Shown: positions 1-64,000 of the stretch, piece by piece
How positions within the stretch are numbered: position 1 is the stretch's first letter
How the letters are laid out: each line of letters begins with the position of its first letter
DNA from: Haloactinospora alba
GTDB taxonomy: Bacteria > Actinomycetota > Actinomycetes > Streptosporangiales > Streptosporangiaceae
DNA: 64,000 nucleotides
Direction: 5' to 3'
NCBI RefSeq assembly: GCF_006717075.1
Contig: NZ_VFQC01000001.1
Span: forward strand, 1,845,501-1,909,500
Notes under the pieces: model-generated
Told to the model about the DNA's origin: nothing
Database searches by the model: none
Seen by the model: only the letters and a program-made list of their open reading frames with translations
Position numbers and translations under genes: made by a program

Positions 1-431
1 ACGGGGGTCACACCCGGCGCTGTCTCGGAGTCCACGGGAACGCCCGCAGCACGAAGTTTCAGCAGCGCGTTCGCACTCATCCCGCCCAGGGCGGCGTCGC
101 GCCACGCCCGGGCAGCCAGTCCCAGCACGGCCGCCTCGTCCGCCCGCAGCTCGATCGCGGGGAGCTCGTAGGCGCTGCGCGATATGCGGTACCCCTCGTC
201 CCCACTCCAGATGTCGGCGTTTCCCGTTTCGATCGGGATACCGCTGTCCCGCAGCTCCTTCTTGTCCCGTTCGAACATGCGCTTGAACGCCGCGTCGTCC
301 TCAGCGCTGGTCCCGGCCGAGCTGGTGTAGCCAGCGACGGTGGCCCGGATCTCGCGGGCGGTCAGGAAACGCCGAGTGGCCAGTAGGCAGATCACCAGGT
401 TGATCTGCCGCTCGGTCTTCTTGCGTGACAT
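1..431 (-). CDS. pafB: WYL-domain regulator PafB, N-terminal part (runs off the window edge)
   Basis: The first 143 codons of a gene whose 3' end lies outside the window. The protein begins MSRKKTERQINLVICLLATR and continues with a winged-helix-like segment (TAREIRATVAGYTS) and the stretch FKRMFERDKKELRDSGIPIE, typical of the N-terminal HTH of WYL-family regulators. The ATG at 431 is preceded by an AAAGG ribosome site 5 nt upstream. In actinobacteria pafB and pafC lie downstream of pafA, and PafBC activates the mycobacterial DNA-damage response; the position here fits. It is separated from pafA by the FKBP gene. The WYL domain itself is not in the window, so PafB is assigned from the N-terminus and context. 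Confidence 0.85.
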   Translation of the reverse strand, partial: MSRKKTERQINLVICLLATRRFLTAREIRATVAGYTSSAGTSAEDDAAFKRMFERDKKELRDSGIPIETGNADIWSGDEGYRISRSAYELPAIELRADEAAVLGLAARAWRDAALGGMSANALLKLRAAGVPVDSETAPGVTP

Positions 432-603
432 CCCTGCCTTTCCGCAGCAGCAGGAACACAGCCGCCCCCGCTCTGCCCAAGCGTCTGTACTACCAGGGGA
501 GCCCGACCGCACCGGCCTCCGCGCACCGGCGGTCGGGGCCGCTCCCCCGGCGCTGCCGCTGATGGCGCCAAAGGAATACGGGAAGGGGCGTGGCCCCTCT
601 CCC

Positions 604-1656
604 TCACTCCTCCTTGTCCTTCTCGCTGTTCCCATCCCCGCTGCCACCGGACTCCTCGTCCGGCGCGGGCGGCTGGTCGACAGCGCCCAGGATGTCCACA
701 ACGAAGACGAGGGTTCCTTCGGGAGCGTTGCCGCTTCCGGCGTCCTCCCCGTAAGCCATGTCCTCGGGGACCACGAGCATAACCCGGCTGCCGACTTTCT
801 GGCCGGTTATCCCCTTGTCCCAGCCCTCAACCATCTGGCCGACACCCACCGGGAAAGCCGTGGGAGTCCCGCCCCGTTTCCAGGTGGAGTCGAAAACCTC
901 ACCGTTGTTCCAGGAAACCCCGGTGTACTGGACGACGACCTGCTGTTCCTTCTCGACCTTGGGGCCCTCGCCCTCGATCAGCTCCACGGTTTCCAGGTCC
1001 TCGGGGGGATCCGTGTCCTCGGGAATGGAGATGTCGGGCTGCTCACTGCCCTCGTCGCGCACGGCCGGCAGACCATCACCGCCGTTGGTGGTCTGTTCGC
1101 CACTGACAGTGTCACCCTTACCGTAGCGTTTCTCGATGTCGACGATCGACACCGAGCTTCCCGGCTCCGGTGACGGCTGTCCCTGCTGGCTCTGCTGGGA
1201 GTTCTGCTGGGAGGGGAACACGAAGACCACGCGGCTACCGACGCGCTGGTCCACCAGGTCCGAGGTGAGCTCCTCCCCCATCTGGCTCAGCTCCAGCAGC
1301 ACGGGCGTGTCCGTCTCGTAGGTGGACTGGCTCTTCTCGGTCTCGCCCTTGGCCTTCCACTGGTAGTCGACGATGTTGGCGAGGACCATGTCGTCGGAGC
1401 GTACGAGCTCACCCTCTCCCTCCCCTTTTTTCACCACACCCGAGACCTGCTCCTCCGGCGGGGCGATCTTGGGGAATTCCACCTCGGGCTCGCTGCCGAC
1501 ATCACCGGTCACGGTGGGCAACCGGTCGTCAAGCTCCTCGTCCTGGGACTGCATGAAGGCAGGGGTCTTCCAGTCCTCCGGGATGGCGTTGCAACCAGAA
1601 ACCGCCAGCAGAACGGCGGAGAACGGCGCTGCTAGGAGAGCGGCGCGACGTCGCAT
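604..1656 (-). CDS. FKBP-type peptidyl-prolyl cis-trans isomerase, lipoprotein
   Basis: A 350-residue protein with a lipoprotein signal: basic start MRRR, hydrophobic stretch and lipobox VSGC with the lipidated cysteine at residue 22, so it should be membrane-anchored outside the cytoplasm. Two FKBP-like modules are visible. The first (about 85-177) is degenerate and interrupted by a Gln/Ser/Pro linker. The second (about 225-325) carries the usual FKBP landmarks VVVQYTG, FDSTW, VEGWDKGI and MLVVPEDMAYG. The tail is acidic (GGSGDGNSEKDKEE). It lies downstream of pafA on the same strand; FKBP genes also sit beside pafA in Streptomyces, so this is conserved synteny rather than a new insertion. 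Its substrate is unknown. Confidence 0.93.
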   Translation of the reverse strand: MRRRAALLAAPFSAVLLAVSGCNAIPEDWKTPAFMQSQDEELDDRLPTVTGDVGSEPEVEFPKIAPPEEQVSGVVKKGEGEGELVRSDDMVLANIVDYQWKAKGETEKSQSTYETDTPVLLELSQMGEELTSDLVDQRVGSRVVFVFPSQQNSQQSQQGQPSPEPGSSVSIVDIEKRYGKGDTVSGEQTTNGGDGLPAVRDEGSEQPDISIPEDTDPPEDLETVELIEGEGPKVEKEQQVVVQYTGVSWNNGEVFDSTWKRGGTPTAFPVGVGQMVEGWDKGITGQKVGSRVMLVVPEDMAYGEDAGSGNAPEGTLVFVVDILGAVDQPPAPDEESGGSGDGNSEKDKEE

Positions 1657-2074
1657 AGGTCATTACCTCAATTGTCCGGCTCGGGTCTTCGACACACTAC
1701 CGAACGGGCCACACGGCCCGGGACCGCCGATTCCGCGACGCTTCACCGTCCTTCGCACCGACCAACGCCTCCGCTTCCGGACCGCTGGGAGAGGACCGCG
1801 GTCCCGGTACACCACCACTGTTGGCGTCCCCTCGCCCGTCCGCAGCGAGGGAGCCACGCGCGGACGCTGGTGCGTCTTCCCGCGACGGGGCGCCCCGCTC
1901 ACACACCACGGCGCTCCAGCCCTCGGAGTCGGACCGGCCGGCACCGCAGCGCCTACGGTGGACCGTCCCGCGCCGCAGCGGGGGCGATCCTGCCACCCGG
2001 CCGCGGCACGGGCGAGGAGCGGCTCGGCCCGCCCCGCCCGGAACGGATGTGAGCCGCCCTACCCCGCCAGAGAC
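1657..2074. other. Intergenic region between pafA and the FKBP gene
   Basis: 418 bases with no convincing gene on either strand; the open frames here are rich in Arg, Pro and Gly and lack ribosome sites. One short perfect hairpin (6-bp arms, 4-nt loop) lies at 1705-1720. The FKBP start has GAGG upstream. No clear promoter was recognised. Confidence 0.5.
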
Positions 2075-3433
2075 CTACATCCCCGCGATGAGCTTCTCCA
2101 CCCGCTCGTCCACAGCCTTGAACGGGTCCTTGCACAATACGGTGCGCTGCGCTTGGTCGTTGAGTTTCAGATGGACCCAGTCGACGGTGAAGTCACGCCG
2201 TTTCTCCTGGGCCTTGCGGATGAAATCCCCCCGCAGCCGGGCGCGTGTCGTCTGGGGAGGGACCGATTTCGCCTCGAAGATCCTCAGGTCACCGACCACG
2301 CGGTCCATCTGCCCCCGGTCCTGCAACAGGTAGAACAGACCGCGGTCACGGTGCACGTCGTGGTAGGTCAGGTCGAGTTGGGCGATCCGCGGTGAGGAGA
2401 GGGAGAGTCCGTACTTCTTCCGGTACCGCTCGATGAGCTGGTATTTCGCCACCCAGTCGATCTCCCGGGAAACCAGGTCCAGGTTCTGGGTCTCGACGGC
2501 TTCCAGGGTGCGCTCCCAGAGTTCCATGACCCGCTTACCGTTGGCATCCGTGCCGTGGCGGTCGACGTAGTCCTGCACCTTCTCCAGGTACTCGCGCTGT
2601 ATCTCCAACGCGCTGGCTTCCCGACCGTTGGCCAACCGGATCTTGCGCCGTCCGGTCATGTCGTGGCTGATCTCCCGGATGGCACGGATGGGGTTCTCCA
2701 GCGTGAAGTCACGCATCACCACACCGCTCTCGAGCATCCGCAGCACCAGGTCCGTCGAGGCGAGCTTGAGCAGGGTGGTCACCTCACTCATGTTGGAGTC
2801 CCCGACTATCACGTGCAGACGCCGGAACCGCTCGGCATCGGCGTGCGGCTCGTCGCGGGTGTTGATGATCGGTCGGGAGCGTGTCGTCGCGGAGGAGACC
2901 CCCTCCCAGATGTGCTCGGCGCGCTGGCTGACGCAGTACAGGGCGCCGCGCGGTGTCTGCAGCACCTTGCCCGCGCCCGTGACGATCTGGCGTGTGACCA
3001 GGAAGGGGATAAGGGTGTCAGCGAGTTTGCCGAACTCCCCGTGCCGCCCTACCAGGTAGTTCTCGTGGCACCCGTAGGAGTTGCCCGCGGAGTCGGTGTT
3101 GTTCTTGAAAAGGTATATCTCTCCCGCGATACCTTCCTCGTGGAGCCGTTGTTCGGCGTCCACCTGGAGGCCCTCGAGAATGCGTTCTCCGGCCTTGTCA
3201 TGCGCCACCAGGTCGTTCAGGTTGTCGCACTCGGGAGTGGCGAACTCGGGATGGCTCCCCACATCGAGGTAAAGACGCGATCCGTTCCGGAGGAAAACAT
3301 TGCTGCTCCGGCCCCACGAGACCACACGCCGGAAGAGGTAGCGCGCCACCTCGTCCGGCGACAGTCGGCGCTGTCCCCGGAACGTGCAGGTGACACCGTA
3401 CTCGTTCTCTAAACCGAATATGCGACGTTCCAC
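2075..3433 (-). CDS. pafA: Pup--protein ligase PafA
   Basis: Carboxylate-amine ligase that uses ATP to join the C-terminal glutamate of Pup to substrate lysines, marking them for the proteasome. The 452-residue length is normal. The glutamine-synthetase-like fold is signalled by [13 protein letters not shown], with the Mg/ATP glutamate at residue 9, and by [19 protein letters not shown], where Asp57 is the catalytic base known in this family. The start is a GTG at 3433 with AAAGGG 9 nt upstream. It follows prcA after 217 bases on the same strand and completes the pupylation set with Pup and Dop. Confidence 0.97.
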
Positions 3434-3650
3434 GCGGACTCACCCTTTTCCCGTCCTCGCGCCGCCACGGTTGCACTTGTCTGCGACGCTCGACGACTTC
3501 ACCCTGTGCACCCGGTTCCGCATGCCCATATTCCCTCGGCCCCGCAGCCGTGTGTGGTGCCCACCTGGTACCGGGGCCGGACGGGAACCGGCACTGGGGC
3601 ACCGCTCTGCTCCCGGCCCGGTGCCCGTCCGGCCCCTTCCTTTCCTCCTG

Positions 3651-4382
3651 TCAGGAGTTTTCCCCGTTCTGCTCCGCAGAGCCTCCGGAACGCCCCTCTT
3701 CTATCAACCGGTTCAGTCGTTCGCCGTGCAGGCGCCGGAACTTACGGTGCTCCCGTTCCCGTTCCAGGACCGCCACCTCGAGGCTGGAGGCCTCCAGTTC
3801 CCGGTCCTCACCGCTCTCATGCGCCAACGCGTGCGTCGCTGAGGCCAGCGCCCGGGGCAGGGGTGCTTCTTTGGCGAAACGTTCCTGCAGCGCGGTGGTG
3901 ACCTGTTCCGTTGACCCTCCCATGACCACGAAGTCGCGCTCGTCCACCACGGAGCCGTCGAAAGTGATCCGGTACAACTGGTCGCTGCCCGGATCGTCCC
4001 CCACCTCCGCGACGACGATCTCCACTTCCCAGGGTTTGGGGCTCTCGCTGAACACGCCCCCGAGTGTCTGCGCATAAGCGTTCGCCAGCATGCGCCCGTT
4101 GACATCACGACGGTCGTAGGCGTACCCGCGGGTGTCAGCGAAACGCACCCCAGCGAGCCGCAGGTTCTCGAACTCGTTGTAGCGCCCCACAGCGGCGAAG
4201 GCGATACGGTCGTAGAGTTCACTGATCTTGTGCAGGGTTCGGGACATATTGTCCGCCACGAACAGGATCCCGCCGTCGTACTGCATAGCGATGGCGCTGC
4301 GGCCTCGCGCGATTCCCTTGCGCGCGTAGTCCGCCTTGTCCTTCATGCTCTGTTCGGGCGAGACGTAGAACGGCATCGACAC
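3651..4382 (-). CDS. prcA: Proteasome alpha subunit PrcA
   Basis: Alpha-ring subunit of the 20S proteasome; it gates the chamber and docks the Arc/Mpa ATPase. I place the start at the GTG at 4382, which has AAAGGA 10 nt upstream and gives [11 protein letters not shown], matching the Streptomyces N-terminus (MSTPFYVSPQQ as I recall it). A longer frame starting at 4478 would overlap prcB and has no family support. The product is 243 residues, a normal alpha-subunit length, with [16 protein letters not shown] and [14 protein letters not shown] typical of the family. The tail is Ser/Gly/Glu-rich. It starts 43 nt after the prcB stop, so the two are co-transcribed. Confidence 0.95.
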
Positions 4383-4425
4383 CGCAGATCGTTCCTTTGC
4401 TCGAGGTGGTGATGAGGGCAGGGGG

Positions 4426-5274
4426 TTAGCGCACCGGCGCGGTGGGCCCGTCCGGACGTTCGGAACGGGCCTCGACAACGGACTGGGCGACCTGCGCGAC
4501 CTCGTCCGTCGGAAGCCGGCGGTGTCCCTCCTCGGTGATCACATCGATCAGGGGATAGATCTTGCGGTGCATGTCCGGGCCCCCCGTAGCGGAGTCGTCA
4601 TCGGCGGCGTCGTACAACGCCTGTACCGCAACCGTGACCGCGTCGCTCTCGGACAGGTCGTCGGTGAAAAGCTTCTTCAGGGAGCCGCGCGCGTACACGG
4701 CCCCCGACCCGATCCCGTGGAAGCGGTGCTCCTCGTAGCGTCCGCCCACCGGATCGTAGCTGTAGATCCTGCCCCGCTGGAGTTCCTCGTCGAAACCGAC
4801 CAGGACCGGAATCACCACGAAGCCCTGCAGAGCCATGCTCAGGTTGCTGCGGATCATCGTGGCGAGTTTGTTGGCCTTACCCTCGAGGGAGAGTGAGCGC
4901 CCCTCCATCTTCTCGTAGTGTTCCAGCTCCACCTGGAACAGTTTGGCCAGTTCCGTACCGATCCCGGCGGCACCGGCGATAGCCATGGCGGAGAACTCGT
5001 CGGCGCGGAACAGCTTGTCGATGTCCCGGTTGGCGATGACGTTGCCGGAGGTGGCTCTTCGGTCCCCCGCCAGTACCACCCCGCCGGGGAATGTCAGAGC
5101 GACGATCGTCGTGCCTTCCGGGGTGAGATGCGTATTGCCCTCGTTCTGCGGCAGCTCCGACTGGCCAGGCAGCAGTTCGGGATTGACCGCGCTGAGAAAG
5201 TCGGTGAAGGACGAGGTCCCTGGATTCATGAACGCGGCGGGCAACCGTCCACCGCCCTCGAACACTTCTGACAC
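4426..5274 (-). CDS. prcB: Proteasome beta subunit PrcB
   Basis: Catalytic subunit of the 20S proteasome. The 282-residue precursor carries a 54-residue propeptide ending ..HLTPEG, removed to expose the nucleophile Thr55 (Thr1 of the mature chain, TTIVALTF). The other active-site residues sit where expected: mature Asp17 in GDRRATSG and mature Lys33 in RDIDKL. The GTG start at 5274 is preceded by AAGGGAG with 4 nt spacing. It lies upstream of prcA. Unusually, it is separated from pup by 462 bases. Confidence 0.97.
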
Positions 5275-5736
5275 GCGACTCCCTTCGGTGGCGTCCCGTC
5301 CAGCGACGAGCCCGGACGGGGTAGCAAAGTTTTCTGGTTGTACGGGTGACCCTAGTTACCGCGGAAGACAGCGGCCCAATCGTCAACTGCGACTCTGCTG
5401 TCCGCGAACCGCACGGGAACGGTGCTGCGGCCCACGGGCACGAGGGGGCGCATGCTGGCTGCCCCGCCCTTCCGTAACAACGCTCCGGCTCCGGCCTGCC
5501 GCACCCGAGCCCTTGGAACGCACCGCCTTTCGCCGGCTTACGGGACCGGTTATCCCCGAAAGGCCCCTCCCGGTCGGGCAACACCGGTGTTTACCCGCGC
5601 TCCGGATCGTCTCCGGAGCGCACAGGGAACACGGACCTCCCAACCCACCGGGACGGCTGGCTGGGCGAAGAAACCGGCGGTTTCCCAGGGGATTCCGCAC
5701 CGTCCCGGGATCCCCCGCCCCGCGAGAGCGCATTCG
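5275..5736. other. Gap between pup and prcB
   Basis: 462 bases with no supportable gene where pup and prcB are usually adjacent. On the minus strand a TTGACG box (about 5390-5395) lies upstream of prcB, but no well-spaced -10 box accompanies it. The region probably carries an independent prcBA promoter or an untranslated linker; I cannot tell which. Confidence 0.4.
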
Positions 5737-5946
5737 TTACTCTCCACCCTTTTGGACGAACTGGCGCACGAAGTCCTCACTGTTGCTTTCGAGTACCTCG
5801 TCGATCTCGTCGAGGATGTCGTCAACGTCCTCGTCCAGATTCTCGGTGCTCTCCTGCGTACCGGTGCTGGCCTCGACCTGCTCGTTCTCGGTTTCCTCTT
5901 CGCGGCGGTTGTCGTGCTTCTGGCCGCCGTTGTCGTTCGTCGCCAT
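5737..5946 (-). CDS. pup: Prokaryotic ubiquitin-like protein Pup
   Basis: A 69-residue, highly acidic, intrinsically disordered modifier. The N-terminal half is Asn/Gln/Glu-rich. The C-terminal half (LDEDVDDILDEIDEVL, then EDFVRQFVQKGGE) forms the helix that binds the Mpa/Arc coiled coil. It ends Gly-Gly-Glu, not Gly-Gly-Gln, so it can be ligated by PafA without prior deamidation. The ATG at 5946 has GGAGG 7 nt upstream. It lies 180 nt downstream of dop. Confidence 0.97.
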   Translation of the reverse strand: MATNDNGGQKHDNRREEETENEQVEASTGTQESTENLDEDVDDILDEIDEVLESNSEDFVRQFVQKGGE

Positions 5947-6126
5947 CGAAGCAACCTCCGATCGGGGGCGTCACCCTTATCTTGGCCCAACCGCGGGTGT
6001 TTCAACCTTGATCGCGGCTTCCGTTGTGTGCACGTTACCCATTCCGAGCTCCGTACACCCGTACGAACGCACCGCAGTAGTTGCCCAATTCCCGTTGCCG
6101 CACACTCCGGAAGGGGAAAGGAGGCT

Positions 6127-7644
6127 TCAGCGACCACCGGTTAGCACTGCCACCAGGTCATAGGCCGTCTCACAACGGTCCAGCAGCCCCCCGACGTGCT
6201 CCTTCGTGCCACGCAGCGGCTCCAGCGTGGGAACCCGCTGCAGCGAGTCGTGGCCGGGGAGGTCGAAGATCACCGAATCCCACGACGCCGCCGCGATGTT
6301 GTCCGCGTACTTGGCCAAGCAACGCCCCCGGAAGTACGCACGTGTGTCCTCGGGAGGTTGCGTGACCGCGTCCTCCACCTCGGCGTCGCGCAACAACCGC
6401 TGCATACGGCCGCGCTCGACCAGCCGGTAGTACAGGCCCCTCTCCGGGCGGACATCCGAGTACTGCAGGTCAACGAGCTGAAGCCGATGGTGGCCCCAGT
6501 CGATGTTGTCCCGGGAGCGGTAGCCTTCCACGAGTTTGAGCTTGGCCACCCAGTCGAGCTCCTCCGCCAGCCTCATCGGATCGTCGTCCAGCCGGTCCAG
6601 AGTGGACTCCCACCGGTCCAGCACCTCGGAGGTCTCGGGGTCCACATCGGCTCCCAGACGGTCCTCAACGTACTTGCGGGCCTGCTCGAGGTACTCCCGT
6701 TGCATCTGGAGGGCCGTCATCCTGCGCCCGTCTCTGAGCCGCGCAGCGTGCTTGAGCCCGATGTCGTGCGAGAAGGCCCGCATGTCCGAGACAGGGGTCT
6801 CCAGCGTCAGGTCGATGTTGAGGAACCCGTCCTCGATCATGGAGAGCACGAGCGAGGTGGTTCCGAGCTTGAGATAGGTGGAGATCTCGCTCATGTTGGC
6901 GTCACCGACGATGACGTGCAGACGCCGGTACTTCTCCGGGTCCGCGTGGGGCTCGTCGCGGGTGTTGACGATGGGGCGCTTCAGGGTTGTCTCCAACCCC
7001 ACCTCGACCTCGACGAAATCAGCGCGCTGGCTTATCTGGAACCCGCTGTCCCTGCCATCGGCGCCCAGACCGACCCGCCCTGCTCCACAGATCACCTGGC
7101 GGGACACGAAGAACGGGATCAGGTGCCGAACGATCTCGGAGAACGGCGTGGAACGGCGCATCAGGTAGTTCTCGTGGCACCCGTACGACGCGCCTTTGTT
7201 GTCCGTGTTGTTCTTGTAGAGCTGGATCGGATCGACACCGGGGATCGCGGCAGCGCGCTGCGACGCGTCCGCCATCACCCGCTCTCCCGCCTTGTCCCAC
7301 AGCACCGCGTCACGGGGGTTGGTGACCTCGGGCGCGGAGTACTCGGGGTGGGCGTGATCGACGTAGAGCCGGGCCCCGTTGGTGAGGATGACGTTGGCCA
7401 GCCCGAGATCCTCGTCGGTGAGCTGGGTGGGATCGGCCGCCTCGCGCGCGAGGTCGAAGCCACGCGCGTCCCGCAGCGGGTTCTCCTCCTCGAAGTCCCA
7501 GCGGGCCTTGCGCGCCCGCGCGGCCGAGGCCGCCAGGTAGGCGTTGACCACCTGTGTTGAGGTCACCATCGCGTTGGCACCGGGGTTTCCGGGAACGGAG
7601 ATCCCGTACTCGCTCTCGATGCCCATAATCCGCCGCACACTCAT
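6127..7644 (-). CDS. dop: Depupylase/deamidase Dop
   Basis: Paralogue of PafA that removes Pup from substrates and, where Pup ends in Gln, deamidates it. The 505-residue length is normal for Dop. Visible landmarks are [10 protein letters not shown] with the metal glutamate at residue 10, and [18 protein letters not shown] with the catalytic aspartate at residue 96. The insert between them (residues 40-80) corresponds to the Dop-specific loop region. Because Pup here already ends in Glu, depupylation should be its main role. No Shine-Dalgarno precedes the ATG; a TANNNT box lies 6 nt upstream, suggesting a leaderless transcript. Confidence 0.97.
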
Positions 7645-7650
7645 GACTGA

Positions 7651-7656
7651 AGCGTA
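7651..7656 (-). promoter_or_regulatory. Candidate -10 box of a leaderless dop promoter
   Basis: On the minus strand TACGCT lies exactly 6 nt (TCAGTC) before the dop ATG, with no ribosome-binding sequence between. A TANNNT box 6-7 nt before the start codon is the hallmark of leaderless actinobacterial mRNAs. A TTCGAA-like -35 lies about 16 nt further upstream and is weak. Confidence 0.5.
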
Positions 7657-7841
7657 TCCGCCGACGAACGGTTTCGAACGTGGTGAACGCGATCACCACC
7701 GAACCGGTGTCCGATACAGAGTTCCGACAACACGCCCATATCGCCCCGCTACTCCGGGTCCGCCAAGTAGAGATCCGTGCTGCGGAAAAACGTACTGTGC
7801 GAACCGGTGGTCTCGTGAAAGGGATTTCTGCCGGGTGAACA

Positions 7842-7877
7842 GTGTCGCTGTCCGGCCTCTTCGCCGGACAGCGACAC
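7842..7877 (-). terminator. Hairpin terminator downstream of arc
   Basis: Perfect inverted repeat with 15-bp arms (GTGTCGCTGTCCGGC and its complement) and a 6-nt loop, 11 nt past the arc stop codon. There is no T-tract, as is common for actinobacterial terminators. It separates arc from dop, which has its own candidate promoter. Confidence 0.75.
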
Positions 7878-7888
7878 CGCAGGGATCA

Positions 7889-9649
7889 TCAGAGATACTG
7901 GCCGGTATTGGCCACAGTATCGATGGAGCGTCCGGAGTCGGCGCCCTTCTTCCCGGAGATCAGTGTGCGGATGTAGACGATCCGTTCGCCCTTCTTCCCG
8001 GAGATTCGCGCCCAGTCGTCCGGGTTCGTGGTGTTCGGAAGGTCCTCGTTCTCACTGAACTCGTCGACGCACGCCTGCATGAGGTGGGAAACCCGGATCC
8101 CCTTGTTCTTGTTGTCGATGTACTCCTTGATCGCCATCTTCTTGGCCCGGTCCACGATGTTCTCGATCATGGCGCCGGAGTTGAAGTCCTTGAAGTACAG
8201 CACCTCCTTGTCACCGTTGGCGTAGGTGACCTCGAGGAACCGGTTCTCCTCCGACTCCGTGTAGATGCGCTCGACAACACGCTGGATCATCGCGTCCACC
8301 GTGGCCTGGGCGGAACCGCCGTGCTCCGCGAGGTCGTCCTCGTGGAGCGGGAGCTCGGGGGTGATGTACTTACCGAAGATGTCCCGGGCCGCCTCGGCGT
8401 CGGGACGCTCGATCTTGATCTTCACGTCCAGTCGGCCCGGCCGCAGGATGGCGGGGTCGATCATGTCCTCACGGTTGGAGGCACCGATGACGATGACGTT
8501 CTCCAACCCCTCGACACCGTCGATCTCGCTGAGAAGCTGGGGAACGATGGTGTTCTCGACATCGCTGGAGACTCCTGAGCCCCGGGTCCGGAAGATCGAG
8601 TCCATCTCGTCGAAGAACACGATGACCGGTGTCCCCTCACCGGCCTTCTCCCGGGCGCGTTGGAACACCAGGCGGATGTGACGCTCGGTCTCGCCGACGT
8701 ACTTGTTCAGCAGCTCCGGACCCTTGATGTTCAGGAAGAAGCTCTTTCCGGCTTCCTCGCCGGTCTTGTCCGACACCTGGTTCGCCAGTGAGTTGGCGAC
8801 CGCCTTGGCGATGAGGGTCTTCCCGCAGCCGGGCGGGCCGTAGAGCAGGACGCCTTTGGGAGGACGCAGGTTGTGTTCGTAGAAGAGGTTCTTGTGGAGG
8901 TAGGGAAGCTCCACGGCATCACGGATCATCTCGATCTGGCCGCCGAGGCCCCCCACATCGGTGTAGGCGATGTCGGGAACCTCCTCCAGGATGAGTTCCT
9001 CGACCTCGGACTTGGGTATCCGTTCGTAAACATAGCCCGACTTCGGCTCCAGCAGCAGGGAGTCTCCGGGCCGGACCTGTTGGTCGCGCAGTGGTTCGGC
9101 GATCCGTACGATCTTCTCGTCGTCGTGGTTGGAGATCACCAGGGCCCGGTCGCCGCCCTCAAGGAACTCCTTGAGCATGACGAGCTCACCAACGGTCTCG
9201 AACGACTGCGCCTCCACGACGTTGAAGGTCTCGTTGAGCATGACCTCCTGGCCGGGACGCAGCTCGTCAGTGTCAACCGAGGGGCTGACATTGACCCGCA
9301 TCTTTCGCCCGTTGGTGAAGATTTCGACCGTGTCATCCTCCCGGTTGCCCAGGAACACGCCAAATCCTGACGGTGGTTGGGAAAGTCGGTCGACTTCCTC
9401 CTTCAGCGCGACGATCTGTTCACGCGCCTCTTTCAAAGTCGACACGAGACGCTCGTTCTGGCTGTTTGCGGCCGCCAGATTGGCCTGCGCTTCCCGGAGC
9501 CGTTCTTCGAGCAACCGCACATGACGGGGGGAATCAGCGAGCTTGCGCCGGACTACGCTGAGTTCCTTTTCCAAGTAGGAGACTTGAGCCGTAAGTTCTT
9601 CGACTTCACGGTCGCGCTCTGCCTGACGCTCGTCATCGCGTTCAGCCAC
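7889..9649 (-). CDS. arc: Proteasome-associated AAA ATPase Arc/Mpa
   Basis: Ring-shaped unfoldase that binds pupylated proteins and feeds them to the 20S core. Numbering is from the GTG at 9658. An N-terminal coiled coil (about 10-95) is the Pup docking site. It is followed by two OB domains (about 97-220) and an AAA module with Walker A GPPGCGKT at 274-281 and Walker B VIVFFDE at 345-351. The C-terminus GQYL carries the penultimate tyrosine that opens the proteasome gate. I prefer the GTG at 9649, with GGGAGG 8 nt upstream, because the GTG at 9658 overlaps that ribosome site. Length is normal. Confidence 0.97.
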
Positions 9650-9859
9650 GTCCGCCACCTCCCTGTCAGAGGACGACTACTCGGAACCCTACCTATCCAC
9701 GGCCTGTTCGTAACCTCCCAAACGCACCGAGTGTCGAAGGCCTCAGGGCCGAGTTCGCGAACACCGAGGACACGCTGGTGGAAGGACGGTCACCGTCATA
9801 AGAAAGTAACGTCCGCGCGGGCCGGAGTCATCCCTTTCGGGTCCCGCACGCGTCGCGGT

Positions 9860-10792
9860 TCACGTGTAGGGCTCGTCCTCGCCGGACTCGGACCCGGTCC
9901 CCGTCGCACGTTGCTCCGTCGCGCGGTTCTGCTGCCAATCCGGCCCGTAGGCGCCCTTGGCGGGACGCCGCCGGCGTTGCGGAGGCTGGACCCCCTCCGC
10001 GAGGCGCCTGGCGGTCACCAGGAACCCGGTGTGCCCGATCATCTTGTGGTCCGGACGCACGGCGAGCCCCTCGACATGCCAGTCCCGCACCATGCTCTCC
10101 CAGGCGTGGGGCTCGTAGAAGGAACCGTGCTCGCGCATCGCCTCCACCACGGTCGAGATCTGCGTCGTCGTCGCTACGTAAACGCACAGTAGACCGCCGG
10201 GAACAAGGGCTTCCGCAACCGTGTCGAGGCACTCCCACGGCGCGAGCATGTCCAGGATGACGCGGTCGACATCGGTGTCGTCAGCCGTCTCGCCGATGTC
10301 GCCGACGGTGAGCTTCCACGAGGAGGGGGAATGGCCGAAGTAACGTTCCACGTTCTTTCGCGCGATCTCGGCGAAATCGGCGCGCCGCTCGTAGGAGGAG
10401 ACAACGCCTTCCGTACCGACCGCGCGCAGCAACCAGCAGGACAGCGCCCCCGAACCGGCGCCGGCCTCGATCACGCGAGCACCGGGAAAGATGTCGGCTT
10501 GCGCGACGATCTGGGCCGCGTCCTTGGGATACACGATCGTCGCGCCACGTTTCATCGACAACGTGAAATCGCTGAGGAGCGGCCGCAACGCGACATAGGC
10601 GGTTCCGGAGGTGGAGCTGACCACGCTCCCCTCGGGTTGGCCGATCAGATCGTCGTGATCGACTCGTCCCCGGTGGGTGTGGAAAGCCGATCCGGAACGC
10701 AGGGTGATGGTGTTCTTCCGCCCCTTGGGGTCGGTCAGCTGCACACTGTCGCCGTCGTCGAACGGGCCGCGTCGGCCGTGGATACCGGTCAC
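9860..10792 (-). CDS. trmI: tRNA (adenine-N1)-methyltransferase TrmI
   Basis: SAM-dependent enzyme that makes m1A58 in the tRNA T-loop. The protein has the N-terminal RRGPFDDGDSVQLTDPKGRK module, then a Rossmann methyltransferase with ARVIEAGAGSGALSCWLLRA (SAM motif I), DRVILDMLAPWE and PGGLLCVYVATTTQ. It ends in a basic RRRRPAKGAYG segment typical of the actinobacterial form. The GTG at 10792 has GGAAGAG about 10 nt upstream and gives 310 residues; an open frame up to 10993 extends over the promoter region. It neighbours arc, as in other actinobacteria, and diverges from ppgK. Confidence 0.95.
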   Translation of the reverse strand: MTGIHGRRGPFDDGDSVQLTDPKGRKNTITLRSGSAFHTHRGRVDHDDLIGQPEGSVVSSTSGTAYVALRPLLSDFTLSMKRGATIVYPKDAAQIVAQADIFPGARVIEAGAGSGALSCWLLRAVGTEGVVSSYERRADFAEIARKNVERYFGHSPSSWKLTVGDIGETADDTDVDRVILDMLAPWECLDTVAEALVPGGLLCVYVATTTQISTVVEAMREHGSFYEPHAWESMVRDWHVEGLAVRPDHKMIGHTGFLVTARRLAEGVQPPQRRRRPAKGAYGPDWQQNRATEQRATGTGSESGEDEPYT

Positions 10793-10918
10793 TGGTGTTG
10801 ATCTCTTCCGGGATGTCGCGGGAGTAAGGACAGCCGTCAAGGCTAGTGGTAGCTCGTCGAAGCGGGGTAATCGGTACCGAACCGTCCGTGGGTCACCAGG
10901 ACCGGGCCGGGACGGCCC

Positions 10919-10943
10919 CCGACCCGCCCCGCCGGCGGGTCGG
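10919..10943. repeat. Hairpin in the trmI/ppgK divergent region
   Basis: Perfect inverted repeat: 10-bp arms (CCGACCCGCC and its complement) around a 5-nt loop, about 60 nt before the ppgK start. It could be a 5'-UTR structure or an operator; no function is assigned. Confidence 0.55.
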
Positions 10944-11004
10944 ACCACTCTGTCCCGCCAGTCGGATAGGACACGGGGAGACACACACGGCAAGGAGCAA
11001 AGAG

Positions 11005-11790
11005 GTGAGTGCGATGGGAGGCGAGACCCCGCGCGTCGGCCTGGGAATCGACATCGGGGGCAGTGGCATCAAGGGCGCGCCTGTCGACCTGCACACGGGA
11101 AGCTTCCTGGCGGAGCGCAAGAAGATCTCCACACCACGGCCGACCACTCCGGAGGCCGTGGCCGGTGTGGCCTCGGAGATCGCGGACGCTTTCTCCGATC
11201 ATCTCGCGGCGGGCGCTCCGGTGGGTGCGGCGTTCCCGGGGGTCATCCGGCAGGGCGTGGCCCGGAGCGCTTCCAACGTGGCCCGCTCGTGGATCGGAAC
11301 GGACGTGGAACAGCTACTGTCCGACTCCACAGGCCACCGTGTGAGGGCGATGAACGACGCCGACGCGGCCGCGGTCGCCGAACACCGCTACGGCGCCGCA
11401 CACGGCGCCTCAGGGCTGGTACTGATGACGACCCTGGGAACGGGGATCGGGACCGCGTTATTGCTCGACGGCGCGCTGGTCCCCAACACCGAGCTGGGGC
11501 ACCTGGAGATCGACGGCCACGACGCCGAGACGCGGGCCGCTGCCAGCGCCAAGGACCGTGAGGGGCTCTCCTACAGGCAATGGACGACGGAACGGCTGCA
11601 ACGCTACTACTCCACGGTGGAGAACCTGTTGTGGCCGGAACTGATCGTGGTCGGTGGCGGGGTGAGCAGAGAGGCGCAGGAGTTCCTCCCGTTCCTGCGA
11701 CTACGCACTCCCGTGCGAGCGGCCCAGCTGCGTAACACGGCAGGGATCGTCGGCGCGGCGGTCCGTGCCGTGGAACGTTGCGCGAACTGA
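11005..11790 (+). CDS. ppgK: Polyphosphate glucokinase (ROK family)
   Basis: Phosphorylates glucose to glucose-6-phosphate using polyphosphate (and usually ATP). The 261-residue length matches PpgK. Motifs: [18 protein letters not shown] (phosphate loop), FPGVIRQGV, the catalytic [41 protein letters not shown] and VVGGGVS. I chose the GTG at 11005 because AAGGAG lies 7 nt upstream; an ATG at 11014 is the alternative, and a longer frame from 10846 has no support. It is likely monocistronic. Confidence 0.94.
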
Positions 11791-11792
11791 CG

Positions 11793-12140
11793 TCACGGCA
11801 GCTCGAGTACACGTACGATCCGGCGGCTCGCACGCCTGGTGTCACCCACCGGCGTCAGGGGTGCGGTAGCGGAGTGGTACTCACTCCACCGCAGCCACCA
11901 CCACAACCGTCCCCGGTGCGGACGCAGAACGACACGCTGGCTTCGGCGGACCGGCATGTGCGCGATAGCGTCGACGGCTCCCACGACCCCGTCCATACGC
12001 GCTTCCAGTCCCCACGAGCGCAATTCGACGGTCAGGGAGCTCAACGCCTGCAGCCACGCGGTATCGACCGGATTCTCGTCCAGAAAGGACCCGTATCCGG
12101 CCATACCGGCCATACCCGACGGTGGGGTTTCAACGGTCAT
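11793..12140 (-). CDS. Hypothetical protein, 115 aa
   Basis: Unrecognised small protein beginning MTVETPPSGMAGMAGYGSF, with the C-terminal pattern RVVLRPHRGRLWWWLRWSE and TRRASRRIVRVLELP. Codon use is strongly GC at third positions, and the ATG at 12140 has GGGAG about 6 nt upstream, so I consider it a real gene. Similar short proteins with an arginine/tryptophan-rich core occur beside XRE-type regulators in actinomycetes (family memory, not checked); no XRE gene lies next to this one. Its start overlaps the end of the preceding small gene by 11 bases, implying translational coupling. It converges on ppgK with 2 nt between the stops. Confidence 0.65.
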   Translation of the reverse strand: MTVETPPSGMAGMAGYGSFLDENPVDTAWLQALSSLTVELRSWGLEARMDGVVGAVDAIAHMPVRRSQRVVLRPHRGRLWWWLRWSEYHSATAPLTPVGDTRRASRRIVRVLELP

Positions 12141-12384
12141 TCGCCACTCCCGCTTCTGCCAACAGTCCCGGCGTTTCGGTAACCTTCGGCTCCGTGCTCG
12201 ATCGGAGCGCCAGTGAGCCGCCTGTCGCACACTGTTCGTAACACTCTGCGTGCTGCCCCGCCCCCAGCCCCTCCGCGCGGAGCACTCCCACCAGGGGACT
12301 GCCATCCGGAAGGTTGCGGAAGCGTCCGCGCTGTATCTGCGCCGTCACCGCCACGGAGGTAGCCGCCTCAGTTCGACTGGGCAC
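12130..12384 (-). CDS. Hypothetical protein, 84 aa
   Basis: A small frame starting at a GTG with GGAAGGA about 4 nt upstream and overlapping the next gene by 11 bases. The product contains GRFRNLPDGSPLVGVLRAEG and two cysteines (ECYEQC). No family is recognised. Third-position GC is reasonable and the spacing suggests an operon with the 115-aa gene, but nothing else proves it is expressed. The upstream region (about 12470-12500) is AT-rich for this genome and contains a TAAAAT box on the minus strand. Confidence 0.45.
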   Translation of the reverse strand: MPSRTEAATSVAVTAQIQRGRFRNLPDGSPLVGVLRAEGLGAGQHAECYEQCATGGSLALRSSTEPKVTETPGLLAEAGVANDR

Positions 12385-12546
12385 GATATCCTTCCGTTAC
12401 AGTCGCCGCACAAGGCTGGCACAGCCGTTGGACTCGAATGCTGCACGCCTGTCACGTACAGCTCCGGCTATTTTACACATAGCTATCAAGCCCGCACGGC
12501 AACAATCATGTCGTTCTGGGCGGGATCACCACAATAGGGGTCAGCT

Positions 12547-13719
12547 TCAGGGAAACGCCGCGTTGACGTCAGATAAGTACAACACGCCACACACGCTTCC
12601 GTCGGTTTCGGCGAGAAGATATTCCGGCGCCGGATGCTGCCGCAACACTTCCAGTAATGACTCCCCCTCCAAATCAGCGGATATCACGTTGTCGGAGGTG
12701 ATGGAGCGCGCGAGACTCGAAACCGTCACCCAGGGGAGCCGGGATTCGGGCACCGCCTGGACCGCCGCCTCACTGACGATCGAGGTGGGCGCACCAGCGG
12801 GGTCGGCAACCAGAATGGCGCCGGCGTCGGCCTCGGCCATCCGGCGCCGGGCTTCGGCCGCCGGAGTGTCCGCGACAACGCTGACCACCGTGCGGGCGAA
12901 ACGGCGGGCCCGCAGGGCGGGGATGCGTTCCCTGATCCTTGCTGTCCGTAGCGCCGATCCGGCGTTCAACCAGATGAACGCTCCGAGCAGAACAGCCCAA
13001 AGCACCGCGAACAACTCCGGGGGGGTGCCGACGAGCGCGGCGTTGAGAAAGGGCAGCGCCACGACGAGAACCGCGAGCAGACGCCCCGCCCAGGAAGCAA
13101 CCACGGTTCCGGCCATAGGCCGCCGTGTCACCCCCCACACGACGGCTCGGACGAGTCTGCCACCATCCAGCGGCAGCCCCGGCAGCAGGTTGAACACACC
13201 GACTATCGCGTTCGCCACCCAAAGCTGCCAGAGCAGGACATGGGCGACCGTGGCAGGCGTGGTATAGCCGTACGCCACGTACCCCAGGCCGGCCAGCCCC
13301 AGCGAGAGCAGAGGACCGGAGAACGCGATCCAGAACTCCCGGCTCGGCGTCCGCGACTCACCGATCTGGGATACCCCGCCGAGCATGTACAGGGAGATCC
13401 AGTGCACGGGAAGGCCGTAGAGTCGGGCCACGACGGAATGGGCCAGTTCGTGGACCAGCACCGAGCCGTAGAGCAGGACAGCGAAGACGAACGCCACCAG
13501 GTACGACCACGGACCGAGCGCCAGCTCTCCCTCGACGAGGGGCCGGTACAGCAGGGTGATCAACGCGGCGATGACCAACCAGGACGGGGAGACGTACACC
13601 GGGACGCCGAAGGGGCGCCCCATCAGGAGTCCGGAGGGCCGGTCGGCCGGCCCGTCGCCGGGATCCGAGGGACCGCGCCGCTTGGGACGTGCAGGGTGGG
13701 GTCTACCGTGTTCCGTCAC
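12547..13719 (-). CDS. Site-2 protease family membrane metalloprotease with CBS-like tail
   Basis: Intramembrane zinc protease of the M50 family. After a Pro/Arg-rich cytoplasmic start, about six hydrophobic segments carry the zinc motif VHELAHS and the third ligand motif NLLPGLPLDGGR, both intact. The C-terminal 130 residues (ARRFARTVVSVVADTPAAEA.. to the end) look like paired CBS modules, which often bind nucleotides in this subfamily. The start is a GTG at 13719. It diverges from the RecB-type nuclease gene, an arrangement I recall from other actinomycetes. Substrates are unknown; Rip-type relatives cleave anti-sigma factors. Confidence 0.9.
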   Translation of the reverse strand: MTEHGRPHPARPKRRGPSDPGDGPADRPSGLLMGRPFGVPVYVSPSWLVIAALITLLYRPLVEGELALGPWSYLVAFVFAVLLYGSVLVHELAHSVVARLYGLPVHWISLYMLGGVSQIGESRTPSREFWIAFSGPLLSLGLAGLGYVAYGYTTPATVAHVLLWQLWVANAIVGVFNLLPGLPLDGGRLVRAVVWGVTRRPMAGTVVASWAGRLLAVLVVALPFLNAALVGTPPELFAVLWAVLLGAFIWLNAGSALRTARIRERIPALRARRFARTVVSVVADTPAAEARRRMAEADAGAILVADPAGAPTSIVSEAAVQAVPESRLPWVTVSSLARSITSDNVISADLEGESLLEVLRQHPAPEYLLAETDGSVCGVLYLSDVNAAFP

Positions 13720-13747
13720 ACTGCCAGGCTACGTGGTCGGAGACCGC

Positions 13748-13768
13748 GCCGGAGGCGTGGCCTCCGGC
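13748..13768. repeat. Hairpin in the divergent S2P/RecB promoter region
   Basis: Perfect inverted repeat with 9-bp arms (GCCGGAGGC and its complement) and a 3-nt loop, 29 bases upstream of the protease start. Because both flanking genes point away from it, it is more likely regulatory than a terminator. Confidence 0.5.
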
Positions 13769-13895
13769 CTAATCTGGAGAAACGCGGGCGCAGGGGCGGA
13801 CCGCCGTCCCGACGGAAGCCGCGACAGGACGCACGCCAGGAAGGAGAAGGGCGCAGCAGCTCCAGTACGGCTGGGGCGGAACCGTCCACAACACG

Positions 13896-14705
13896 ATGAG
13901 TCAAGTCGATGACCTCCCCGTGATCCACTCGCTGTCCCCCTCCCGCGCCTCTGACTTCGTGCAGTGCCCGTTGCTGTTCCGCTTCCGTGTCATCGACCGG
14001 TTGCCGGAACGTCCCAGCCTCGCCGCGCTGCGCGGCACGCTCGTCCACAGTGTCCTGGACCGGTTGTTCTCTCGTCCGGCCGAGGAGCGCACGCAGCAGG
14101 TTGCCCTGTCGATGCTGGAACCGGCCTGGGAGGAGCTGCGCGCCAGCGAACCACGCAGCGCCGAGCTGCTGGCTGACGACCAGGAGCTGGCCACCTGGCT
14201 GGCGGAGTCCCGTAAGCTGCTCACGCGCTATTTCGGTATGGAACGACCGGAGCAGCTCGAGCCACGCGAGCGCGAGAAGAGGATCGAAGTAACCCTGGAA
14301 TCGGGACTACGGCTGCGCGGGTATATCGACAGAATGGATGTCGCCCCCACCGGACACATTCGTATCGTTGATTACAAGACGGGAAAGTCGCCTCAGCCCC
14401 GTTTCGAGGACAAGGCGAAATTCCAGATCTTCTTCTACGCAGTCATGCTGTGGCGGGAACTCGGCGAGGTCCCCACCCGGCTCCAGCTCATGTACCTCGG
14501 GGACGGAAAGGTCCGTTGGTACGAGCCAACGGAGGAGGAACTCCGCAACGCCGAGTCCGAGATACTCGACATCTGGACCGATATCGAGAGGACGGCGCGC
14601 TCGGGCGCGTGGGAGCCCAAACCCAGCAAGCTATGCGGATGGTGCGACCACCAGGAGATCTGTCCGGCGTTCGGAGGAACTCCTCCCTCCCTTCCCGAAA
14701 CATGA
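13896..14705 (+). CDS. RecB-family exonuclease with predicted Fe-S cluster
   Basis: PD-(D/E)XK nuclease resembling the nuclease domain of RecB/AddB and Cas4. Motifs in order: FVQCP (Cys24), RGTLVHSVLDRLF with the metal histidine, GYIDRMDV then IVDYKTGK (catalytic Asp and Lys), QIFFYAVML, and CGWCDHQEICPAF with Cys247, Cys250 and Cys256. The one-plus-three cysteine layout is the iron-sulfur staple known from AddB and Cas4. The 269-residue length is normal for the stand-alone actinobacterial family. No CRISPR array or helicase is nearby, so a general DNA-repair role is inferred. Confidence 0.92.
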   Translation: MSQVDDLPVIHSLSPSRASDFVQCPLLFRFRVIDRLPERPSLAALRGTLVHSVLDRLFSRPAEERTQQVALSMLEPAWEELRASEPRSAELLADDQELATWLAESRKLLTRYFGMERPEQLEPREREKRIEVTLESGLRLRGYIDRMDVAPTGHIRIVDYKTGKSPQPRFEDKAKFQIFFYAVMLWRELGEVPTRLQLMYLGDGKVRWYEPTEEELRNAESEILDIWTDIERTARSGAWEPKPSKLCGWCDHQEICPAFGGTPPSLPET

Positions 14706-14793
14706 GCCCCGGGCCCTACTCCCCGGGCCGCTACCGCGAAGCAGCCCCGTTCGGGCCGCCCTTCCCAGAGTCACGATCGGAAACGACCGCCCC

Positions 14794-15474
14794 ATGCCCA
14801 TCCGTGTGTTGCTTGTCGACGACCAACCGCTGGTACGCACCGGTTTCGGTCTCATCCTGGAACCCGACCCCGAGATCACCGTGGTCGGGGAGGCCAGTGA
14901 CGGGCGCGAGGCCGTGACCGACACGCGGCGGTTGCTGCCCGACGTGGTGCTTATGGACATCCGGATGCCGGGCAGGGACGGCATCGACGCCACCCGGGAG
15001 ATCGTGTCCTGGGCACGCACCGCCGAGCAACAGGTCCGGGTCCTCGTTCTCACCACCTTCGACCTGGACGAATACGTGGTGGAAGCGCTCCGGGCCGGAG
15101 CGAGCGGCTTCCTGCTGAAGGACGTTCCCCCCAACGAACTCACCAGCGCGATCCGCACCGTCTCCGAAGGGGCAGCGATCGTCGCTCCCACCGTCACCCG
15201 CCAGCTGCTGGACCGCTTCGCCGACAGGCTCCCCTCCCTGCGCGGCCCAAAGGGGCAACTGGGCCAGCTGACAGAGCGGGAACGCGGGGTACTGGAACTT
15301 CTCGCGCGCGGGCTCTCCAACGTGGAGATCGCTGAGCACCTCGTCGTCAGCGAGACGACGGTCAAAACCCACGTGGGCAACATCCTGACCAAACTCGGCC
15401 TGCGGGACCGGGTGCACGCTGTCGTACACGCCTATGAGACAGGTCTCGTCACACCCGGAGGGAACGGGGCGTAA
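14794..15474 (+). CDS. NarL/LuxR-type response regulator
   Basis: Two-domain regulator of 226 residues. The receiver domain has the acidic pair VDDQ, phospho-acceptor Asp55 in VLMDIRMPGRDG, and the conserved Lys in SGFLLKDVPP. The C-terminal HTH is LTERERGVLELLARGLSNVE with the recognition helix VSETTVKTHVGNILTKL. The ATG at 14794 is the family start; the ribosome site is weak (CGGAAA). No histidine kinase gene lies within the window, so it is an orphan here. It starts 88 nt after the RecB-type gene and may be read from the same transcript. Confidence 0.94.
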   Translation: MPIRVLLVDDQPLVRTGFGLILEPDPEITVVGEASDGREAVTDTRRLLPDVVLMDIRMPGRDGIDATREIVSWARTAEQQVRVLVLTTFDLDEYVVEALRAGASGFLLKDVPPNELTSAIRTVSEGAAIVAPTVTRQLLDRFADRLPSLRGPKGQLGQLTERERGVLELLARGLSNVEIAEHLVVSETTVKTHVGNILTKLGLRDRVHAVVHAYETGLVTPGGNGA

Positions 15475-15762
15475 CCTCACTGGTAACGGACCCAAAGGGC
15501 TACCCGTGTCATGCGGGACGGGGGGACCGCCCGGATACGGAACCCGTCGAGGGCGGCTGTCTGACCCGGCTGTGCCACCACGCTCGGCGTGCTCATCAGC
15601 CTTCCCATCCCGAGCTGCCACGATTGTCCGTGAGGTACTCGACAGACAACGCACGGGCAACGGCCAACCCGGTGCCCGCCCTCCGCGTCCGCTCAGGGCT
15701 CTACCGCCACGAAGACGTATCCTCACCGGCTGACCGTCTTGAGGAGGTTGGGGAAACCGACC

Positions 15763-17190
15763 ATGGCCCAGAATCCGCACCGGCCGAACCCGCAGAACGA
15801 GGACAACCTGCTCACTCGGTTGCGGGATTGGCGCGCATCCCACGAACCCGAGTTACACGGCAGCTCGCTCGACGACGAGGTGGCGGAACTTCCCGATCCG
15901 CGGGTCATCGACCTCATCCTCCGCGTGGGAGAACTACTGCTGGCCAGTGGCGAGAGCACCGAAGCGGTCAGCGAAGCCATGCTGAGCCTGTCAGTGGCCT
16001 ACGAACTGCCACGTTCCGAGGTGTCCGTCACGTTCACCGCCATCACGCTCTCCGCCCATCCGGGGGGTGAGCACGCTCCCGTGACCGGCGAACGGGTGGT
16101 GCGGCGACGCACACTCGATTACTTCCGCGTGTACGAGCTGCACAAGCTCGTACAGGAGGCAGCGCTCGGTCTGCTCGAGCTGGAGGACGCGATAGCGCGC
16201 CTGCGTGCCATCAAACGTGCCAGGCCGCCCTATCCCAACTGGCTCATCGTCATGTGCTTCGGCCTGATCGCGTCCAGCGCCAGTCTGATGTTCGGTGGTG
16301 GCTTCATCGTCGCGGGGGTCGCGTTCGTCGCAACCGTGCTGGGTGACCGCGCCTCCGCCTACCTCGCCAAGCGCGGGCTCGCTGAGTTCTACCAGATGAC
16401 AGCAGCCACGATCATCGCTTCGTGCATCGGGGTGGCACTGCTGTGGGCCAGTGAGGCCCTGGGGCTGGGACTGAACGCCGGCGCTGTGATCACCGGTAAC
16501 ATCATGGCACTGCTACCGGGACGCGCCCTTGTCGCCAGTCTGCAGGACGGGATCAGCGGGTCCTACGTCTCCTCGGTCGCACGGTTACTGGAAGTGTTCT
16601 TCACGCTGGGCGCGATCGTCTCCGGCGTCGGTGCCGTCGCCTACGCCGCGGTGAAGATCGGCGTCCCCATGGACCTCGACAACCTTCCCATGGCCGGCAC
16701 CTCGATCGACGCCGCGGTGATTGCCGGTGCGGCGGGGATCGCCGTGACCTTCGCCGTCTCTCTCGCCGTGCCGCCCCGCATGCTCCCTGCCATCGGCGGT
16801 ATGGGAATCGTGATCTGGGTGGTGTACGCCGGCGTACGGACGCTGCTGGACGCTCCCATCATCATCGGGACCGCGGCTGGTGCCATCACCGTCGGAATAG
16901 CCGGACACTGGCTGGCCCGCAGCACCCATCGCCCGGTTCTTCCCTACGTCATCCCCGGCATCGCCCCGCTCCTGCCGGGCAGTATCCTTTACCGCGGACT
17001 GTTGGAGGTGACCCTGGACCAGACCGTGGTCGGACTCGTCAGCCTGGCCAGTGCGGTCGCTGTCGGTCTCGCGCTCGGTGCCGGCGTCAGCCTCGGCGGG
17101 GAGTTCGTCCGCGCCTTCCACCGGGGTGGTCTTGCGGGAGCCGGCCGCCGGGCCCGCCCCGCGGCCCGCAGAACCCGTGGCGGACAGTGA
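15763..17190 (+). CDS. thrE: Threonine/serine exporter, ThrE family
   Basis: A 475-residue inner-membrane exporter. The soluble N-terminal half includes LILRVGELLLASGESTEAV and SVTFTAITLSAHPGG, typical of the ThrE (DUF1212) domain. Ten or so hydrophobic segments follow from about residue 165, ending with the second domain (PYVIPGIAPLLPGSILYRGL). The ATG is preceded by GAGGAGG at suitable spacing; a TTG 24 nt upstream is less likely. The tail is Arg/Ala-rich. Its stop is 13 nt before endonuclease V, with that gene's ribosome site overlapping the thrE end. Confidence 0.93.
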   Translation: MAQNPHRPNPQNEDNLLTRLRDWRASHEPELHGSSLDDEVAELPDPRVIDLILRVGELLLASGESTEAVSEAMLSLSVAYELPRSEVSVTFTAITLSAHPGGEHAPVTGERVVRRRTLDYFRVYELHKLVQEAALGLLELEDAIARLRAIKRARPPYPNWLIVMCFGLIASSASLMFGGGFIVAGVAFVATVLGDRASAYLAKRGLAEFYQMTAATIIASCIGVALLWASEALGLGLNAGAVITGNIMALLPGRALVASLQDGISGSYVSSVARLLEVFFTLGAIVSGVGAVAYAAVKIGVPMDLDNLPMAGTSIDAAVIAGAAGIAVTFAVSLAVPPRMLPAIGGMGIVIWVVYAGVRTLLDAPIIIGTAAGAITVGIAGHWLARSTHRPVLPYVIPGIAPLLPGSILYRGLLEVTLDQTVVGLVSLASAVAVGLALGAGVSLGGEFVRAFHRGGLAGAGRRARPAARRTRGGQ

Positions 17191-17203
17191 GGGACCACCC
17201 GAG

Positions 17204-17935
17204 ATGCCAGAAGAACCAGAAGAAACGTCGCACGGTGAGCAGGACGCCCGGCTACGCCCGTTCCCCAGCGACCCGGACGAGGCGCGCTCTCTCCAGGAGT
17301 CCCTGGCGCACCGTGTCCGTGTCACCGCTGTGGACCCGGACAGCGTCTCCCTCGTCGCCGGCACGGATGTGACGTACTCCCCCGACGACCAGCGACTGGT
17401 CGCTGCGGTCGTGGTGCTGTCCAGGCGCACGCTGGAGGTCGTCGACCACGCGACGACCGTCGCCGAACCGCGGTTCCCGTACGTTCCCGGTCTGTTCGCG
17501 TTCCGGGAGGCTCCTCCGCTCATGGAGACCATCGGGAAACTGCGCACCTCCCCCGACGTCGTTCTCTGCGACGGTGCCGGCAGGGCTCATCCGCGCCGGT
17601 TCGGTCTGGCGTGCCACATGGGGTGGTCGCTTGGCCGTCCCACGATCGGTTGCGCGAAATCCCTGCTGGTCGGTGCCGCGGAACCGCTGGCGGAAGAGCG
17701 GGGATCGTGGAGCGACCTGGTCGCGGAAGGGGACGTCGTGGGGCGTGCGCTACGCACCCGGACCGGGGTCCGCCCCGTTTACATCTCGGTTGGTCACGAT
17801 GCGGACCTGGCAGGATCCACCCGGCTGGTCCTGGACCTCAGCCCCCGGTACCGGATACCGGAGCCGATCCGGGCGGCGGACCAACTCTCCCGGGAGATAC
17901 TGCGCGGGGACGGGGACCGTTCCGGCAACGTGTAA
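17204..17935 (+). CDS. nfi: Endonuclease V (deoxyinosine repair)
   Basis: Cleaves DNA or RNA near deaminated adenine (inosine). The 243-residue protein has the family motifs LVAGTDVTY (first catalytic Asp), RFPYVPGLFAFREAP (the PYxxG..RE wedge), VLCDGAGRAHPRRFGLACHMG, and GCAKS with the conserved Lys. The ATG at 17204 has GAGGGA 9 nt upstream; a GTG at 17177 overlapping the thrE end is the alternative. It is translationally linked to thrE, although no functional link is known. Confidence 0.93.
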   Translation: MPEEPEETSHGEQDARLRPFPSDPDEARSLQESLAHRVRVTAVDPDSVSLVAGTDVTYSPDDQRLVAAVVVLSRRTLEVVDHATTVAEPRFPYVPGLFAFREAPPLMETIGKLRTSPDVVLCDGAGRAHPRRFGLACHMGWSLGRPTIGCAKSLLVGAAEPLAEERGSWSDLVAEGDVVGRALRTRTGVRPVYISVGHDADLAGSTRLVLDLSPRYRIPEPIRAADQLSREILRGDGDRSGNV

Positions 17936-18110
17936 CAGCGCCCCGGTGCCCCGGGACGGTTCCGGAAGCCGGGCGTCGCCTCCCCGCGGTGCACCGCAGC
18001 GGGCCGGTTCGTGCCAGCACCGGCAGCGCCTGTCGACGGCCCCGGCGGGAACGGAGAGGGCGGGGACGAGCGTGACCGGCCAGACGGTTCCGCGTCCTTT
18101 TTCCGGCAAC

Positions 18111-18127
18111 GACACACGAAGTGTGTC
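18111..18127. repeat. Short palindrome upstream of the DUF5999 gene
   Basis: Perfect inverted repeat GACACAC-GAA-GTGTGTC, 55 bases before the DUF5999 start codon. The position suits a repressor operator or a small RNA hairpin; no regulator is identified. Confidence 0.5.
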
Positions 18128-18182
18128 TCATGCCACTAGAGTGCGGGCAACAGGTACCCGTTCTAGCTGAACCGGAGGCACA

Positions 18183-18416
18183 ATGTCGTGCCCACACTCC
18201 CCGCAGTGCCCGGATGTCAACAGTCCCGAGCGAGAGGCGGCCCGGGTCGTAGCCAGCCATGCGGAACAGGGCTGGAGCCTGCTGTGCAACGGTGTCGTGC
18301 TGTTCGACGACACGGGGGAACTGTTGCCCGACGGCAACACGGTCGCGCCGCACCGCCCCACGGACAGGTCCGCCTCCACCCGGTCCGACGCGGACCTGTC
18401 CGCTCACTCCGTGTAA
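18183..18416 (+). CDS. DUF5999 family protein
   Basis: A 77-residue protein of unknown function conserved in actinomycetes. Diagnostic features: the cysteine-bearing start MSCPHSPQCPD, then AEQGWSLLCNGVVLFDDTGE and LLPDGNTVAPHRP. The ATG has GGAGG 5 nt upstream. Three cysteines and a histidine could bind metal, which is speculation. Its last 13 bases overlap the end of the convergent hydrolase gene. Confidence 0.88.
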   Translation: MSCPHSPQCPDVNSPEREAARVVASHAEQGWSLLCNGVVLFDDTGELLPDGNTVAPHRPTDRSASTRSDADLSAHSV

Positions 18417-19006
18417 CGAAGCATCCACGTGACCGCGCCCTGGGCGATGTCGTCCGGGGCCTTGGCCAGCTCGTGGCGCTCTCCCGGGCGCACGTCCAAC
18501 GTTGTCGCGTCGCTGGGGTCCGGTACCCCGAACGGGTCACGGTCACCGTTCACCACCAGCGTGGGGACTCCCGTGGAGCGGAGTTCGGCTACGCGTGAGT
18601 GCTCCGGACGCCGGGGAGGGCGCAAGGGGAAGGCGAGCGCCACTACCGCCTGCGCTCCGAGAGAGCGGGCTGTACGGCAGGCCACCCGTGCGCCGTTGCT
18701 CCGTCCGCACACGACCAGAGGTAACTGGCCGGGTTCCGTACGGGCGCGGACGTGACGCACGACCGCGCACCAGGCCTCGTCCTGGGCGCTGCTTTTTCCG
18801 GGCGCCTTCCGGCCGGCGACGCGGTAGGGCTGGGTCACCCGCGCCACCACCAGTCCGGCCGCACGGGCGGCCTCGCACAGCGCCAACAGGTCGGGGGCGT
18901 CCACTCCCCCTCCCGCTCCGTGCGTGAGGACCAGCAAACCACGCGGCCGGGTGGACGGCGCGGCGATATCGAACCGGGCGGGACCGTGGGGCGTATCTAT
19001 GTCCAT
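18404..19006 (-). CDS. Alpha/beta hydrolase, KANL3/Tex30-like
   Basis: A 200-residue small hydrolase. It shows LVLTHGAGGGVDAPD (oxyanion region), the nucleophile elbow VVCGRSNGARVA, the acid in VVNGDRDPFGVPD and the histidine in RPGERHELAKA, so the triad is complete. The ATG at 19006 gives MDIDTPHGPARFDI; the open frame continues to 19495 but that extension is Arg/Gly-rich and overlaps the next gene. The substrate is unknown. Confidence 0.87.
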   Translation of the reverse strand: MDIDTPHGPARFDIAAPSTRPRGLLVLTHGAGGGVDAPDLLALCEAARAAGLVVARVTQPYRVAGRKAPGKSSAQDEAWCAVVRHVRARTEPGQLPLVVCGRSNGARVACRTARSLGAQAVVALAFPLRPPRRPEHSRVAELRSTGVPTLVVNGDRDPFGVPDPSDATTLDVRPGERHELAKAPDDIAQGAVTWMLRYTE

Positions 19007-19074
19007 GTGCCCCGACGTTAGCCCGTGCCACCGGGCCTCGAGTGAGATCCCACCGGAACGGTCCCGCAGCACAC

Positions 19075-20268
19075 CTAGGTCGCGTCCGGCCATCCGGGCG
19101 GAAGCACGTCGGTACCACCCGCCACCGCACGACGTAGGCGCTCCCGGAAGTCGTCGTGCAGCGCCCTCCCCCACACGTAGGAGCTCGGCACCCGTACGGC
19201 CTCCTCCGCAACCTGGCGCAGTTCGGCGGCCCGCTCCTCCCCCGCGGCGACTGGCCCCGCGATTCGCGTGTACATCTGGTCGAGCGCGAGAAACAGCTCT
19301 CCGGCGAGCATGGCGGAAGTGCCCTCGCTCGCGGCGGCCTCCACATAGGGGTCCCACCACGCGGTCACCTCGTGTGTCTCCTCGGCCTGTGCCTCCTCGG
19401 GTGGGGAGGCGTCGAGCGCGAGGAAACCACGTCGCAGCCGGGAGCGCACCTCCTCCGCGGTGGCGGAGTCGCCGTGTGCCATGCCGTACTCCCACACACG
19501 CTGGGACTCCTCCGGGTCTCCGCGCACCTCGAGCAGGCGGGCCAGCAGCTCCACGGCCGCACCGGTCGTCTCGGGGGGCGCTGTGGTGCCTCCCTCCGGC
19601 CCCGGTTCGGTCTCGGCCGTTACGGCACCGAACTCCCCGATGGCGCGCTCCATGTACACGGCCCCCAGCAACAGCCGCAGCCCCGGGTGCTCGCCCGCTT
19701 CCAACCCCGTGCGGATCGCTGCTTCCGCCCCGTCCACCTCTCCCCGGTCGAGCAGACGCCCGGCGTAGTCGTGGGCGGCCTCCGCCACGAGCCGTGTGGG
19801 GGGTTCCGCCAGCGCCCTGCTCCAGTACTCCCGCGCCTCCGCAGGGTCGCCGCGTTCCTCGGAGATGCGGGCGAGCCCGTGGTGGGCAGCCGGAACATAG
19901 CGGTCATTGCCCAGTGCGAGGAGTTCCTGCCATGCCTCGCTGGCTTCCTCCCCGGCTCCGTCGGCCTCGTGGGAGAGGGCCAGGTGGTAGGCGGCGCGAG
20001 CGGCGAACTCGGGGTCCCCCGTTTCGATGGCCATCCGGTCCGCTCCACGGGCGGCACGCACGTCACCCAGGTCGTGTCGCACCACGGCGAGGCCGAGAGC
20101 TGCCCGAGGGCGGTACGTGGGGCTCCCCTGGTCGAGAACCTGCTCGTACACGTACGCAGCGCGTTTCAGGTGGCCGTTCTCCGCAAGGTCGCGAGCCTGC
20201 TCGCACAGGTTCGCGAGTTCCGCCTCGTTCGCCGTGCTGGGGTCAGGGTTCCCGGAGGCCGCGGTCAT
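19075..20268 (-). CDS. Tetratricopeptide-repeat protein
   Basis: A 397-residue helical-repeat protein with no signal peptide or membrane segment. TPR/Sel1-like pairs are visible from residue 15 to about 180 (for example LAENGHLKRAAYVYEQVL and EAWQELLALGNDRYVPAAH), with further repeats to 290. The C-terminal 100 residues (EVTAWWDPYVEAAASEGTSA onward) form a separate unrecognised part. The ATG at 20268 has GGAGAG about 9 nt upstream; an in-frame GTG at 20283 lacks a ribosome site. It is probably a cytoplasmic scaffold; partners are unknown. Confidence 0.85.
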   Translation of the reverse strand: MTAASGNPDPSTANEAELANLCEQARDLAENGHLKRAAYVYEQVLDQGSPTYRPRAALGLAVVRHDLGDVRAARGADRMAIETGDPEFAARAAYHLALSHEADGAGEEASEAWQELLALGNDRYVPAAHHGLARISEERGDPAEAREYWSRALAEPPTRLVAEAAHDYAGRLLDRGEVDGAEAAIRTGLEAGEHPGLRLLLGAVYMERAIGEFGAVTAETEPGPEGGTTAPPETTGAAVELLARLLEVRGDPEESQRVWEYGMAHGDSATAEEVRSRLRRGFLALDASPPEEAQAEETHEVTAWWDPYVEAAASEGTSAMLAGELFLALDQMYTRIAGPVAAGEERAAELRQVAEEAVRVPSSYVWGRALHDDFRERLRRAVAGGTDVLPPGWPDAT

Positions 20269-20578
20269 AGAGTCACTCTCCACTTTGGCTGGTAATGCAG
20301 CAGTGCCGTTGGTGGTGGAAGAGTAACGTCTGTGGGACGGAAGGTTAGTGGCCGTGCGCGGGATGGTTTCGTAATTGGTTGAAGAAAAGCTCCACCTTTA
20401 CGGTGTAGATTCACCTCGGTGGCAGTATGCCGCAGGTACCACGTCACGGCCACGGACCGGAACGTCTTCCGGCATCCCGCAGGGGGCAGGCCCGGACCGC
20501 ACCGGCCTGCACGGAACCGGGTGGTGTCAGCGACCCGGCGGGTCGCTGACACCACCCGAACACTCCTACGGGAGGGAC
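20269..20578. other. Intergenic region between gcvP and the TPR gene
   Basis: 310 bases without a gene. It contains the gcvP terminator hairpin (20521-20555) and an AT-richer stretch (about 20370-20415) that probably holds the TPR gene promoter; no clear -35/-10 pair was recognised. Confidence 0.5.
20521..20555 (-). terminator. Hairpin terminator after gcvP
   Basis: Perfect inverted repeat with 16-bp arms (GTGGTGTCAGCGACCC and its complement) and a 3-nt loop, 23 nt past the gcvP stop. It has no T-tract, as is usual for high-GC actinobacteria. Confidence 0.8.
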
Positions 20579-23476
<2,898 letters not shown>

Positions 23477-23528
23477 GGAGACCTCCTGGTCGCATAGGCC
23501 GACTGTCGGCTGCTCCTGTCTGGTCTCC
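23477..23528 (-). promoter_or_regulatory. Possible ribosome-site-masking helix before gcvP
   Basis: GGAGACC (complement of 23522-23528) can pair with GGTCTCC (complement of 23477-23483), which touches the 3' edge of the gcvP Shine-Dalgarno sequence and the start codon. The loop contains a second small palindrome (23498-23510). It lies between the glycine aptamer and the ATG, where an expression platform would be. This is a structural inference from base pairing by eye. Confidence 0.4.
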
Positions 23529-23578
23529 CCCTCTGTCGCCCACGACCTCTCGGACGTGGCGCAGGCGCTTACCGCCTA

Positions 23579-23672
23579 CCGCTTCAGAGTTGCCTCCTCC
23601 ACGCGGTCCTTTTGCCTGAGAGGTTACTGGGGAGTATTGCCCCGTCGGCGCCCGCTGAGGGTCTCTCCCACG
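23579..23672 (-). ncRNA. Glycine riboswitch (single aptamer) of gcvP
   Basis: On the minus strand the leader has the glycine-aptamer landmarks in order: GGGAGAGACC opening the first stem, GGGCGCCGACGGGGCAA, CCTCTCAGGCAAAAGGACCG, and a closing GAGGCAACTCTGAAGC. This matches the actinobacterial gcv riboswitch layout. Only one aptamer is evident, about 100 nt upstream of the gcvP start codon. In gcv operons glycine binding usually turns expression on. Confidence 0.92.
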
Positions 23673-23887
23673 TGGTATCGACGGCTCGGGTCATTGCTGA
23701 AGTTGTCCCTGTACGTCACTCGCCATGGTACTAACACCTACCCGCCACCGGAGTTTCCGGGCAGTCTGTCAGCCATCGGGAGCGCCGCTTCCCTGATCCT
23801 GGCTGCGTCCTCCCGGAACCAGCCCGAGAGTACGTGCAGGTGACCTTAACAGGACACCCACACCGCCCCCCGGATACGGGACCCCGC

Positions 23888-24487
23888 TCAACCGGTCTTG
23901 CGATGCCGTCTCCGCCGCGTCAGCTCGTCGTCGTGGGGAGGCTCCGGCGGCCTCGTCCCCGCGAGGCGCTCGCCGGGAAACTCGCGCAGCGAGCTCTCCA
24001 GCTCCCGCCACACGTGCCCGAGGGCGATACCGAAGACGGCTTTCCCCTCCCGCATGAGGTCGGCCACGTCCCCCGGAGAGGTGCACTCGTATACGCTGAC
24101 GCCGTCACTCATCAAGGTGATCTCGGCGAGGTCGGAGGTGCCACGGTGACGGAGGTGCTCGACCGCGGTACGGATCTGCTGCAACGAGATCCCCGTGTCG
24201 AGCAGCCGTTTCACCACTTTGAGAATCAGCACATCCCGGAAGCTGTACAGGGCAGCCCCGCATGTGTCCTCGGGCCACACGCTCGGCTCGACGAGACGGG
24301 TCCGTGCCCAGTAGTCAAGCTGGCGGTAGGTGATACCGGCAGCCGCGCACGCTGTGGGACCGCGATAGCCGATGTTCATAGGCAGCGCCACCACGTCCTC
24401 GTTACACAGTAGGCCCTGCTCCCCGGCTCTCTGCACGGCGAACCGCTCGCTCCCGGAGGCCTGCTGTTCACTGTTCGCAACCGCCAC
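23888..24487 (-). CDS. MerR-family transcriptional regulator
   Basis: A 199-residue regulator with the winged-helix IGYRGPTACAAAGITYRQLD, then YWARTRLVEPS and a dimerisation helix (VLILKVVKRLLDTGISLQQI). It resembles the second MerR (Rv1830 type) next to gcvB in mycobacteria. I start it at the GTG at 24487 because GGAGG lies 6 nt upstream; the frame continues to 24547 without a ribosome site. The tail is Arg/Pro-rich. It lies in the gcvP-merR-DUF151-garA block, consistent with control of nitrogen or glycine metabolism (inference). Confidence 0.9.
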   Translation of the reverse strand: MAVANSEQQASGSERFAVQRAGEQGLLCNEDVVALPMNIGYRGPTACAAAGITYRQLDYWARTRLVEPSVWPEDTCGAALYSFRDVLILKVVKRLLDTGISLQQIRTAVEHLRHRGTSDLAEITLMSDGVSVYECTSPGDVADLMREGKAVFGIALGHVWRELESSLREFPGERLAGTRPPEPPHDDELTRRRRHRKTG

Positions 24488-24886
24488 GCCGAACCTCCGG
24501 CTTCTTCGCCCACGGCAGCCCGGCAAGGAGACTTTCGACGAGTGCACCGCGGGTTCTCATCGAGAACGAAAGTAAGTCGACGGTGTGGAAAGCGTCAACG
24601 GCACGCTCCGGCGCGTTGCGAAACGCTCTCCTCCTAACATGCAGTAGCCATCCGTAGCCACACGCGCACGCAGAACCGCGGTGCCTTCCGTCCGACGGCC
24701 GAAGAGAGCGAGGAGCGGCAGAGTCCCGCCACACGCCCCACCCCTCGTACGGCAGTTCACCCTCCAGCTTTCACCACCGGGGGTTTCCGGCCGCGCACGG
24801 TCCCGAACGTCTCCGGGGCGGCCCCCACACCGCCCCTCGCCCGACGGAGGGAAGGACAGCTCCCGCGCTGGCCTGACCCGTGTCTC
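24488..24886. other. Intergenic region upstream of merR
   Basis: 399 bases with no supportable gene. It includes the merR promoter candidate and a GTTCTC-ATC-GAGAAC palindrome at 24553-24567, just downstream of the -10 box, which could be a MerR or repressor site. Confidence 0.45.
24569..24598 (-). promoter_or_regulatory. Candidate sigma-70-type promoter of merR
   Basis: On the minus strand TTGACG (24598-24593) is followed after 18 nt by TACTTT (24574-24569), about 80 nt before the chosen merR start. The 6-bp palindrome at 24553-24567 would overlap the start of the transcript. Confidence 0.45.
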
Positions 24887-25357
24887 TCAGGTTGTCCGAC
24901 CGAAATCCTCGGGACTGATCGTGTCCAGGAACTCGCGGAACTTTTCCACTTCGTCCTCTTGCTCGTCAGGTATTGGAACGCCGGCCTCGTCGACAACATC
25001 GCTGTGCGCGTAGATCGCCGCGCCGGTACGCAACGCGAGAGCGATGGAGTCCGACGGTCGCGCGCTGATCTCGATCCCGTTGGAGAAAACCAGATCAGCG
25101 TAGAAGATACCGTCGCTGAGCGACGTGATGTTCACGGTTTCCAGATGCGCGTCCAGACCCTCGAGAACGTCCCGGAAAAGATCATGAGTGAGCGGCCGTG
25201 CCGGAACGACCCCTTGTTGAGCCAAAGCGATCGCAGTGGCTTCGACCGCCCCGATCCAGATCGGAAGATAACGTTCACCATCGAACTCTTTGAGTAACAC
25301 GATCGGTTGGTTTGAGGGCATCTCGACCCGGACGCCGACAACCTCCATGTACTTCAC
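24887..25357 (-). CDS. Bifunctional nuclease family protein (DUF151)
   Basis: A 156-residue protein containing VVGVRVEMPSNQPIVLLKE, YLPIWIGAVEATAIALAQQG, RPLTHDLFRDVLEGL, ARPSDSIALALRTGAAIYA and the terminal PDEQEDEVEKFREFL, all diagnostic of the DUF151 fold given DNase/RNase activity in plants and bacteria. The GTG at 25357 has GGAG 5 nt upstream; ATG 25348 is the alternative. It corresponds to mycobacterial Rv1829 between garA and the MerR gene. Confidence 0.93.
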   Translation of the reverse strand: MKYMEVVGVRVEMPSNQPIVLLKEFDGERYLPIWIGAVEATAIALAQQGVVPARPLTHDLFRDVLEGLDAHLETVNITSLSDGIFYADLVFSNGIEISARPSDSIALALRTGAAIYAHSDVVDEAGVPIPDEQEDEVEKFREFLDTISPEDFGRTT

Positions 25358-25568
25358 TTCGGCTCCGTCCCACGACTCGTCGTCCCGGATGGGCACTCGC
25401 CAGGGTCCATTCCGTCTGTCTTCACGGTACACCGCCGAAGCCAAAGGCCACAGAGACGGATTCGGGTGTCGTGTGAGCCACACCTGCCGCTTCTACCGCC
25501 GACGGCGCCCTCCGGTACAAGGTTCTCCTGCAGTGGAGTACGCAAACCTCCCTGTCCCCTGGGTGTAC

Positions 25569-25586
25569 CCTCCTGCCGGCGGGAGG
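25569..25586 (-). terminator. Weak hairpin after garA
   Basis: CCTCC...GGAGG around a GCCGGC core directly after the garA stop codon. The stem is short and there is no T-tract, so the terminator role is tentative. Confidence 0.35.
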
Positions 25587-25587
25587 C

Positions 25588-26130
25588 TCAGCGCCGTGGT
25601 TTGGTCAGCAGAACCAATCGGAACTTGCCGATCTGGACCTCGTCCCCGCCACCAAGTTCCACTTCGTCTATACGCTCCCGGTTGACATAGGTGCCGTTCA
25701 AGCTACCGACATCGCGTACGCCGAACCCATCGCCGCGCCGGAAGAACTCGACATGACGCCGGGACACGGTCACATCGTCGAGGAAGATGTCGCTGTTGGG
25801 ATGACGCCCCACGGTCGTGACGTCGCTGTCCAGCAGGAAACGGCTGCCGGCGTTAGGGCCGCGCTTGACCACCAGCAGCGCTGTCCCGGAGGGAAGGGCG
25901 TCAACGTTGGTGGAATCAGGGGCGACGTCGTCACCGGACTCGGTCTCGGCCTCCAGAGCCTGGATCCCCGAGATGGATATGGTGGACGTCGTCTCACCAA
26001 CGGACTCACGGCGCTCCCCCGATTGGGGGGCTTGCTGCGCGTCACTGCGGAGAGGGGTACCACAGTTGGAGCAGAAACGGGCACCATCCGCAACGGCGTG
26101 ACCGCACTGCGTGCAGTAAACGCTCGACAT
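25588..26130 (-). CDS. garA: FHA-domain regulator GarA-like, with zinc ribbon
   Basis: A 180-residue phospho-dependent regulator. The N-terminus has a Cys4 zinc ribbon (Cys6, 9, 20, 23), which mycobacterial GarA lacks as far as I recall. It is followed by the phospho-acceptor motif GETTSTISIS (Thr47/Thr48) that Ser/Thr kinases modify in GarA, then an FHA domain (about 85-180) with VGRHPNSDIFLDD, SRRHVEFF and SLNGTYVN intact. In mycobacteria and corynebacteria GarA/OdhI inhibits 2-oxoglutarate dehydrogenase and glutamate dehydrogenase until phosphorylated. The ATG at 26130 has AGGAGG 12 nt upstream. Confidence 0.9.
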   Translation of the reverse strand: MSSVYCTQCGHAVADGARFCSNCGTPLRSDAQQAPQSGERRESVGETTSTISISGIQALEAETESGDDVAPDSTNVDALPSGTALLVVKRGPNAGSRFLLDSDVTTVGRHPNSDIFLDDVTVSRRHVEFFRRGDGFGVRDVGSLNGTYVNRERIDEVELGGGDEVQIGKFRLVLLTKPRR

Positions 26131-27073
26131 AGGTCGGCTCGGCCTCCTACCGCACGGGGCGGTGGTTGATTCGGCTGATAATCATGGCACGTGGTGTTCG
26201 GGCGGTGTGCCCGTGACGAAGAACGACCCAGGAGATTCCTGTAGTTCCCGATTCACTTCATAGTCCTCATCCTATGTTGGGCGCGGGAGGCGCAGTGCCG
26301 ATACAACAGAGGAACCTCCCCTCCCTCCTCTCGGGAAAGGCGCGGCGGCTTCGTCGGGGGAACGGGGATGAGCCGCCCTCCTGCCGGGCCCACCACGGGC
26401 ATTCCCGCATGCCAGACACCGCAAGCCTTGGCATACGGGGTTACCGAGCGGTTGCACGGAGGGGAATGCCCGTCTCGACACGTGTACGAGTGTATTCGGG
26501 ACACGGCCGTTCCTGATCGGAAGTTCCCGAGAAATCGGGGCTGTGAGAAAAACGCTCTCCTGCGTTCCCGTGTTCCGCGCCTCCGGGAACCGGTCCCGCG
26601 CCCCACCTGTTCCCGCCGAACGGCACCGTAGGAAGCCCTCGGTGCCCCTTCCCCACCCGCTGGCACGAACGTTCCGCACGAGGGTGCGGCCACGGCCGGG
26701 GGATCCGCCACCCGACAGGAGCACCGCACCGGGCACCCTCCGGACGCATCGGTCCCGTGGGACGCCGAGGGCAAGACCGCGTGTGTCCCACCGACGGCGC
26801 CCCGCCTTTCCCGGCGGAGTCTCCCAACCGACCACACTGTTCCCATCGGGGACACCAACGCAGCGATCGGGCTGTCCTCCCCAACGCTCCCCAGCGGCTC
26901 GTCGCCGTCGGTTCCCGCGTACCGGGGCGGATCCTCCGCGACCGTTCGCCTCCCGTGTTCCCACGTGTGGCGCTGGCCAGGAGGACACGGGGAGCCGAGG
27001 CATCCGGCCAACACGAGAGCTCCCGGAACGTAGCGCGTGTCGACCGGGTCAGCTCGACCGCGGAGGGGGTGCG
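26131..27073. other. 943-base gene-free region upstream of garA
   Basis: The longest stretch without a supportable gene. Frames on both strands are Arg/Pro/Gly-rich with no ribosome sites or recognisable motifs, and I see no tRNA. In related genomes this position often holds gcvH and DUF881/DUF1290 genes between the pgsA-like gene and garA; no readable remnant is visible. The garA promoter is expected near the AT-richer 26240-26280. Confidence 0.5.
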
Positions 27074-29572
27074 TCACTCCTCGGCCTGCTCCACGACCGC
27101 TCCCCACTCGTCCAACATGCGCTGTGCGGTGTCAGTGTCGGTTCCCTCCGCCCACACGTGCGTGACCGCCTCGGAGGTGTCGGGTAGCACCAGAGCCCAA
27201 CTCCCGTCGGGCTCGATGATCCGCACCCCGTCCGTGGTGTCGATCTCACGATCATCCGCGGCCTCGACGACAGCGCGCATGACAGCGCCTTTGGCGGCCC
27301 ACGGAGTAGGGACGGAACGGCGCAGCAGGTTGGACCGGGGGATACGCCGGTCGATCTGGCTCAGCGACAGCCGGGTACGGGACACCAGTCCCAACAGGCG
27401 CACGAACGCCGCTATCCCGTCACTGGTTCGGGAGAACTCCGGCAGCATGAAACCGCCCCTCCCGTCCGCGGCGAAGATGATGTCATCGGCACGGGCTGCC
27501 TTGGTGAGTTCGTCGATGGCGGTGGGGGTCCACTGCACACGGACTCCGTACTGGCCAGCCACCTGTTCCGCTACCCGGGTGGATGTCACGGGGAGCGCCA
27601 CCCGGCCCTCCCCCCGTTCCGCGGCGACAAGGTCCAGCACCACCAACAGGGCACGCTCGTTGTCGATGAGTTCCCCGTTCTCGTCCACGATGGACATGCG
27701 CTCCGCCACCGGCTCGAAACGGACGCCGAAGTCCGCTCCGGAGGAGGAAACGAGATCCCCGAGGTGTTGCAGGTCACGCATCTGCTTGGCGAGGGTGTCA
27801 GTGGGAGAGTCCTCGTCCAGCCGGTTGTTGAGGGTCAACACGTCGACCCCGAGACGCCCCAACAGTGACGGGAGCACCAGCGCCCCAGTCCCTCCGGCGC
27901 AGTCGATGACCACTTTCATCCCCGACTCGCGCACACCGCTCGTGTCGACGCAGCGGAGCAGCTCATAGGCGTAGTTCTCTATTCCGCGGGAGGGCAGGGA
28001 GAGCTCGGCTATCTCGCCGGGGAACGCCCTTCGGTACTCCGCCCTGGTGAAGACGCGTTCCAGCTTGCGCTGGGCCGCTGGGGAAAGGTCAGCCCCGCTC
28101 TCGTCGAAGAAGACGATGTCCACGGACTGCGGGTCTCCCGGAGAGGTCCGCAGGGCGATGCCTCCTCCGATCCCGCTCTGTGAGGTGTGGAACCGGGCCA
28201 CCGGGAGCGGAACCACCTCCAGGTCATGGACATCGATCGCACCCGCGGTCAGCGCGCTGATCACCGCGCGTTTCAGTGTGCGCGCCCCACGTGACACGTC
28301 ACGTGACGTCGTTACCACTGTCCCCTTCTTCAGGGTCGTCGCGAACGCGCTTGCCAGACGCACCGCGAGCTCGGGGGTGATCTCCACGTTGATGAGCCCG
28401 GAGACGCCGCGTGGACCGAACAGCGACCGCTGCCCCCGGGACTCCCACACCACGTTCGCGTTGACGACGGCACCGGCCTCGATGGTCTTGAACGGATAGA
28501 CCTTGATGTCGTTGGCGAGGTAGGCCTCGGACTCGATGACGCATTCCTCGCCGACGACCGTGCCCTCCTCAACGCGGGCCCCCGGCATGACGTCCGTGTT
28601 CTTGCCGATCACGCAGCCGCGGAGGTTGGTGCTGGCACCGAGATAGACGTTGCCGTGCACAACGGAGCGGTGCAGGAACGCCTCCGAGCGCACCACGGCG
28701 TTGCTGCCCAGAACGGTGAACTCACGCAGCTCCGCCCCGGGTTCGACCTTGGCATAGTCACCGATGTACAGCGGGCCTTTGAGTACTGCCTCCGGGTCGA
28801 CCTCGGCCCCTTCGGCTACCCACACACCGGGCGACATCTCGAAGCCGTCGATCTCCACGTCGACCTTCCCGGAGAGCACGTCGGCCTGGGCCCTGAGGTA
28901 GCTCTCGTGGGTACCCACGTCCTCCCAGTAACCGTCAGTGACATAACCGTAGATGGGGGATCCCGCTTCGAGGAGGGCGGGGAAAACGTCACCGGACCAG
29001 TCCACGACCTCGTTCTCCGCCACGTGCTGGAGCACTTCCGGTTCCATGACGTAGATACCCGTGTTCACCGTGTCGGAGAACACCTGGCCCCATGTGGGCT
29101 TTTCCAGAAACCGCTGGACCCTCCCCTGGTCGTCGACGATGATGATGCCGAACTCAAGCGGGTTGGCGACCCGTTTGAGCCCAATGGTGACCATGGCCCC
29201 GTTCTCCCGGTGGAAACGGACCATATCCGATAGGTCGATGTCGGTGAGCGCGTCCCCGGAAACAACGATGAACGGTTCGCCCGCCAGTTGTTCCTCGGCA
29301 TTCTTCACGCTTCCTGCAGTACCTAGCGGCACCTCCTCGGCGACGTAGTGCAGATTCATGTCGAACTCTTCCCCGTCACCGAAATAGTTCCGTATCAGAG
29401 TGGCGAGGAATTGCACTGTGACGACCGTGTCATGGAATCCGTGCCGGTTGAGGAGCCGTAGCACGTGTTCCATGATCGGCCTGTTCACCACAGGCAGCAG
29501 GGGCTTGGGCTGGTTCGCGGTCATCGGACGCAGACGTGTTCCCTCGCCTCCGGCCATTACCACTGCCTTCAT
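27074..29572 (-). CDS. Mannose-1-phosphate guanylyltransferase fused to a degenerate phosphomannomutase domain
   Basis: An 832-residue fusion. Residues 1-235 are a nucleotidyltransferase (MKAVVMAGGEGTRLRPMT, then the metal-binding SGDALTDID) predicted to make an activated sugar nucleotide such as GDP-mannose. Residues 250-380 form a left-handed beta-helix of hexapeptide repeats. Residues 395 onward resemble phosphohexomutase. However, the catalytic SHNP loop reads TSPGDP (about 476-481) and the metal loop DGDADR is replaced by FEPVAERM (about 619-626), so the mutase half is probably inactive or regulatory. The ATG at 29572 has GGAGGG 8 nt upstream. Cell-envelope mannosylation is the inferred role. 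Confidence 0.9.
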   Translation of the reverse strand: MKAVVMAGGEGTRLRPMTANQPKPLLPVVNRPIMEHVLRLLNRHGFHDTVVTVQFLATLIRNYFGDGEEFDMNLHYVAEEVPLGTAGSVKNAEEQLAGEPFIVVSGDALTDIDLSDMVRFHRENGAMVTIGLKRVANPLEFGIIIVDDQGRVQRFLEKPTWGQVFSDTVNTGIYVMEPEVLQHVAENEVVDWSGDVFPALLEAGSPIYGYVTDGYWEDVGTHESYLRAQADVLSGKVDVEIDGFEMSPGVWVAEGAEVDPEAVLKGPLYIGDYAKVEPGAELREFTVLGSNAVVRSEAFLHRSVVHGNVYLGASTNLRGCVIGKNTDVMPGARVEEGTVVGEECVIESEAYLANDIKVYPFKTIEAGAVVNANVVWESRGQRSLFGPRGVSGLINVEITPELAVRLASAFATTLKKGTVVTTSRDVSRGARTLKRAVISALTAGAIDVHDLEVVPLPVARFHTSQSGIGGGIALRTSPGDPQSVDIVFFDESGADLSPAAQRKLERVFTRAEYRRAFPGEIAELSLPSRGIENYAYELLRCVDTSGVRESGMKVVIDCAGGTGALVLPSLLGRLGVDVLTLNNRLDEDSPTDTLAKQMRDLQHLGDLVSSSGADFGVRFEPVAERMSIVDENGELIDNERALLVVLDLVAAERGEGRVALPVTSTRVAEQVAGQYGVRVQWTPTAIDELTKAARADDIIFAADGRGGFMLPEFSRTSDGIAAFVRLLGLVSRTRLSLSQIDRRIPRSNLLRRSVPTPWAAKGAVMRAVVEAADDREIDTTDGVRIIEPDGSWALVLPDTSEAVTHVWAEGTDTDTAQRMLDEWGAVVEQAEE

Positions 29573-29786
29573 CGGAACCACCCTCCGATCCGGCCAACGC
29601 GTACTCTCGGGAATTCGGGCATCAGTCGGTCTCCAGAAATCGTGCGGCCTCCGGTGACGGTAGCTGACCTGCCGCTACGCGGCTCCGCCCCGACACAGGG
29701 GGCCTTGATGCCATGCAGAAGGAAGGTGCGCCACGAGGTAGTCGGCAACCGTCGGGAAACATTGGTTTCCTTTCCCGCAGAAGGTA

Positions 29787-30554
29787 TCAATGCGGGGATC
29801 CGGCTCCCTTTCTGCCGCCGGAGGTTGGACCTGCGTCATCGGAACGCCTCCCCACGGACATGTTGGCTTCGGAACCATGGCGTCCGGAGCCATGGCGTGA
29901 CTCGTCAACGTTGCCAGCGGTGTTCCACTGTTGCGGTGCGGTACCGTTTCTCACTGCGGAATTTGGGGCGGAGCCCCGACCCTGTCGCACCAGTCGGCTC
30001 GCATGCACCGCGTACAGCAGACCGGACCACCAGTAGATAGCCGTTCCCCAGATGGCGAAGGCCCAACCAACGGTTTGCGCAATATCTCCTGCTATACCGG
30101 AATAACCAGCGACAAAGAGCAGAGGGAAGGAGTACAGCAAACACAGGGTCGCAGTTTTGCCGGCGAAGTTCACCGGAAGAGCTCCGTACCCGTAATGCCG
30201 CAGAAGCGGCAGCCCCAGGGTGAGAAAAGCGTCACGCGCCACCAGGACCGCCATCAGCCACCAGGGGACGATCCCCCGGACCACCAGGCCCAGCAACGCG
30301 GCAAAGATGTACAAACGGTCGGCCATGGGATCGAGCAGCTCCCCTATCCTGCTGCTCTGGTTCCATAGGCGTGCGATCTTGCCGTCGAGCCAGTCCGACA
30401 GCCCGGCGAACGCCAACAGGCCGAGCGCCCACCAGTCCTCGCGTGGTACCAGGACCAACCACAGGAAGACGGGCACTCCGAGCAGACGGACCACGCTCAG
30501 CAGGTTCGGTACCGTCCACACGCGTCGGCCGACCGGTTCCGTACGGATCGCCAC
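29787..30554 (-). CDS. CDP-alcohol phosphatidyltransferase
   Basis: Integral membrane enzyme of phospholipid synthesis. The family motif is complete: DWLDGKIAR, then eight residues, G, ELLDPMADR, giving DG-AR-G-D-D spacing. About five hydrophobic segments lie in residues 15-200, and the last 60 residues are a hydrophilic Gly/Ser/Arg tail. The position resembles pgsA2 (Rv1822) upstream of the garA block in mycobacteria. The exact alcohol acceptor (glycerol phosphate or phosphatidylglycerol) cannot be decided from sequence. The GTG start has AGGAGG just upstream. Confidence 0.92.
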   Translation of the reverse strand: MAIRTEPVGRRVWTVPNLLSVVRLLGVPVFLWLVLVPREDWWALGLLAFAGLSDWLDGKIARLWNQSSRIGELLDPMADRLYIFAALLGLVVRGIVPWWLMAVLVARDAFLTLGLPLLRHYGYGALPVNFAGKTATLCLLYSFPLLFVAGYSGIAGDIAQTVGWAFAIWGTAIYWWSGLLYAVHASRLVRQGRGSAPNSAVRNGTAPQQWNTAGNVDESRHGSGRHGSEANMSVGRRSDDAGPTSGGRKGAGSPH

Positions 30555-30805
30555 CCACCTCCTGTGTATCCAGGTGACGAGCTTACCGCTCAGGATACGT
30601 GCGGGAACGCGTCCTGAACCCTCGTTGCGCGGAAGGTGTTCTCACCGGGCGCTGCCCTGGGTGTCCGGTGGCTCCGACAGACCGGCCACCGTCGCGGAAC
30701 ACCCTGCCGAGGACGCCGTACCCCGTCCGCCCCCGGCCGAACCACGCCACCTTCCGGACGGGACCCACCGGCACCGGGGTGTCCGTCCCCGGTCCCGGGT
30801 CGCGG

Positions 30806-31729
30806 TCATCCCGCACCCTGTTCGGGACCGTTGCTCACGCGGTGCCCCAGCGAACGCAGACGGGACTCCCCGGTGGGTTCCTCCAGCAGCGCCGGGAGCT
30901 CGACGACACCCTGCCGGGCGAAACACGCCCGGACCTGCTGCGGCACAGGAGTCCCTTCCCGCTCCGGAACCTGGTTGAGCACAACGGGGCCCAGCTGGAA
31001 ACCCGCTTCCGTGAGCTGCTTCGCGGCACGCCGCGTTTCGGAGAGAACCATCCGCCGCGGGAGTGTGACGAGGCGCACCCACGCGTCGGAACGCAGCCGG
31101 CTCGCGGTGCGTTCCAGCCTGTGACGACGCGCGTGCAACCGTTCCAGCAACGGGTCGTCCCCCTCGGACGACGGCCCGACAAGCCCCTCGGCGAACCGCT
31201 CCGCGCCAACGGCGCGTTCCCGTTGCCGCGCAAGCCCGTGTACCCACGGGGTGAGCAGCGCCGGCAGGTCCAGCATGCGCAGCAGATGGGCCGTGGGAGC
31301 GCTGTCCACGACAAGGCGGTCCCACTTTTCCGGAACCTGGTCCATCGCGTCGATCAGCACGTCGGTCAGGGCGGATTCGGTCATTCCCGGGCTGGAGGCC
31401 GCATGGGCAAGGTGACGGCGCACCGCGGGCATGATGTCCCGGGAGACCGCCGCACGGGCGTCCTCCGTGACACTGGCCACCCGTCGCTGCACGGCCGCCT
31501 CGGCGTCCGGTTCGACCGCCCACAGGTTGTCGGCCACACGCCTGGGGCGATCGCCGAGCCCCGTCTCCAGCGCGTCTCCGAGGGAGTGCGCCGGATCAGT
31601 CGACATCACGAGCGTACGCTCTCCCCCGTCGGCGAGGGTAACGGCGTGGGCGGCAGCGACAGTCGTCTTGCCCACCCCTCCTTTCCCGCCGACGAACACG
31701 ATGGCGGGGGAAGGCGGTCTCAACAGCAC
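30806..31729 (-). CDS. ArsA/Get3-family ATPase
   Basis: A 307-residue single-domain P-loop ATPase. It begins with the deviant Walker A of the ArsA/Get3/MinD class (VFVGGKGGVGKTT) and has MSTDPAHSLGDALE (switch I), VDSAPTAHLLRML (switch II with Walker B Asp), and a C-terminal VLNQVP. It lacks the second ATPase half and the arsenic-binding cysteines of ArsA. The GTG at 31729 overlaps the stop codon of the CC-terminal protein upstream, implying translational coupling; the open frame also extends to 31774. It is the third gene of the cstA operon. A role in handling a membrane client is inferred from Get3 relatives only. Confidence 0.9.
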   Translation of the reverse strand: MLLRPPSPAIVFVGGKGGVGKTTVAAAHAVTLADGGERTLVMSTDPAHSLGDALETGLGDRPRRVADNLWAVEPDAEAAVQRRVASVTEDARAAVSRDIMPAVRRHLAHAASSPGMTESALTDVLIDAMDQVPEKWDRLVVDSAPTAHLLRMLDLPALLTPWVHGLARQRERAVGAERFAEGLVGPSSEGDDPLLERLHARRHRLERTASRLRSDAWVRLVTLPRRMVLSETRRAAKQLTEAGFQLGPVVLNQVPEREGTPVPQQVRACFARQGVVELPALLEEPTGESRLRSLGHRVSNGPEQGAG

Positions 31730-31995
31730 ACCCCCGGGTCGCCGAACTCTTCCCTGCCCATGCGCTGGTGCCACTCGTGCAGGTCAGCCACCATGTAGGG
31801 AATCACGTCCAGCGTCTCGTAGGCCACTGGGTTGTCCACTCCCAGGGTTTCCAACAGCATGAGGGCACGGAGGGTGTCGTGCTGCGTCCGCGCTTCGCGG
31901 CGCAGCACGTGACGCCATCGCGCCTCGAACCACTGCTCGTGGAACTCTGTTACCTGACGCCAGGCGTTGCGCAGGCTCTCCCAGACCGTGGTCAC
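31720..31995 (-). CDS. Cory-CC-star protein, 91 aa
   Basis: A small soluble protein, Trp/Arg/His-rich (ESLRNAWRQVTEFHEQWFEA), with YMVADLHEWHQRMGREEFGD before a C-terminus of two adjacent cysteines (GVCC then stop). This matches the cory-CC-star family, small actinobacterial proteins named for that ending and found next to ArsA-type ATPases. Its GTG start overlaps the cstA stop (GTGA), and its stop overlaps the ATPase start. The CC tail could bind metal, form a disulfide or be lipidated; none of these is shown. Confidence 0.85.
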   Translation of the reverse strand: MTTVWESLRNAWRQVTEFHEQWFEARWRHVLRREARTQHDTLRALMLLETLGVDNPVAYETLDVIPYMVADLHEWHQRMGREEFGDPGVCC

Positions 31996-33731
31996 GTCTC
32001 TTCCGCCCTGGTGGGGTTCTCGGAGCCGACCGTGTCGTCCTGCTGCTGGCTGCTACGTGCCCCCCAGGCCCGGTACAGGGCGATCGCGGCCTCGACGATC
32101 AGCCACATGGCCAACGCGAAGATCACCACGTCCAGCGGGGCCAGGAAGAACATCTGGAGCGGCTCCCCGGAGGAGAGGAAGCCCGTCAGGTTCACGACCA
32201 GTGCCCAGGTGGTCATCACCACGAGGAACGCCAGTGGGACCAGGACCGCGACAGGGTTCCGGCTCTTCTTCGTGACCCACACCGCCACCACGGCCAGCGC
32301 GAGACCGGCGGTGAGCTGGTTGGTGGTTCCGAAGAGCTGCCAGAGCGTCCCGAACGCGAAATCACCGGGCACGAGAGCCAGAGCGAGGGGAACCGCCGCC
32401 GCCACGACCGTGGCGAGGGTAAGGTTGCGCGCCAGGGGCCTGATCCGGACGATGTCGGCGATCTCCTGGACGATGTAGCGCTGCAGCCGCAGACCGGTGT
32501 CCATCGTGGTCGCGGCGAAGCTGATAACCACGATGGCGGCGAAGACCGCACCGATACTGGTGGGGACCCCCAGGTTGGAGGCGAACTCGGCGACGCCGTT
32601 GACGAAGTTGGCCGTGGAGTTGTCGGACGCCGTGTCGAAGTCGCTGTACACGCTGTTCCAGCCGCCCGATGTCAGGGCGACTCCGGCGGTACAGGCCAGC
32701 AGCGAGCACAGCGCCAGGCTTCCCTCGCCCACAGCGCCGAGGTACCCGACGTAGCGGGCGTCGGTTTCCGAGTTGAGCTGCTTGGCCGTGGTTCCGGAGG
32801 AGACCAGGCTGTGGAATCCGGACACGGCGCCACAGGCGATGGTGACGAACAGGAGCGGGAACCAGGGTGGGGAGTCCGCGGGAACGTCGTTGACGGCGGG
32901 CGCCACGATCGTGTTCATCCCGACCACGACACCGACCAGGATCACCACCAGCGCGAGGAGCATCTGCTGTTGGTTGATGTAGTCCCGCGGCTGCAACAGC
33001 AGCCACACCGGAAGCCGGGAGGCGACGAACGCGTAGGCGAAGATCAGCACCACCCACACCGTGTGCGGCGTGACACCGACCGCTTCCGCCACCGGGTCCA
33101 TAGTGACCGGCATCTGCACGCCCACCGGGATCGAGGCGTAAACGATGAGCAACGCGACGATCGAGGGCAACAGGGCCGCGGTACGCCGACGGTAGACGTA
33201 CTGTCCCACTCCGATCGCCAGCGGGATCGTCACCAGGACCGGCAGTACCACGGCGGGGTTGCTCACGAACAGGTTGGCGATGACCACGGCGAACACCGCG
33301 TTCACCATTGTCAGCAGGAAGTAGATGATCAGCAGGAAAAGGGTGCGTGCCCGTGAGCTGATCACCTCGCTCGCCAGTGTGCCGATGCTCTTGGCCTTGT
33401 GCCGGACCGAGACCACGAGCGCACCGAAGTCATGCACCCCTGCGGCGAACACCGTACCGAGCACGATCCACAGCAGCGCCGGTCCCCAACCCCAGAAGAC
33501 AGCCACCGCAGGCCCCACGATGGGAGCAGCCCCCGCGATCGAGATGAAGTGGTGGCTGAAGACGATGTGGCGGTTCGTGGGGACGAAGTCGATTCCGTCC
33601 CTGTAGGCGTGGGCCGGGGTGACGAACTCAGGATCCAGCGCGTAGACGCGCCTGGCCAGATACGCTGAGTAATAACGGTAACCCAGTGCAAATATCGCCA
33701 GGACAGCGACCATAACGACGACTGCGGGCAT
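31992..33731 (-). CDS. cstA: Carbon starvation protein CstA (pyruvate/peptide transporter)
   Basis: A 579-residue membrane protein with about 15 hydrophobic segments. CstA landmarks: YALDPEFVTPAHAYRDGIDF, VPTNRHIVFSHHFISIAGAAPIVGP, GPALLWIVLGTVFAAGVHDF and FHSLVSSGTTAKQL. Family members import peptides or pyruvate during carbon limitation. It is shorter than E. coli CstA, as usual in actinobacteria. It leads a three-gene operon with 4-nt and 10-nt overlaps. A palindromic element (33788-33863) lies in its upstream region. Confidence 0.95.
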   Translation of the reverse strand: MPAVVVMVAVLAIFALGYRYYSAYLARRVYALDPEFVTPAHAYRDGIDFVPTNRHIVFSHHFISIAGAAPIVGPAVAVFWGWGPALLWIVLGTVFAAGVHDFGALVVSVRHKAKSIGTLASEVISSRARTLFLLIIYFLLTMVNAVFAVVIANLFVSNPAVVLPVLVTIPLAIGVGQYVYRRRTAALLPSIVALLIVYASIPVGVQMPVTMDPVAEAVGVTPHTVWVVLIFAYAFVASRLPVWLLLQPRDYINQQQMLLALVVILVGVVVGMNTIVAPAVNDVPADSPPWFPLLFVTIACGAVSGFHSLVSSGTTAKQLNSETDARYVGYLGAVGEGSLALCSLLACTAGVALTSGGWNSVYSDFDTASDNSTANFVNGVAEFASNLGVPTSIGAVFAAIVVISFAATTMDTGLRLQRYIVQEIADIVRIRPLARNLTLATVVAAAVPLALALVPGDFAFGTLWQLFGTTNQLTAGLALAVVAVWVTKKSRNPVAVLVPLAFLVVMTTWALVVNLTGFLSSGEPLQMFFLAPLDVVIFALAMWLIVEAAIALYRAWGARSSQQQDDTVGSENPTRAEET

Positions 33732-33787
33732 GGGGGTCCTTACTTCCCGTTGCGCTGCTCCGGTTGCTCCGTACTCACTGGGTCAGT

Positions 33788-33863
33788 CCCTGGTGGGTGG
33801 GCGCCTGTCCCACTGCGCGCCGCGCCAGCGCCGCTCGTGGCGAACAGCATCCACCCACCAGGG
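33788..33863. repeat. Palindromic element E2 upstream of cstA
   Basis: Inverted repeat with 13-bp perfect outer arms (CCCTGGTGGGTGG and its complement) around a GC-rich core. Its inner borders, GGGCGCCTG and GGCGAACAGCATCC, closely match those of element E1 at 43745-43810 (GGACGCCTG and GGCGAACAGCGTCC), so the two are related repeats. It lies in the divergent region between cstA and a hypothetical gene. Confidence 0.7.
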
Positions 33864-33953
33864 GCCGGGGGTCGGAGGCAACCGCCCAGGGCTGGTCGGA
33901 TGATCCGTTAAAGTTGGCCAGAAGTTAACATGCGGCATTCGTCACACAAAGGT

Positions 33954-34760
33954 ATGGCCTTGCAGGACATGGTCACGGTTTGGCAGCGATCCACGACGGC
34001 GGAGCTGTGCTGGGTCGCTCCCGACGGACCGACGGGGATCCCGGTGGTTCCACTGGTGTGGGGGGAGTTCCCGTGCGCGGCGCTTCCTCTCGCCCACCTG
34101 GACGCCGTCGACGGCATGTCCGGGCGCCGGGTCGTCTTCAGCGCCGGCGGCGGCGCCGGTGCCGGGACCACATCCGCGGTACTGGGCAGCGGCCCCGTCG
34201 AGGTTCGCTACGATCTCGCCGGGGAACAGTTCACCCGGGACCTGTTGGCGCAGGAGGTCGCCAAGCATCCCCCCACGCGGCTGCGCGCCGACAGTCTCAT
34301 GGCCCGTCGGGAGCACTGGTGGTGGGTCGCGCGTGTTCTGGTGATCCTCACCCGCCTGGACAGCCGGAACGAGGTCCGTCCGTGGAGGCCTGCCGAGGAC
34401 GCCCTGCTGGTGCGCCCCGGCAACCGGGAACCGCGCGTCGACGTGGTCACGGCGCCCGGGTGGGGCGCGGCCGGCCGGTCCGAGGAGCTCTGGCGTCGGG
34501 ACGGCCTCCCGCTGGCGGGCAACCACGAGCAGGCGTTCGCTTTCGGCCACCGCCACAGCCCGGACTTCGAACGGTGGGAACGCTGGTACCGCGCGGGGAG
34601 CCTGTCCCAAGAGACACTGACGGTGGCGGAGGCCGCGGGTAATCCCGGTGAGCAGCCGCAGCCGTTCGGTTTCCTCGGCCGGATCCGCAACCACTGGCGG
34701 GTTTCCCGTGCCTGCCGAACGGGAGTCGCCCGGGCCGAGGCACGGGGCGCACCACCGTGA
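33954..34760 (+). CDS. Hypothetical actinobacterial protein
   Basis: About 268 residues beginning MALQDMVTVWQRSTTAELCW. The first half (GIPVVPLVWGEFPCAALPL, VVFSAGGGAGAGTTSAVLGS, VEVRYD) looks like a small beta-barrel reminiscent of the pyridoxamine-phosphate-oxidase fold, but I cannot confirm this. The middle includes LMARREHWWWVARVLVILT. No signal or membrane segment is clear. The start is uncertain: ATGs at 33930, 33954 and 33969 are in frame and none has a well-placed ribosome site. The long, well-used frame supports a real gene. Confidence 0.7.
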   Translation: MALQDMVTVWQRSTTAELCWVAPDGPTGIPVVPLVWGEFPCAALPLAHLDAVDGMSGRRVVFSAGGGAGAGTTSAVLGSGPVEVRYDLAGEQFTRDLLAQEVAKHPPTRLRADSLMARREHWWWVARVLVILTRLDSRNEVRPWRPAEDALLVRPGNREPRVDVVTAPGWGAAGRSEELWRRDGLPLAGNHEQAFAFGHRHSPDFERWERWYRAGSLSQETLTVAEAAGNPGEQPQPFGFLGRIRNHWRVSRACRTGVARAEARGAPP

Positions 34761-34799
34761 CCGGGGCGGTAGCGATGTGGCACCTGCCGCGCCGGCGGG

Positions 34800-35597
34800 C
34801 TACACCTTCCGCCAGTTCGGTACCCAGGCTCCGTCCTCGACCTCGTAGTCACCGAACAACGAGGGAGCCTCGGCCCGGACCGCCTCGCCGATCTTGCCGA
34901 ACACCATACGGATCTCCTCCTCCGCTCCGGGAGCGGTCCGGGCCTCCAGCGTGTGCCGCAGTGTGCGGACGTTGGCGGTCCAGACCAGGCCGGTCGCCAA
35001 CCCCTCGGGGGCGAAGCGGCGCATGAAAGAGGTGTGGTGCTTCTTCTCGGCGAACTGCACACCCTCCTCGTCGAGGCCGAAGTGGTCGGCCATCCACTGT
35101 TGGAACTCCTCCATCCGCCCCAGCAGGTCCGTGGCGCGCTCCATCAGTTCGGGGTCCTGTTGGGCCCATTCCGGGAACCAGAAGGGAATGTCGGTGAGAC
35201 GGACGAAACGCAGCGACTCCTGCGAGATGGCCACGCCGGGACGGTGGCGGACCAGTTCGTGCGTGGTCACGCGGGACACGTTGTGCAGCACGAAGCTGAA
35301 ACTGACGTGTTCCAGCACCGAACCGTGCAGGCTTCCCATGAGGTTGGAGAGATACTGGTCCTGGTCAGTGCGCACGCGGGTCACGTTGGGGTTGAGTCCC
35401 GGCTCCCACGAGCGGTAGCACAACCGGCCGGCGAACTCGGCGAGGTTCTGCGGGTCGTTGAGCGCCGAGTCCAGCTCCCCCTTGTCCAGGCGTTCCAGCC
35501 AGCTCTGGCCGCCGACCTCGGCGAGATAGCGCGCCATCTCCTCGTAGTCCACCTGCGGACGTGCCACCAGATGGACGTCGGGCTCAACGCTTCGCAC
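34800..35597 (-). CDS. thyX: Flavin-dependent thymidylate synthase ThyX
   Basis: Makes dTMP from dUMP using FAD, NADPH and methylene-tetrahydrofolate. The 265-residue length is normal. The signature reads ELVRHRPGVAISQESLRFVR: the RHR triad is present, but eight rather than seven residues separate it from the serine preceding LR. Other family features are LSNLMGSLHGSVLEHVSFSF and a dUMP-binding C-terminus (RMVFGKIGEAVRAEAP). The GTG start has GGAGAG 8 nt upstream. No thyA is visible in the window. Confidence 0.93.
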   Translation of the reverse strand: MRSVEPDVHLVARPQVDYEEMARYLAEVGGQSWLERLDKGELDSALNDPQNLAEFAGRLCYRSWEPGLNPNVTRVRTDQDQYLSNLMGSLHGSVLEHVSFSFVLHNVSRVTTHELVRHRPGVAISQESLRFVRLTDIPFWFPEWAQQDPELMERATDLLGRMEEFQQWMADHFGLDEEGVQFAEKKHHTSFMRRFAPEGLATGLVWTANVRTLRHTLEARTAPGAEEEIRMVFGKIGEAVRAEAPSLFGDYEVEDGAWVPNWRKV

Positions 35598-35756
35598 TGT
35601 GGGTTCTCTCCACTCCTACATTGCCCGGGCCCCCGCTGTCCGCAGACCGGTGGGGAAGGCGTACCGACAGTTTCCGGCCGGAGCTGTACCGGCCGCCCTC
35701 CCGGGACCTTACATGCCACAACGCCGGGTTGATGCACCGTAGGAGCACCCCACCGG

Positions 35757-36563
35757 CTACTCCGGGAGGTAGGGCAACAGGGCCTCCGGAGTCGCGTACT
35801 CCCCTCCCTGTGGACCCCCGTGCCAGAACGGGTCGTCGTCGGGGAAGCGGGAAGCGTACCGTGCCGCGTCGTCGACCGGTTTGTAGCCCAGCTCGGTCTC
35901 GGCCACGCTGATGTCCCAGAACCGGCGCGCGTTGGCAGACACGGCGTACACCGCGAGAAAGTTCACGTTGGGCGCGGTGAGAGCGGAACGCACGTAGCCC
36001 ACACAGTCGCGTGGGCTCAGCCACGTAGCCAGATGCCGGGTTTCGGCGGGTTCCTCCTCGAACGAGCCGAAACGCAGCGCCACAACCTGCAGTCCGAAGG
36101 TGTCGGCGTACATCTGTCCCAGCGCTTCCACCGCCACCTTGCTCACCCCGTAGAACCCGTCAGGACGGGGCGGCTCGTCGCAGAAGACGTGGTGGTGGAT
36201 GGGATACCCCCCGGTCACCCGGTTGCTGGAGGCGAGTACCACGCGGGGGACCGAGGTCCGCCGTGCGGCTTCCAGCACGTTGCACGTTCCCTGCACGTTG
36301 GTGTCGAGCAGGTCAGCGAGCGGGGCCTCGTCGGACAACGCCGCGAGATGAACGACGGCGTCCGCGCCGTCGAACGCTTTGACCAGTGCGTCGAGATCGG
36401 CGGTGTCGGCCTCGACCACTGTCTCGTTGTCGTCTGCATCGGTCACAGGAGCCTGGTCGACCAGCACGAGACTGTCGGCCTCCGCGCGCAGCCCCGCGCG
36501 CACGGTGAGGGCGATCCTGCCGCCCGCTCCGGTAACCACGACCCTGCCAAGATTCGCATCCAT
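35757..36563 (-). CDS. NAD-dependent epimerase/dehydratase, uronate-dehydrogenase-like
   Basis: Short-chain dehydrogenase of 268 residues with the nucleotide motif VVVTGAGGRIALTVR, acidic D in LVLVDQAPV, NVQGTCNVLEAARR, SSNRVTGGYP and the catalytic YGVSK. The VTGAGGRI start, SSNRVTG and FYGVSK segments resemble uronate dehydrogenases that oxidise glucuronate or galacturonate to lactones; the substrate is inferred. The ATG at 36563 has no ribosome site but a TANNNT box 7 nt upstream. The frame runs on to 36734 without support. It converges with nothing and follows trpEG on the same strand. Confidence 0.88.
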   Translation of the reverse strand: MDANLGRVVVTGAGGRIALTVRAGLRAEADSLVLVDQAPVTDADDNETVVEADTADLDALVKAFDGADAVVHLAALSDEAPLADLLDTNVQGTCNVLEAARRTSVPRVVLASSNRVTGGYPIHHHVFCDEPPRPDGFYGVSKVAVEALGQMYADTFGLQVVALRFGSFEEEPAETRHLATWLSPRDCVGYVRSALTAPNVNFLAVYAVSANARRFWDISVAETELGYKPVDDAARYASRFPDDDPFWHGGPQGGEYATPEALLPYLPE

Positions 36564-36570
36564 GCTGTGG

Positions 36571-36576
36571 AGCCTA
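36571..36576 (-). promoter_or_regulatory. Candidate -10 box of a leaderless uronate-dehydrogenase-like gene
   Basis: TAGGCT on the minus strand lies 7 nt (CCACAGC) before the ATG, with no Shine-Dalgarno between, as in leaderless transcripts. It would lie just inside the stop region of trpEG, giving the gene its own promoter. Confidence 0.45.
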
Positions 36577-36619
36577 TGAGCTATCGGGGACTTGTTCACG
36601 CGATGCGCGACATCAGAGA

Positions 36620-38848
36620 CTATCGTGTCTCCGTTCCCACCGCGCTCATTCGGGCCATACGCAGGACATTCTCCACGATCCGCTCCCCTACCCCCGAGGT
36701 GAGGATGGACTCGGGATGGAACTGTACACCCCACTGCCTGGTGTGCGGGTTCTCGATCGCCATAACCACCGGGGTGGTTTCCTCCCTGGCCACAGCGGTC
36801 ACCGTGAAGTTCTTCACCTGCTCCGGAGTGGTGAAGGTGGAGTGGTAGCGCGCGGCGGTGAAGGCTCCCTCCTCGTCCGCGAGCTGGTCCAGCATGTGCC
36901 CGCCGGTAACCCGCACCCGTTCCGGTTTGCCGTGCACCGGTTCGTCCAGTGTCCGGAGCTCACCGCCAGCGTGTTCCACCAGGGCCTGCAGACCGAGGCA
37001 GACACCGAACACCGGGATGGAGCGCTGTTCCAGAGCCTCCAGCAGCTCTGAGGTACCGAAGTCAGCAGGTAGTCCGGGGCCGGGCGACAGCACGACCAGG
37101 TGGGGGGCCAGTTCGTCCAGCAGCCCCGGATCGAAGCTGTAGCGCACTGTGGTGACCTCCGCCCCGTGCCTGCGTACGTAGTCGGCGAGAGTGTTGACGA
37201 AGGAGTCCTCGCAGTCCACCAGCAGCACCCGCATACCCGCACCGGCCCGGGCGTCGGCAACGGGGCGCTCTGTCCCCTCCGCACCGCTCTCGTTGAGGGT
37301 TTCCAGCAGCGCCCTGGCTTTCAGGAATGTCTCACGCTCCTCGGCCTGGGGCTCGGAGTCGTACAGCAGGGTCGCCCCGGCCCGCACGGACGCCACACCG
37401 TTCGTGATGTGCGCGGTGCGCAGGGTCAGTCCGGTGTTCATGGTGCCGTCGAAGGCGATCACCCCGACAGCGCCCCCGTACCAGCGCCGCGGGGTGGTCT
37501 CGTTGCGCTCGATGAAACGCATCGCCCACGTCTTGGGGGCTCCGGTCACTGTCACCGCCCACATGTGGGTGACGAAGGCGTCCAGGGCGTCGAACTCCCG
37601 ACGCAGTGTCCCCTCGATATGGTCCACGGTGTGGATGAGCCGGCTGTACATCTCGATCTGGCGGCGTCCGATGACCCGGACGCTTCCCGGCTCGCACACC
37701 CGGGACTTGTCGTTGCGGTCCACGTCGGTGCACATGGTCAGCTCGGACTCTTCCTTGGGGGAGGTCAGCAGGGCGCGGATGTTCTCCGCGTCCCCCAACG
37801 CGTCGGCACCACGCTGGATCGTTCCGGATATGGGGCAGGTCTCCACGCGCTGTCCGCTCCCCGGAGTACCGGTGACGCGCACGAACATCTCCGGGGAGGC
37901 ACCGACGAGGTACTCGTCCTCCCCCAGGTTGAGGAAGAACTCGTAGGGGGCCGGGTTGCGTTCCCTCAGCCGGTCGTAGAAGCGTGCGGGTGAGTCGCAG
38001 GCGGCGTACATGCGGTGGCCCGGCACCACCTCGTACAGGTCCCCGCGCGCGAACCTCTCCTTCGCGTCGGCGACGATGCGCGCGTAGGAACCGGGCGTGG
38101 GCGGGGGAGGGACCTCGGTGGGGGTGCCCATCGGTGCCTCTGGGGTCTCACGTGCCATACCGTCGGTGCTCGCCGCCCGGTTGTCCGGGGAGAACGAACC
38201 GGGAACGGTGAACTCGTAGGTGTAGCGCAGGCACTTTTCGCGCTTGCGGTCGTGCACGACGAGCCTGTCCGGCAGGTGAAGCACCAGGTCCCGGTCACCG
38301 GGGTCACGGTCGATGGTGCGCGTGACCGGTTCGAACTGGAAGGCGAGGTCATAGCCGAACGCGCCGTACAACCCGAGGTGCGGGTCGGCGTCCCAGGAGA
38401 AGAGAGCGACGATGGAACGCAGCGCCGAGAACACACTGGGCCTGCGGGTGCGCTCCTCCTCGGGGAGGAAGGCTGCGGGGTCGGGTTCGGGGATGGTGGC
38501 CGTGACGCTGTCCCCGGATGATCCGGAGGATGGCACCTCGACGGCGGCGTGCTCGCGCAACGCGGCGGCGATGACGGGCAGCAGGACCCGGCCCCGCCCG
38601 TTGAGCGCCCGCGCGGTGAGCGTCCGGTCCCGGGCGGCCAGCTCCAGGCAGGGGTCGACGTATCCCAGATGCCACCTGCTGTAACGCCCCGGGTACTCCA
38701 TGCCGGAGGAGAGTATCCCCCCGCGTCGGTGTTCGACGGCACGGGAGAGTTCGCCGAGGGCTTGGGGGTCGCACGCCTCAACCGTGCGTCGGACGGTGAG
38801 ACCGCCCCTGGTGCGGTGGGGGACTGCGTTTTCGTTCCGTTCTTCCAC
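36620..38848 (-). CDS. trpEG: Anthranilate synthase, fused TrpE-TrpG
   Basis: A 742-residue fusion of both anthranilate synthase subunits, the first committed step of tryptophan synthesis. The TrpE part (1-520) has EYPGRYSRW, GRGDLYEVVPGH-type and CPISGTIQRG segments, SELTMCTDVDRNDKSRVCEP and AVTVTGAPK. The TrpG glutaminase (about 535-735) has VVLSPGPGLP, nucleophile VFGVCLGLQALVEHAGG and the His-Glu pair in VQFHPES. Fusions of this type occur in Rhizobiales and in some actinomycete antibiotic clusters. The GTG at 38848 has AAAGGA 6 nt upstream. No other trp gene lies nearby, so primary versus secondary metabolism is open. Confidence 0.93.
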   Translation of the reverse strand: MEERNENAVPHRTRGGLTVRRTVEACDPQALGELSRAVEHRRGGILSSGMEYPGRYSRWHLGYVDPCLELAARDRTLTARALNGRGRVLLPVIAAALREHAAVEVPSSGSSGDSVTATIPEPDPAAFLPEEERTRRPSVFSALRSIVALFSWDADPHLGLYGAFGYDLAFQFEPVTRTIDRDPGDRDLVLHLPDRLVVHDRKREKCLRYTYEFTVPGSFSPDNRAASTDGMARETPEAPMGTPTEVPPPPTPGSYARIVADAKERFARGDLYEVVPGHRMYAACDSPARFYDRLRERNPAPYEFFLNLGEDEYLVGASPEMFVRVTGTPGSGQRVETCPISGTIQRGADALGDAENIRALLTSPKEESELTMCTDVDRNDKSRVCEPGSVRVIGRRQIEMYSRLIHTVDHIEGTLRREFDALDAFVTHMWAVTVTGAPKTWAMRFIERNETTPRRWYGGAVGVIAFDGTMNTGLTLRTAHITNGVASVRAGATLLYDSEPQAEERETFLKARALLETLNESGAEGTERPVADARAGAGMRVLLVDCEDSFVNTLADYVRRHGAEVTTVRYSFDPGLLDELAPHLVVLSPGPGLPADFGTSELLEALEQRSIPVFGVCLGLQALVEHAGGELRTLDEPVHGKPERVRVTGGHMLDQLADEEGAFTAARYHSTFTTPEQVKNFTVTAVAREETTPVVMAIENPHTRQWGVQFHPESILTSGVGERIVENVLRMARMSAVGTETR

Positions 38849-38882
38849 TGCCGGTCCTTTTCGCGCTGAGGTGACAGCGTGG

Positions 38883-38928
38883 CACCGGTCCGGCGTCCGG
38901 AAGAGCGGCCACCGGTCCGGCGGCCGCT
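38883..38928 (-). repeat. Direct repeats and hairpin in the trpEG leader
   Basis: Two copies of CACCGGTCCGGCG (38883-38895 and 38910-38922) lie 14 nt apart. The second is enclosed by AGCGGCC...GGCCGCT (38904-38928), a 7-bp hairpin. It lies between the leader ORF and the trpEG start, where an attenuator structure would be expected. Confidence 0.45.
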
Positions 38929-38938
38929 GCTCAGGTGG

Positions 38939-39007
38939 TTAGATATGCGAACCCGCGCGCGCCGCCCGGAAGCAGCGCCACTGGCGCTTGGAGAAAACGG
39001 TTCGCAT
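38939..39007 (-). CDS. Possible trp leader peptide, 22 aa
   Basis: A short frame upstream of trpEG encoding MRTVFSKRQW then RCFRAARAGSHI. It has one Trp codon next to Arg and Cys codons. A TANNNT box lies 7 nt before its ATG, so it may be translated from a leaderless mRNA; AGGA is also nearby. It is followed by a hairpin-forming repeat region. Streptomyces trpE leaders contain three Trp codons in a row, so the single Trp here makes attenuation uncertain. Confidence 0.4.
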   Translation of the reverse strand: MRTVFSKRQWRCFRAARAGSHI

Positions 39008-39014
39008 TGCGGCA

Positions 39015-39020
39015 ATCCTA
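39015..39020 (-). promoter_or_regulatory. Candidate -10 box for the trpEG transcript
   Basis: TAGGAT on the minus strand, 7 nt (TGCCGCA) before the leader ORF ATG. The -35 region 17 nt upstream reads TGTTAT and is weak. Confidence 0.45.
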
Positions 39021-39244
39021 GCGCACTCCCCGCCGGGATAACACCGGGTGAGTGCGCACTGTCCCGGTCCCTGACGGTGCTGTCCCGGCAGAGGGAGGTG
39101 TGGATACCCGTTCCCGCTCCGTTGGAGGGCGCCGTGCGGGACGTCCGTCCCGGATCCCCGCGCCGAACCGGTGGTCCAGCCAGCTCACGGTCGGATGCGG
39201 CCCTTCCTCGGTCGGACCGGGCTCGCGCTGGATCCGGGACCCGT

Positions 39245-39601
39245 TCACTCCATGGCGACGAACGCGCCCGACGTGTCCCGCCGCAGGTATCGGACCGCGA
39301 CCACCGCGGACCGCGGTACCGGGCCGTAGATGTGCGGGAACAGGGCCTGGGGTCCGACTCCGGGCGGCGGGGCCGGTGAGGGGGCCTCCCACCGGACTTC
39401 GGCGGGCAGCAGCGTGGTGTCTATGACGAGAGCCACCTGTTGCTCATTCGTCCCCGGGAGAACGTGGTTGGCTACCGCGAGCGCGGTCGCCTCGTCGGGT
39501 GAGGCGTGGACGAACCCTTCGGTTTCCAGTGAGGCGGGCGCGATCTCCGTCGGGGCGGCGGACCAGACCTTCTCGTCGGTGAGGTGCAGCAGGTAGCGCA
39601 T
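39245..39601 (-). CDS. DUF952 family protein
   Basis: A 118-residue protein starting MRYLLHLTDEKVWSAA, with EGFVHASPDEATALAVANHV, ALVIDTTLLPAEVRWEAP and FPHIYGPVPRSAVVAVRYL, all typical of DUF952. The family is unassigned; members occur widely in bacteria and plants. The ATG at 39601 fits the family start; the frame extends to 39619 via a TTG. It follows menD after 78 nt and may share its transcript. Confidence 0.88.
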   Translation of the reverse strand: MRYLLHLTDEKVWSAAPTEIAPASLETEGFVHASPDEATALAVANHVLPGTNEQQVALVIDTTLLPAEVRWEAPSPAPPPGVGPQALFPHIYGPVPRSAVVAVRYLRRDTSGAFVAME

Positions 39602-39679
39602 GGCGTCGGAGGTTACCAACGCCTCGGCTACGGCACCGCTGCGGGTCGCCCCCGGACCCGTGCTCCCGTTCCGGGGCGC

Positions 39680-41350
39680 TCATCCCGATACTGCCCGGTC
39701 CACCGCGGCCTGCAGTCGGGAACGCAGCTCAGCAGCGTCGGAACGCTCGGTCCGTACCTCGATGAGCCGCAGCCCCTCCCCGTGCAGGGCCTTGGGCAGC
39801 TCACTCGGGTGTTCCACCCGGGAGTAGGGGAGATCGGCCATAGCGGCCACACGCTCCATCTCGACGCCGTGTGGTGTGCCGAACAGGCGCTCGAATCCGG
39901 CGTGTCCGGCCTGCTCCATCCCGGAGAAGATCCCTCCGCCGTTGTTGTTGGCCACGATGACGGCGAGATCGGGGCGAGGCTCTCCGGGACCGATGACCAA
40001 GCCGTTCTGGTCGTGCAACGCAGCGAGGTCCCCCAACAGGGCGTAGGCCCCCTCCCCTCCCTGGCTCTGGTGCGCCAGAGCAGCACCAACGGCGGTGGAC
40101 ACGCTCCCGTCTATACCGCTCACTCCGCGGTTACCGAGGATCCGCGCACCGCACCGCGGGTGCATGGTCGCGTCCAGGTCCCGGATGGGCATGCTGGAAC
40201 CGGCGAACAGCAGTGACCCGTCCGGCATGTGACCGGCGAGGTCACGGGCCAGACGGAGCTCGCTGAACGTCTCCTCCCGGTCCAGTACGGTGTCGATGGC
40301 CAGGCGGGCGGTTGCCTCCGCGTTGTGCCAGGAGCGCGACCATCCCGTGTCCGGAACGGGGGCACTGGGGGGGTCCACCGCTGGAACCACGTCGGTGGCG
40401 GTACGCACCGGGTCGGCGAACGAGGCGGGGGTGCTGACGACGATGTGTCGGGACGCCCCGCGCAGGTACGAGAGTATCTGGCGGGAAAGGCCCGGACGAC
40501 CCACGGTCACGACCAGGTCCGGCCTGTGCCCGGCGGTGAACTCCGGACAGGCGAGGAGGTGCCGGTAGGTCGAGATCGCGTCGGCGCGCCGGGCGTTGGA
40601 GGTGGGCTCGGCGAGCAGCGGCCAGCCGGTCCGTGCGGCCAGGGCGAGGTACTCGACGGGATCGTAGTCGCCGTCGCCGCAGACGATGACACCGCGTTCC
40701 ACGGGCGGGAGTTCCAGTGGGGCGGAGCCTCCGGAACGGTGCGGCAGCGTGATCCACGGCTTGCTGTTGTCCCGCCCGTCCAACGCTTCGGGCCACTGGG
40801 CGGCGTGGTTGTCCTCGCCCGGAACCAGAGGGTCCCGGAACGCGAGGTTCAGATGGACGGGACCGGGGTGTTCGGCGGTGGTGGCCGCCCATGCGCGGCA
40901 CGCGACGGAGCGCCAGTAGGCGACCATTCCGGGGATGGCTTCCGGAACTCCGACCTCGGTGAAGTAGCGCACCGCCGAGCCGTACAGTCCGATCTGGTCC
41001 ACTGTCTGGTTGGCTCCGGTCCCCCGCAGCTCCGGTGGACGGTCGGCGGTGAGCAGCAGCAGCGGTACGTTGCTCTGGTCCGCCTCGAGTACGGCGGGGT
41101 GGAAGTTGGCCGCGGCGGTTCCCGACGTGCAGACCAGCGCCGTGGCACGGCGCGATGTACGTGCCAGCCCGAGGGCGAGGAACGAGGCGGAACGTTCGTC
41201 GATCCGGACGTGTGTCCGGATCCCGGGATGGTCGGCCAGCGCCAGCGCCAGAGGTGTGGAGCGCGACCCTGGCGCTACGACGGCCTCGTCGAGTCCGCAA
41301 CGGGCAAGTTCGTCAACGAGAACGCGCGCCAGGGCGGTGGACGGATTCAT
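39680..41350 (-). CDS. menD: SEPHCHC synthase MenD
   Basis: Thiamine-diphosphate enzyme that joins 2-oxoglutarate to isochorismate, the first committed step of menaquinone synthesis. The 556-residue length is normal. Features: VVAPGSRSTPLALALADHP, HVRIDERSASFLALGLAR with the ThDP glutamate, LTADRPPELRGTGANQTVDQ, GNRGVSGIDGSVSTAVGAAL and the metal motif NNNGGGIFS. The ATG at 41350 gives MNPSTALARVLVDEL, the family start, although no ribosome site or clear -10 box precedes it; the frame continues to 41389. It is followed by DUF952. Confidence 0.96.
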   Translation of the reverse strand: MNPSTALARVLVDELARCGLDEAVVAPGSRSTPLALALADHPGIRTHVRIDERSASFLALGLARTSRRATALVCTSGTAAANFHPAVLEADQSNVPLLLLTADRPPELRGTGANQTVDQIGLYGSAVRYFTEVGVPEAIPGMVAYWRSVACRAWAATTAEHPGPVHLNLAFRDPLVPGEDNHAAQWPEALDGRDNSKPWITLPHRSGGSAPLELPPVERGVIVCGDGDYDPVEYLALAARTGWPLLAEPTSNARRADAISTYRHLLACPEFTAGHRPDLVVTVGRPGLSRQILSYLRGASRHIVVSTPASFADPVRTATDVVPAVDPPSAPVPDTGWSRSWHNAEATARLAIDTVLDREETFSELRLARDLAGHMPDGSLLFAGSSMPIRDLDATMHPRCGARILGNRGVSGIDGSVSTAVGAALAHQSQGGEGAYALLGDLAALHDQNGLVIGPGEPRPDLAVIVANNNGGGIFSGMEQAGHAGFERLFGTPHGVEMERVAAMADLPYSRVEHPSELPKALHGEGLRLIEVRTERSDAAELRSRLQAAVDRAVSG

Positions 41351-41742
41351 CGTGTTTCGGGCGTGGGAGCTCCGGGGTTCCGGAGGCAAACGCCCTTCTC
41401 CTTTCTGACGGGACGGCCCGGCCCTTGGTCCGTGCTGGGGTGCACGCCACGGTCATGTGGGGACATCCCACCGCGCGACACGGGCAGCGCACGCGATAGG
41501 GCGGCCCTTCCGCGTGGCGGCCGCGGGAGGACATCCCCGGAAGTGTCGGTTCGACGTACCAGCCGACGACGCGGGCGAACGTCCGAACCATGGCACGAAC
41601 CACCCGGCACAACACAGGCGCATCCCCGACACGTTCCGGTGCGAGGATGGGGCAGGCCGTCGCCTGCCACGCGGGCGCCTCTCCCCCGGGTGCGCAACGG
41701 ACTTCCCGCCCCAGCCATTCCGGGCCGTGGTGGTCTGCCGCG
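41351..41742. other. Gap between menC and menD
   Basis: 392 bases without a supportable gene between the menC stop and the menD start on the same strand. No strong hairpin or promoter was recognised; menD may have its own promoter here. Confidence 0.4.
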
Positions 41743-42717
41743 TCACAAGCCGTGGGGCGAGGGGTCGGTGTGTTCCTGGTGCCATATCCGGCGTGCTTCG
41801 GCCATACGCCTCGCCGGTGTCGGGGACCGGGTCTCCACGGCGCAAAGCCGGTGTTCGTCGACCTCGGGGCGGCGCACCGGCAAACGCCCCCCGACGGGCG
41901 ACAGCGGCTCCGCGCACACGTCCGCGCTGAGCAGCTGCATCGTCGCCAGGCCGCACGCGTAGGGCAGTTCGGGCAGCGCCGCGGCGAGTGCCGCCCCGGC
42001 CGCCAGTCCCACGGAGGTCTCCACAGCGCTGGACACCACCACGGGAAGACCGCATGCCTCGGCGACGCGCAACGCGGAACGCACCCCGCCCAACGGTTGC
42101 GCCTTCAGCACGACGATGTCCGCGGCGCCGGCGGAACGGACGCGCATCGGGTCCTCGGCGCGGCGGATCGACTCGTCCGCGGCCACGGGAACAGAGCTGC
42201 GGCGGCGCACGTGGGCGAGGTCCTCCACGGCCGCGCAGGGTTGCTCAACGTACTCGAGCTCGAACGGCCCGAGCCTGCCGAGCATCCGTACCGCCGTGTC
42301 CCTGTCCCACGCCCCGTTGGCGTCGATCCGGATCCGTCCGTCCCGGCCGAGAGCGTCACGCACCGCTGCCACCCGGTCGACGTCCTCGGCCGGATCCTGA
42401 CCCACCTGGGCCACCTTGACCTTCGCCGTGGTGCAATCGCTGTCGGTGACGATACGGGCCGCGTGCTCCGGGTCCACAGCGGGCACGGTGACGTTCACGG
42501 GGATGGTGTCCCGTACCGGAGCGGGCCAGCCCAGAACGGCAGCCTCGTAGCAGGCCGCCCACCACCGTGCGCACTCCCGGGGCGGATACTCGGGGAAGGG
42601 GGAGAACTCTCCCCAACCAGCCGGCCCTCGAACCAGGACGCCCTCACGCGTGGTGACGTCGCGAAAGCGTGTCCGCATCGGTATCGAGAAGGCTCTCTCC
42701 TCGGCCGCAGTGTCCAT
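41743..42717 (-). CDS. menC: o-Succinylbenzoate synthase MenC
   Basis: Enolase-superfamily enzyme that dehydrates SHCHC to o-succinylbenzoate. The 324-residue protein shows the catalytic KxK (TTAKVKVAQVG), metal ligands in RIDANGAWD, EYVEQPC and VAADESI, and the second lysine in VVLKAQPLGG. The ATG at 42717 has a GATACT box 7 nt upstream and only a too-close GGGGAG, so it may be leaderless. It lies 51 nt downstream of menB. Confidence 0.95.
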   Translation of the reverse strand: MDTAAEERAFSIPMRTRFRDVTTREGVLVRGPAGWGEFSPFPEYPPRECARWWAACYEAAVLGWPAPVRDTIPVNVTVPAVDPEHAARIVTDSDCTTAKVKVAQVGQDPAEDVDRVAAVRDALGRDGRIRIDANGAWDRDTAVRMLGRLGPFELEYVEQPCAAVEDLAHVRRRSSVPVAADESIRRAEDPMRVRSAGAADIVVLKAQPLGGVRSALRVAEACGLPVVVSSAVETSVGLAAGAALAAALPELPYACGLATMQLLSADVCAEPLSPVGGRLPVRRPEVDEHRLCAVETRSPTPARRMAEARRIWHQEHTDPSPHGL

Positions 42718-42768
42718 ACTCCCCAGTATCCCCGATCCGCGGTGTGGTGGACGGCGTTTTCCGTCCGC

Positions 42769-43611
42769 TCAGGGGCGTCGGGGGAACCTGTCGAACTCGG
42801 GGGAGCGCTTCTCCTTGAACGCGTCCCGGCCCTCCTGGGCCTCGTCACTCATGTAGTACAGCATCGTGGCGTCCCCGGCGAACTGCTGCATGCCAGCGGC
42901 GCCGTCGCTGACCGCGTTGATGGCTCCCTTGACCATACGCAGGGCGAGCGGGGACTTCTCCAGCATCTCCCGCGCCCAGGTGACGGTCTCCTCCTCGAGC
43001 CGCTCCAGCGGGACGACCGTGTTCACCAGCCCCATCTCGCGGGCTTCCTCGGCACTGTACTGGCGGCACAGGTACCAGATCTCGCGCGCTTTCTTCAGGC
43101 CCACCGTCTGCGCGAGGAGCCAGGAGCCGTAGCCGCCGTCGAAGGAACCAACCTTGGGTCCGGTCTGACCGAACCTCGCGTTGTCCGCCGCGATCGTGAG
43201 ATCACAGCACACGTGCAGCACGTGCCCCCCGCCGATCGCGTAACCGGCGACCATGCAGACCACCGGTTTGGGCAGACGGCGGATCTGCACCTGCAGGTCC
43301 AGTACGTTGAGCCGCCCGATCCCCTGCCGCGCGGCCGCGTCGTCGTCACCCCCCAGATAGCCGTCCTCGCCACGAATCTTCTGGTCACCACCGGAGCAGA
43401 ACGCCTGCTCCCCTGCCCCGGTCAGGATGATCACGCCCACGTCCGAATCGTCACGGGCAACGTTGAAGGCCTCTTGCAGCTCGAACAGAGTCTGCGGCCG
43501 AAACGCGTTGTGGCGGTGCGGTCGGTTGATCGTGATCTTGGCGATGCCCTCGGCAGTCTCGTAGATGATGTCGGAATAGTCGCCCGAACGTTGCCAGTCC
43601 ACGCCACTCAC
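42769..43611 (-). CDS. menB: 1,4-Dihydroxy-2-naphthoyl-CoA synthase MenB
   Basis: Crotonase-fold enzyme that closes the naphthoate ring. The 280-residue length is normal. Motifs: [31 protein letters not shown] (oxyanion region) and [16 protein letters not shown] with the catalytic Asp. The C-terminal [14 protein letters not shown] is typical. The GTG at 43611 has GAGGAG 11 nt upstream. It diverges from menE across the palindromic element E1. Confidence 0.97.
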
Positions 43612-43744
43612 GGTTATTGACTCTCCTCACGCAACACTGCCTGTCATACCGCGGCGTCGGCCACGGCGCGGCGTGGTGTCCGTTGGCTCGCTTCGAGCCC
43701 GACCGTCCCCGCCACCGCGCTGCTTACGCCGGCGGCTGCCTACC

Positions 43745-43810
43745 CTAGGCTCTGTTTGGCGGACGCCTGCCGCGCTCCGCGGCGAACAGCGTCCGCCAAA
43801 CAGAGCCTAG
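43745..43810. repeat. Palindromic element E1 between menB and menE
   Basis: A 66-base element with perfect 22-bp inverted arms (CTAGGCTCTGTTTGGCGGAC plus GC, and its complement). Its core holds a second hairpin, GCCGCG-CTC-CGCGGC. Both ends are CTAG, which could be a target duplication of a MITE-like element inserted at CTAG. Its inner borders match element E2 upstream of cstA. It stands between two genes transcribed away from it, so it is not a simple terminator. Confidence 0.85.
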
Positions 43811-43887
43811 TGGTTTCGCCGCGCCGAACCACACCGGTCACCTCCAGCAACTGTGCTCCTGGTCCGGCTCCGGAAAGCGTTATCCTC

Positions 43888-45090
43888 GTGGACGTGGCGA
43901 CTCGATCCCTACAGGCCGTCTCCGGAGTCGATCCGGAGCGTTTCACCGCGTTACTGTCCGATGCCCTCCGGGGGGACGGGCCCGCGTTACTACCGCTCGA
44001 CCACCATCTGCCGCGTCCTCGTATCGACGCCCTTCTCCAGACGATGCGCCCGGACTCGCTGCGCACACCCGACGGAGTCACCCAGCTCGACGGAGGGGAA
44101 CCGGTCGCGGACGACACGGCTGTCGTTGTCGCCACCTCGGGCTCGACCGAAGCGCCCAAGGGTGTGGAGCTGTCGGCTGACGCCCTGCTGCGCTCGGCCC
44201 GCGCCTCGATCGACAGGATCGGTGCCGGGCCGCAGGACACGTGGTTGTGCGTGCTTCCGCTCCCCCATATCGCCGGGTTGCAGGTGGTCGTACGGGCCCT
44301 GGTGAACGGGGGGCGCGTCCTGCACCCGTCCGGGTCCGGGACGGAGGCCATCACGGCAGCCGCCGGGGAATCTCCCCACGTCTCCCTCGTTCCCACCCAG
44401 CTCCGCCGGCTGTTGACCGAACGGGCGGACCTGTCCCGCTTCCCGACGATCCTGCTGGGTGGGGCGGCAGCGGACGAGGGTCTGCTGACCGCGGCCCGCG
44501 AGGCTGGCGGCCGTGTCATCACCACCTACGGGATGAGTGAGACCTGCGGTGGTTGCGTCTACGACGGGATCCCGTTGGACGGGACGCTGGTGCGGCTCGA
44601 CGAGGCGGACCGCGTCCTGCTGTCCGGCCCCACATTGTTCTCCGGCTACCGCCGCGACCCCCGGCGAACCCGGGCGCACCGGGAACGGGATGCCGAGGGT
44701 GGGGTCTGGTTCCGTACCGGGGACGTGGGCCGGTTCGGCGCTGACGGGGCGCTGGAGGTACGCGGACGCGCCGACGAGGTCATCAACACCGGGGGATACA
44801 AGGTGGTCCCCGGCGAGGTGGCGGCGTTGGTGAACCGGCTCGACTCGGTTCATGACACAGTGGTGGTCGGTCGGCCCGACGAGGAGTGGGGAGAGCGGGT
44901 CACGGCTGTGGTCGTCCCCTCCAGGGCGGATGCCCCGCCGACACTGCGGGAGGTACGCGCGTGGGTGCGGGAGAGGATGCCGAGCTACGCCGCTCCCCGG
45001 GAACTGGAGCTGCGTTCGGCCATCCCGCTTCTCAGCTCGGGCAAACCCGACCTGACGACACTGCGTTCACCTGCGACGATGCAGGATTGA
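43888..45090 (+). CDS. menE: o-Succinylbenzoate--CoA ligase MenE
   Basis: Adenylate-forming ligase that activates o-succinylbenzoate with CoA. About 400 residues, short as usual for actinobacterial MenE. Motifs: VVVATSGSTEAPKGVELS (P-loop), TTYGMSETCGG, WFRTGDVGRF and the catalytic lysine in LLSSGKPDLTTL. The GTG at 43888 is the likely start (GGAAAG 10 nt upstream). A second in-frame GTG at 43894 has a TATCCT box 7 nt before it and could be a leaderless start. The frame extends back to 43756 through element E1 without support. Confidence 0.95.
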   Translation: MDVATRSLQAVSGVDPERFTALLSDALRGDGPALLPLDHHLPRPRIDALLQTMRPDSLRTPDGVTQLDGGEPVADDTAVVVATSGSTEAPKGVELSADALLRSARASIDRIGAGPQDTWLCVLPLPHIAGLQVVVRALVNGGRVLHPSGSGTEAITAAAGESPHVSLVPTQLRRLLTERADLSRFPTILLGGAAADEGLLTAAREAGGRVITTYGMSETCGGCVYDGIPLDGTLVRLDEADRVLLSGPTLFSGYRRDPRRTRAHRERDAEGGVWFRTGDVGRFGADGALEVRGRADEVINTGGYKVVPGEVAALVNRLDSVHDTVVVGRPDEEWGERVTAVVVPSRADAPPTLREVRAWVRERMPSYAAPRELELRSAIPLLSSGKPDLTTLRSPATMQD

Positions 45091-45146
45091 TGCGCCGCTT
45101 GCTGGGCAGGATTACCTACACCACGTTCTTCTGTGAGCGAATCATT

Positions 45147-45167
45147 CTCGAGGGGGAACCTCCCCGA
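45147..45167 (+). terminator. Weak hairpin after menE
   Basis: CTC-GA-GGGG pairs with CCCCGAG with a 2-nt bulge, about 57 nt past the menE stop. There is no T-tract. Confidence 0.3.
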
Positions 45168-45370
45168 GCCCGCGGGCGTCTATTCAAGCACCCAGTCCCT
45201 ATCCGTGAAGGAGGCCGGCGGTGCGGAGCACCGGGTTCACCGGACACGCGCGCGACGCCACGTTCGAGGGCAGGGGGTCGATGACCACCGTTCTTTACCC
45301 GGTCAATGGGTTAATCGGCCACAATAACAAGTGTGATCTATACCACGGCTGCCGATATGCAATCGAGACC

Positions 45371-45405
45371 GGGAACATTTGACTCTCTGACACGTTGGAC
45401 ATAAT
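45371..45405 (+). promoter_or_regulatory. Overlapping SigH/SigR-type and sigma-70-type promoter elements
   Basis: GGGAAC (45371-45376), 17 nt, then GTT (45394-45396) fits the thiol/heat-stress ECF consensus GGGAAY-N16-18-GTT recognised by SigR/SigH. Inside it TTGACT (45379-45384) and CATAAT (45400-45405), spaced 15 nt, resemble a housekeeping promoter. Both point to the sigma-factor gene about 70-100 nt downstream. hrdB in Streptomyces and sigB in mycobacteria are known targets of such ECF factors. Confidence 0.55.
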
Positions 45406-45473
45406 GGCGCGCCAAGACGGCGGAGGCCCAACCGCCGCGTGCCTGACGTCTTGGAAGGGAGGGAGGTGCCTTC

Positions 45474-46868
45474 ATGTCGCGCACTGCCCTAGCCACTTCT
45501 GCCACGGTGGTGGAGACCGCAGACGGCAAGGAGGGAGCGTCCGCAGCTCTGGAGGAGCTGATCACTCGGGGGCGCTCGCAGGGACACCTGTCCCTCGACG
45601 AACTGCGGTCCGCGTTCTCCGCAGCCGGCATCAGCCCCGCCGATGGCCGCTCGATCCTACGCGAACTCAGCGACGCCGGGGTTCGGCTCGCCAACGGGAG
45701 CGATTCCGACTCCGACAGCGGGGCGGTAGTGGAGTCCGTTGACCCAGATGCCGAGGACGAAGTACTAGAAGAGACTCTCGCAGCCAGCAAGATCGCTGAG
45801 CGGGAGAGCGAGAGCGACACCGACACCGAATCCGAGAACGGCGCCGCACAGGACCTCGAACCCCAGAAAACCACCCAGGAAACCGACCTCCCCGAAGCCG
45901 ATCTGGACGACCAGTCTCCCGCCATGGGGGATTCGGTCCATACGTACCTGAAGGCTATCGGCCGTCGTCAGCTGCTCAGCGCGGAGGAAGAGGTCGACCT
46001 CGCCAAGCGCATCGAGGCTGGCCTGTACGCCGAGTACAAGCTCGGGACCCTCGATGAGGACGAGGCTCCCGAGGGCAGCGTTCCCCAGCCCCAGGAGCTT
46101 TCCGACGCGGAACGCGAGGAGCTGGAGAACATCGCCACGGACGGCCGCCAGGCCAAGCAGCACATGCTCGAGGCCAACCTGCGCCTGGTCGTCTCCGTGG
46201 CCAAGAAGTACAGCGATCGGGGCATGTCCCTGCTGGACGTCGTCCAGGAGGGGAACCTCGGCCTGATCCGCGCTGTGGAGAAGTTCGACTACACCAAGGG
46301 CTTCAAGTTCTCCACCTACGCCATGTGGTGGATCCGTCAGGCGATACAGCGCGGTTTCGCGGACTCGGCGCGCACCATCCGGCTGCCCGTCCACGTGTTG
46401 GAGCTTCTGAGCAAGGTCAGCAGGCTGGAACGGGACATGCACCAGACTCTGGGCCGGGAGCCCAACCCGGAGGAGCTGGCCAAGGAACTGGACAAGACGC
46501 CGGCCCAGATCGAGGAACTGCTGCGGATCACCCGCCAGCCGATCAGTCTCGACTCCACGATCGGTGAGGACGGCGAGACCCGGATCGGTGACCTGATCGA
46601 GGACATCGACGCTTCCGAGGCCTCCGAGGTGGTCGACCGGCAGCTGATGGCCGACCAGCTACGTAGCGCACTGGATGACCTCGAACCGCGCGAGGCGACG
46701 ATAATGTCGCTGCGGTTCGGACTGATGGACGGCCGCCCCCGCACCCTCGACGAGATCGGCAAACACCTCGGCCTGACTCGGGAACGGATCCGGCAGCTGG
46801 AGAAACAGTCCCTGTCCAAGCTCCGGCACCCCAGCCGGGCACAGCAGCTGCTCGACTTCGCCAGCTAA
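45474..46868 (+). CDS. Primary-type RNA polymerase sigma factor (RpoD/HrdB-like)
   Basis: A 464-residue group 1/2 sigma-70 factor. An N-terminal region 1.1-like domain (about 22-75, GRSQGHLSLDELRSAFSAAG) is followed by a long acidic Ser/Asp/Glu linker (76-148). Region 1.2 onward begins at DSVHTYLKAIGRRQLLSAEE. Regions 2.1-2.4 have ANLRLVVSVAKKYSDRGMSL, LDVVQEGNLGLIRAVEKFDY and STYAMWWIRQAIQR; region 4.2 is DEIGKHLGLTRERIRQLEKQ. It ends SLSKLRHPSRAQQLLDFAS. The 1.1 region favours the principal factor, but a second HrdB paralogue elsewhere cannot be excluded. It is followed by a strong terminator. Confidence 0.94.
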   Translation: MSRTALATSATVVETADGKEGASAALEELITRGRSQGHLSLDELRSAFSAAGISPADGRSILRELSDAGVRLANGSDSDSDSGAVVESVDPDAEDEVLEETLAASKIAERESESDTDTESENGAAQDLEPQKTTQETDLPEADLDDQSPAMGDSVHTYLKAIGRRQLLSAEEEVDLAKRIEAGLYAEYKLGTLDEDEAPEGSVPQPQELSDAEREELENIATDGRQAKQHMLEANLRLVVSVAKKYSDRGMSLLDVVQEGNLGLIRAVEKFDYTKGFKFSTYAMWWIRQAIQRGFADSARTIRLPVHVLELLSKVSRLERDMHQTLGREPNPEELAKELDKTPAQIEELLRITRQPISLDSTIGEDGETRIGDLIEDIDASEASEVVDRQLMADQLRSALDDLEPREATIMSLRFGLMDGRPRTLDEIGKHLGLTRERIRQLEKQSLSKLRHPSRAQQLLDFAS

Positions 46869-46881
46869 ACGCTCGGACGCG

Positions 46882-46946
46882 CGTACGGTGGCGCGGTGGG
46901 CCAGTGATCCCCGTGATCCTGGCGCGCCCCGCCACCGTACGTTTTT
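46882..46946 (+). terminator. Rho-independent terminator of the sigma-factor gene
   Basis: Inverted repeat with perfect 12-bp arms (CGTACGGTGGCG at 46882-46893 and its complement at 46930-46941) followed directly by TTTTT. It also lies at the 3' end of the convergent GntR gene and may stop both transcripts. Confidence 0.85.
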
Positions 46947-47317
46947 CATCGGTGCCCCTGGCGCAGCGCCGCGGCGACGATGTCCAGCGCCTCCTGCGGC
47001 CCGAGACCGAGCCGGGCGATGGCGTCAGCGTAGTCGCGTGCGGCCGCTACCGCCTCGGCGCGCTGATCGTCGCCGCCGGCGGCGACGAACGTTCCGGAAC
47101 GGCCGCGTGTTTCCACGACCCCGGCCTGTTCCAGCTCCCGGTAGGCACGCGCGACGGTGTTCACCGCGATGGCGAGCCGGTCGGCCAGCGCTCGGACAGT
47201 GGGCAGCTTGTATCCCACGGGGATCTCCCCTTTGGCAGCGGCGTTGGCCACCGATGTCCGTATCTGTTCGTAAGGGGGGACCCTGGAATGCGGGTCAATG
47301 CGGATGAAATCCGGCAT
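46946..47317 (-). CDS. GntR-family regulator, YtrA type
   Basis: A 123-residue regulator: a winged-helix domain (PPYEQIRTSVANAAAKGEIP, LPTVRALADRLAIAVNTVAR, AYRELEQAGVVETRGRSGTF) with only a short helical tail, as in the YtrA subfamily, which usually controls adjacent ABC transporters. None is adjacent here apart from the unrelated-looking upstream gene. The stop codon overlaps the end of the sigma-factor terminator. Confidence 0.9.
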   Translation of the reverse strand: MPDFIRIDPHSRVPPYEQIRTSVANAAAKGEIPVGYKLPTVRALADRLAIAVNTVARAYRELEQAGVVETRGRSGTFVAAGGDDQRAEAVAAARDYADAIARLGLGPQEALDIVAAALRQGHR

Positions 47318-47431
47318 CGTTGGTCCGTGCTCCCTGTCCTCGTCGTGGTAGTGGCCGCTGCTTCCGCCGTGGCCGGGCCACCGTTACAGGCCGGGTCGTC
47401 CTGGGGTGACCGCGGGGCGCACCCAGCCGCG

Positions 47432-47830
47432 TCAGGCGGCGACAGGTTGGGGCGGGACCCGCTCGATCCCGTGTAGCCGGTGTGACTCACGCGCCGTCAG
47501 CAGACGCTCGGCGGTTTCCGTCACCCGCCTGACCCTGGGGGTCGCCAGCTTCTTCCTGCGGTAGATGCGGTCGGTGTAGCCGCGGGGACCGATCAGGACA
47601 CGCTCCCTGGCGTAGGCGGCGCGAACAGCATCCGTCAGCGCCGTGTCCAGCGCGGTGCCGTAACGGTTCAGCTCGGCCGTGTCCGCTCCCCCGGCGCGCG
47701 CCTCTCTGAGGTCGTGCTCCGCGGAGGCGACCGTGCGCAGCAGCTCCGGCAGCAGGTCGGCCCTACGCTGGTCCTCAGCGTACTGGTCACGCACCTGCGG
47801 GTCGGCCTTCTTCCCGATCAGACTTGCCAT
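47432..47830 (-). CDS. Hypothetical protein, 132 aa
   Basis: Unrecognised, highly charged and predicted helical (ADLLPELLRTVASAEHDLRE, DTALTDAVRAAYARERVLIG), with the conserved-looking YTDRIYRRKKLATPRVRRV near the C-terminus. There is no signal peptide or membrane segment. The ATG at 47830 has GAGGAAG 5 nt upstream, so expression is likely. It is upstream of the GntR gene on the same strand and divergent from the TetR gene, so either may regulate it. Confidence 0.65.
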   Translation of the reverse strand: MASLIGKKADPQVRDQYAEDQRRADLLPELLRTVASAEHDLREARAGGADTAELNRYGTALDTALTDAVRAAYARERVLIGPRGYTDRIYRRKKLATPRVRRVTETAERLLTARESHRLHGIERVPPQPVAA

Positions 47831-47993
47831 GAGTGCTTCCTCTATTCACTGCTTACTGCGGCTGTGGTCCAGGGGCGAACACACCGGACACCAGCCACTG
47901 ATGGCTCCGCTGCGGTTCTGGTGGTGTTTCGGTGGCTAACGTCTACTGTAGGGACGGAACGGCTCCTGCGAAACACGCTGTCAATCCTTCGCC

Positions 47994-48017
47994 ACCTTTA
48001 CACAGTAAGGTTATGCT
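47994..48017 (+). promoter_or_regulatory. tetR promoter with overlapping palindrome
   Basis: ACCTTTAC-ACA-GTAAGGT (47994-48011) is an inverted repeat with one bulged base. It abuts TATGCT (48012-48017), which lies 6 nt before the TetR ATG with no ribosome site. This looks like a leaderless -10 box under an autoregulatory operator that could also affect the divergent gene. Confidence 0.5.
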
Positions 48018-48023
48018 GGGGTC

Positions 48024-48698
48024 ATGAGCCGGAACAACGCGGGTCTCAGTACCGAACGCATCATCACGGAGGCCCTGCGCATCATCGACGGCCAGGGGCT
48101 GCGCCGACTGACCATGCGACGCCTCGGCGACGCGCTCAACGTCGAGGCCATGGCCGTGTACCACCATTTCCCGCTGGGCAAGGAACAGCTCTTCGAGGCC
48201 ATCGTCGCCTACATCACCGACGTCACTCCCAGCGCCGCGTCCTCTGAGGAGGAGGCGGACACCGACCAGGGGGAGTCCCCCGCCGCCGACCCCTACCGCG
48301 GCATGTCAGCGGAGGTCCCGTGGGACGAGCGACTGCGCAACTGGGCACGCGCTTACCGCCAGGCCCTGCTGCGCCATTCCGGAGCTCTCACCCTGCTGAT
48401 CAACCGGCGGCCGGACACTCCCGCGGCGACCCGGTCACTGGAACTCCACTACGCGGCCTTCCACGAGGCCGGGCTGCGCGGGGCAGCCGTTGTCCAGGCG
48501 TCCGCTGTCCTGGACTCCTACGTCACCGGTGCCGTGATCCACGAGGTCCGGGAGGCCGGCCTGGCGGGCGCCGCCCCGGCCGTGGTGGACGGCCGGTTCC
48601 CCCACGTCCACCGCCTGGACAACGTCGCGCTCGACCCCGATCAGCGGTTCGAGGAGGGGTTGGAGGCGACGCTGTCCGCCCTTGCCCGCGACGCGTGA
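48024..48698 (+). CDS. TetR-family transcriptional repressor
   Basis: A 224-residue repressor. The N-terminal HTH (about 9-55) is STERIITEALRIIDGQGLRR, then TMRRLGDALNVEAMAVYHHF. The C-terminal domain (80-220) fits the TetR_C class with a ligand pocket. An acidic, Ser-rich insert (SSEEEADTDQGE) lies between them. It starts with ATG at 48024 as a probable leaderless mRNA. It is 56 nt from the 3' end of the convergent opp ATPase gene. Ligand and targets are unknown. Confidence 0.92.
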   Translation: MSRNNAGLSTERIITEALRIIDGQGLRRLTMRRLGDALNVEAMAVYHHFPLGKEQLFEAIVAYITDVTPSAASSEEEADTDQGESPAADPYRGMSAEVPWDERLRNWARAYRQALLRHSGALTLLINRRPDTPAATRSLELHYAAFHEAGLRGAAVVQASAVLDSYVTGAVIHEVREAGLAGAAPAVVDGRFPHVHRLDNVALDPDQRFEEGLEATLSALARDA

Positions 48699-48754
48699 AC
48701 CGGCGCAGGCGAGGACGGACATCCCCTCTCGACGGGGCGAGAGGCGGAGCGTTC

Positions 48755-50632
48755 TCAGGCGGGAACCCTGCTCCCCTCCTGACCGCGGCGTTCCGCCCGG
48801 TGGCGGCGCGCCTCGTCCGGGTCGAGCACGGGCGCCGCGGTGAGCAGCTTTCTGGTGTACTCGTGCTGCGGGTTGTCGTAGACCTCGTCCCCGTCGCTCA
48901 TCTCCACGATCTCACCGCTGCGCATCACCGCGACCCGGTCACTGACCTGGCGCACCACAGCGAGGTCGTGCGCGACGAAGATATAGGTGAGTCCCAGCTC
49001 CTCCTGCAGGTTCGACAGCAACCGCAGCACCTGGGCCTGGGTGGAGACGTCCAGCGCGGACACGGGTTCGTCGCAGATCAGCAGCTTGGGTTGCAGTATC
49101 AGTGCCCGCGCGATCGCGATACGCTGCCGCTGCCCGCCGGAGAACGCGTGCGGGAACCGGTTGTAGTGGTGCGGTTCCAGGTCGACACGCTCCAGAACCT
49201 GTTGCACCTGTCTCTTGACCGACCTGGTGTCGGTCTCCCCCTGCACCCGCAGTGCCGTTCCGATGCTCTCCCCGATCGTGAGCCGCGGATTCAGCGAGGA
49301 GAAGGGGTTCTGGAAGACCATCTGGATGTCCCGGCGCAACGGGCGAAGCTGGCGCTCCGACAACCGGGTGATGTCCTGGCCCTCGAAGGAGATGCTGCCC
49401 TCGGTGGGCTGTAGCAGTCGCGTGATCATCCGGGAGAGGGTGCTCTTCCCCGACCCCGACTCTCCCACGACGCCCAGTGTCTCGCCCTTGTGGAGGTCGA
49501 AGGAGACATCGTCCACCGCGTAGAAGGAACTGCTGCGGCCGAACGCGCCCCCGCGCACGTTGAACCGCATGCGCAGGTTCTCGACACGCAGCAGTGGCTC
49601 GCCGCCCCCGTGCTCCGCGGGCGCCTCCCCGCCGGTTTCCGCGGGTGGGTGGGAGGCCACCGCCTCGCCCTCGGACCTTCCGGCAGCACCCTCGGACCCG
49701 GTGGGGGCGTGTTGGCCACGTTCCTGTCGCATCCGGGCCCGCTGCTCGGCCCGGGACACCTCGAGCCGGGGAACGGCGTCCAGGAGCGAGCGCGTGTAGG
49801 AGTGGGTCGGCTGGGCGAGCACCTGGCGCACCTCACCGTGCTCCACCGCCACCCCGTTCTGCATGACGAGCACCTCGTCCACGGAACCGGCGACGACAGC
49901 CAGGTCGTGGCTCACCAGGAGGAGTGCCATGTTCCGTTCCAGGCGCAGCTCGTCGAGCAGGTCGAGGATCTGCGCCTGGACGGTGACGTCCAGCGCGGTC
50001 GTCGGCTCGTCGGCCAGCAGCACCTTGGGGTCGCACATCAGTCCCATCGCGATCAGCACCCGCTGTCGCATACCGCCGGAGAACTCGTGGGGATAGGAGT
50101 TGATCCGTTTGTCCGGCTGCGGAATACCCACGCGGTCCAGGGACTCCACGGCGCGGCGCTTCGCGTCGGCCGCGGAGACGTCCGAGCGGTGCGTGCGGTA
50201 GGCCTCGACGAGCTGGTTGCCGATCGTGTACTGGGGGTGCAGCGACGACATGGGGTCCTGGAAAACCATGGCGATGTCGTTGCCGCGCATCGCACGTACC
50301 GTTTTGTCCCCGGCGTGCACCGCACGGGGCGAGGCGCCTTGCGCGGCCGGCTGTTCGGTACGCAGCACATCGGTACCGGCGACGGTGATGTTCCCGGTGA
50401 TCCGCGCGCGACTGCCACGGTGCAACCCCATCAACGCCAGTGAGGCCGCGCTCTTGCCCGAGCCCGACTCCCCGACGATACCGAGCGCTCCCCCGGGTTC
50501 CACCTGGAAGGACAGCCCGTCGACCGCACGGACGTCGCCGTCCATGCTCGGGAAGGTAATCGCCAGGTCGCTGACGCTGACAGCGGCCGCCTCGGTTGTT
50601 TCGTTTCGCTGTTCGTTCGCAGGAGTGCTCAT
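48755..50632 (-). CDS. Oligopeptide/dipeptide ABC transporter ATPase, DppD-DppF fusion
   Basis: A 625-residue protein with two complete ABC ATPase halves, so one gene supplies both nucleotide-binding domains. Half 1: Walker A GESGSGKSA, signature FSGGMRQRV, Walker B VLLADEPTTALD. Half 2: GESGSGKST, FSGGQRQRI, LLICDEPVSALD. Each half ends with the Opp/Dpp-type tail (HSYTRSLLDAVP and HEYTRKLLTAAP). A hydrophilic linker (about 315-360) joins them. It is the last gene of the oppC-oppB-ATPase operon. Confidence 0.95.
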   Translation of the reverse strand: MSTPANEQRNETTEAAAVSVSDLAITFPSMDGDVRAVDGLSFQVEPGGALGIVGESGSGKSAASLALMGLHRGSRARITGNITVAGTDVLRTEQPAAQGASPRAVHAGDKTVRAMRGNDIAMVFQDPMSSLHPQYTIGNQLVEAYRTHRSDVSAADAKRRAVESLDRVGIPQPDKRINSYPHEFSGGMRQRVLIAMGLMCDPKVLLADEPTTALDVTVQAQILDLLDELRLERNMALLLVSHDLAVVAGSVDEVLVMQNGVAVEHGEVRQVLAQPTHSYTRSLLDAVPRLEVSRAEQRARMRQERGQHAPTGSEGAAGRSEGEAVASHPPAETGGEAPAEHGGGEPLLRVENLRMRFNVRGGAFGRSSSFYAVDDVSFDLHKGETLGVVGESGSGKSTLSRMITRLLQPTEGSISFEGQDITRLSERQLRPLRRDIQMVFQNPFSSLNPRLTIGESIGTALRVQGETDTRSVKRQVQQVLERVDLEPHHYNRFPHAFSGGQRQRIAIARALILQPKLLICDEPVSALDVSTQAQVLRLLSNLQEELGLTYIFVAHDLAVVRQVSDRVAVMRSGEIVEMSDGDEVYDNPQHEYTRKLLTAAPVLDPDEARRHRAERRGQEGSRVPA

Positions 50633-50702
50633 CGACCTTCCTTATCTCACATCCCAGGTCATAACGGGCGCTTCCGGCGCGGTGGAGGATCCGTCGCCGG
50701 CG

Positions 50703-51716
50703 TCAGGCCGTGACACGGACCCGGGGGTCGAGCCAGGCGTAGAGCAGATCGACGATCAGGTTGCACACCACCACGGTGAAGGCTCCGAAGAGCGTGACGC
50801 CCAGGATGACCGGCAGGTCCTGGGATATGATCGCGCGTACGGTCATCTGCCCGATCCCCTGGAGGGAGAAGACGCTCTCCGTGAGGATCGCGCCGCCGAG
50901 AACCAGACCGATGTCCAGTCCGAATATCGTGACGATGGGGGTCAGTGTCGGTCGCAGCCCGTGCTTGAGGATGACCTTGCGTTCCGACAGGCCCTTGGCG
51001 CGGGCTGTCCGGATGTAGTCCTCGGACATGGTTTCCAACATCCCCCCGCGTGTCTGGCGCGCGTACTGCGCCGCGTGCAGGAACGCCAGCGTGACCCAGG
51101 GGAGGAACATCCCGCTCGCCCACGCCCACGGGTTCTCGGCGAACGGCACGTAGGTCGGGGTGTCGAACAGTTCCCAGGCGTGCACGGGGAACGCGAGCAG
51201 CATGAGGCCGGTGAAGAAGATCGGCAGCGACACGCCGCCCAGAGCGACCATCATGGCCAGGCGGTCGAAGATGCTTCCCTTCTTGATAGCGGAGAGGACG
51301 CCGATGGCGACACCGCCCACCAGCCACATGACGGCCGCGCCCACGGTCAGGGACGCCGTCACCGGTAGACGCTTGATGATCTGCGGGAAGACCTCGGTGT
51401 AGTTCTGGAAGGAGAAGCCGAAGCAGGGCACCGAGCACCGGATCGTCTCCCCGCCGAACTGGTACTGGGCACCGACGAAGATGCCCTTGACGAACTCCCA
51501 GAACTGCAGGGCGACGGGCTGGTCCAGGTTGAGCCGGTCGATGGTGGCCTGGATCGCCTCGTCTGTGGGCGCCTTACCGACGTACATGGTGGCGAGCTGC
51601 TCCGTGGTCTGACCCGCAAGCCGGGGGACCACGTAGAAGATCACGAACGTCATCAGCGTGACGATGCCGAGCAGCAGGACACCGGCACCCATACGGCGGA
51701 GAATGTATGTGAGCAT
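50703..51716 (-). CDS. Oligopeptide ABC transporter permease, OppB/DppB type
   Basis: A 337-residue permease with six hydrophobic segments and an extended extracytoplasmic loop after the first (residues about 35-100, containing two Cys: RCSVPCFGF). The EAA motif for ATPase docking is SEDYIRTARAKGLSERKVIL. The family start MLTYILRRMGAG is present. It lies 70 nt upstream of the fused ATPase gene. Confidence 0.95.
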   Translation of the reverse strand: MLTYILRRMGAGVLLLGIVTLMTFVIFYVVPRLAGQTTEQLATMYVGKAPTDEAIQATIDRLNLDQPVALQFWEFVKGIFVGAQYQFGGETIRCSVPCFGFSFQNYTEVFPQIIKRLPVTASLTVGAAVMWLVGGVAIGVLSAIKKGSIFDRLAMMVALGGVSLPIFFTGLMLLAFPVHAWELFDTPTYVPFAENPWAWASGMFLPWVTLAFLHAAQYARQTRGGMLETMSEDYIRTARAKGLSERKVILKHGLRPTLTPIVTIFGLDIGLVLGGAILTESVFSLQGIGQMTVRAIISQDLPVILGVTLFGAFTVVVCNLIVDLLYAWLDPRVRVTA

Positions 51717-52103
51717 CGTTATCAGTCCCAGGCACGGACTTGCCGCAGGACCTTCACCTGCCTAACTCAACGGTCGCGAAGGGTTGGGTCGTTTTCGTGC
51801 GTTCGCGGGTGACGCTCAACGCCGCACGGTTGCGCGCCGGCCGGCGGGGAGACAGGACCAGCGCGGGGCGGCTGTCCCGCCCGCCGGTTCCGGCGCCACC
51901 AGTCACGGGGGTGGGTCCGGTGCCCGTGGTGCTGCCGCCGCGCGGGAGCGGCGGCAGCGCGCCCGGAGGGGGCGGTCCTGGTACCCGGTTACTCATGGGC
52001 GTCTCACTTCGCTGGCTCCGTGTCGACTCTCGCGGACGGAACCGCTGGTGTTCGGGAGCGGCCCGAACGCGGTGACCGTGACGAACAGTGTCCATCGGAA
52101 CAC
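51717..52103. other. Gap between oppC and oppB with a doubtful 80-aa ORF
   Basis: 387 bases inside an otherwise compact operon. A minus-strand frame at 51754-51996 could encode an 80-aa Pro/Gly/Arg-rich peptide (MSNRVPGPPPPGALPP...). It has only a weak GAAG upstream and no recognisable domain, so I do not call it a gene with confidence. Confidence 0.3.
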
Positions 52104-53141
52104 CTAGTCGGTGGAACGTGGGTCGTAGGCGTCCCGAAGCCCATCCCCGAAGAGGTTGAAAGCCAGGACGGTGACGAAGATCGTCAGGCCCGGGATGATC
52201 ACGAAGTGCGGGGAGGTGGTGTAGAACTGCAGCGAGTCCGACAGCATGCGGCCCCAGCTCGGTGTGGGCGGGTTGATACCCACCCCGAGGAAGGAGAGGG
52301 ATGCCTCGAAGATGATGTTGGTGGGGATGAGCAGCGTCGCGTAGACCAGGATCGGGGTGACGAGGTTGGGGAGCAGCTCCCGGAACAGGATGTGTCCGGA
52401 ACTCGCTCCGAGGCTCCGCGCGGCTTCCACGAACTCGCGTTCGCGCAGGGTGAGCGTCTGCCCGCGTACGATCCGGCCGATGTAGGGCCAGTTGAAGAAG
52501 CCGATGACGAAGATCAGGATCCCCACGCGCAGGCCGTTTCCTTCCAGCCCGAACGCCTGGTCGGGGATGGCGCCGGTGAGGGCGATCGCGAACAGCAGGA
52601 TCGGGAAGGCGAGGAAGATGTCCATCGCGCGGCTGATGATCGTGTCCGTCCATCCACCGAAATAGCCGGCGATAGAGCCGAGGATGGTTCCGATGACCAC
52701 GCACACCACTGTGGCGCCGAACGCGACCAGCAGGGATATCTGTGCGCCGTAGATCAGCCGGGTGAAAAGGTCCCGGCCCGTTTTCGGTTCCAGCCCCAGC
52801 AGGTGGTCCGTGCTGATGCCGCCCATGGGGTCGATCCCGGAGGCCCCGTCGTCGGGGTCGTTCAGCGCCCCGCCGGTGAGGGGGTCCATGAGCTCACTGT
52901 GGTACTGGTACGGCGAGGTTCCCAGGAGCCAGCTGATCACCGGCGCGAATATCGCCGACAGCACGAGGAGGATCACGACGACCGCACCGGTCATCGCGAC
53001 CTTGTCCTTGCGGAACCGCTGCCAGGCGATCTGGCGCAGTGAACGGTTCCCGGCGCCGCCGTCGCGGCGGTCCTCCGTCTCCGTCACCACGGCCGAACCA
53101 TGGTGTGGTTCCGATTCGGGTGTCTCCAACGGCGCGGTCAT
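52104..53141 (-). CDS. Oligopeptide ABC transporter permease, OppC/DppC type
   Basis: A 345-residue permease: an OppC_N segment (QIAWQRFRKDKVAMTGAVVV), a large outside loop with Asp/Gly-rich sequence (DPLTGGALNDPDDGAS), then five hydrophobic segments. The EAA motif is EFVEAARSLGASSGHILFRE, and GINPPTPSWGRML is typical. The ATG at 53141 gives MTAPLETPESEP; the frame continues to 53240 without a ribosome site. It is the first gene of its operon, with an operator-like motif about 160-190 nt upstream. Confidence 0.95.
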   Translation of the reverse strand: MTAPLETPESEPHHGSAVVTETEDRRDGGAGNRSLRQIAWQRFRKDKVAMTGAVVVILLVLSAIFAPVISWLLGTSPYQYHSELMDPLTGGALNDPDDGASGIDPMGGISTDHLLGLEPKTGRDLFTRLIYGAQISLLVAFGATVVCVVIGTILGSIAGYFGGWTDTIISRAMDIFLAFPILLFAIALTGAIPDQAFGLEGNGLRVGILIFVIGFFNWPYIGRIVRGQTLTLREREFVEAARSLGASSGHILFRELLPNLVTPILVYATLLIPTNIIFEASLSFLGVGINPPTPSWGRMLSDSLQFYTTSPHFVIIPGLTIFVTVLAFNLFGDGLRDAYDPRSTD

Positions 53142-53300
53142 GGCACCAACTACCCCCACTACTCCCGCGTGCTTGTGGCCTGCGGTGCTTGATCCGGCTG
53201 CGTCGCCGGAACACGACCGGCGATGAGCGGGGTCTGCCACCGCCGAGAAGCGCGCGACACAACCGCGTCTAATCTTCTGGGATAAACGCAGCTACGCGCA

Positions 53301-53333
53301 CTGTGCGCTGGGTGGCGCACAGCGTTCAATCTA
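53301..53333 (-). promoter_or_regulatory. Shared opp promoter/operator motif, copy 1
   Basis: On the minus strand TAGATT (53333-53328) continues as GAACG and the palindrome CTGTGCGC-N6-GCGCACAG (53322-53301). The 19-base block TAGATTGAMCGCTGTGCGC recurs once more in the window, upstream of oppA. I read TAGATT as a -10 box with an operator at the transcription start. Confidence 0.6.
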
Positions 53334-53417
53334 CGCCCCACTTACGGAGAAAATCGTCCAGCATACGGACATGTGACGATATCGTGATAGATACCTCACA
53401 TACCCGTCATAACTAAA

Positions 53418-53444
53418 GCCCTACTCACCTCGGGTGAGTAGGGC
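53418..53444 (-). terminator. Hairpin terminator after the small membrane-protein gene
   Basis: Perfect 12-bp arms (GCCCTACTCACC and its complement) around a 3-nt loop, about 93 nt past the stop codon at 53537. On the minus strand it is followed by TTTAGTT. Confidence 0.8.
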
Positions 53445-53536
53445 GAAAGAAAACGCTCCGGTTCCCGCAGCTCATCGCTCTGGCACAGCGGGAGCCGGCG
53501 GAGGGGACGGACCGCCGCACCGTGGCGGTCTCCGGA

Positions 53537-54031
53537 TCACTCGATCCCATGCTTGCGCAGCAGCTCCTCGACATCGGAGAAGTCCTCACCTCCGCCGGAA
53601 GCCTGCTGCGTACCGGCTCCCACCTCGCCCTGGGCCGCCTGCTTTCCGCCGGCGCCGCCTGCCTTCTCAGCATCCTTGGCATCCTTGGCCTTGCGGCCGC
53701 CGCCACTCGGCGAGGAGCTTCCCCCACCCCGGGAGCGCATCACGCCGGAGACGATCCACAGCACGACGGCCAACCCGAGGAGGACGAGTCCGGCCCATAC
53801 CACCGGGTTGAACACCAGGCTGGCGAAGAACCCCACAAGGTCGCCCACCAGGCGCCAGAGGATCGTCATCAGTCCCATCAGACCCGCGGCCAGTGGCAGC
53901 AGCGACCAGGAGATACCGCGCAACCCGGCCGCGGCCCCCTTCCGGCGCCACAGCAGCCAGGAGATGAGCAGCCCCACGACGGTGAGTGCCGCTCCCAGCA
54001 TCGGACCCGCAATCGGCAGTTGTTCCGGCAT
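53537..54031 (-). CDS. Hypothetical membrane protein, 164 aa
   Basis: Three or four hydrophobic segments in the first 105 residues (IAGPMLGAALTVVGLLISWL, a second around LLPLAAGLMGLMTIL, a third around WAGLVLLGLAVVLWIVSG). A low-complexity Gly/Ser/Lys/Ala linker follows, ending in a short conserved-looking helix, FSDVEELLRKHGIE. The ATG at 54031 has GGGAG 9-10 nt upstream; the frame extends to 54079. No function is recognised. It sits between oppA and oppC but has its own terminator, so a transport role should not be assumed. Confidence 0.75.
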   Translation of the reverse strand: MPEQLPIAGPMLGAALTVVGLLISWLLWRRKGAAAGLRGISWSLLPLAAGLMGLMTILWRLVGDLVGFFASLVFNPVVWAGLVLLGLAVVLWIVSGVMRSRGGGSSSPSGGGRKAKDAKDAEKAGGAGGKQAAQGEVGAGTQQASGGGEDFSDVEELLRKHGIE

Positions 54032-54163
54032 GTCACTAGTCTCCCATCCGCGGGAACCTGTGCCTATCAGGTTATCCACCTAGGGAATTCCCGTCGTCGG
54101 TCCGGGCGGAGCACCGTGCTCCGCCCGGACCGCGTTCGCGGAGGGAGTCCTCGGCCCCGGAAA

Positions 54164-55921
54164 CTACTCGCTGCCGCGGGTCGTGCCCAGCGCCATGTAG
54201 TCGTACATCTTCCAACTGGGGTTGAAGAACACGTTGGTCAGGTTGTCGGGGCGGTAGAGCACGGCCTTGTGGAACACCATCGGAACGATGACGGCCTCCT
54301 CCATGGCCATCTCGTCGATCTCGGAGTAGAGCTCGGCGCGCTCCTGCTCGTCCTCGGTCCGGATGGCCTCGTTCAACTTCTCGTTGATCTCGGCGTTGTC
54401 CAGCTCGGAGATGTTGGTGTTTCCGGCCTGCTTGATCGCGTCCCCGTGGATGATCTGGCCGAAGTAGCCGTAGCCGGTCGGCCAGTCCGGCATCCACCCG
54501 TAGATGTTCAGACCCAGCTCGTTCTCGTGCACGAAGTCGGGAGACCCGGCCTGGGAATTCGTGAAGCTGTCCGAGGGGTACTGCTTGATGCTGACGTCGA
54601 TACCGGCGCGGTCCAGGCTGGTCTCGACGGCCTGTGCCGCCTCGACCTCGGCCGGGCGGTCGCTGCGCACGCCGATGTTGGTCGAGAAGCCGTCCTCCTC
54701 GCCGCACTCGGCGAGCTTCTCCTCGGCCTTGTCGATGTCGCCCTTACCCTCCTCGGAGGGGTAGAGGTTCATGTCCGGGTCCGCTCCCGGGATCACCGGC
54801 GGGAGAATCTGGGTGGCCTTGCTGCCTCCGGACTCACCGCCCCAGGCGCGCTGCACCTGGTCCCGGTTGAGCGCGTACTGCACCGCCTGGCGGCAGGCGC
54901 GGTCGTCCAGCGGCTCCACCTGGGTGTTGACCGCCGTGTAGTAGTGCGCGCTGTTCTCCGGGTTGTCGAGCCGCGCCTTGGTGTCGTCGTTCTGGAGGAG
55001 CTCCCCCTTCTTGGCCGGGCCGAGACCGGTACCGCTCAGGTCGACGTCCAGGTCGCCGTTCTCCAGACGCTGGTCGATCTCGTCCTGGTCCATGCCCTCC
55101 TTGACGGTGACCTTGTCCGGCAGCGCGTCCCGGATCGGGTCGGACTCGGCGTCCCACTCGCCGTTGCGGACCAGCGTCAGCCCGTCGCCGGGGCTCCAGT
55201 CCCCGTCGAACTTGTACGGACCCGAGGACATGACGTTGCTCTGGTAGCGCTCACCGGTGTCCTCCTCGGCCGGGATCGGGGAGGTCTGCGGCTGCACCAG
55301 CACGTACTTGAAGTCGACGAAGCGTTCCTTCAGGTGGAAGACGAGGGTGTGGTCGTCCGGCGTCTCGATCCCGTCGAAGCCCTCCAACGGGTCGTCGGTG
55401 TCGGCGTAGGGACCCTCGTAGTCCCCGCTCTCGGCGAGGTGTTCCTTGTAGTACTTGGGGCCGTTGGGCAACGCGTCGTCCCCGAAGTTACTACGGGCGA
55501 TCGCGTACTTGATGTCCTCGGCGACGATCTCCGAGCCGTCCTCGTACTTCAGGCCCTCCTTCAGCTCGACGGTGTAGGTGGTGCCGTCGTCACTGACCTT
55601 GGGCATGTCCTTGGCCAGGTCGGGGACGACCTCGCGGCCCGCTTCCCCGGGCTCCTTGGCGTAGGTGTACAGCGTCCGCGCGTAGTAACGGCTGAAGTTC
55701 CAGATGTAGCCGTAGTACGTGTTCCCGGGGTCCGTACTCTCGATGTTGCCCGAGATCGCGTAGCGAAGCGTTCCGCCCCGCTCGTCACTGGCGTTCACGA
55801 CCTCGGAGTTCCCCTGATCGAACTCGGCCGAGCTCTCACTCGCCCCGTCCGTTCCGCAGGCGGACAACACCAGGGAGGCCGACGCGCCGAGCGCGATCCA
55901 GCCCAGTACTCTTTTCCGCAA
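54164..55921 (-). CDS. Oligopeptide ABC transporter substrate-binding lipoprotein (OppA/DppA type)
   Basis: A 585-residue SBP_bac_5 lipoprotein. The signal MRKRVLGWIALGASASLVLS ends in the lipobox LSAC, so it is anchored outside the membrane. Family features: NTYYGYIWNFSRYYARTLYT, DLAKDMPKVSDDGTTYTVEL, LVFHLKERFVDFKYVLVQPQ and DRACRQAVQYALNRDQVQRA. The start is a TTG at 55921 with GAGAGG 6 nt upstream; no in-frame ATG or GTG is nearby. It is separated from oppCB-ATPase by a membrane-protein gene and terminator but shares their operator motif. Confidence 0.95.
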   Translation of the reverse strand: MRKRVLGWIALGASASLVLSACGTDGASESSAEFDQGNSEVVNASDERGGTLRYAISGNIESTDPGNTYYGYIWNFSRYYARTLYTYAKEPGEAGREVVPDLAKDMPKVSDDGTTYTVELKEGLKYEDGSEIVAEDIKYAIARSNFGDDALPNGPKYYKEHLAESGDYEGPYADTDDPLEGFDGIETPDDHTLVFHLKERFVDFKYVLVQPQTSPIPAEEDTGERYQSNVMSSGPYKFDGDWSPGDGLTLVRNGEWDAESDPIRDALPDKVTVKEGMDQDEIDQRLENGDLDVDLSGTGLGPAKKGELLQNDDTKARLDNPENSAHYYTAVNTQVEPLDDRACRQAVQYALNRDQVQRAWGGESGGSKATQILPPVIPGADPDMNLYPSEEGKGDIDKAEEKLAECGEEDGFSTNIGVRSDRPAEVEAAQAVETSLDRAGIDVSIKQYPSDSFTNSQAGSPDFVHENELGLNIYGWMPDWPTGYGYFGQIIHGDAIKQAGNTNISELDNAEINEKLNEAIRTEDEQERAELYSEIDEMAMEEAVIVPMVFHKAVLYRPDNLTNVFFNPSWKMYDYMALGTTRGSE

Positions 55922-56317
55922 TTTTCACCTCTCGTCATGGAGCGGGGCTACCGTCCGCCGCACGTCGCTCCACGCCGTCGGCTGCGACGTTTGATCGACA
56001 GCGTTGAACAGGTGCGCGCTCATGGTGCGCACAGCGGTCAATCTAGGGCGATTCAGATCACGTTTTGTCTAAGTTGCGGTAACTTATCCAAGCCGAAACT
56101 GCAAAGTGCCGCACCATCGGCGGCGCCGGCGCCCGCACCGCCACGCTCCGGTCCGGTGCCGGACACGCACTGTCTCACGCTCCCGACCACTGTCTCCCGT
56201 CCGCTGTGGGAGACGAAAGCCCGCCTCGGGGTATGTGTGCCCCGAGCGAGCAGGCGCGGCGGAGACGGCCGGGGGGCGGCGCTCCGGCAAACGGGCGCAA
56301 CGTCCGGGCCGGAGGCG
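55922..56317. other. Intergenic region between oppA and the HAD gene
   Basis: 396 bases without a supportable gene. The first 130 hold the oppA promoter with the shared opp motif; the rest is GC-rich with no clear signal. Confidence 0.5.
56012..56045 (-). promoter_or_regulatory. Shared opp promoter/operator motif, copy 2
   Basis: On the minus strand TAGATT (56045-56040), then GACCG and CTGTGCGC-N7-GCGCGCAC (56034-56012). It agrees with copy 1 upstream of oppC over a 19-base block with one mismatch; the second palindrome arm is less perfect. It lies about 100 nt before the oppA start. Confidence 0.6.
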
Positions 56318-57013
56318 CTATGCTTCGTTCCGCTCGGAGACGAGACGCGCCAGCCACGCCATGTCGATACCGGTGAGATCGTCGACGAGGGTGAGTCCCG
56401 GCGCGGGGTCGAGATCCGCTTGCGTCGCCACGGCCACGGTGGCGCACCCGGCGGCCAGTGCGGAGGCCACCCCCACCGGGGAGTCCTCGAACGCCACGCA
56501 CCGGGCGGGGTCTGCTCCCAGAGCACGGGCAGCAGCGCGGTAGGGCTCGGGGTGGGGCTTGTTCTCGCGCACCTCGTCGCCCGCCAGGGTGACGTCGAAA
56601 CGGTCGATGCCGATGCTGGTGATCGCTTTCTCCAGCAACGCCCGCTCCGTGGAGGTGACGAGAGCCGAGGGCACCGGGGACGCCGCCACCAGCGCCACCA
56701 GTTCCGAGGCGCCGGTTCTGGGATCGGTGCCCTCAGCCAGCAGGCGGACGAACACGGCGTGCAGCCGGCCCGTGATCTCGCTATGGGACAGCCGTGTACC
56801 GGTGAGATCAGCGATGTAGGCGGCCACTGCCTCCGCTGCCCCACCGATGTTTCGCTGGTGGTCGACCTCGGACCACTGCCCACCGAGTTCGGCGACAGCC
56901 TCGGCCTCCGCCCGGTGCCACAACCCCTCACTGTCGATCAGGGTGCCGTCCATGTCGAACAGGACGGCCTGCGGCAGGGCAGCGGGACTGTCGCCGAACT
57001 CGACCGGTGTCAT
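56318..57013 (-). CDS. HAD-superfamily hydrolase (beta-phosphoglucomutase-like phosphatase)
   Basis: A 231-residue HAD enzyme with motif I AVLFDMDGTLIDSE, motif II ALVTSTERAL, the lysine in ENKPHPEPYRAAARAL, and motif IV CVAFEDSPVGVASA. The alpha-helical cap between residues 30 and 95 is that of subfamily I. The substrate is unknown. Its ATG overlaps the metH stop (ATGA), so it is translated after metH in one operon. Confidence 0.93.
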   Translation of the reverse strand: MTPVEFGDSPAALPQAVLFDMDGTLIDSEGLWHRAEAEAVAELGGQWSEVDHQRNIGGAAEAVAAYIADLTGTRLSHSEITGRLHAVFVRLLAEGTDPRTGASELVALVAASPVPSALVTSTERALLEKAITSIGIDRFDVTLAGDEVRENKPHPEPYRAAARALGADPARCVAFEDSPVGVASALAAGCATVAVATQADLDPAPGLTLVDDLTGIDMAWLARLVSERNEA

Positions 57014-60000
57014 GCGTTGAAGTACTTCGCTTCCGGGTGGTGGACCACGATGGCGTCCGTCGCCTGTTCCGGGACGAGCTGGAACTCCTCGGAGAGGGTG
57101 ACGCCGACACGGTCGGGCTGGAGCAGCCCCGTGATCTTGGCCCGGTCCTCGAGGTTGGGGCAGGCCCCGTACCCGAGGGAGAACCTCGCTCCGCGGTACC
57201 CCAGCTTGAAGAAGGAGTCCAGCTCCTCGGGGTCCTCGTTCCGGTAGCCCAGTTCGTCACGGATCCGGGTGTGCCAGTACTCCGCGAGCGCCTCGGTGAG
57301 CTGCACGGACAGTCCGTGCAGCTCCAGGTAGTCACGGTAGGCGTTCTTCTCGAAGAGCTCCTGGGTGGCCTGGCTGATGGCCGAGCCGACTGTGACGACC
57401 TGGAAGGAGACGACGTCGAGCTCACCGGACTCCTTGGGACGCCAGTAGTCGGAGAGGCACAGGTGCCGGTCGCGACGCTGACGGGGGAAGGTGAAGCGGG
57501 TGCGCTCGCTCTTCCCGTCCTCGTCCAGCACCACCAGGTCGTCGCCCTCGCTGTAGCACGGGAAGTGGCCGTAGACCACGGCGGCTTCCAGCAGCCCCTC
57601 CGTCTGCAGCTTGTCCAGCCACATCCGCATACGCGGCCGGCCCTCGTTCTCGGCCAGCTCCTCGTAACTGGGACCGCTGTCGCTGCGGGAGCCCTTCAGG
57701 CCCCACTGCCCCATGAAGGTCGCGCGCTCGTCCAGGAACGCGGCGTAGTCGGCAAGCGGGATCCCCTTGCTGATGCGGTCGCCCCAGAACGGCGGCTCGG
57801 GAACCCAGTTGTCGGTGGCGACGTCGCTGCGGGCCGGCATGTCCTCCGGCGCCGTCACGTCGAGCTGGGCCTTGGACTTGACCTTGCGCTTGCGCAGCGG
57901 GGGAAGCTCGGCTCCCTCCTCGCCCCGCTTGTAGGCCATGAACTGGTCCATCAGGCTGAGGCCCTCGAAGGCGTCCTTGGCGTAGCGCACCTCACCCTCG
58001 AATATGTCCGAGAGGTCCTCCTCCACGAAGGACCGGGTGAGCGCCGCGCCGCCCAGCAGCACGGGGTACTTCTCGGAGATCCCGCGGGAGTTCATCTCCT
58101 CCAGGTTCTCCTTCATGATCACCGTGGACTTCACCAGCAGGCCGGACATGCCGATGATGTCGGCCTTGTGCTCCTCGGCGGTCTCCAGGATGGTCGACAC
58201 CGGCTGTTTGATGCCGATGTTGACGACGTCGTAGCCGTTGTTGGAGATGATGATGTCGACCAGGTTCTTGCCGATGTCGTGGACGTCACCCTTGACGGTG
58301 GCGAGCAGGAGACGGCCCTTGCCCGCGTCGTCCTCCGCCTTCTCCATGTGCGGTTCGAGGTGGGCCACGGCGGACTTCATCACCTCGGCCGACTTCAGCA
58401 CGAACGGCAGCTGCATCTCCCCGGAGCCGAACAGGTCACCGACGACCTTCATCCCGGCCAGGAGGTGCTCGTTGACGATCTCCAGCGCCTTCTTCTCGTT
58501 CAGCGCCTCGTCGAGGTCGTCCTCCATACCGTTCATCTCGCCGTCGACGATGCGCTTCTCCAGCCGGTCCCACAGGGACAGCTGCGCCAGCTCCTCGGCT
58601 CGGGAGGCCTTCATCGCCTGGGCGTCGACACCGTCGAACAGTTCCAGGAACTTCTGCAGCGGGTCGTAGTCCTCGGTGCGCCGGTTGTAGATCATGTCGA
58701 GGGCGACCTGGCGCTGCTCGTCCGGGATCTGGTTCATCGGCAGGATCTTGGAGGCGTGGACGATCGCCGAGTCCAGACCCGCCTGGACCGCCTCGTGCAG
58801 GAACACCGAGTTCAGCACGATGCGCGCGGCCGGGTTCAGACCGAACGAGAGGTTCGACAGACCCAGGGTGGTCTGGACGTCCGGGTAACGCCGCTTGATC
58901 TCGGTGATGGCCTCGAGCGTCTCCAGACCGTCGCGCCGCGTCTCGTCCTGGCCGGTGGCGATGGGGAACGTCAACGCGTCGATGATGATGTCCTCGACGC
59001 GCATCCCCCACTTGGTGGCCAGCTCCTCGATGAGCCGGACCGCGACCTTGACCTTCCAGTCCTTGGTACGGGCCTGGCCGTCCTCGTCGATGGTCAGGCC
59101 GACGACGGAGGCACCGTGCTCCTTGACCATCGGCATCAGCCGGTTGATCTTGGAGTCGGGGCCGTCGCCGTCCTCGTAGTTGACCGAGTTGATCATGGCG
59201 CGGCCGCCGACGTACTCCAGGCCGGCCTCGATCACCGCCGGCTCGGTGGAGTCCAGCATCAGCGGCAGTGTGGACTCCGTCGCCAGCCGGGAGGCGAGTT
59301 CGCGCATGTCCTGCGCGCCGTCCCGGCCGACGTAGTCGACGTTGAGGTCGAGCATATGCGCGCCGTCCCGGATCTGGTCGCGCGCGATCTCGATGCAGTC
59401 GGCGTAGCGTTCCTCGACCATCGCCTCGCGGAACTTCTTGGAACCGTTGGCGTTGGTCCGCTCACCGATGGCCATGTAGCTGGCGTCCTGGCGGAAGGGC
59501 ACGCTCTGATAAAGGGATGCGGCCGACGCCGGGCTGGAGGCGTTACGGGTCTTGACGCCGCGGCCGCCGACCCGCTCGACAACCTGCCGCAGGTGTTCGG
59601 GGGTGGTGCCACAGCAGCCACCAGCCATGGACAGCCCGAACTCGCCGGTGAAGGAGTCGTGGGCGTCGGCCAGTTCACTGGGCTGGAGGGGGTAGACGGC
59701 GCCCTCGGCACCCAGTTCCGGCAGACCGGCGTTGGGCATGCAGGAGATCGGCACCCGCGCGTGCTGGGAAAGGTAACGCAGGTGCTCGCTCATCTCGGCG
59801 GGACCGGTAGCGCAGTTGATACCGATCATGTCGACGCCGAGCGGTTCCAGCGCGGTCAGCGCCGCACCGATCTCGGAGCCGAGCAGCATTGTTCCGGTTG
59901 TTTCGATCGTCACCTGCGCGATGACGGGGATGTTCGAGCCGGTAGCGCGGCGGGCGCGCATAGCGGCGATGACAGCGGCCTTGGTTTGCAGTAGGTCCTG

Positions 60001-60486
60001 GCTGGTTTCCACCAGGATCGCGTCGGCCCCACCCTCGATGAGGCCGATATGGCATTTCTCGTAGTAGTCGCGAAGTTGTGCGAAGGGGGCGTGTCCGAGC
60101 GTGGGCAGCTTGGTGCCCGGCCCGGCCGCGCCCAGAACGTAACGGGGATGGTCGGGTGTTGAGTACTCCTCGGCGACCTCGCGGGCCAGCCGTGCCCCGG
60201 ACTCGGCGAGTTCGTAGGTGCGCTCGACGATGTCGTACTCGCCGAGGTTCCCAAAGTTCGCGCCGAACGTATTTGTCTCAACACAATCAGAACCGATTTC
60301 GAAGAAGCTCGCGTGAGTGGAGCGAACGACGTCGGGACGTGTGATGTTGAGGATCTCGTTACAGCCTTCGTGCCCCTCGAAGTCGTCGAGGTCGAGATCA
60401 TGGGCTTGGAGCATGGTGCCCATCGCGCCATCGGCAACGAGGACGCGTTGAGCAAGGGCTTCCCTGAAGGAGAGTCGAGAACTCAT
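57010..60486 (-). CDS. metH: Cobalamin-dependent methionine synthase MetH
   Basis: A 1158-residue four-domain enzyme that methylates homocysteine. Domain 1 (about 1-320) has ADGAMGTML and the zinc cysteines in GINCATGP and GGCCGTTPEH. The folate domain (about 340-600) has AIGERTNANGSKKFREAM. The B12 domain (about 640-880) has the cobalamin ligand motif GDVHDIGKN. The C-terminal reactivation domain ends with YRGARFSLGYGACPNLEDR. The ATG at 60486 gives MSSRLSFREAL; a longer frame to 60528 adds an unlikely N-terminus. TACAGT lies 8 nt upstream of the ATG, and no B12 riboswitch is seen. Confidence 0.97.
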   Translation of the reverse strand: MSSRLSFREALAQRVLVADGAMGTMLQAHDLDLDDFEGHEGCNEILNITRPDVVRSTHASFFEIGSDCVETNTFGANFGNLGEYDIVERTYELAESGARLAREVAEEYSTPDHPRYVLGAAGPGTKLPTLGHAPFAQLRDYYEKCHIGLIEGGADAILVETSQDLLQTKAAVIAAMRARRATGSNIPVIAQVTIETTGTMLLGSEIGAALTALEPLGVDMIGINCATGPAEMSEHLRYLSQHARVPISCMPNAGLPELGAEGAVYPLQPSELADAHDSFTGEFGLSMAGGCCGTTPEHLRQVVERVGGRGVKTRNASSPASAASLYQSVPFRQDASYMAIGERTNANGSKKFREAMVEERYADCIEIARDQIRDGAHMLDLNVDYVGRDGAQDMRELASRLATESTLPLMLDSTEPAVIEAGLEYVGGRAMINSVNYEDGDGPDSKINRLMPMVKEHGASVVGLTIDEDGQARTKDWKVKVAVRLIEELATKWGMRVEDIIIDALTFPIATGQDETRRDGLETLEAITEIKRRYPDVQTTLGLSNLSFGLNPAARIVLNSVFLHEAVQAGLDSAIVHASKILPMNQIPDEQRQVALDMIYNRRTEDYDPLQKFLELFDGVDAQAMKASRAEELAQLSLWDRLEKRIVDGEMNGMEDDLDEALNEKKALEIVNEHLLAGMKVVGDLFGSGEMQLPFVLKSAEVMKSAVAHLEPHMEKAEDDAGKGRLLLATVKGDVHDIGKNLVDIIISNNGYDVVNIGIKQPVSTILETAEEHKADIIGMSGLLVKSTVIMKENLEEMNSRGISEKYPVLLGGAALTRSFVEEDLSDIFEGEVRYAKDAFEGLSLMDQFMAYKRGEEGAELPPLRKRKVKSKAQLDVTAPEDMPARSDVATDNWVPEPPFWGDRISKGIPLADYAAFLDERATFMGQWGLKGSRSDSGPSYEELAENEGRPRMRMWLDKLQTEGLLEAAVVYGHFPCYSEGDDLVVLDEDGKSERTRFTFPRQRRDRHLCLSDYWRPKESGELDVVSFQVVTVGSAISQATQELFEKNAYRDYLELHGLSVQLTEALAEYWHTRIRDELGYRNEDPEELDSFFKLGYRGARFSLGYGACPNLEDRAKITGLLQPDRVGVTLSEEFQLVPEQATDAIVVHHPEAKYFNA

Positions 60487-60829
60487 GACCCTTAACTGTA
60501 GTGCCAGCGGTACCTCGACCTCTGGCATGGGGGTGCCTCAGTGCTGTTATTCGCAGGTCACACGCCCGGCTGCCGGTAGGGAATGCCATCGCACCGGTCC
60601 GCTGTTGGCCTTTGGGGGACGATACCGCACGGCGTTACTTCCCTGCCTTCGCGCCCCATAGGGTGGGGACGGTCCGGTTCACAGGCGCCTCGGGGCCCGG
60701 CGGTTCGCTATCGCCGTGGCCGTTGGGCGTGGTAGAGCTGGACAGCGCGTCCGCGTACGCGTCCCGTGTCAGTTGGAACCGACCGGGTTTCCCCGAGTAG
60801 CCGGGCCCGGTCAAGTAAGGAGGCGGCCC
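60487..60829. other. Divergent region between metH and the PAC2 gene
   Basis: 343 bases without a gene. It carries the metH -10-like box TACAGT (60495-60500), the TGCCAG/CTGGCA inverted repeat, and the PAC2 ribosome site. I searched by eye for cobalamin and SAM riboswitch cores and found none. Confidence 0.5.
60502..60527. repeat. Inverted repeat at the metH promoter
   Basis: TGCCAG, 14 nt, CTGGCA, immediately upstream of the TACAGT box of metH. The arms are short, but the position over the -35 region suits a repressor site. Confidence 0.35.
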
Positions 60830-61675
60830 GTGCCTGAGCTCGACAGCGTCGGTGAGCTCGTCGAGCCCGTCATGGTGGCCGCGTTCGAGGGCTGGAACGA
60901 TGCCGGCGAGGCTGCCAGCTCGGTGATCGAGCATCTGGCCTCCGTCTGGAACGCCAACGAGCTCCTCTCGTTGGAGTCGGACGACTACTACGACTTCCAG
61001 GTCTCGCGCCCGCGGACGACGGTGACCAACGGGGAGAACCAAGGTATTACCTGGCCCACCACCCGGGTTTCGATCGCCCATCCCGCGAACGGGAACAGTG
61101 ACATTGTTCTCGTCAGCGGGGCCGAGCCGAACATGCGGTGGCGAGGGTTCGCGAGTGACCTGCTGTCGGTGGCCCGCGAACTGGGAGTGCGGCGCATCAT
61201 CCTGGTGGGGTCACTCCTCGCCGACACCCCCCACACCCGTCCCGTTCCGGTGACCAGCGTCGCTTCCCCGGTGGAGCTGGGACAGTCGCTGAACCTCGAG
61301 CCCACCGGATACGACGGACCCACGGGAATCGTCGGGGTACTGCACGACGTCTTCGCCGCCGCCGGGATCGAGGCCGTGTCGCTGTGGTCCGCGGTCCCGC
61401 ACTACGTCGCCCAGCCGCCCTGCCCCAAGGGGACGTTGGCACTGCTGCGCCGCGTCGAGGACATCCTCGACATCCGGATCCCACTGGGGGACCTCTCGGA
61501 GGAGGCTCGCGCCTGGGAACACGGTGTCGACGAGTTGGCCTCCGAGGACGACGACATCGCCGGTTACGTCCGGAGTCTGGAAGAGGCCAAGGACGCTGCG
61601 GAGCTCCCCGAGGCCAGCGGTGAGGCGATCGCCCGGGAGTTCGAGCGCTACCTGAAACGCCGCGGCCGGGGCTGA
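60830..61675 (+). CDS. PAC2-family protein
   Basis: A 281-residue protein with the PAC2 pattern: MVAAFEGWNDAGEAASSVIE, LLSLESDDYYDFQVSRP, GAEPNMRWRGFA, GVRRIILVGSLLADTPHTRP and WSAVPHYVAQPPCPKGTLAL. PAC2 proteins are named after a eukaryotic proteasome assembly chaperone; the bacterial ones are uncharacterised. The GTG at 60830 has AAGGAGG 6 nt upstream. It occurs in a genome with a 20S proteasome but about 50 kb from that locus. Confidence 0.9.
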   Translation: MPELDSVGELVEPVMVAAFEGWNDAGEAASSVIEHLASVWNANELLSLESDDYYDFQVSRPRTTVTNGENQGITWPTTRVSIAHPANGNSDIVLVSGAEPNMRWRGFASDLLSVARELGVRRIILVGSLLADTPHTRPVPVTSVASPVELGQSLNLEPTGYDGPTGIVGVLHDVFAAAGIEAVSLWSAVPHYVAQPPCPKGTLALLRRVEDILDIRIPLGDLSEEARAWEHGVDELASEDDDIAGYVRSLEEAKDAAELPEASGEAIAREFERYLKRRGRG

Positions 61676-61722
61676 GCCTCCGCAGACGGTCCTTCTCGCG
61701 TAGCCGGTGTGCTCCCTCGCCG

Positions 61723-62160
61723 TCAGTGGGACAGCTCGACCGTCTCACCAGTGGCCGTGATCGCGGCCCAGGCCGCGGCGATGCGTGCCAGTCCACGGCG
61801 CAGCTCACTCACGACAGCCGGGCAGAGCACCGCTGAAGGGTCGTCGGTTCCGTCCTCAGCGGGCTCCATCCGGGCAGTCATCCGCAGCCCGTCCAGTACT
61901 CGTTGCCCCTGGGCGATGGCATCAGTGTCGGCCGCTCCTCCCTGTGCGCGAAGCAGGCAGGCGCGCATGCCGTCCCGGAGCGCGATGGCCTCGTCGAACT
62001 CCGCGTGGGTGATGGCTACGGGGTCGTCCCCGACCAAGTGGTGCTGGCGCAGGAACCGCGCGAGATCCGAACGACTGGTGAGTGAGTCGCCGCTGGTGGT
62101 GAAATCGTGGATGATGCCAGCGGCGGTGCTGGGGGTTGTGCCAAGAGCCATGTCCACCAT
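61723..62160 (-). CDS. ABATE-domain protein without CGNR zinc finger
   Basis: About 145 residues. The N-terminal part (AAGIIHDFTTSGDSLTSRSD, LARFLRQHH, then FDEAIALRDGMRACL) matches the ABATE domain of CGNR-type stress regulators. The protein ends shortly after (AWAAITATGETVELSH) and lacks the C-terminal CGNR zinc-finger DNA-binding motif, so a transcription-factor role is doubtful. The start is uncertain among 62187 (GTG), 62160 and 62151. It lies directly downstream of mshC in the same direction. Confidence 0.72.
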   Translation of the reverse strand: MVDMALGTTPSTAAGIIHDFTTSGDSLTSRSDLARFLRQHHLVGDDPVAITHAEFDEAIALRDGMRACLLRAQGGAADTDAIAQGQRVLDGLRMTARMEPAEDGTDDPSAVLCPAVVSELRRGLARIAAAWAAITATGETVELSH

Positions 62161-62214
62161 TTCACCATGCCCTGTTACCCGTATCACCGAACCAGCGGCG
62201 CAGGGGCCGCGGGA

Positions 62215-63444
62215 TTACAGGCGCACGCCGAGGAGCGCCGCCGCGGTGTCGCGCACCAGCGCGGGCGACTCGGAGTCGTCGCCGGAGCCGTCGGCCAGCG
62301 CGGCGTCGGCCCACGTGTCGATCTCGGAGACCGCGGCCGCGGTGTCGAGGTCGTTGGCCAGCGCGGCACGCACCCGCCCGAGCACTGGCATCGCGTCCGG
62401 CCCCGCCGCCAGCGCGGTGGCGGCGCGCCAACGCCGCAGACGGTTCGCGGACTCGTCCAGCCCCGTGGCGGTCCAGCTCCACGGAGTGCGGTAGTGGTGG
62501 TTCAGCATCGCGAGGCGGATCGCGTCCGGTTCGGCGCCCTCGGCACGAAGCTGCGAGACGAACACCATGTTTCCCTGGGACTTCGACATCTTCTCGCCGT
62601 CGAGCCCAACCATCCCGACGTGGGCGTAGTGCTGGGCCTGACCGCTGCCGGTCGCGCTTCGCGTCTCCGCCGCCCCCATCTCGTGGTGGGGGAAGACCAG
62701 GTCCGTTCCCCCGCCGTTCAGGTCGAAGCCGACCCCGAGTTCGTGCAGTGAGATGGCGCTGCACTCCACGTGCCATCCGGGGCGCCCCCGACCGAGCACG
62801 GTGCTCCACGCGGGTTCGTTCGGACGTTCGGCCCGCCACAACAGCCAGTCCAGCGGATCCTTCTTGCCCGGACGCTGCGGGTCACCGCCGCGTTCGGCGA
62901 ACAGGCGCAGCATCTCCTCCCTGCTGTAGCCACTGATCTCCCCGAAGTACGGTGCGGCCTCGGCGGCGAAGTAGATGTCACCGTCGAGTTCGTAGGCAGC
63001 CCCGCTCTCCTGGATCCTGCTGACGAACTCCGCGATGAGGTCGACGGAGTCCACGACCGAAACGTAGGCGCGCGGGGGGCGGACCCCGAGTGCCGTCATG
63101 TCGTCCCGGAAGACCTGGATCTCACGTTCGGCCAGTTCGCGCCAGTCCTCTCCGTTGGCCCGGGCGCGCTCCAGCAGGGGATCGTCGATGTCGGTTACGT
63201 TCTGCACGTAGTCCACATCGTGTCCCGCGTCCCGCCACACCCGCTCGACCATGTCGAACGTGAGGTACGTGAACGCGTGGCCGAGGTGCGCCGCGTCGTA
63301 GGGGGTGATGCCGCACACGTACATCCGTGCCGTCGGGCCGGGGCCCGTCTCGCGCACTGTGTCGGTAACGGTGTCGTACAGGCGGAGCGGCCCGCCGGTT
63401 CCCGGCAGGCGAACGATGTCCTCAGGCACAGACCATGAACGCAT
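62215..63444 (-). CDS. mshC: Cysteine--1-D-myo-inosityl glucosamine ligase MshC
   Basis: Adds cysteine to GlcN-inositol in mycothiol synthesis, the actinobacterial substitute for glutathione. The 409-residue protein is a class I synthetase paralogue of CysS. MYVCGITPYDAAHLGHAFTY has the MshC-type GITPYD (CysS has GPTVYD), and the KMSKSQGN loop and zinc region (Cys43, GWHVECSAIS, HHEMGAAE) are intact. The ATG at 63444 has TAGTCT 7 nt upstream and only a weak GGAAG. It leads a possible two-gene operon with the ABATE protein. Confidence 0.96.
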   Translation of the reverse strand: MRSWSVPEDIVRLPGTGGPLRLYDTVTDTVRETGPGPTARMYVCGITPYDAAHLGHAFTYLTFDMVERVWRDAGHDVDYVQNVTDIDDPLLERARANGEDWRELAEREIQVFRDDMTALGVRPPRAYVSVVDSVDLIAEFVSRIQESGAAYELDGDIYFAAEAAPYFGEISGYSREEMLRLFAERGGDPQRPGKKDPLDWLLWRAERPNEPAWSTVLGRGRPGWHVECSAISLHELGVGFDLNGGGTDLVFPHHEMGAAETRSATGSGQAQHYAHVGMVGLDGEKMSKSQGNMVFVSQLRAEGAEPDAIRLAMLNHHYRTPWSWTATGLDESANRLRRWRAATALAAGPDAMPVLGRVRAALANDLDTAAAVSEIDTWADAALADGSGDDSESPALVRDTAAALLGVRL

Positions 63445-63451
63445 GCTTCCG

Positions 63452-63457
63452 AGACTA
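63452..63457 (-). promoter_or_regulatory. Candidate -10 box of mshC
   Basis: TAGTCT on the minus strand, 7 nt (CGGAAGC) before the mshC ATG, consistent with a leaderless start; GGAAG in the spacer leaves weak ribosome-site initiation possible. Confidence 0.4.
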
Positions 63458-63618
63458 TCCGGCCATCCCGGAACAGAATGCTCACACCGGGGTGCGGCGA
63501 CGAGATCAATCCCCTAGTGCAACCGGGAATGCGACACGTCCGGCCCGAGCTGCCGCACTCCGCGCGGCGCGCCGCAGCGACGCACCGCCCCGCCCTCCTC
63601 CGACCAGCACGGTGCTTG

Positions 63619-63870
63619 TCAGAACCGTCCCGCGCTCCCACGGTAGGTGTGGAGTATGGCGCCGGCTCCGAGCAGGGTCCCCGCGGCGCACAGCAGCGCG
63701 AGGACGCTGTTCCCGGACTCCCAGTGCGCCATCGTCGCGGAGAAGGCCACCACGTACAACAACCAGTAGGCGGGGCGCTCCCCCACGTACCGCCGGTACG
63801 TCAGGGGGAGGGCTTCTTCCGCCGTGCCGGTACCCCCGCGTTTCTCCCGGGAAGAGCGTCGAACCATCAC
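63619..63870 (-). CDS. Hypothetical small membrane protein, 83 aa
   Basis: A basic N-terminus (MMVRRSSREKRGG), then RRYVGERPAYWLLYVVAFSA and a second hydrophobic segment, VLALLCAAGTLLGAGAIL, giving two predicted membrane helices. No family is recognised. Two overlapping starts exist (GTG 63870, ATG 63867), neither with a good ribosome site. It lies upstream of mshC on the same strand. Confidence 0.55.
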   Translation of the reverse strand: MMVRRSSREKRGGTGTAEEALPLTYRRYVGERPAYWLLYVVAFSATMAHWESGNSVLALLCAAGTLLGAGAILHTYRGSAGRF

Positions 63871-63924
63871 GTGCCGTGGGACGCCGTGCGCCCTGCCCGG
63901 GTTTACCCGCCTCCCTGGGCCCGG

Positions 63925-64000
63925 TCAGTGCACGATACGCCAGGCCTCCGGATCCCCGGGCGAGTCGGTGAAGGCGTACCGGAGCACGTCTGGTGCGCAG
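63925..64000 (-). CDS. C-terminal end of a gene entering from the right edge
   Basis: A minus-strand frame open to the window edge ends at the stop codon 63925-63927 and encodes CAPDVLRYAFTDSPGDPEAW then RIVH. The composition looks coding and the stop is followed by a normal gap to the next gene. Only about 24 residues are visible, too few to name. Confidence 0.45.
   Translation of the reverse strand, partial: CAPDVLRYAFTDSPGDPEAWRIVH

Follow-up and report, generated by a model that had tools for sequence, protein, structure and literature searches.

A CstA transporter, a Cys-Cys-tailed small protein and an ArsA/Get3-fold ATPase in one operon of Haloactinospora alba, and a parallel with CstA-YbdD

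Introduction

What does an ArsA/Get3-fold ATPase do beside a CstA-family importer, and what role falls to the small protein encoded between them? The question is raised by three adjoining genes in a window of 64,000 nucleotides, the whole stretch of Haloactinospora alba DNA that was analysed. The initial annotation took this trio to be undescribed, a view that must be given up, as CstA-CstX-ArsA operons were reported by Castillo & Saier in 2010 (PMC2963123) and the small protein has a model of its own, NF041419 (cory-CC-star), whose description gives no function. In the 2010 paper an arsA homologue accompanies cstA in 26 cases, and a small gene, cstX, is present in 24 of them; the authors suggest that CstX is a linker, and support their proposal for the three proteins with co-evolving trees. 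It places the Thermobifida fusca ATPase (301 aa) in cluster 17, nine of whose 12 members were found in SEED, all beside CstA and CstX, with T. fusca not necessarily among those nine (PMC2963123). A limited look at the open-licence literature found no experimental follow-up of this ArsA-type ATPase/CstA proposal.

A second small protein is known beside CstA. E. coli needs YbdD to take up pyruvate fully: a ybdD deletion leaves 20% of the wild-type uptake, and the ybdD and cstA deletions are not additive (PMC5847655). In one study plasmid-borne cstA alone restored growth on pyruvate, in a strain whose ybdD may or may not have been intact (PMC7730263). Some proteins of the YbdD family (DUF466) carry Sec in place of the last Cys, and a redox role has been suggested for the terminal Cys/Sec (PMC4607533).

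Results

Layout of the operon

Reading of the sequence and profile searches bear out the annotated layout of three overlapping minus-strand frames, which encode a CstA transporter, a small protein ending in Cys-Cys and a Get3/ArsA-type ATPase lacking arsenic-binding cysteines (Table 1). The mechanical reading frame of the ATPase starts at 31774; the alternative GTG at 31729, which creates the overlap with the CC-protein gene, is its likely start. The operon contains no arsR and fits the CstA-CstX-ArsA gene set, in which cstA, a gene for a protein of about 90 aa and a single-domain arsA homologue stand together. CstA matches are confined to one place in the genome, and the NF041419 match at this locus is the only one in it.

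Table 1 Features of the operon and its flanks
Feature	Position	Strand	Basis
cstA, short-type CstA transporter, 579 aa, ATG start	31992..33731	-	PF02554, 445.7 bits (cut-off 27)
CC-terminal protein (cory-CC-star), 91 aa, GTG start, ends Val-Cys-Cys	31720..31995	-	NF041419, 107.4 bits (cut-off 80)
Single-domain ArsA/Get3-fold ATPase, 307 aa from GTG 31729	30806..31729	-	TIGR00345, 180.1 bits (cut-off 135); PF02374, 174.7 bits (cut-off 24.3)
4-nt overlap, cstA stop and CC-protein start	31992..31995	-	sequence reading
10-nt overlap, CC-protein end and ATPase start	31720..31729	-	sequence reading
Flanking gene, CDP-alcohol phosphatidyltransferase PF01066	29787-30554	-	Pfam
Divergent flanking gene, no Pfam match	33930-34760	+	

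The overlaps had been read as a sign of fixed stoichiometry. In relatives, an overlap of the open frames is impossible at 44 of the 85 joints between cstA and the CC gene and at 28 of the 90 between the CC gene and the ATPase gene, and we therefore rejected overlap as a conserved coupling; since the overlaps are local, fixed stoichiometry is unsupported as a general feature.

The window CstA has no relative in the PDB at E<=1 (phmmer) and falls below the cut-off of NF011590, the E. coli model for the pyruvate/proton symporter CstA (254.3 against 1188). We considered the second His of its HHF motif as a residue that might track the partner proteins, as five CstA from the window's phylum that lack the partners have Gln there. 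This candidate was rejected because partnerless CstA loci of the second genome sample (described below) keep the motif in 29 of 30 cases, the exception, L155, being a broken frame that gives none; no CC_star or ATPase match lies on these 30 stretches, three of which come from genomes with CC_star elsewhere.

Co-occurrence of the three families

Association was followed in three samples of 149, 199 and 274 genomes (622 in total), the second and third of which appear to represent Bacillota and Gammaproteobacteria. The three families are associated far beyond chance. Matches to the CC_star profile occur in 35 of the 622 genomes, 19 of them above the cut-off. CstA is present in all 14 CC_star-positive genomes of the first sample, where 36 genomes have CstA (hypergeometric 2e-10, phylogeny ignored), and in all 15 of the second, where 97 do (1e-5, likewise ignoring phylogeny). 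For the third sample the evidence is local rather than genome-wide, with CstA alongside six of six CC_star loci and the ATPase alongside five. The genome-wide check suggested by the initial annotation thus does not refute it, in that a CC protein without cstA is not frequent: 29 of 29 CC_star-positive genomes in two samples carry cstA. Among 14 control genomes, Haloferax volcanii gave an NF041419 match below the cut-off.

We also collected 92 loci via the CC protein, 80 named ones and 12 from the genome samples, whose stretches extend only ~1.5 kb past the match. The named loci are biased to close relatives because they are the 80 best-scoring of at least 501. Of the 92 stretches, 87 carry CstA and 91 the ATPase. 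The neighbouring cstA is truly absent at three (L092, L103, L112), where the CC-ATPase pair is intact and cstA lies elsewhere in the genome; the pair also stands without adjacent cstA at L182-L185, within the ~1.5 kb viewed on each side. A cstA-CC locus with no ATPase on its stretch is L065 (the same as L206). In the other direction, 82 of the 97 CstA-positive genomes of the second sample, a count that includes distant CstA-like proteins of ~480 aa, have no CC_star-profile match.

Mutual exclusion with YbdD

Matches to Sel_put (PF04328), the YbdD profile, also occur in 35 of the 622 genomes, and none of these is among the 35 CC_star genomes. This mutual exclusion of CC_star and Sel_put/YbdD is new here. 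Since Sel_put is absent from the 199-genome sample, that sample contributes nothing to it, and the zero of the 274-genome sample is weak by itself because only ~0.5 shared genome would be expected by chance. CstA stands alongside 32 of the 35 Sel_put loci (20 of 22 in the third sample), and an ATPase of the window type at none of the 35. The transporters differ as well. A long CstA, scoring >=833 bits in one stretch, was found in 12 of the 13 Sel_put genomes of the first sample (that of G028 is in pieces), whereas the best CstA stretch of a CC_star genome never exceeds 431 bits.

Sel_put has no match in the window protein or anywhere in its genome. Alignment of the CC_star and Sel_put profiles with hhalign, using 12 Sel_put sequences from the window's phylum only, gave a probability of 4.4% locally and 0.07% with -glob. 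The match is confined to the last 18 columns. Its score of 17.6 exceeds the maximum of 60 column shuffles (15.2) and drops to 11.0 when the CC is removed. Homology between CC_star and YbdD is thus not detectable in the body of the proteins; E. coli YbdD itself ends in RCC.

The ATPase

The Walker A (GGKGGVGKT), SxD and switch II motifs of the ATPase are intact across relatives. This intactness, the near-constant presence of the ATPase at CC_star loci (91/92) and the co-evolving trees of the published proposal (PMC2963123) are what would be expected if ATP hydrolysis, relayed through the CC protein (CstX), energised CstA transport as ArsA does for ArsB. We nevertheless consider this explanation rather unlikely, as E. 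coli CstA is powered by the proton gradient (PMC7730263), Sel_put-type CstA loci show no such ATPase on any of 35 stretches, CstA is commonly found with no CC_star match, and the related ATPases have no CXXC (0/78) and in 34 of 78 cases no Cys at all, none being conserved. The window ATPase contains a single Cys, lacks CXXC, and scores 104.9 bits with a single domain on TIGR04291 (arsenical pump ATPase ArsA), below its cut-off of 650.

The AlphaFold model of the ATPase (pLDDT 94) has archaeal Get3 as its best PDB match (3zq6, TM 0.80), which speaks for a chaperone of the Get3 type, one that would help CstA to insert or assemble and would have the CC protein as its adaptor. Only the fold was found in favour of this role, and several points go against it. 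A zinc-binding CXXC at the dimer interface is a Get3 signature (PMC10248533) that all 78 relatives lack; CstA is a many-helix protein, its E. coli representatives being described with 18 helices (PMC7730263), and not tail-anchored; the E. coli protein is proton-driven; no such ATPase was seen nearby at loci of the YbdD type; and most CstA-positive genomes of the second sample have no CC_star match. For the region of the hydrophobic client-binding insert, the mean KD value is -0.66 in the window ATPase, with a median of -0.9 and values up to -0.15 in 42 aligned relatives, a spread that takes in the values of the two archaeal Get3 fragments compared (-0.28 and -0.35). Get3-like delivery is the weakest option and, in our estimation, very improbable. 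Of the chaperone or activation system for CstA that had been proposed, what stands is a trio that looks like one functional unit, in which the CC protein may plausibly connect CstA and the ATPase.

The CC-terminal protein

The CC protein is predicted to form two helices (pLDDT 84.6, pTM 0.48), a fold with no PDB match at E<=10; a PDB profile search gave a best E of 0.045, which is not credible. No TM-like stretch was found in the window protein or in the relatives aligned with it (47 proteins altogether); the highest 19-residue KD value is 0.75 in the window protein and above 1.6 in none.

HxxH and CC are kept in all 86 nonredundant CC proteins of the 92 loci (some genome-sample loci are apparently the same as named loci), a count that is partly circular because one of the two patterns used to fetch the named loci contained HxWH; the 12 profile-found loci also retain both. 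This conservation would suit thiol chemistry of the ArsD-ArsA kind, in which the ATPase would load a metal- or redox-active carrier, the CC protein, with CstA or another protein as client. Also in its favour are the Sec found in place of the last Cys in part of the YbdD family (PMC4607533), the His-rich tails that end some relatives (L186, L189, L190, L192) and an unlinked CC-ATPase pair, L185, that adjoins an ArsR-family gene. Against it, the ATPases have no conserved Cys, and HxWH and CC are sometimes separate: the DWCC group has lost HxWH. The DWCC group led us to reject HxWH plus CC as a universal metal site. Redox coupling to the CstA cysteine of ACGAxSGFH was likewise rejected; this Cys is invariant in 32 of 32 CstA compared, partnered or not, and, being common to every class, is therefore uninformative on the CC protein and does not point to a dedicated thiol partner. 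Taken with these points, thiol chemistry seems improbable. A Sec variant of CC_star was sought and rejected, as the NF041419 matches listed contain no in-frame stop and all 80 named loci end in CC.

Discussion

The best reading of the operon, to which we give about an even chance, is that CstA is an importer with a CC-tailed partner of its own, YbdD-like in role, and that the ATPase services this partner. Pyruvate or a comparable small molecule would be the substrate of CstA, and transport itself would probably be driven by the proton gradient. The CC protein would be a two-helix cytosolic partner, its terminal Cys-Cys the working end, and would make the short CstA fully active as YbdD does for E. 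coli CstA. The ArsA/Get3-fold ATPase, which is probably homodimeric, may spend ATP to bring the CC protein onto CstA, set it in position there or free it again, and the proteins would be in physical contact. Against this reading stand the missing body homology to YbdD, the pyruvate growth restored by plasmid-borne cstA alone (PMC7730263), cstA-linked relatives that lack CC (G034, G037 and nine second-sample genomes), the loss of HxWH in the DWCC group, the cstA-CC locus L065 with no ATPase on its stretch, and the low NF011590 score of the window CstA.

More tentatively, and somewhat short of even likelihood, a terminal CC (or Cys-Sec) on a small cytosolic protein may be a common working element of CstA importers, supplied by two mutually exclusive families without detectable shared descent. 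In one, YbdD would serve a long CstA with no ATPase involved; in the other, CC_star would accompany a short CstA, and an ArsA-fold ATPase would replace or drive the step that YbdD performs unaided. The YbdD parallel makes the 2010 proposal tractable by small genetics (two CC residues, one ATPase, one uptake assay), and it would also be relevant to the CC/CU tail in a selenoprotein family for which, according to one paper, functional information is lacking (PMC4607533).

Among known systems, the window protein resembles cory-CC-star in score (Table 1) and CC terminus, with no difference seen. The CstA-CstX-ArsA operons (PMC2963123) are alike in gene set, in the ~90-aa protein, and in a single-domain ATPase of ~300-340 aa without conserved arsenic-site cysteines, and Idiomarina, Psychrobacter, Alcanivorax and Bacillus appear both in their table and among our loci. 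From position, size and genera, rather than from any CstX sequence of that paper, we infer that CstX is cory-CC-star. The two accounts differ in that CstX of archaeal cluster 14 is called single-TMS there, whereas none of our 47 proteins, none of them archaeal, has a TM-like stretch, and in that energising was proposed there and servicing of the CC protein is favoured here. With Get3/TRC40 and ArsA ATPases the window ATPase shares fold, Walker A and switch motifs, but it differs in its missing CXXC, single domain and low TIGR04291 score. The E. coli CstA-YbdD pair and its Sel_put/DUF466/KCU-star relatives likewise place a small protein beside cstA, mostly with a terminal CC (32/35 loci) and with similarity to CC_star over its last 18 columns; unlike CC_star loci, they show no such ATPase on any of 35 stretches and are typically paired with a long CstA.

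A three-gene operon of cstA, a CC-tailed protein and an ATPase

The window contains a run of three genes encoding CstA, a small protein ending in two cysteines (the CC protein) and an ArsA-type ATPase. Overlaps of 4 nt between cstA and the CC gene and 10 nt between the CC and ATPase genes, read from the sequence by the initial annotation, are borne out by the window coordinates. Neighboring the operon are a CDP-alcohol phosphatidyltransferase gene and, beyond cstA, a divergent gene that matches no Pfam family. Profile searches of the H. alba genome return a single CstA place, a single match to the CC_star profile (NF041419) and zero matches to Sel_put (PF04328), the family of YbdD, the small CC-tailed partner of E. 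coli CstA.

Genes of the operon, with a further zinc-ribbon/FHA gene of the window
Feature	Coordinates	Strand	Profile match
cstA	33731-31992	minus	PF02554, 445.7 bits
CC protein, 91 aa, ends Val-Cys-Cys	31995-31720	minus	NF041419 "cory-CC-star", 107.4 bits (cut-off 80)
ATPase	GTG 31729 (likely start) to 30806	minus	TIGR00345, 180.1 bits (cut-off 135)
Zinc ribbon and FHA gene	25588-26130	minus	PF13240, PF00498

Linkage and co-occurrence of the three genes

Twelve CC proteins from a sample of 149 genomes of the window's phylum were aligned, and the alignment was used to search for relatives with two patterns, one of which includes HxWH. The 92 resulting loci comprise the 12 found by profile and 80 named loci, which, judging by record titles, span Actinomycetota, Gammaproteobacteria, Bacilli, Gemmatimonadetes, Vicinamibacteria, one Spirochaetaceae bacterium and others. 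Among these loci (the best 80 of at least 501 relatives plus the 12), 87 have CstA on the same stretch and 91 have the ATPase, with no ATPase near the CC gene on the stretch examined for L065. Two of the five CstA-less stretches are contig ends (L010, L079); the genomes of the other three (L092, L103, L112) each encode a short-type CstA at another place, with the CC gene absent from that stretch. In L092 and L103 (Nocardiopsis), the CC gene and ATPase are kept in an operon from which cstA is missing, and because a homologue of the window's divergent gene (52-53% identity) still precedes the CC gene, cstA alone has departed. Gene order is CC, ATPase, CstA in L107 and L125, while L129 has an additional cstA ahead of the ATPase.

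CC_star matches occur in 14 of the 149 genomes (11 above cut-off; 12 with a CC tail), CstA in 36 and Sel_put in 13. All 14 CC_star genomes and all 13 Sel_put genomes fall within the 36 (hypergeometric 2e-10 and 1e-9, phylogeny ignored), no genome has both (2e-4, likewise ignoring phylogeny), and nine CstA genomes have neither. A second sample, 199 genomes from the phylum of a Natribacillus record, gives 15 CC_star (2 above cut-off), 97 CstA and no Sel_put genomes, with CstA in all 15 (1e-5). A third, 274 genomes from the class of a Salinisphaera record, gives six CC_star (all above cut-off) and 22 Sel_put genomes, none in common. Across all 622 genomes, CC_star and Sel_put are each found in 35 (19 of the CC_star matches above cut-off), with an overlap of zero. 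The initial annotation's claim that CstA, the CC protein and the ATPase form a functional unit is upheld.

Sequence conservation and predicted structure

Invariant in 86 nonredundant CC proteins are a glycine, a proline, both histidines of HxWH, a further glycine and both terminal cysteines, the tryptophan of HxWH being present in 85; a 47-sequence alignment agrees. Conservation of HxWH is partly circular, as one fetching pattern itself includes it; the profile-found loci, free of this bias, have HxxH and CC in 12 of 12. The CC protein is predicted to form two helices followed by the tail, and neither a transmembrane-like stretch nor a PDB match was found for it.

Conserved in the ATPases are the Walker A, SxD and switch II motifs, as well as a C-terminal asparagine. 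The string TGH occurs in 35 of 42 aligned ATPases; the window ATPase is without it, its switch II reading TAH. Its AlphaFold model (pLDDT 94) best matches an archaeal Get3 (3zq6, TM 0.80). CXXC is found in 0 of 78 related ATPases, 34 of which are cysteine-free, and the proposed Get3-type role is not upheld.

Variants of the CC partner

Two of the 15 CC_star genomes in the second sample have HxWH and CC. Four (L182-L185) encode a protein with the tail DWCC and an ATPase, with cstA not on the stretch; CstA occurs elsewhere in all four, which is not significant with CstA in 97 of 199 genomes, and in one (G322) it is a distant CstA-like protein of ~480 aa. In L185 (1444-3083), a gene for an ArsR-family regulator (PF01022, 66 bits) comes after the unlinked pair. 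The other nine lack CC and carry beside cstA a gene resembling cstX, the small gene described in 2010 (see below). Seven of these have two adjacent ATPase frames and/or a second CstX-like gene, including four (L186, L189, L190, L192) with an extra CstX-like protein ending HAPHIH ~5 kb from cstA; L193 and L194 have one CstX-like gene and one ATPase. CC-less tandem types also occur in the first sample (G034, G037). Since CC-less variants exist, CC belongs to the main branch and not to the whole superfamily.

The tandem arrangement, in which cstA is joined by CstX-like genes lacking CC and by a pair of neighboring ArsA-type ATPase frames, is seen in L187, L188, L191, L195-L200 and L013-L017, and its partners look as though they had turned into heterodimers. 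Haloferax volcanii, an archaeal control genome, has a CC_star match below cut-off.

Two CC-tailed partners of CstA

CstA adjoins Sel_put in 32 of 35 loci, and an ArsA-type ATPase like the window's is present on none of the 35 stretches. The Sel_put tails are CC in 32, CP in two and CPC in one; RCP (two) or RCPC (one) replaces RCC in the YbdD-family proteins of L052, L058 and L228. Among the 13 Sel_put genomes of the first sample, 12 carry a CstA that scores 833 bits or more within a single stretch, that of G028 being in pieces; the best CstA stretch of CC_star genomes reaches at most 431 bits, mostly lacking profile positions 352-406. G096 has a long CstA and no Sel_put.

The two CC-tailed partners, CC_star and YbdD, apparently replace each other, with the ATPase accompanying only CC_star; this mutual replacement is the most useful new point. 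Because the ATPase occurs with only one of the two partners, and the CC-ATPase pair stays intact where cstA is unlinked, the evidence points to the CC protein as the ATPase's target.

Comparison with known systems

E. coli YbdD ends in GARCC. Pyruvate uptake relative to wild type is 20% after ybdD deletion and 13% after cstA deletion, non-additively (PMC5847655); some YbdD-family members end in Cys-Sec, with a redox role suggested (PMC4607533; also single table rows of PMC9312934 and PMC13188914). E. coli CstA is described as proton-driven, and a triple mutant, in which ybdD may have been intact, grew again on pyruvate once it carried cstA alone on a plasmid (PMC7730263); the phenotype of a Desulfovibrio CstA mutant is specific to pyruvate (PMC10102598). 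Comparison of the CC_star and Sel_put profiles detects no common descent (probability 4.4%), the match being confined to the last 18 columns, where the local score is 17.6 versus at most 15.2 in 60 column shuffles, and 11.0 once CC is removed. The two families may be alike in working; a search of the open-licence literature found no paper connecting them.

The window operon is of a known kind, and its description as novel does not stand: Castillo & Saier 2010 (PMC2963123) report 26 cases of CstA with an ArsA homologue, 24 also with cstX, and state that cstX without CstA was never encountered. From position, size and genera in common, we infer that this CstX is cory-CC-star. The CstA-linked ATPases are reported there to be single-domain and to lack the three ArsA cysteines, and the trees to co-evolve. 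Cluster 17, which includes a Thermobifida fusca ATPase, has 12 members, nine of them in SEED and all nine with CstA and CstX, T. fusca possibly lying outside these nine. The authors proposed that the ATPase energizes CstA, with CstX as linker, and the mutual replacement of CC-tailed partners, together with the intact CC-ATPase pair, makes that proposal testable.
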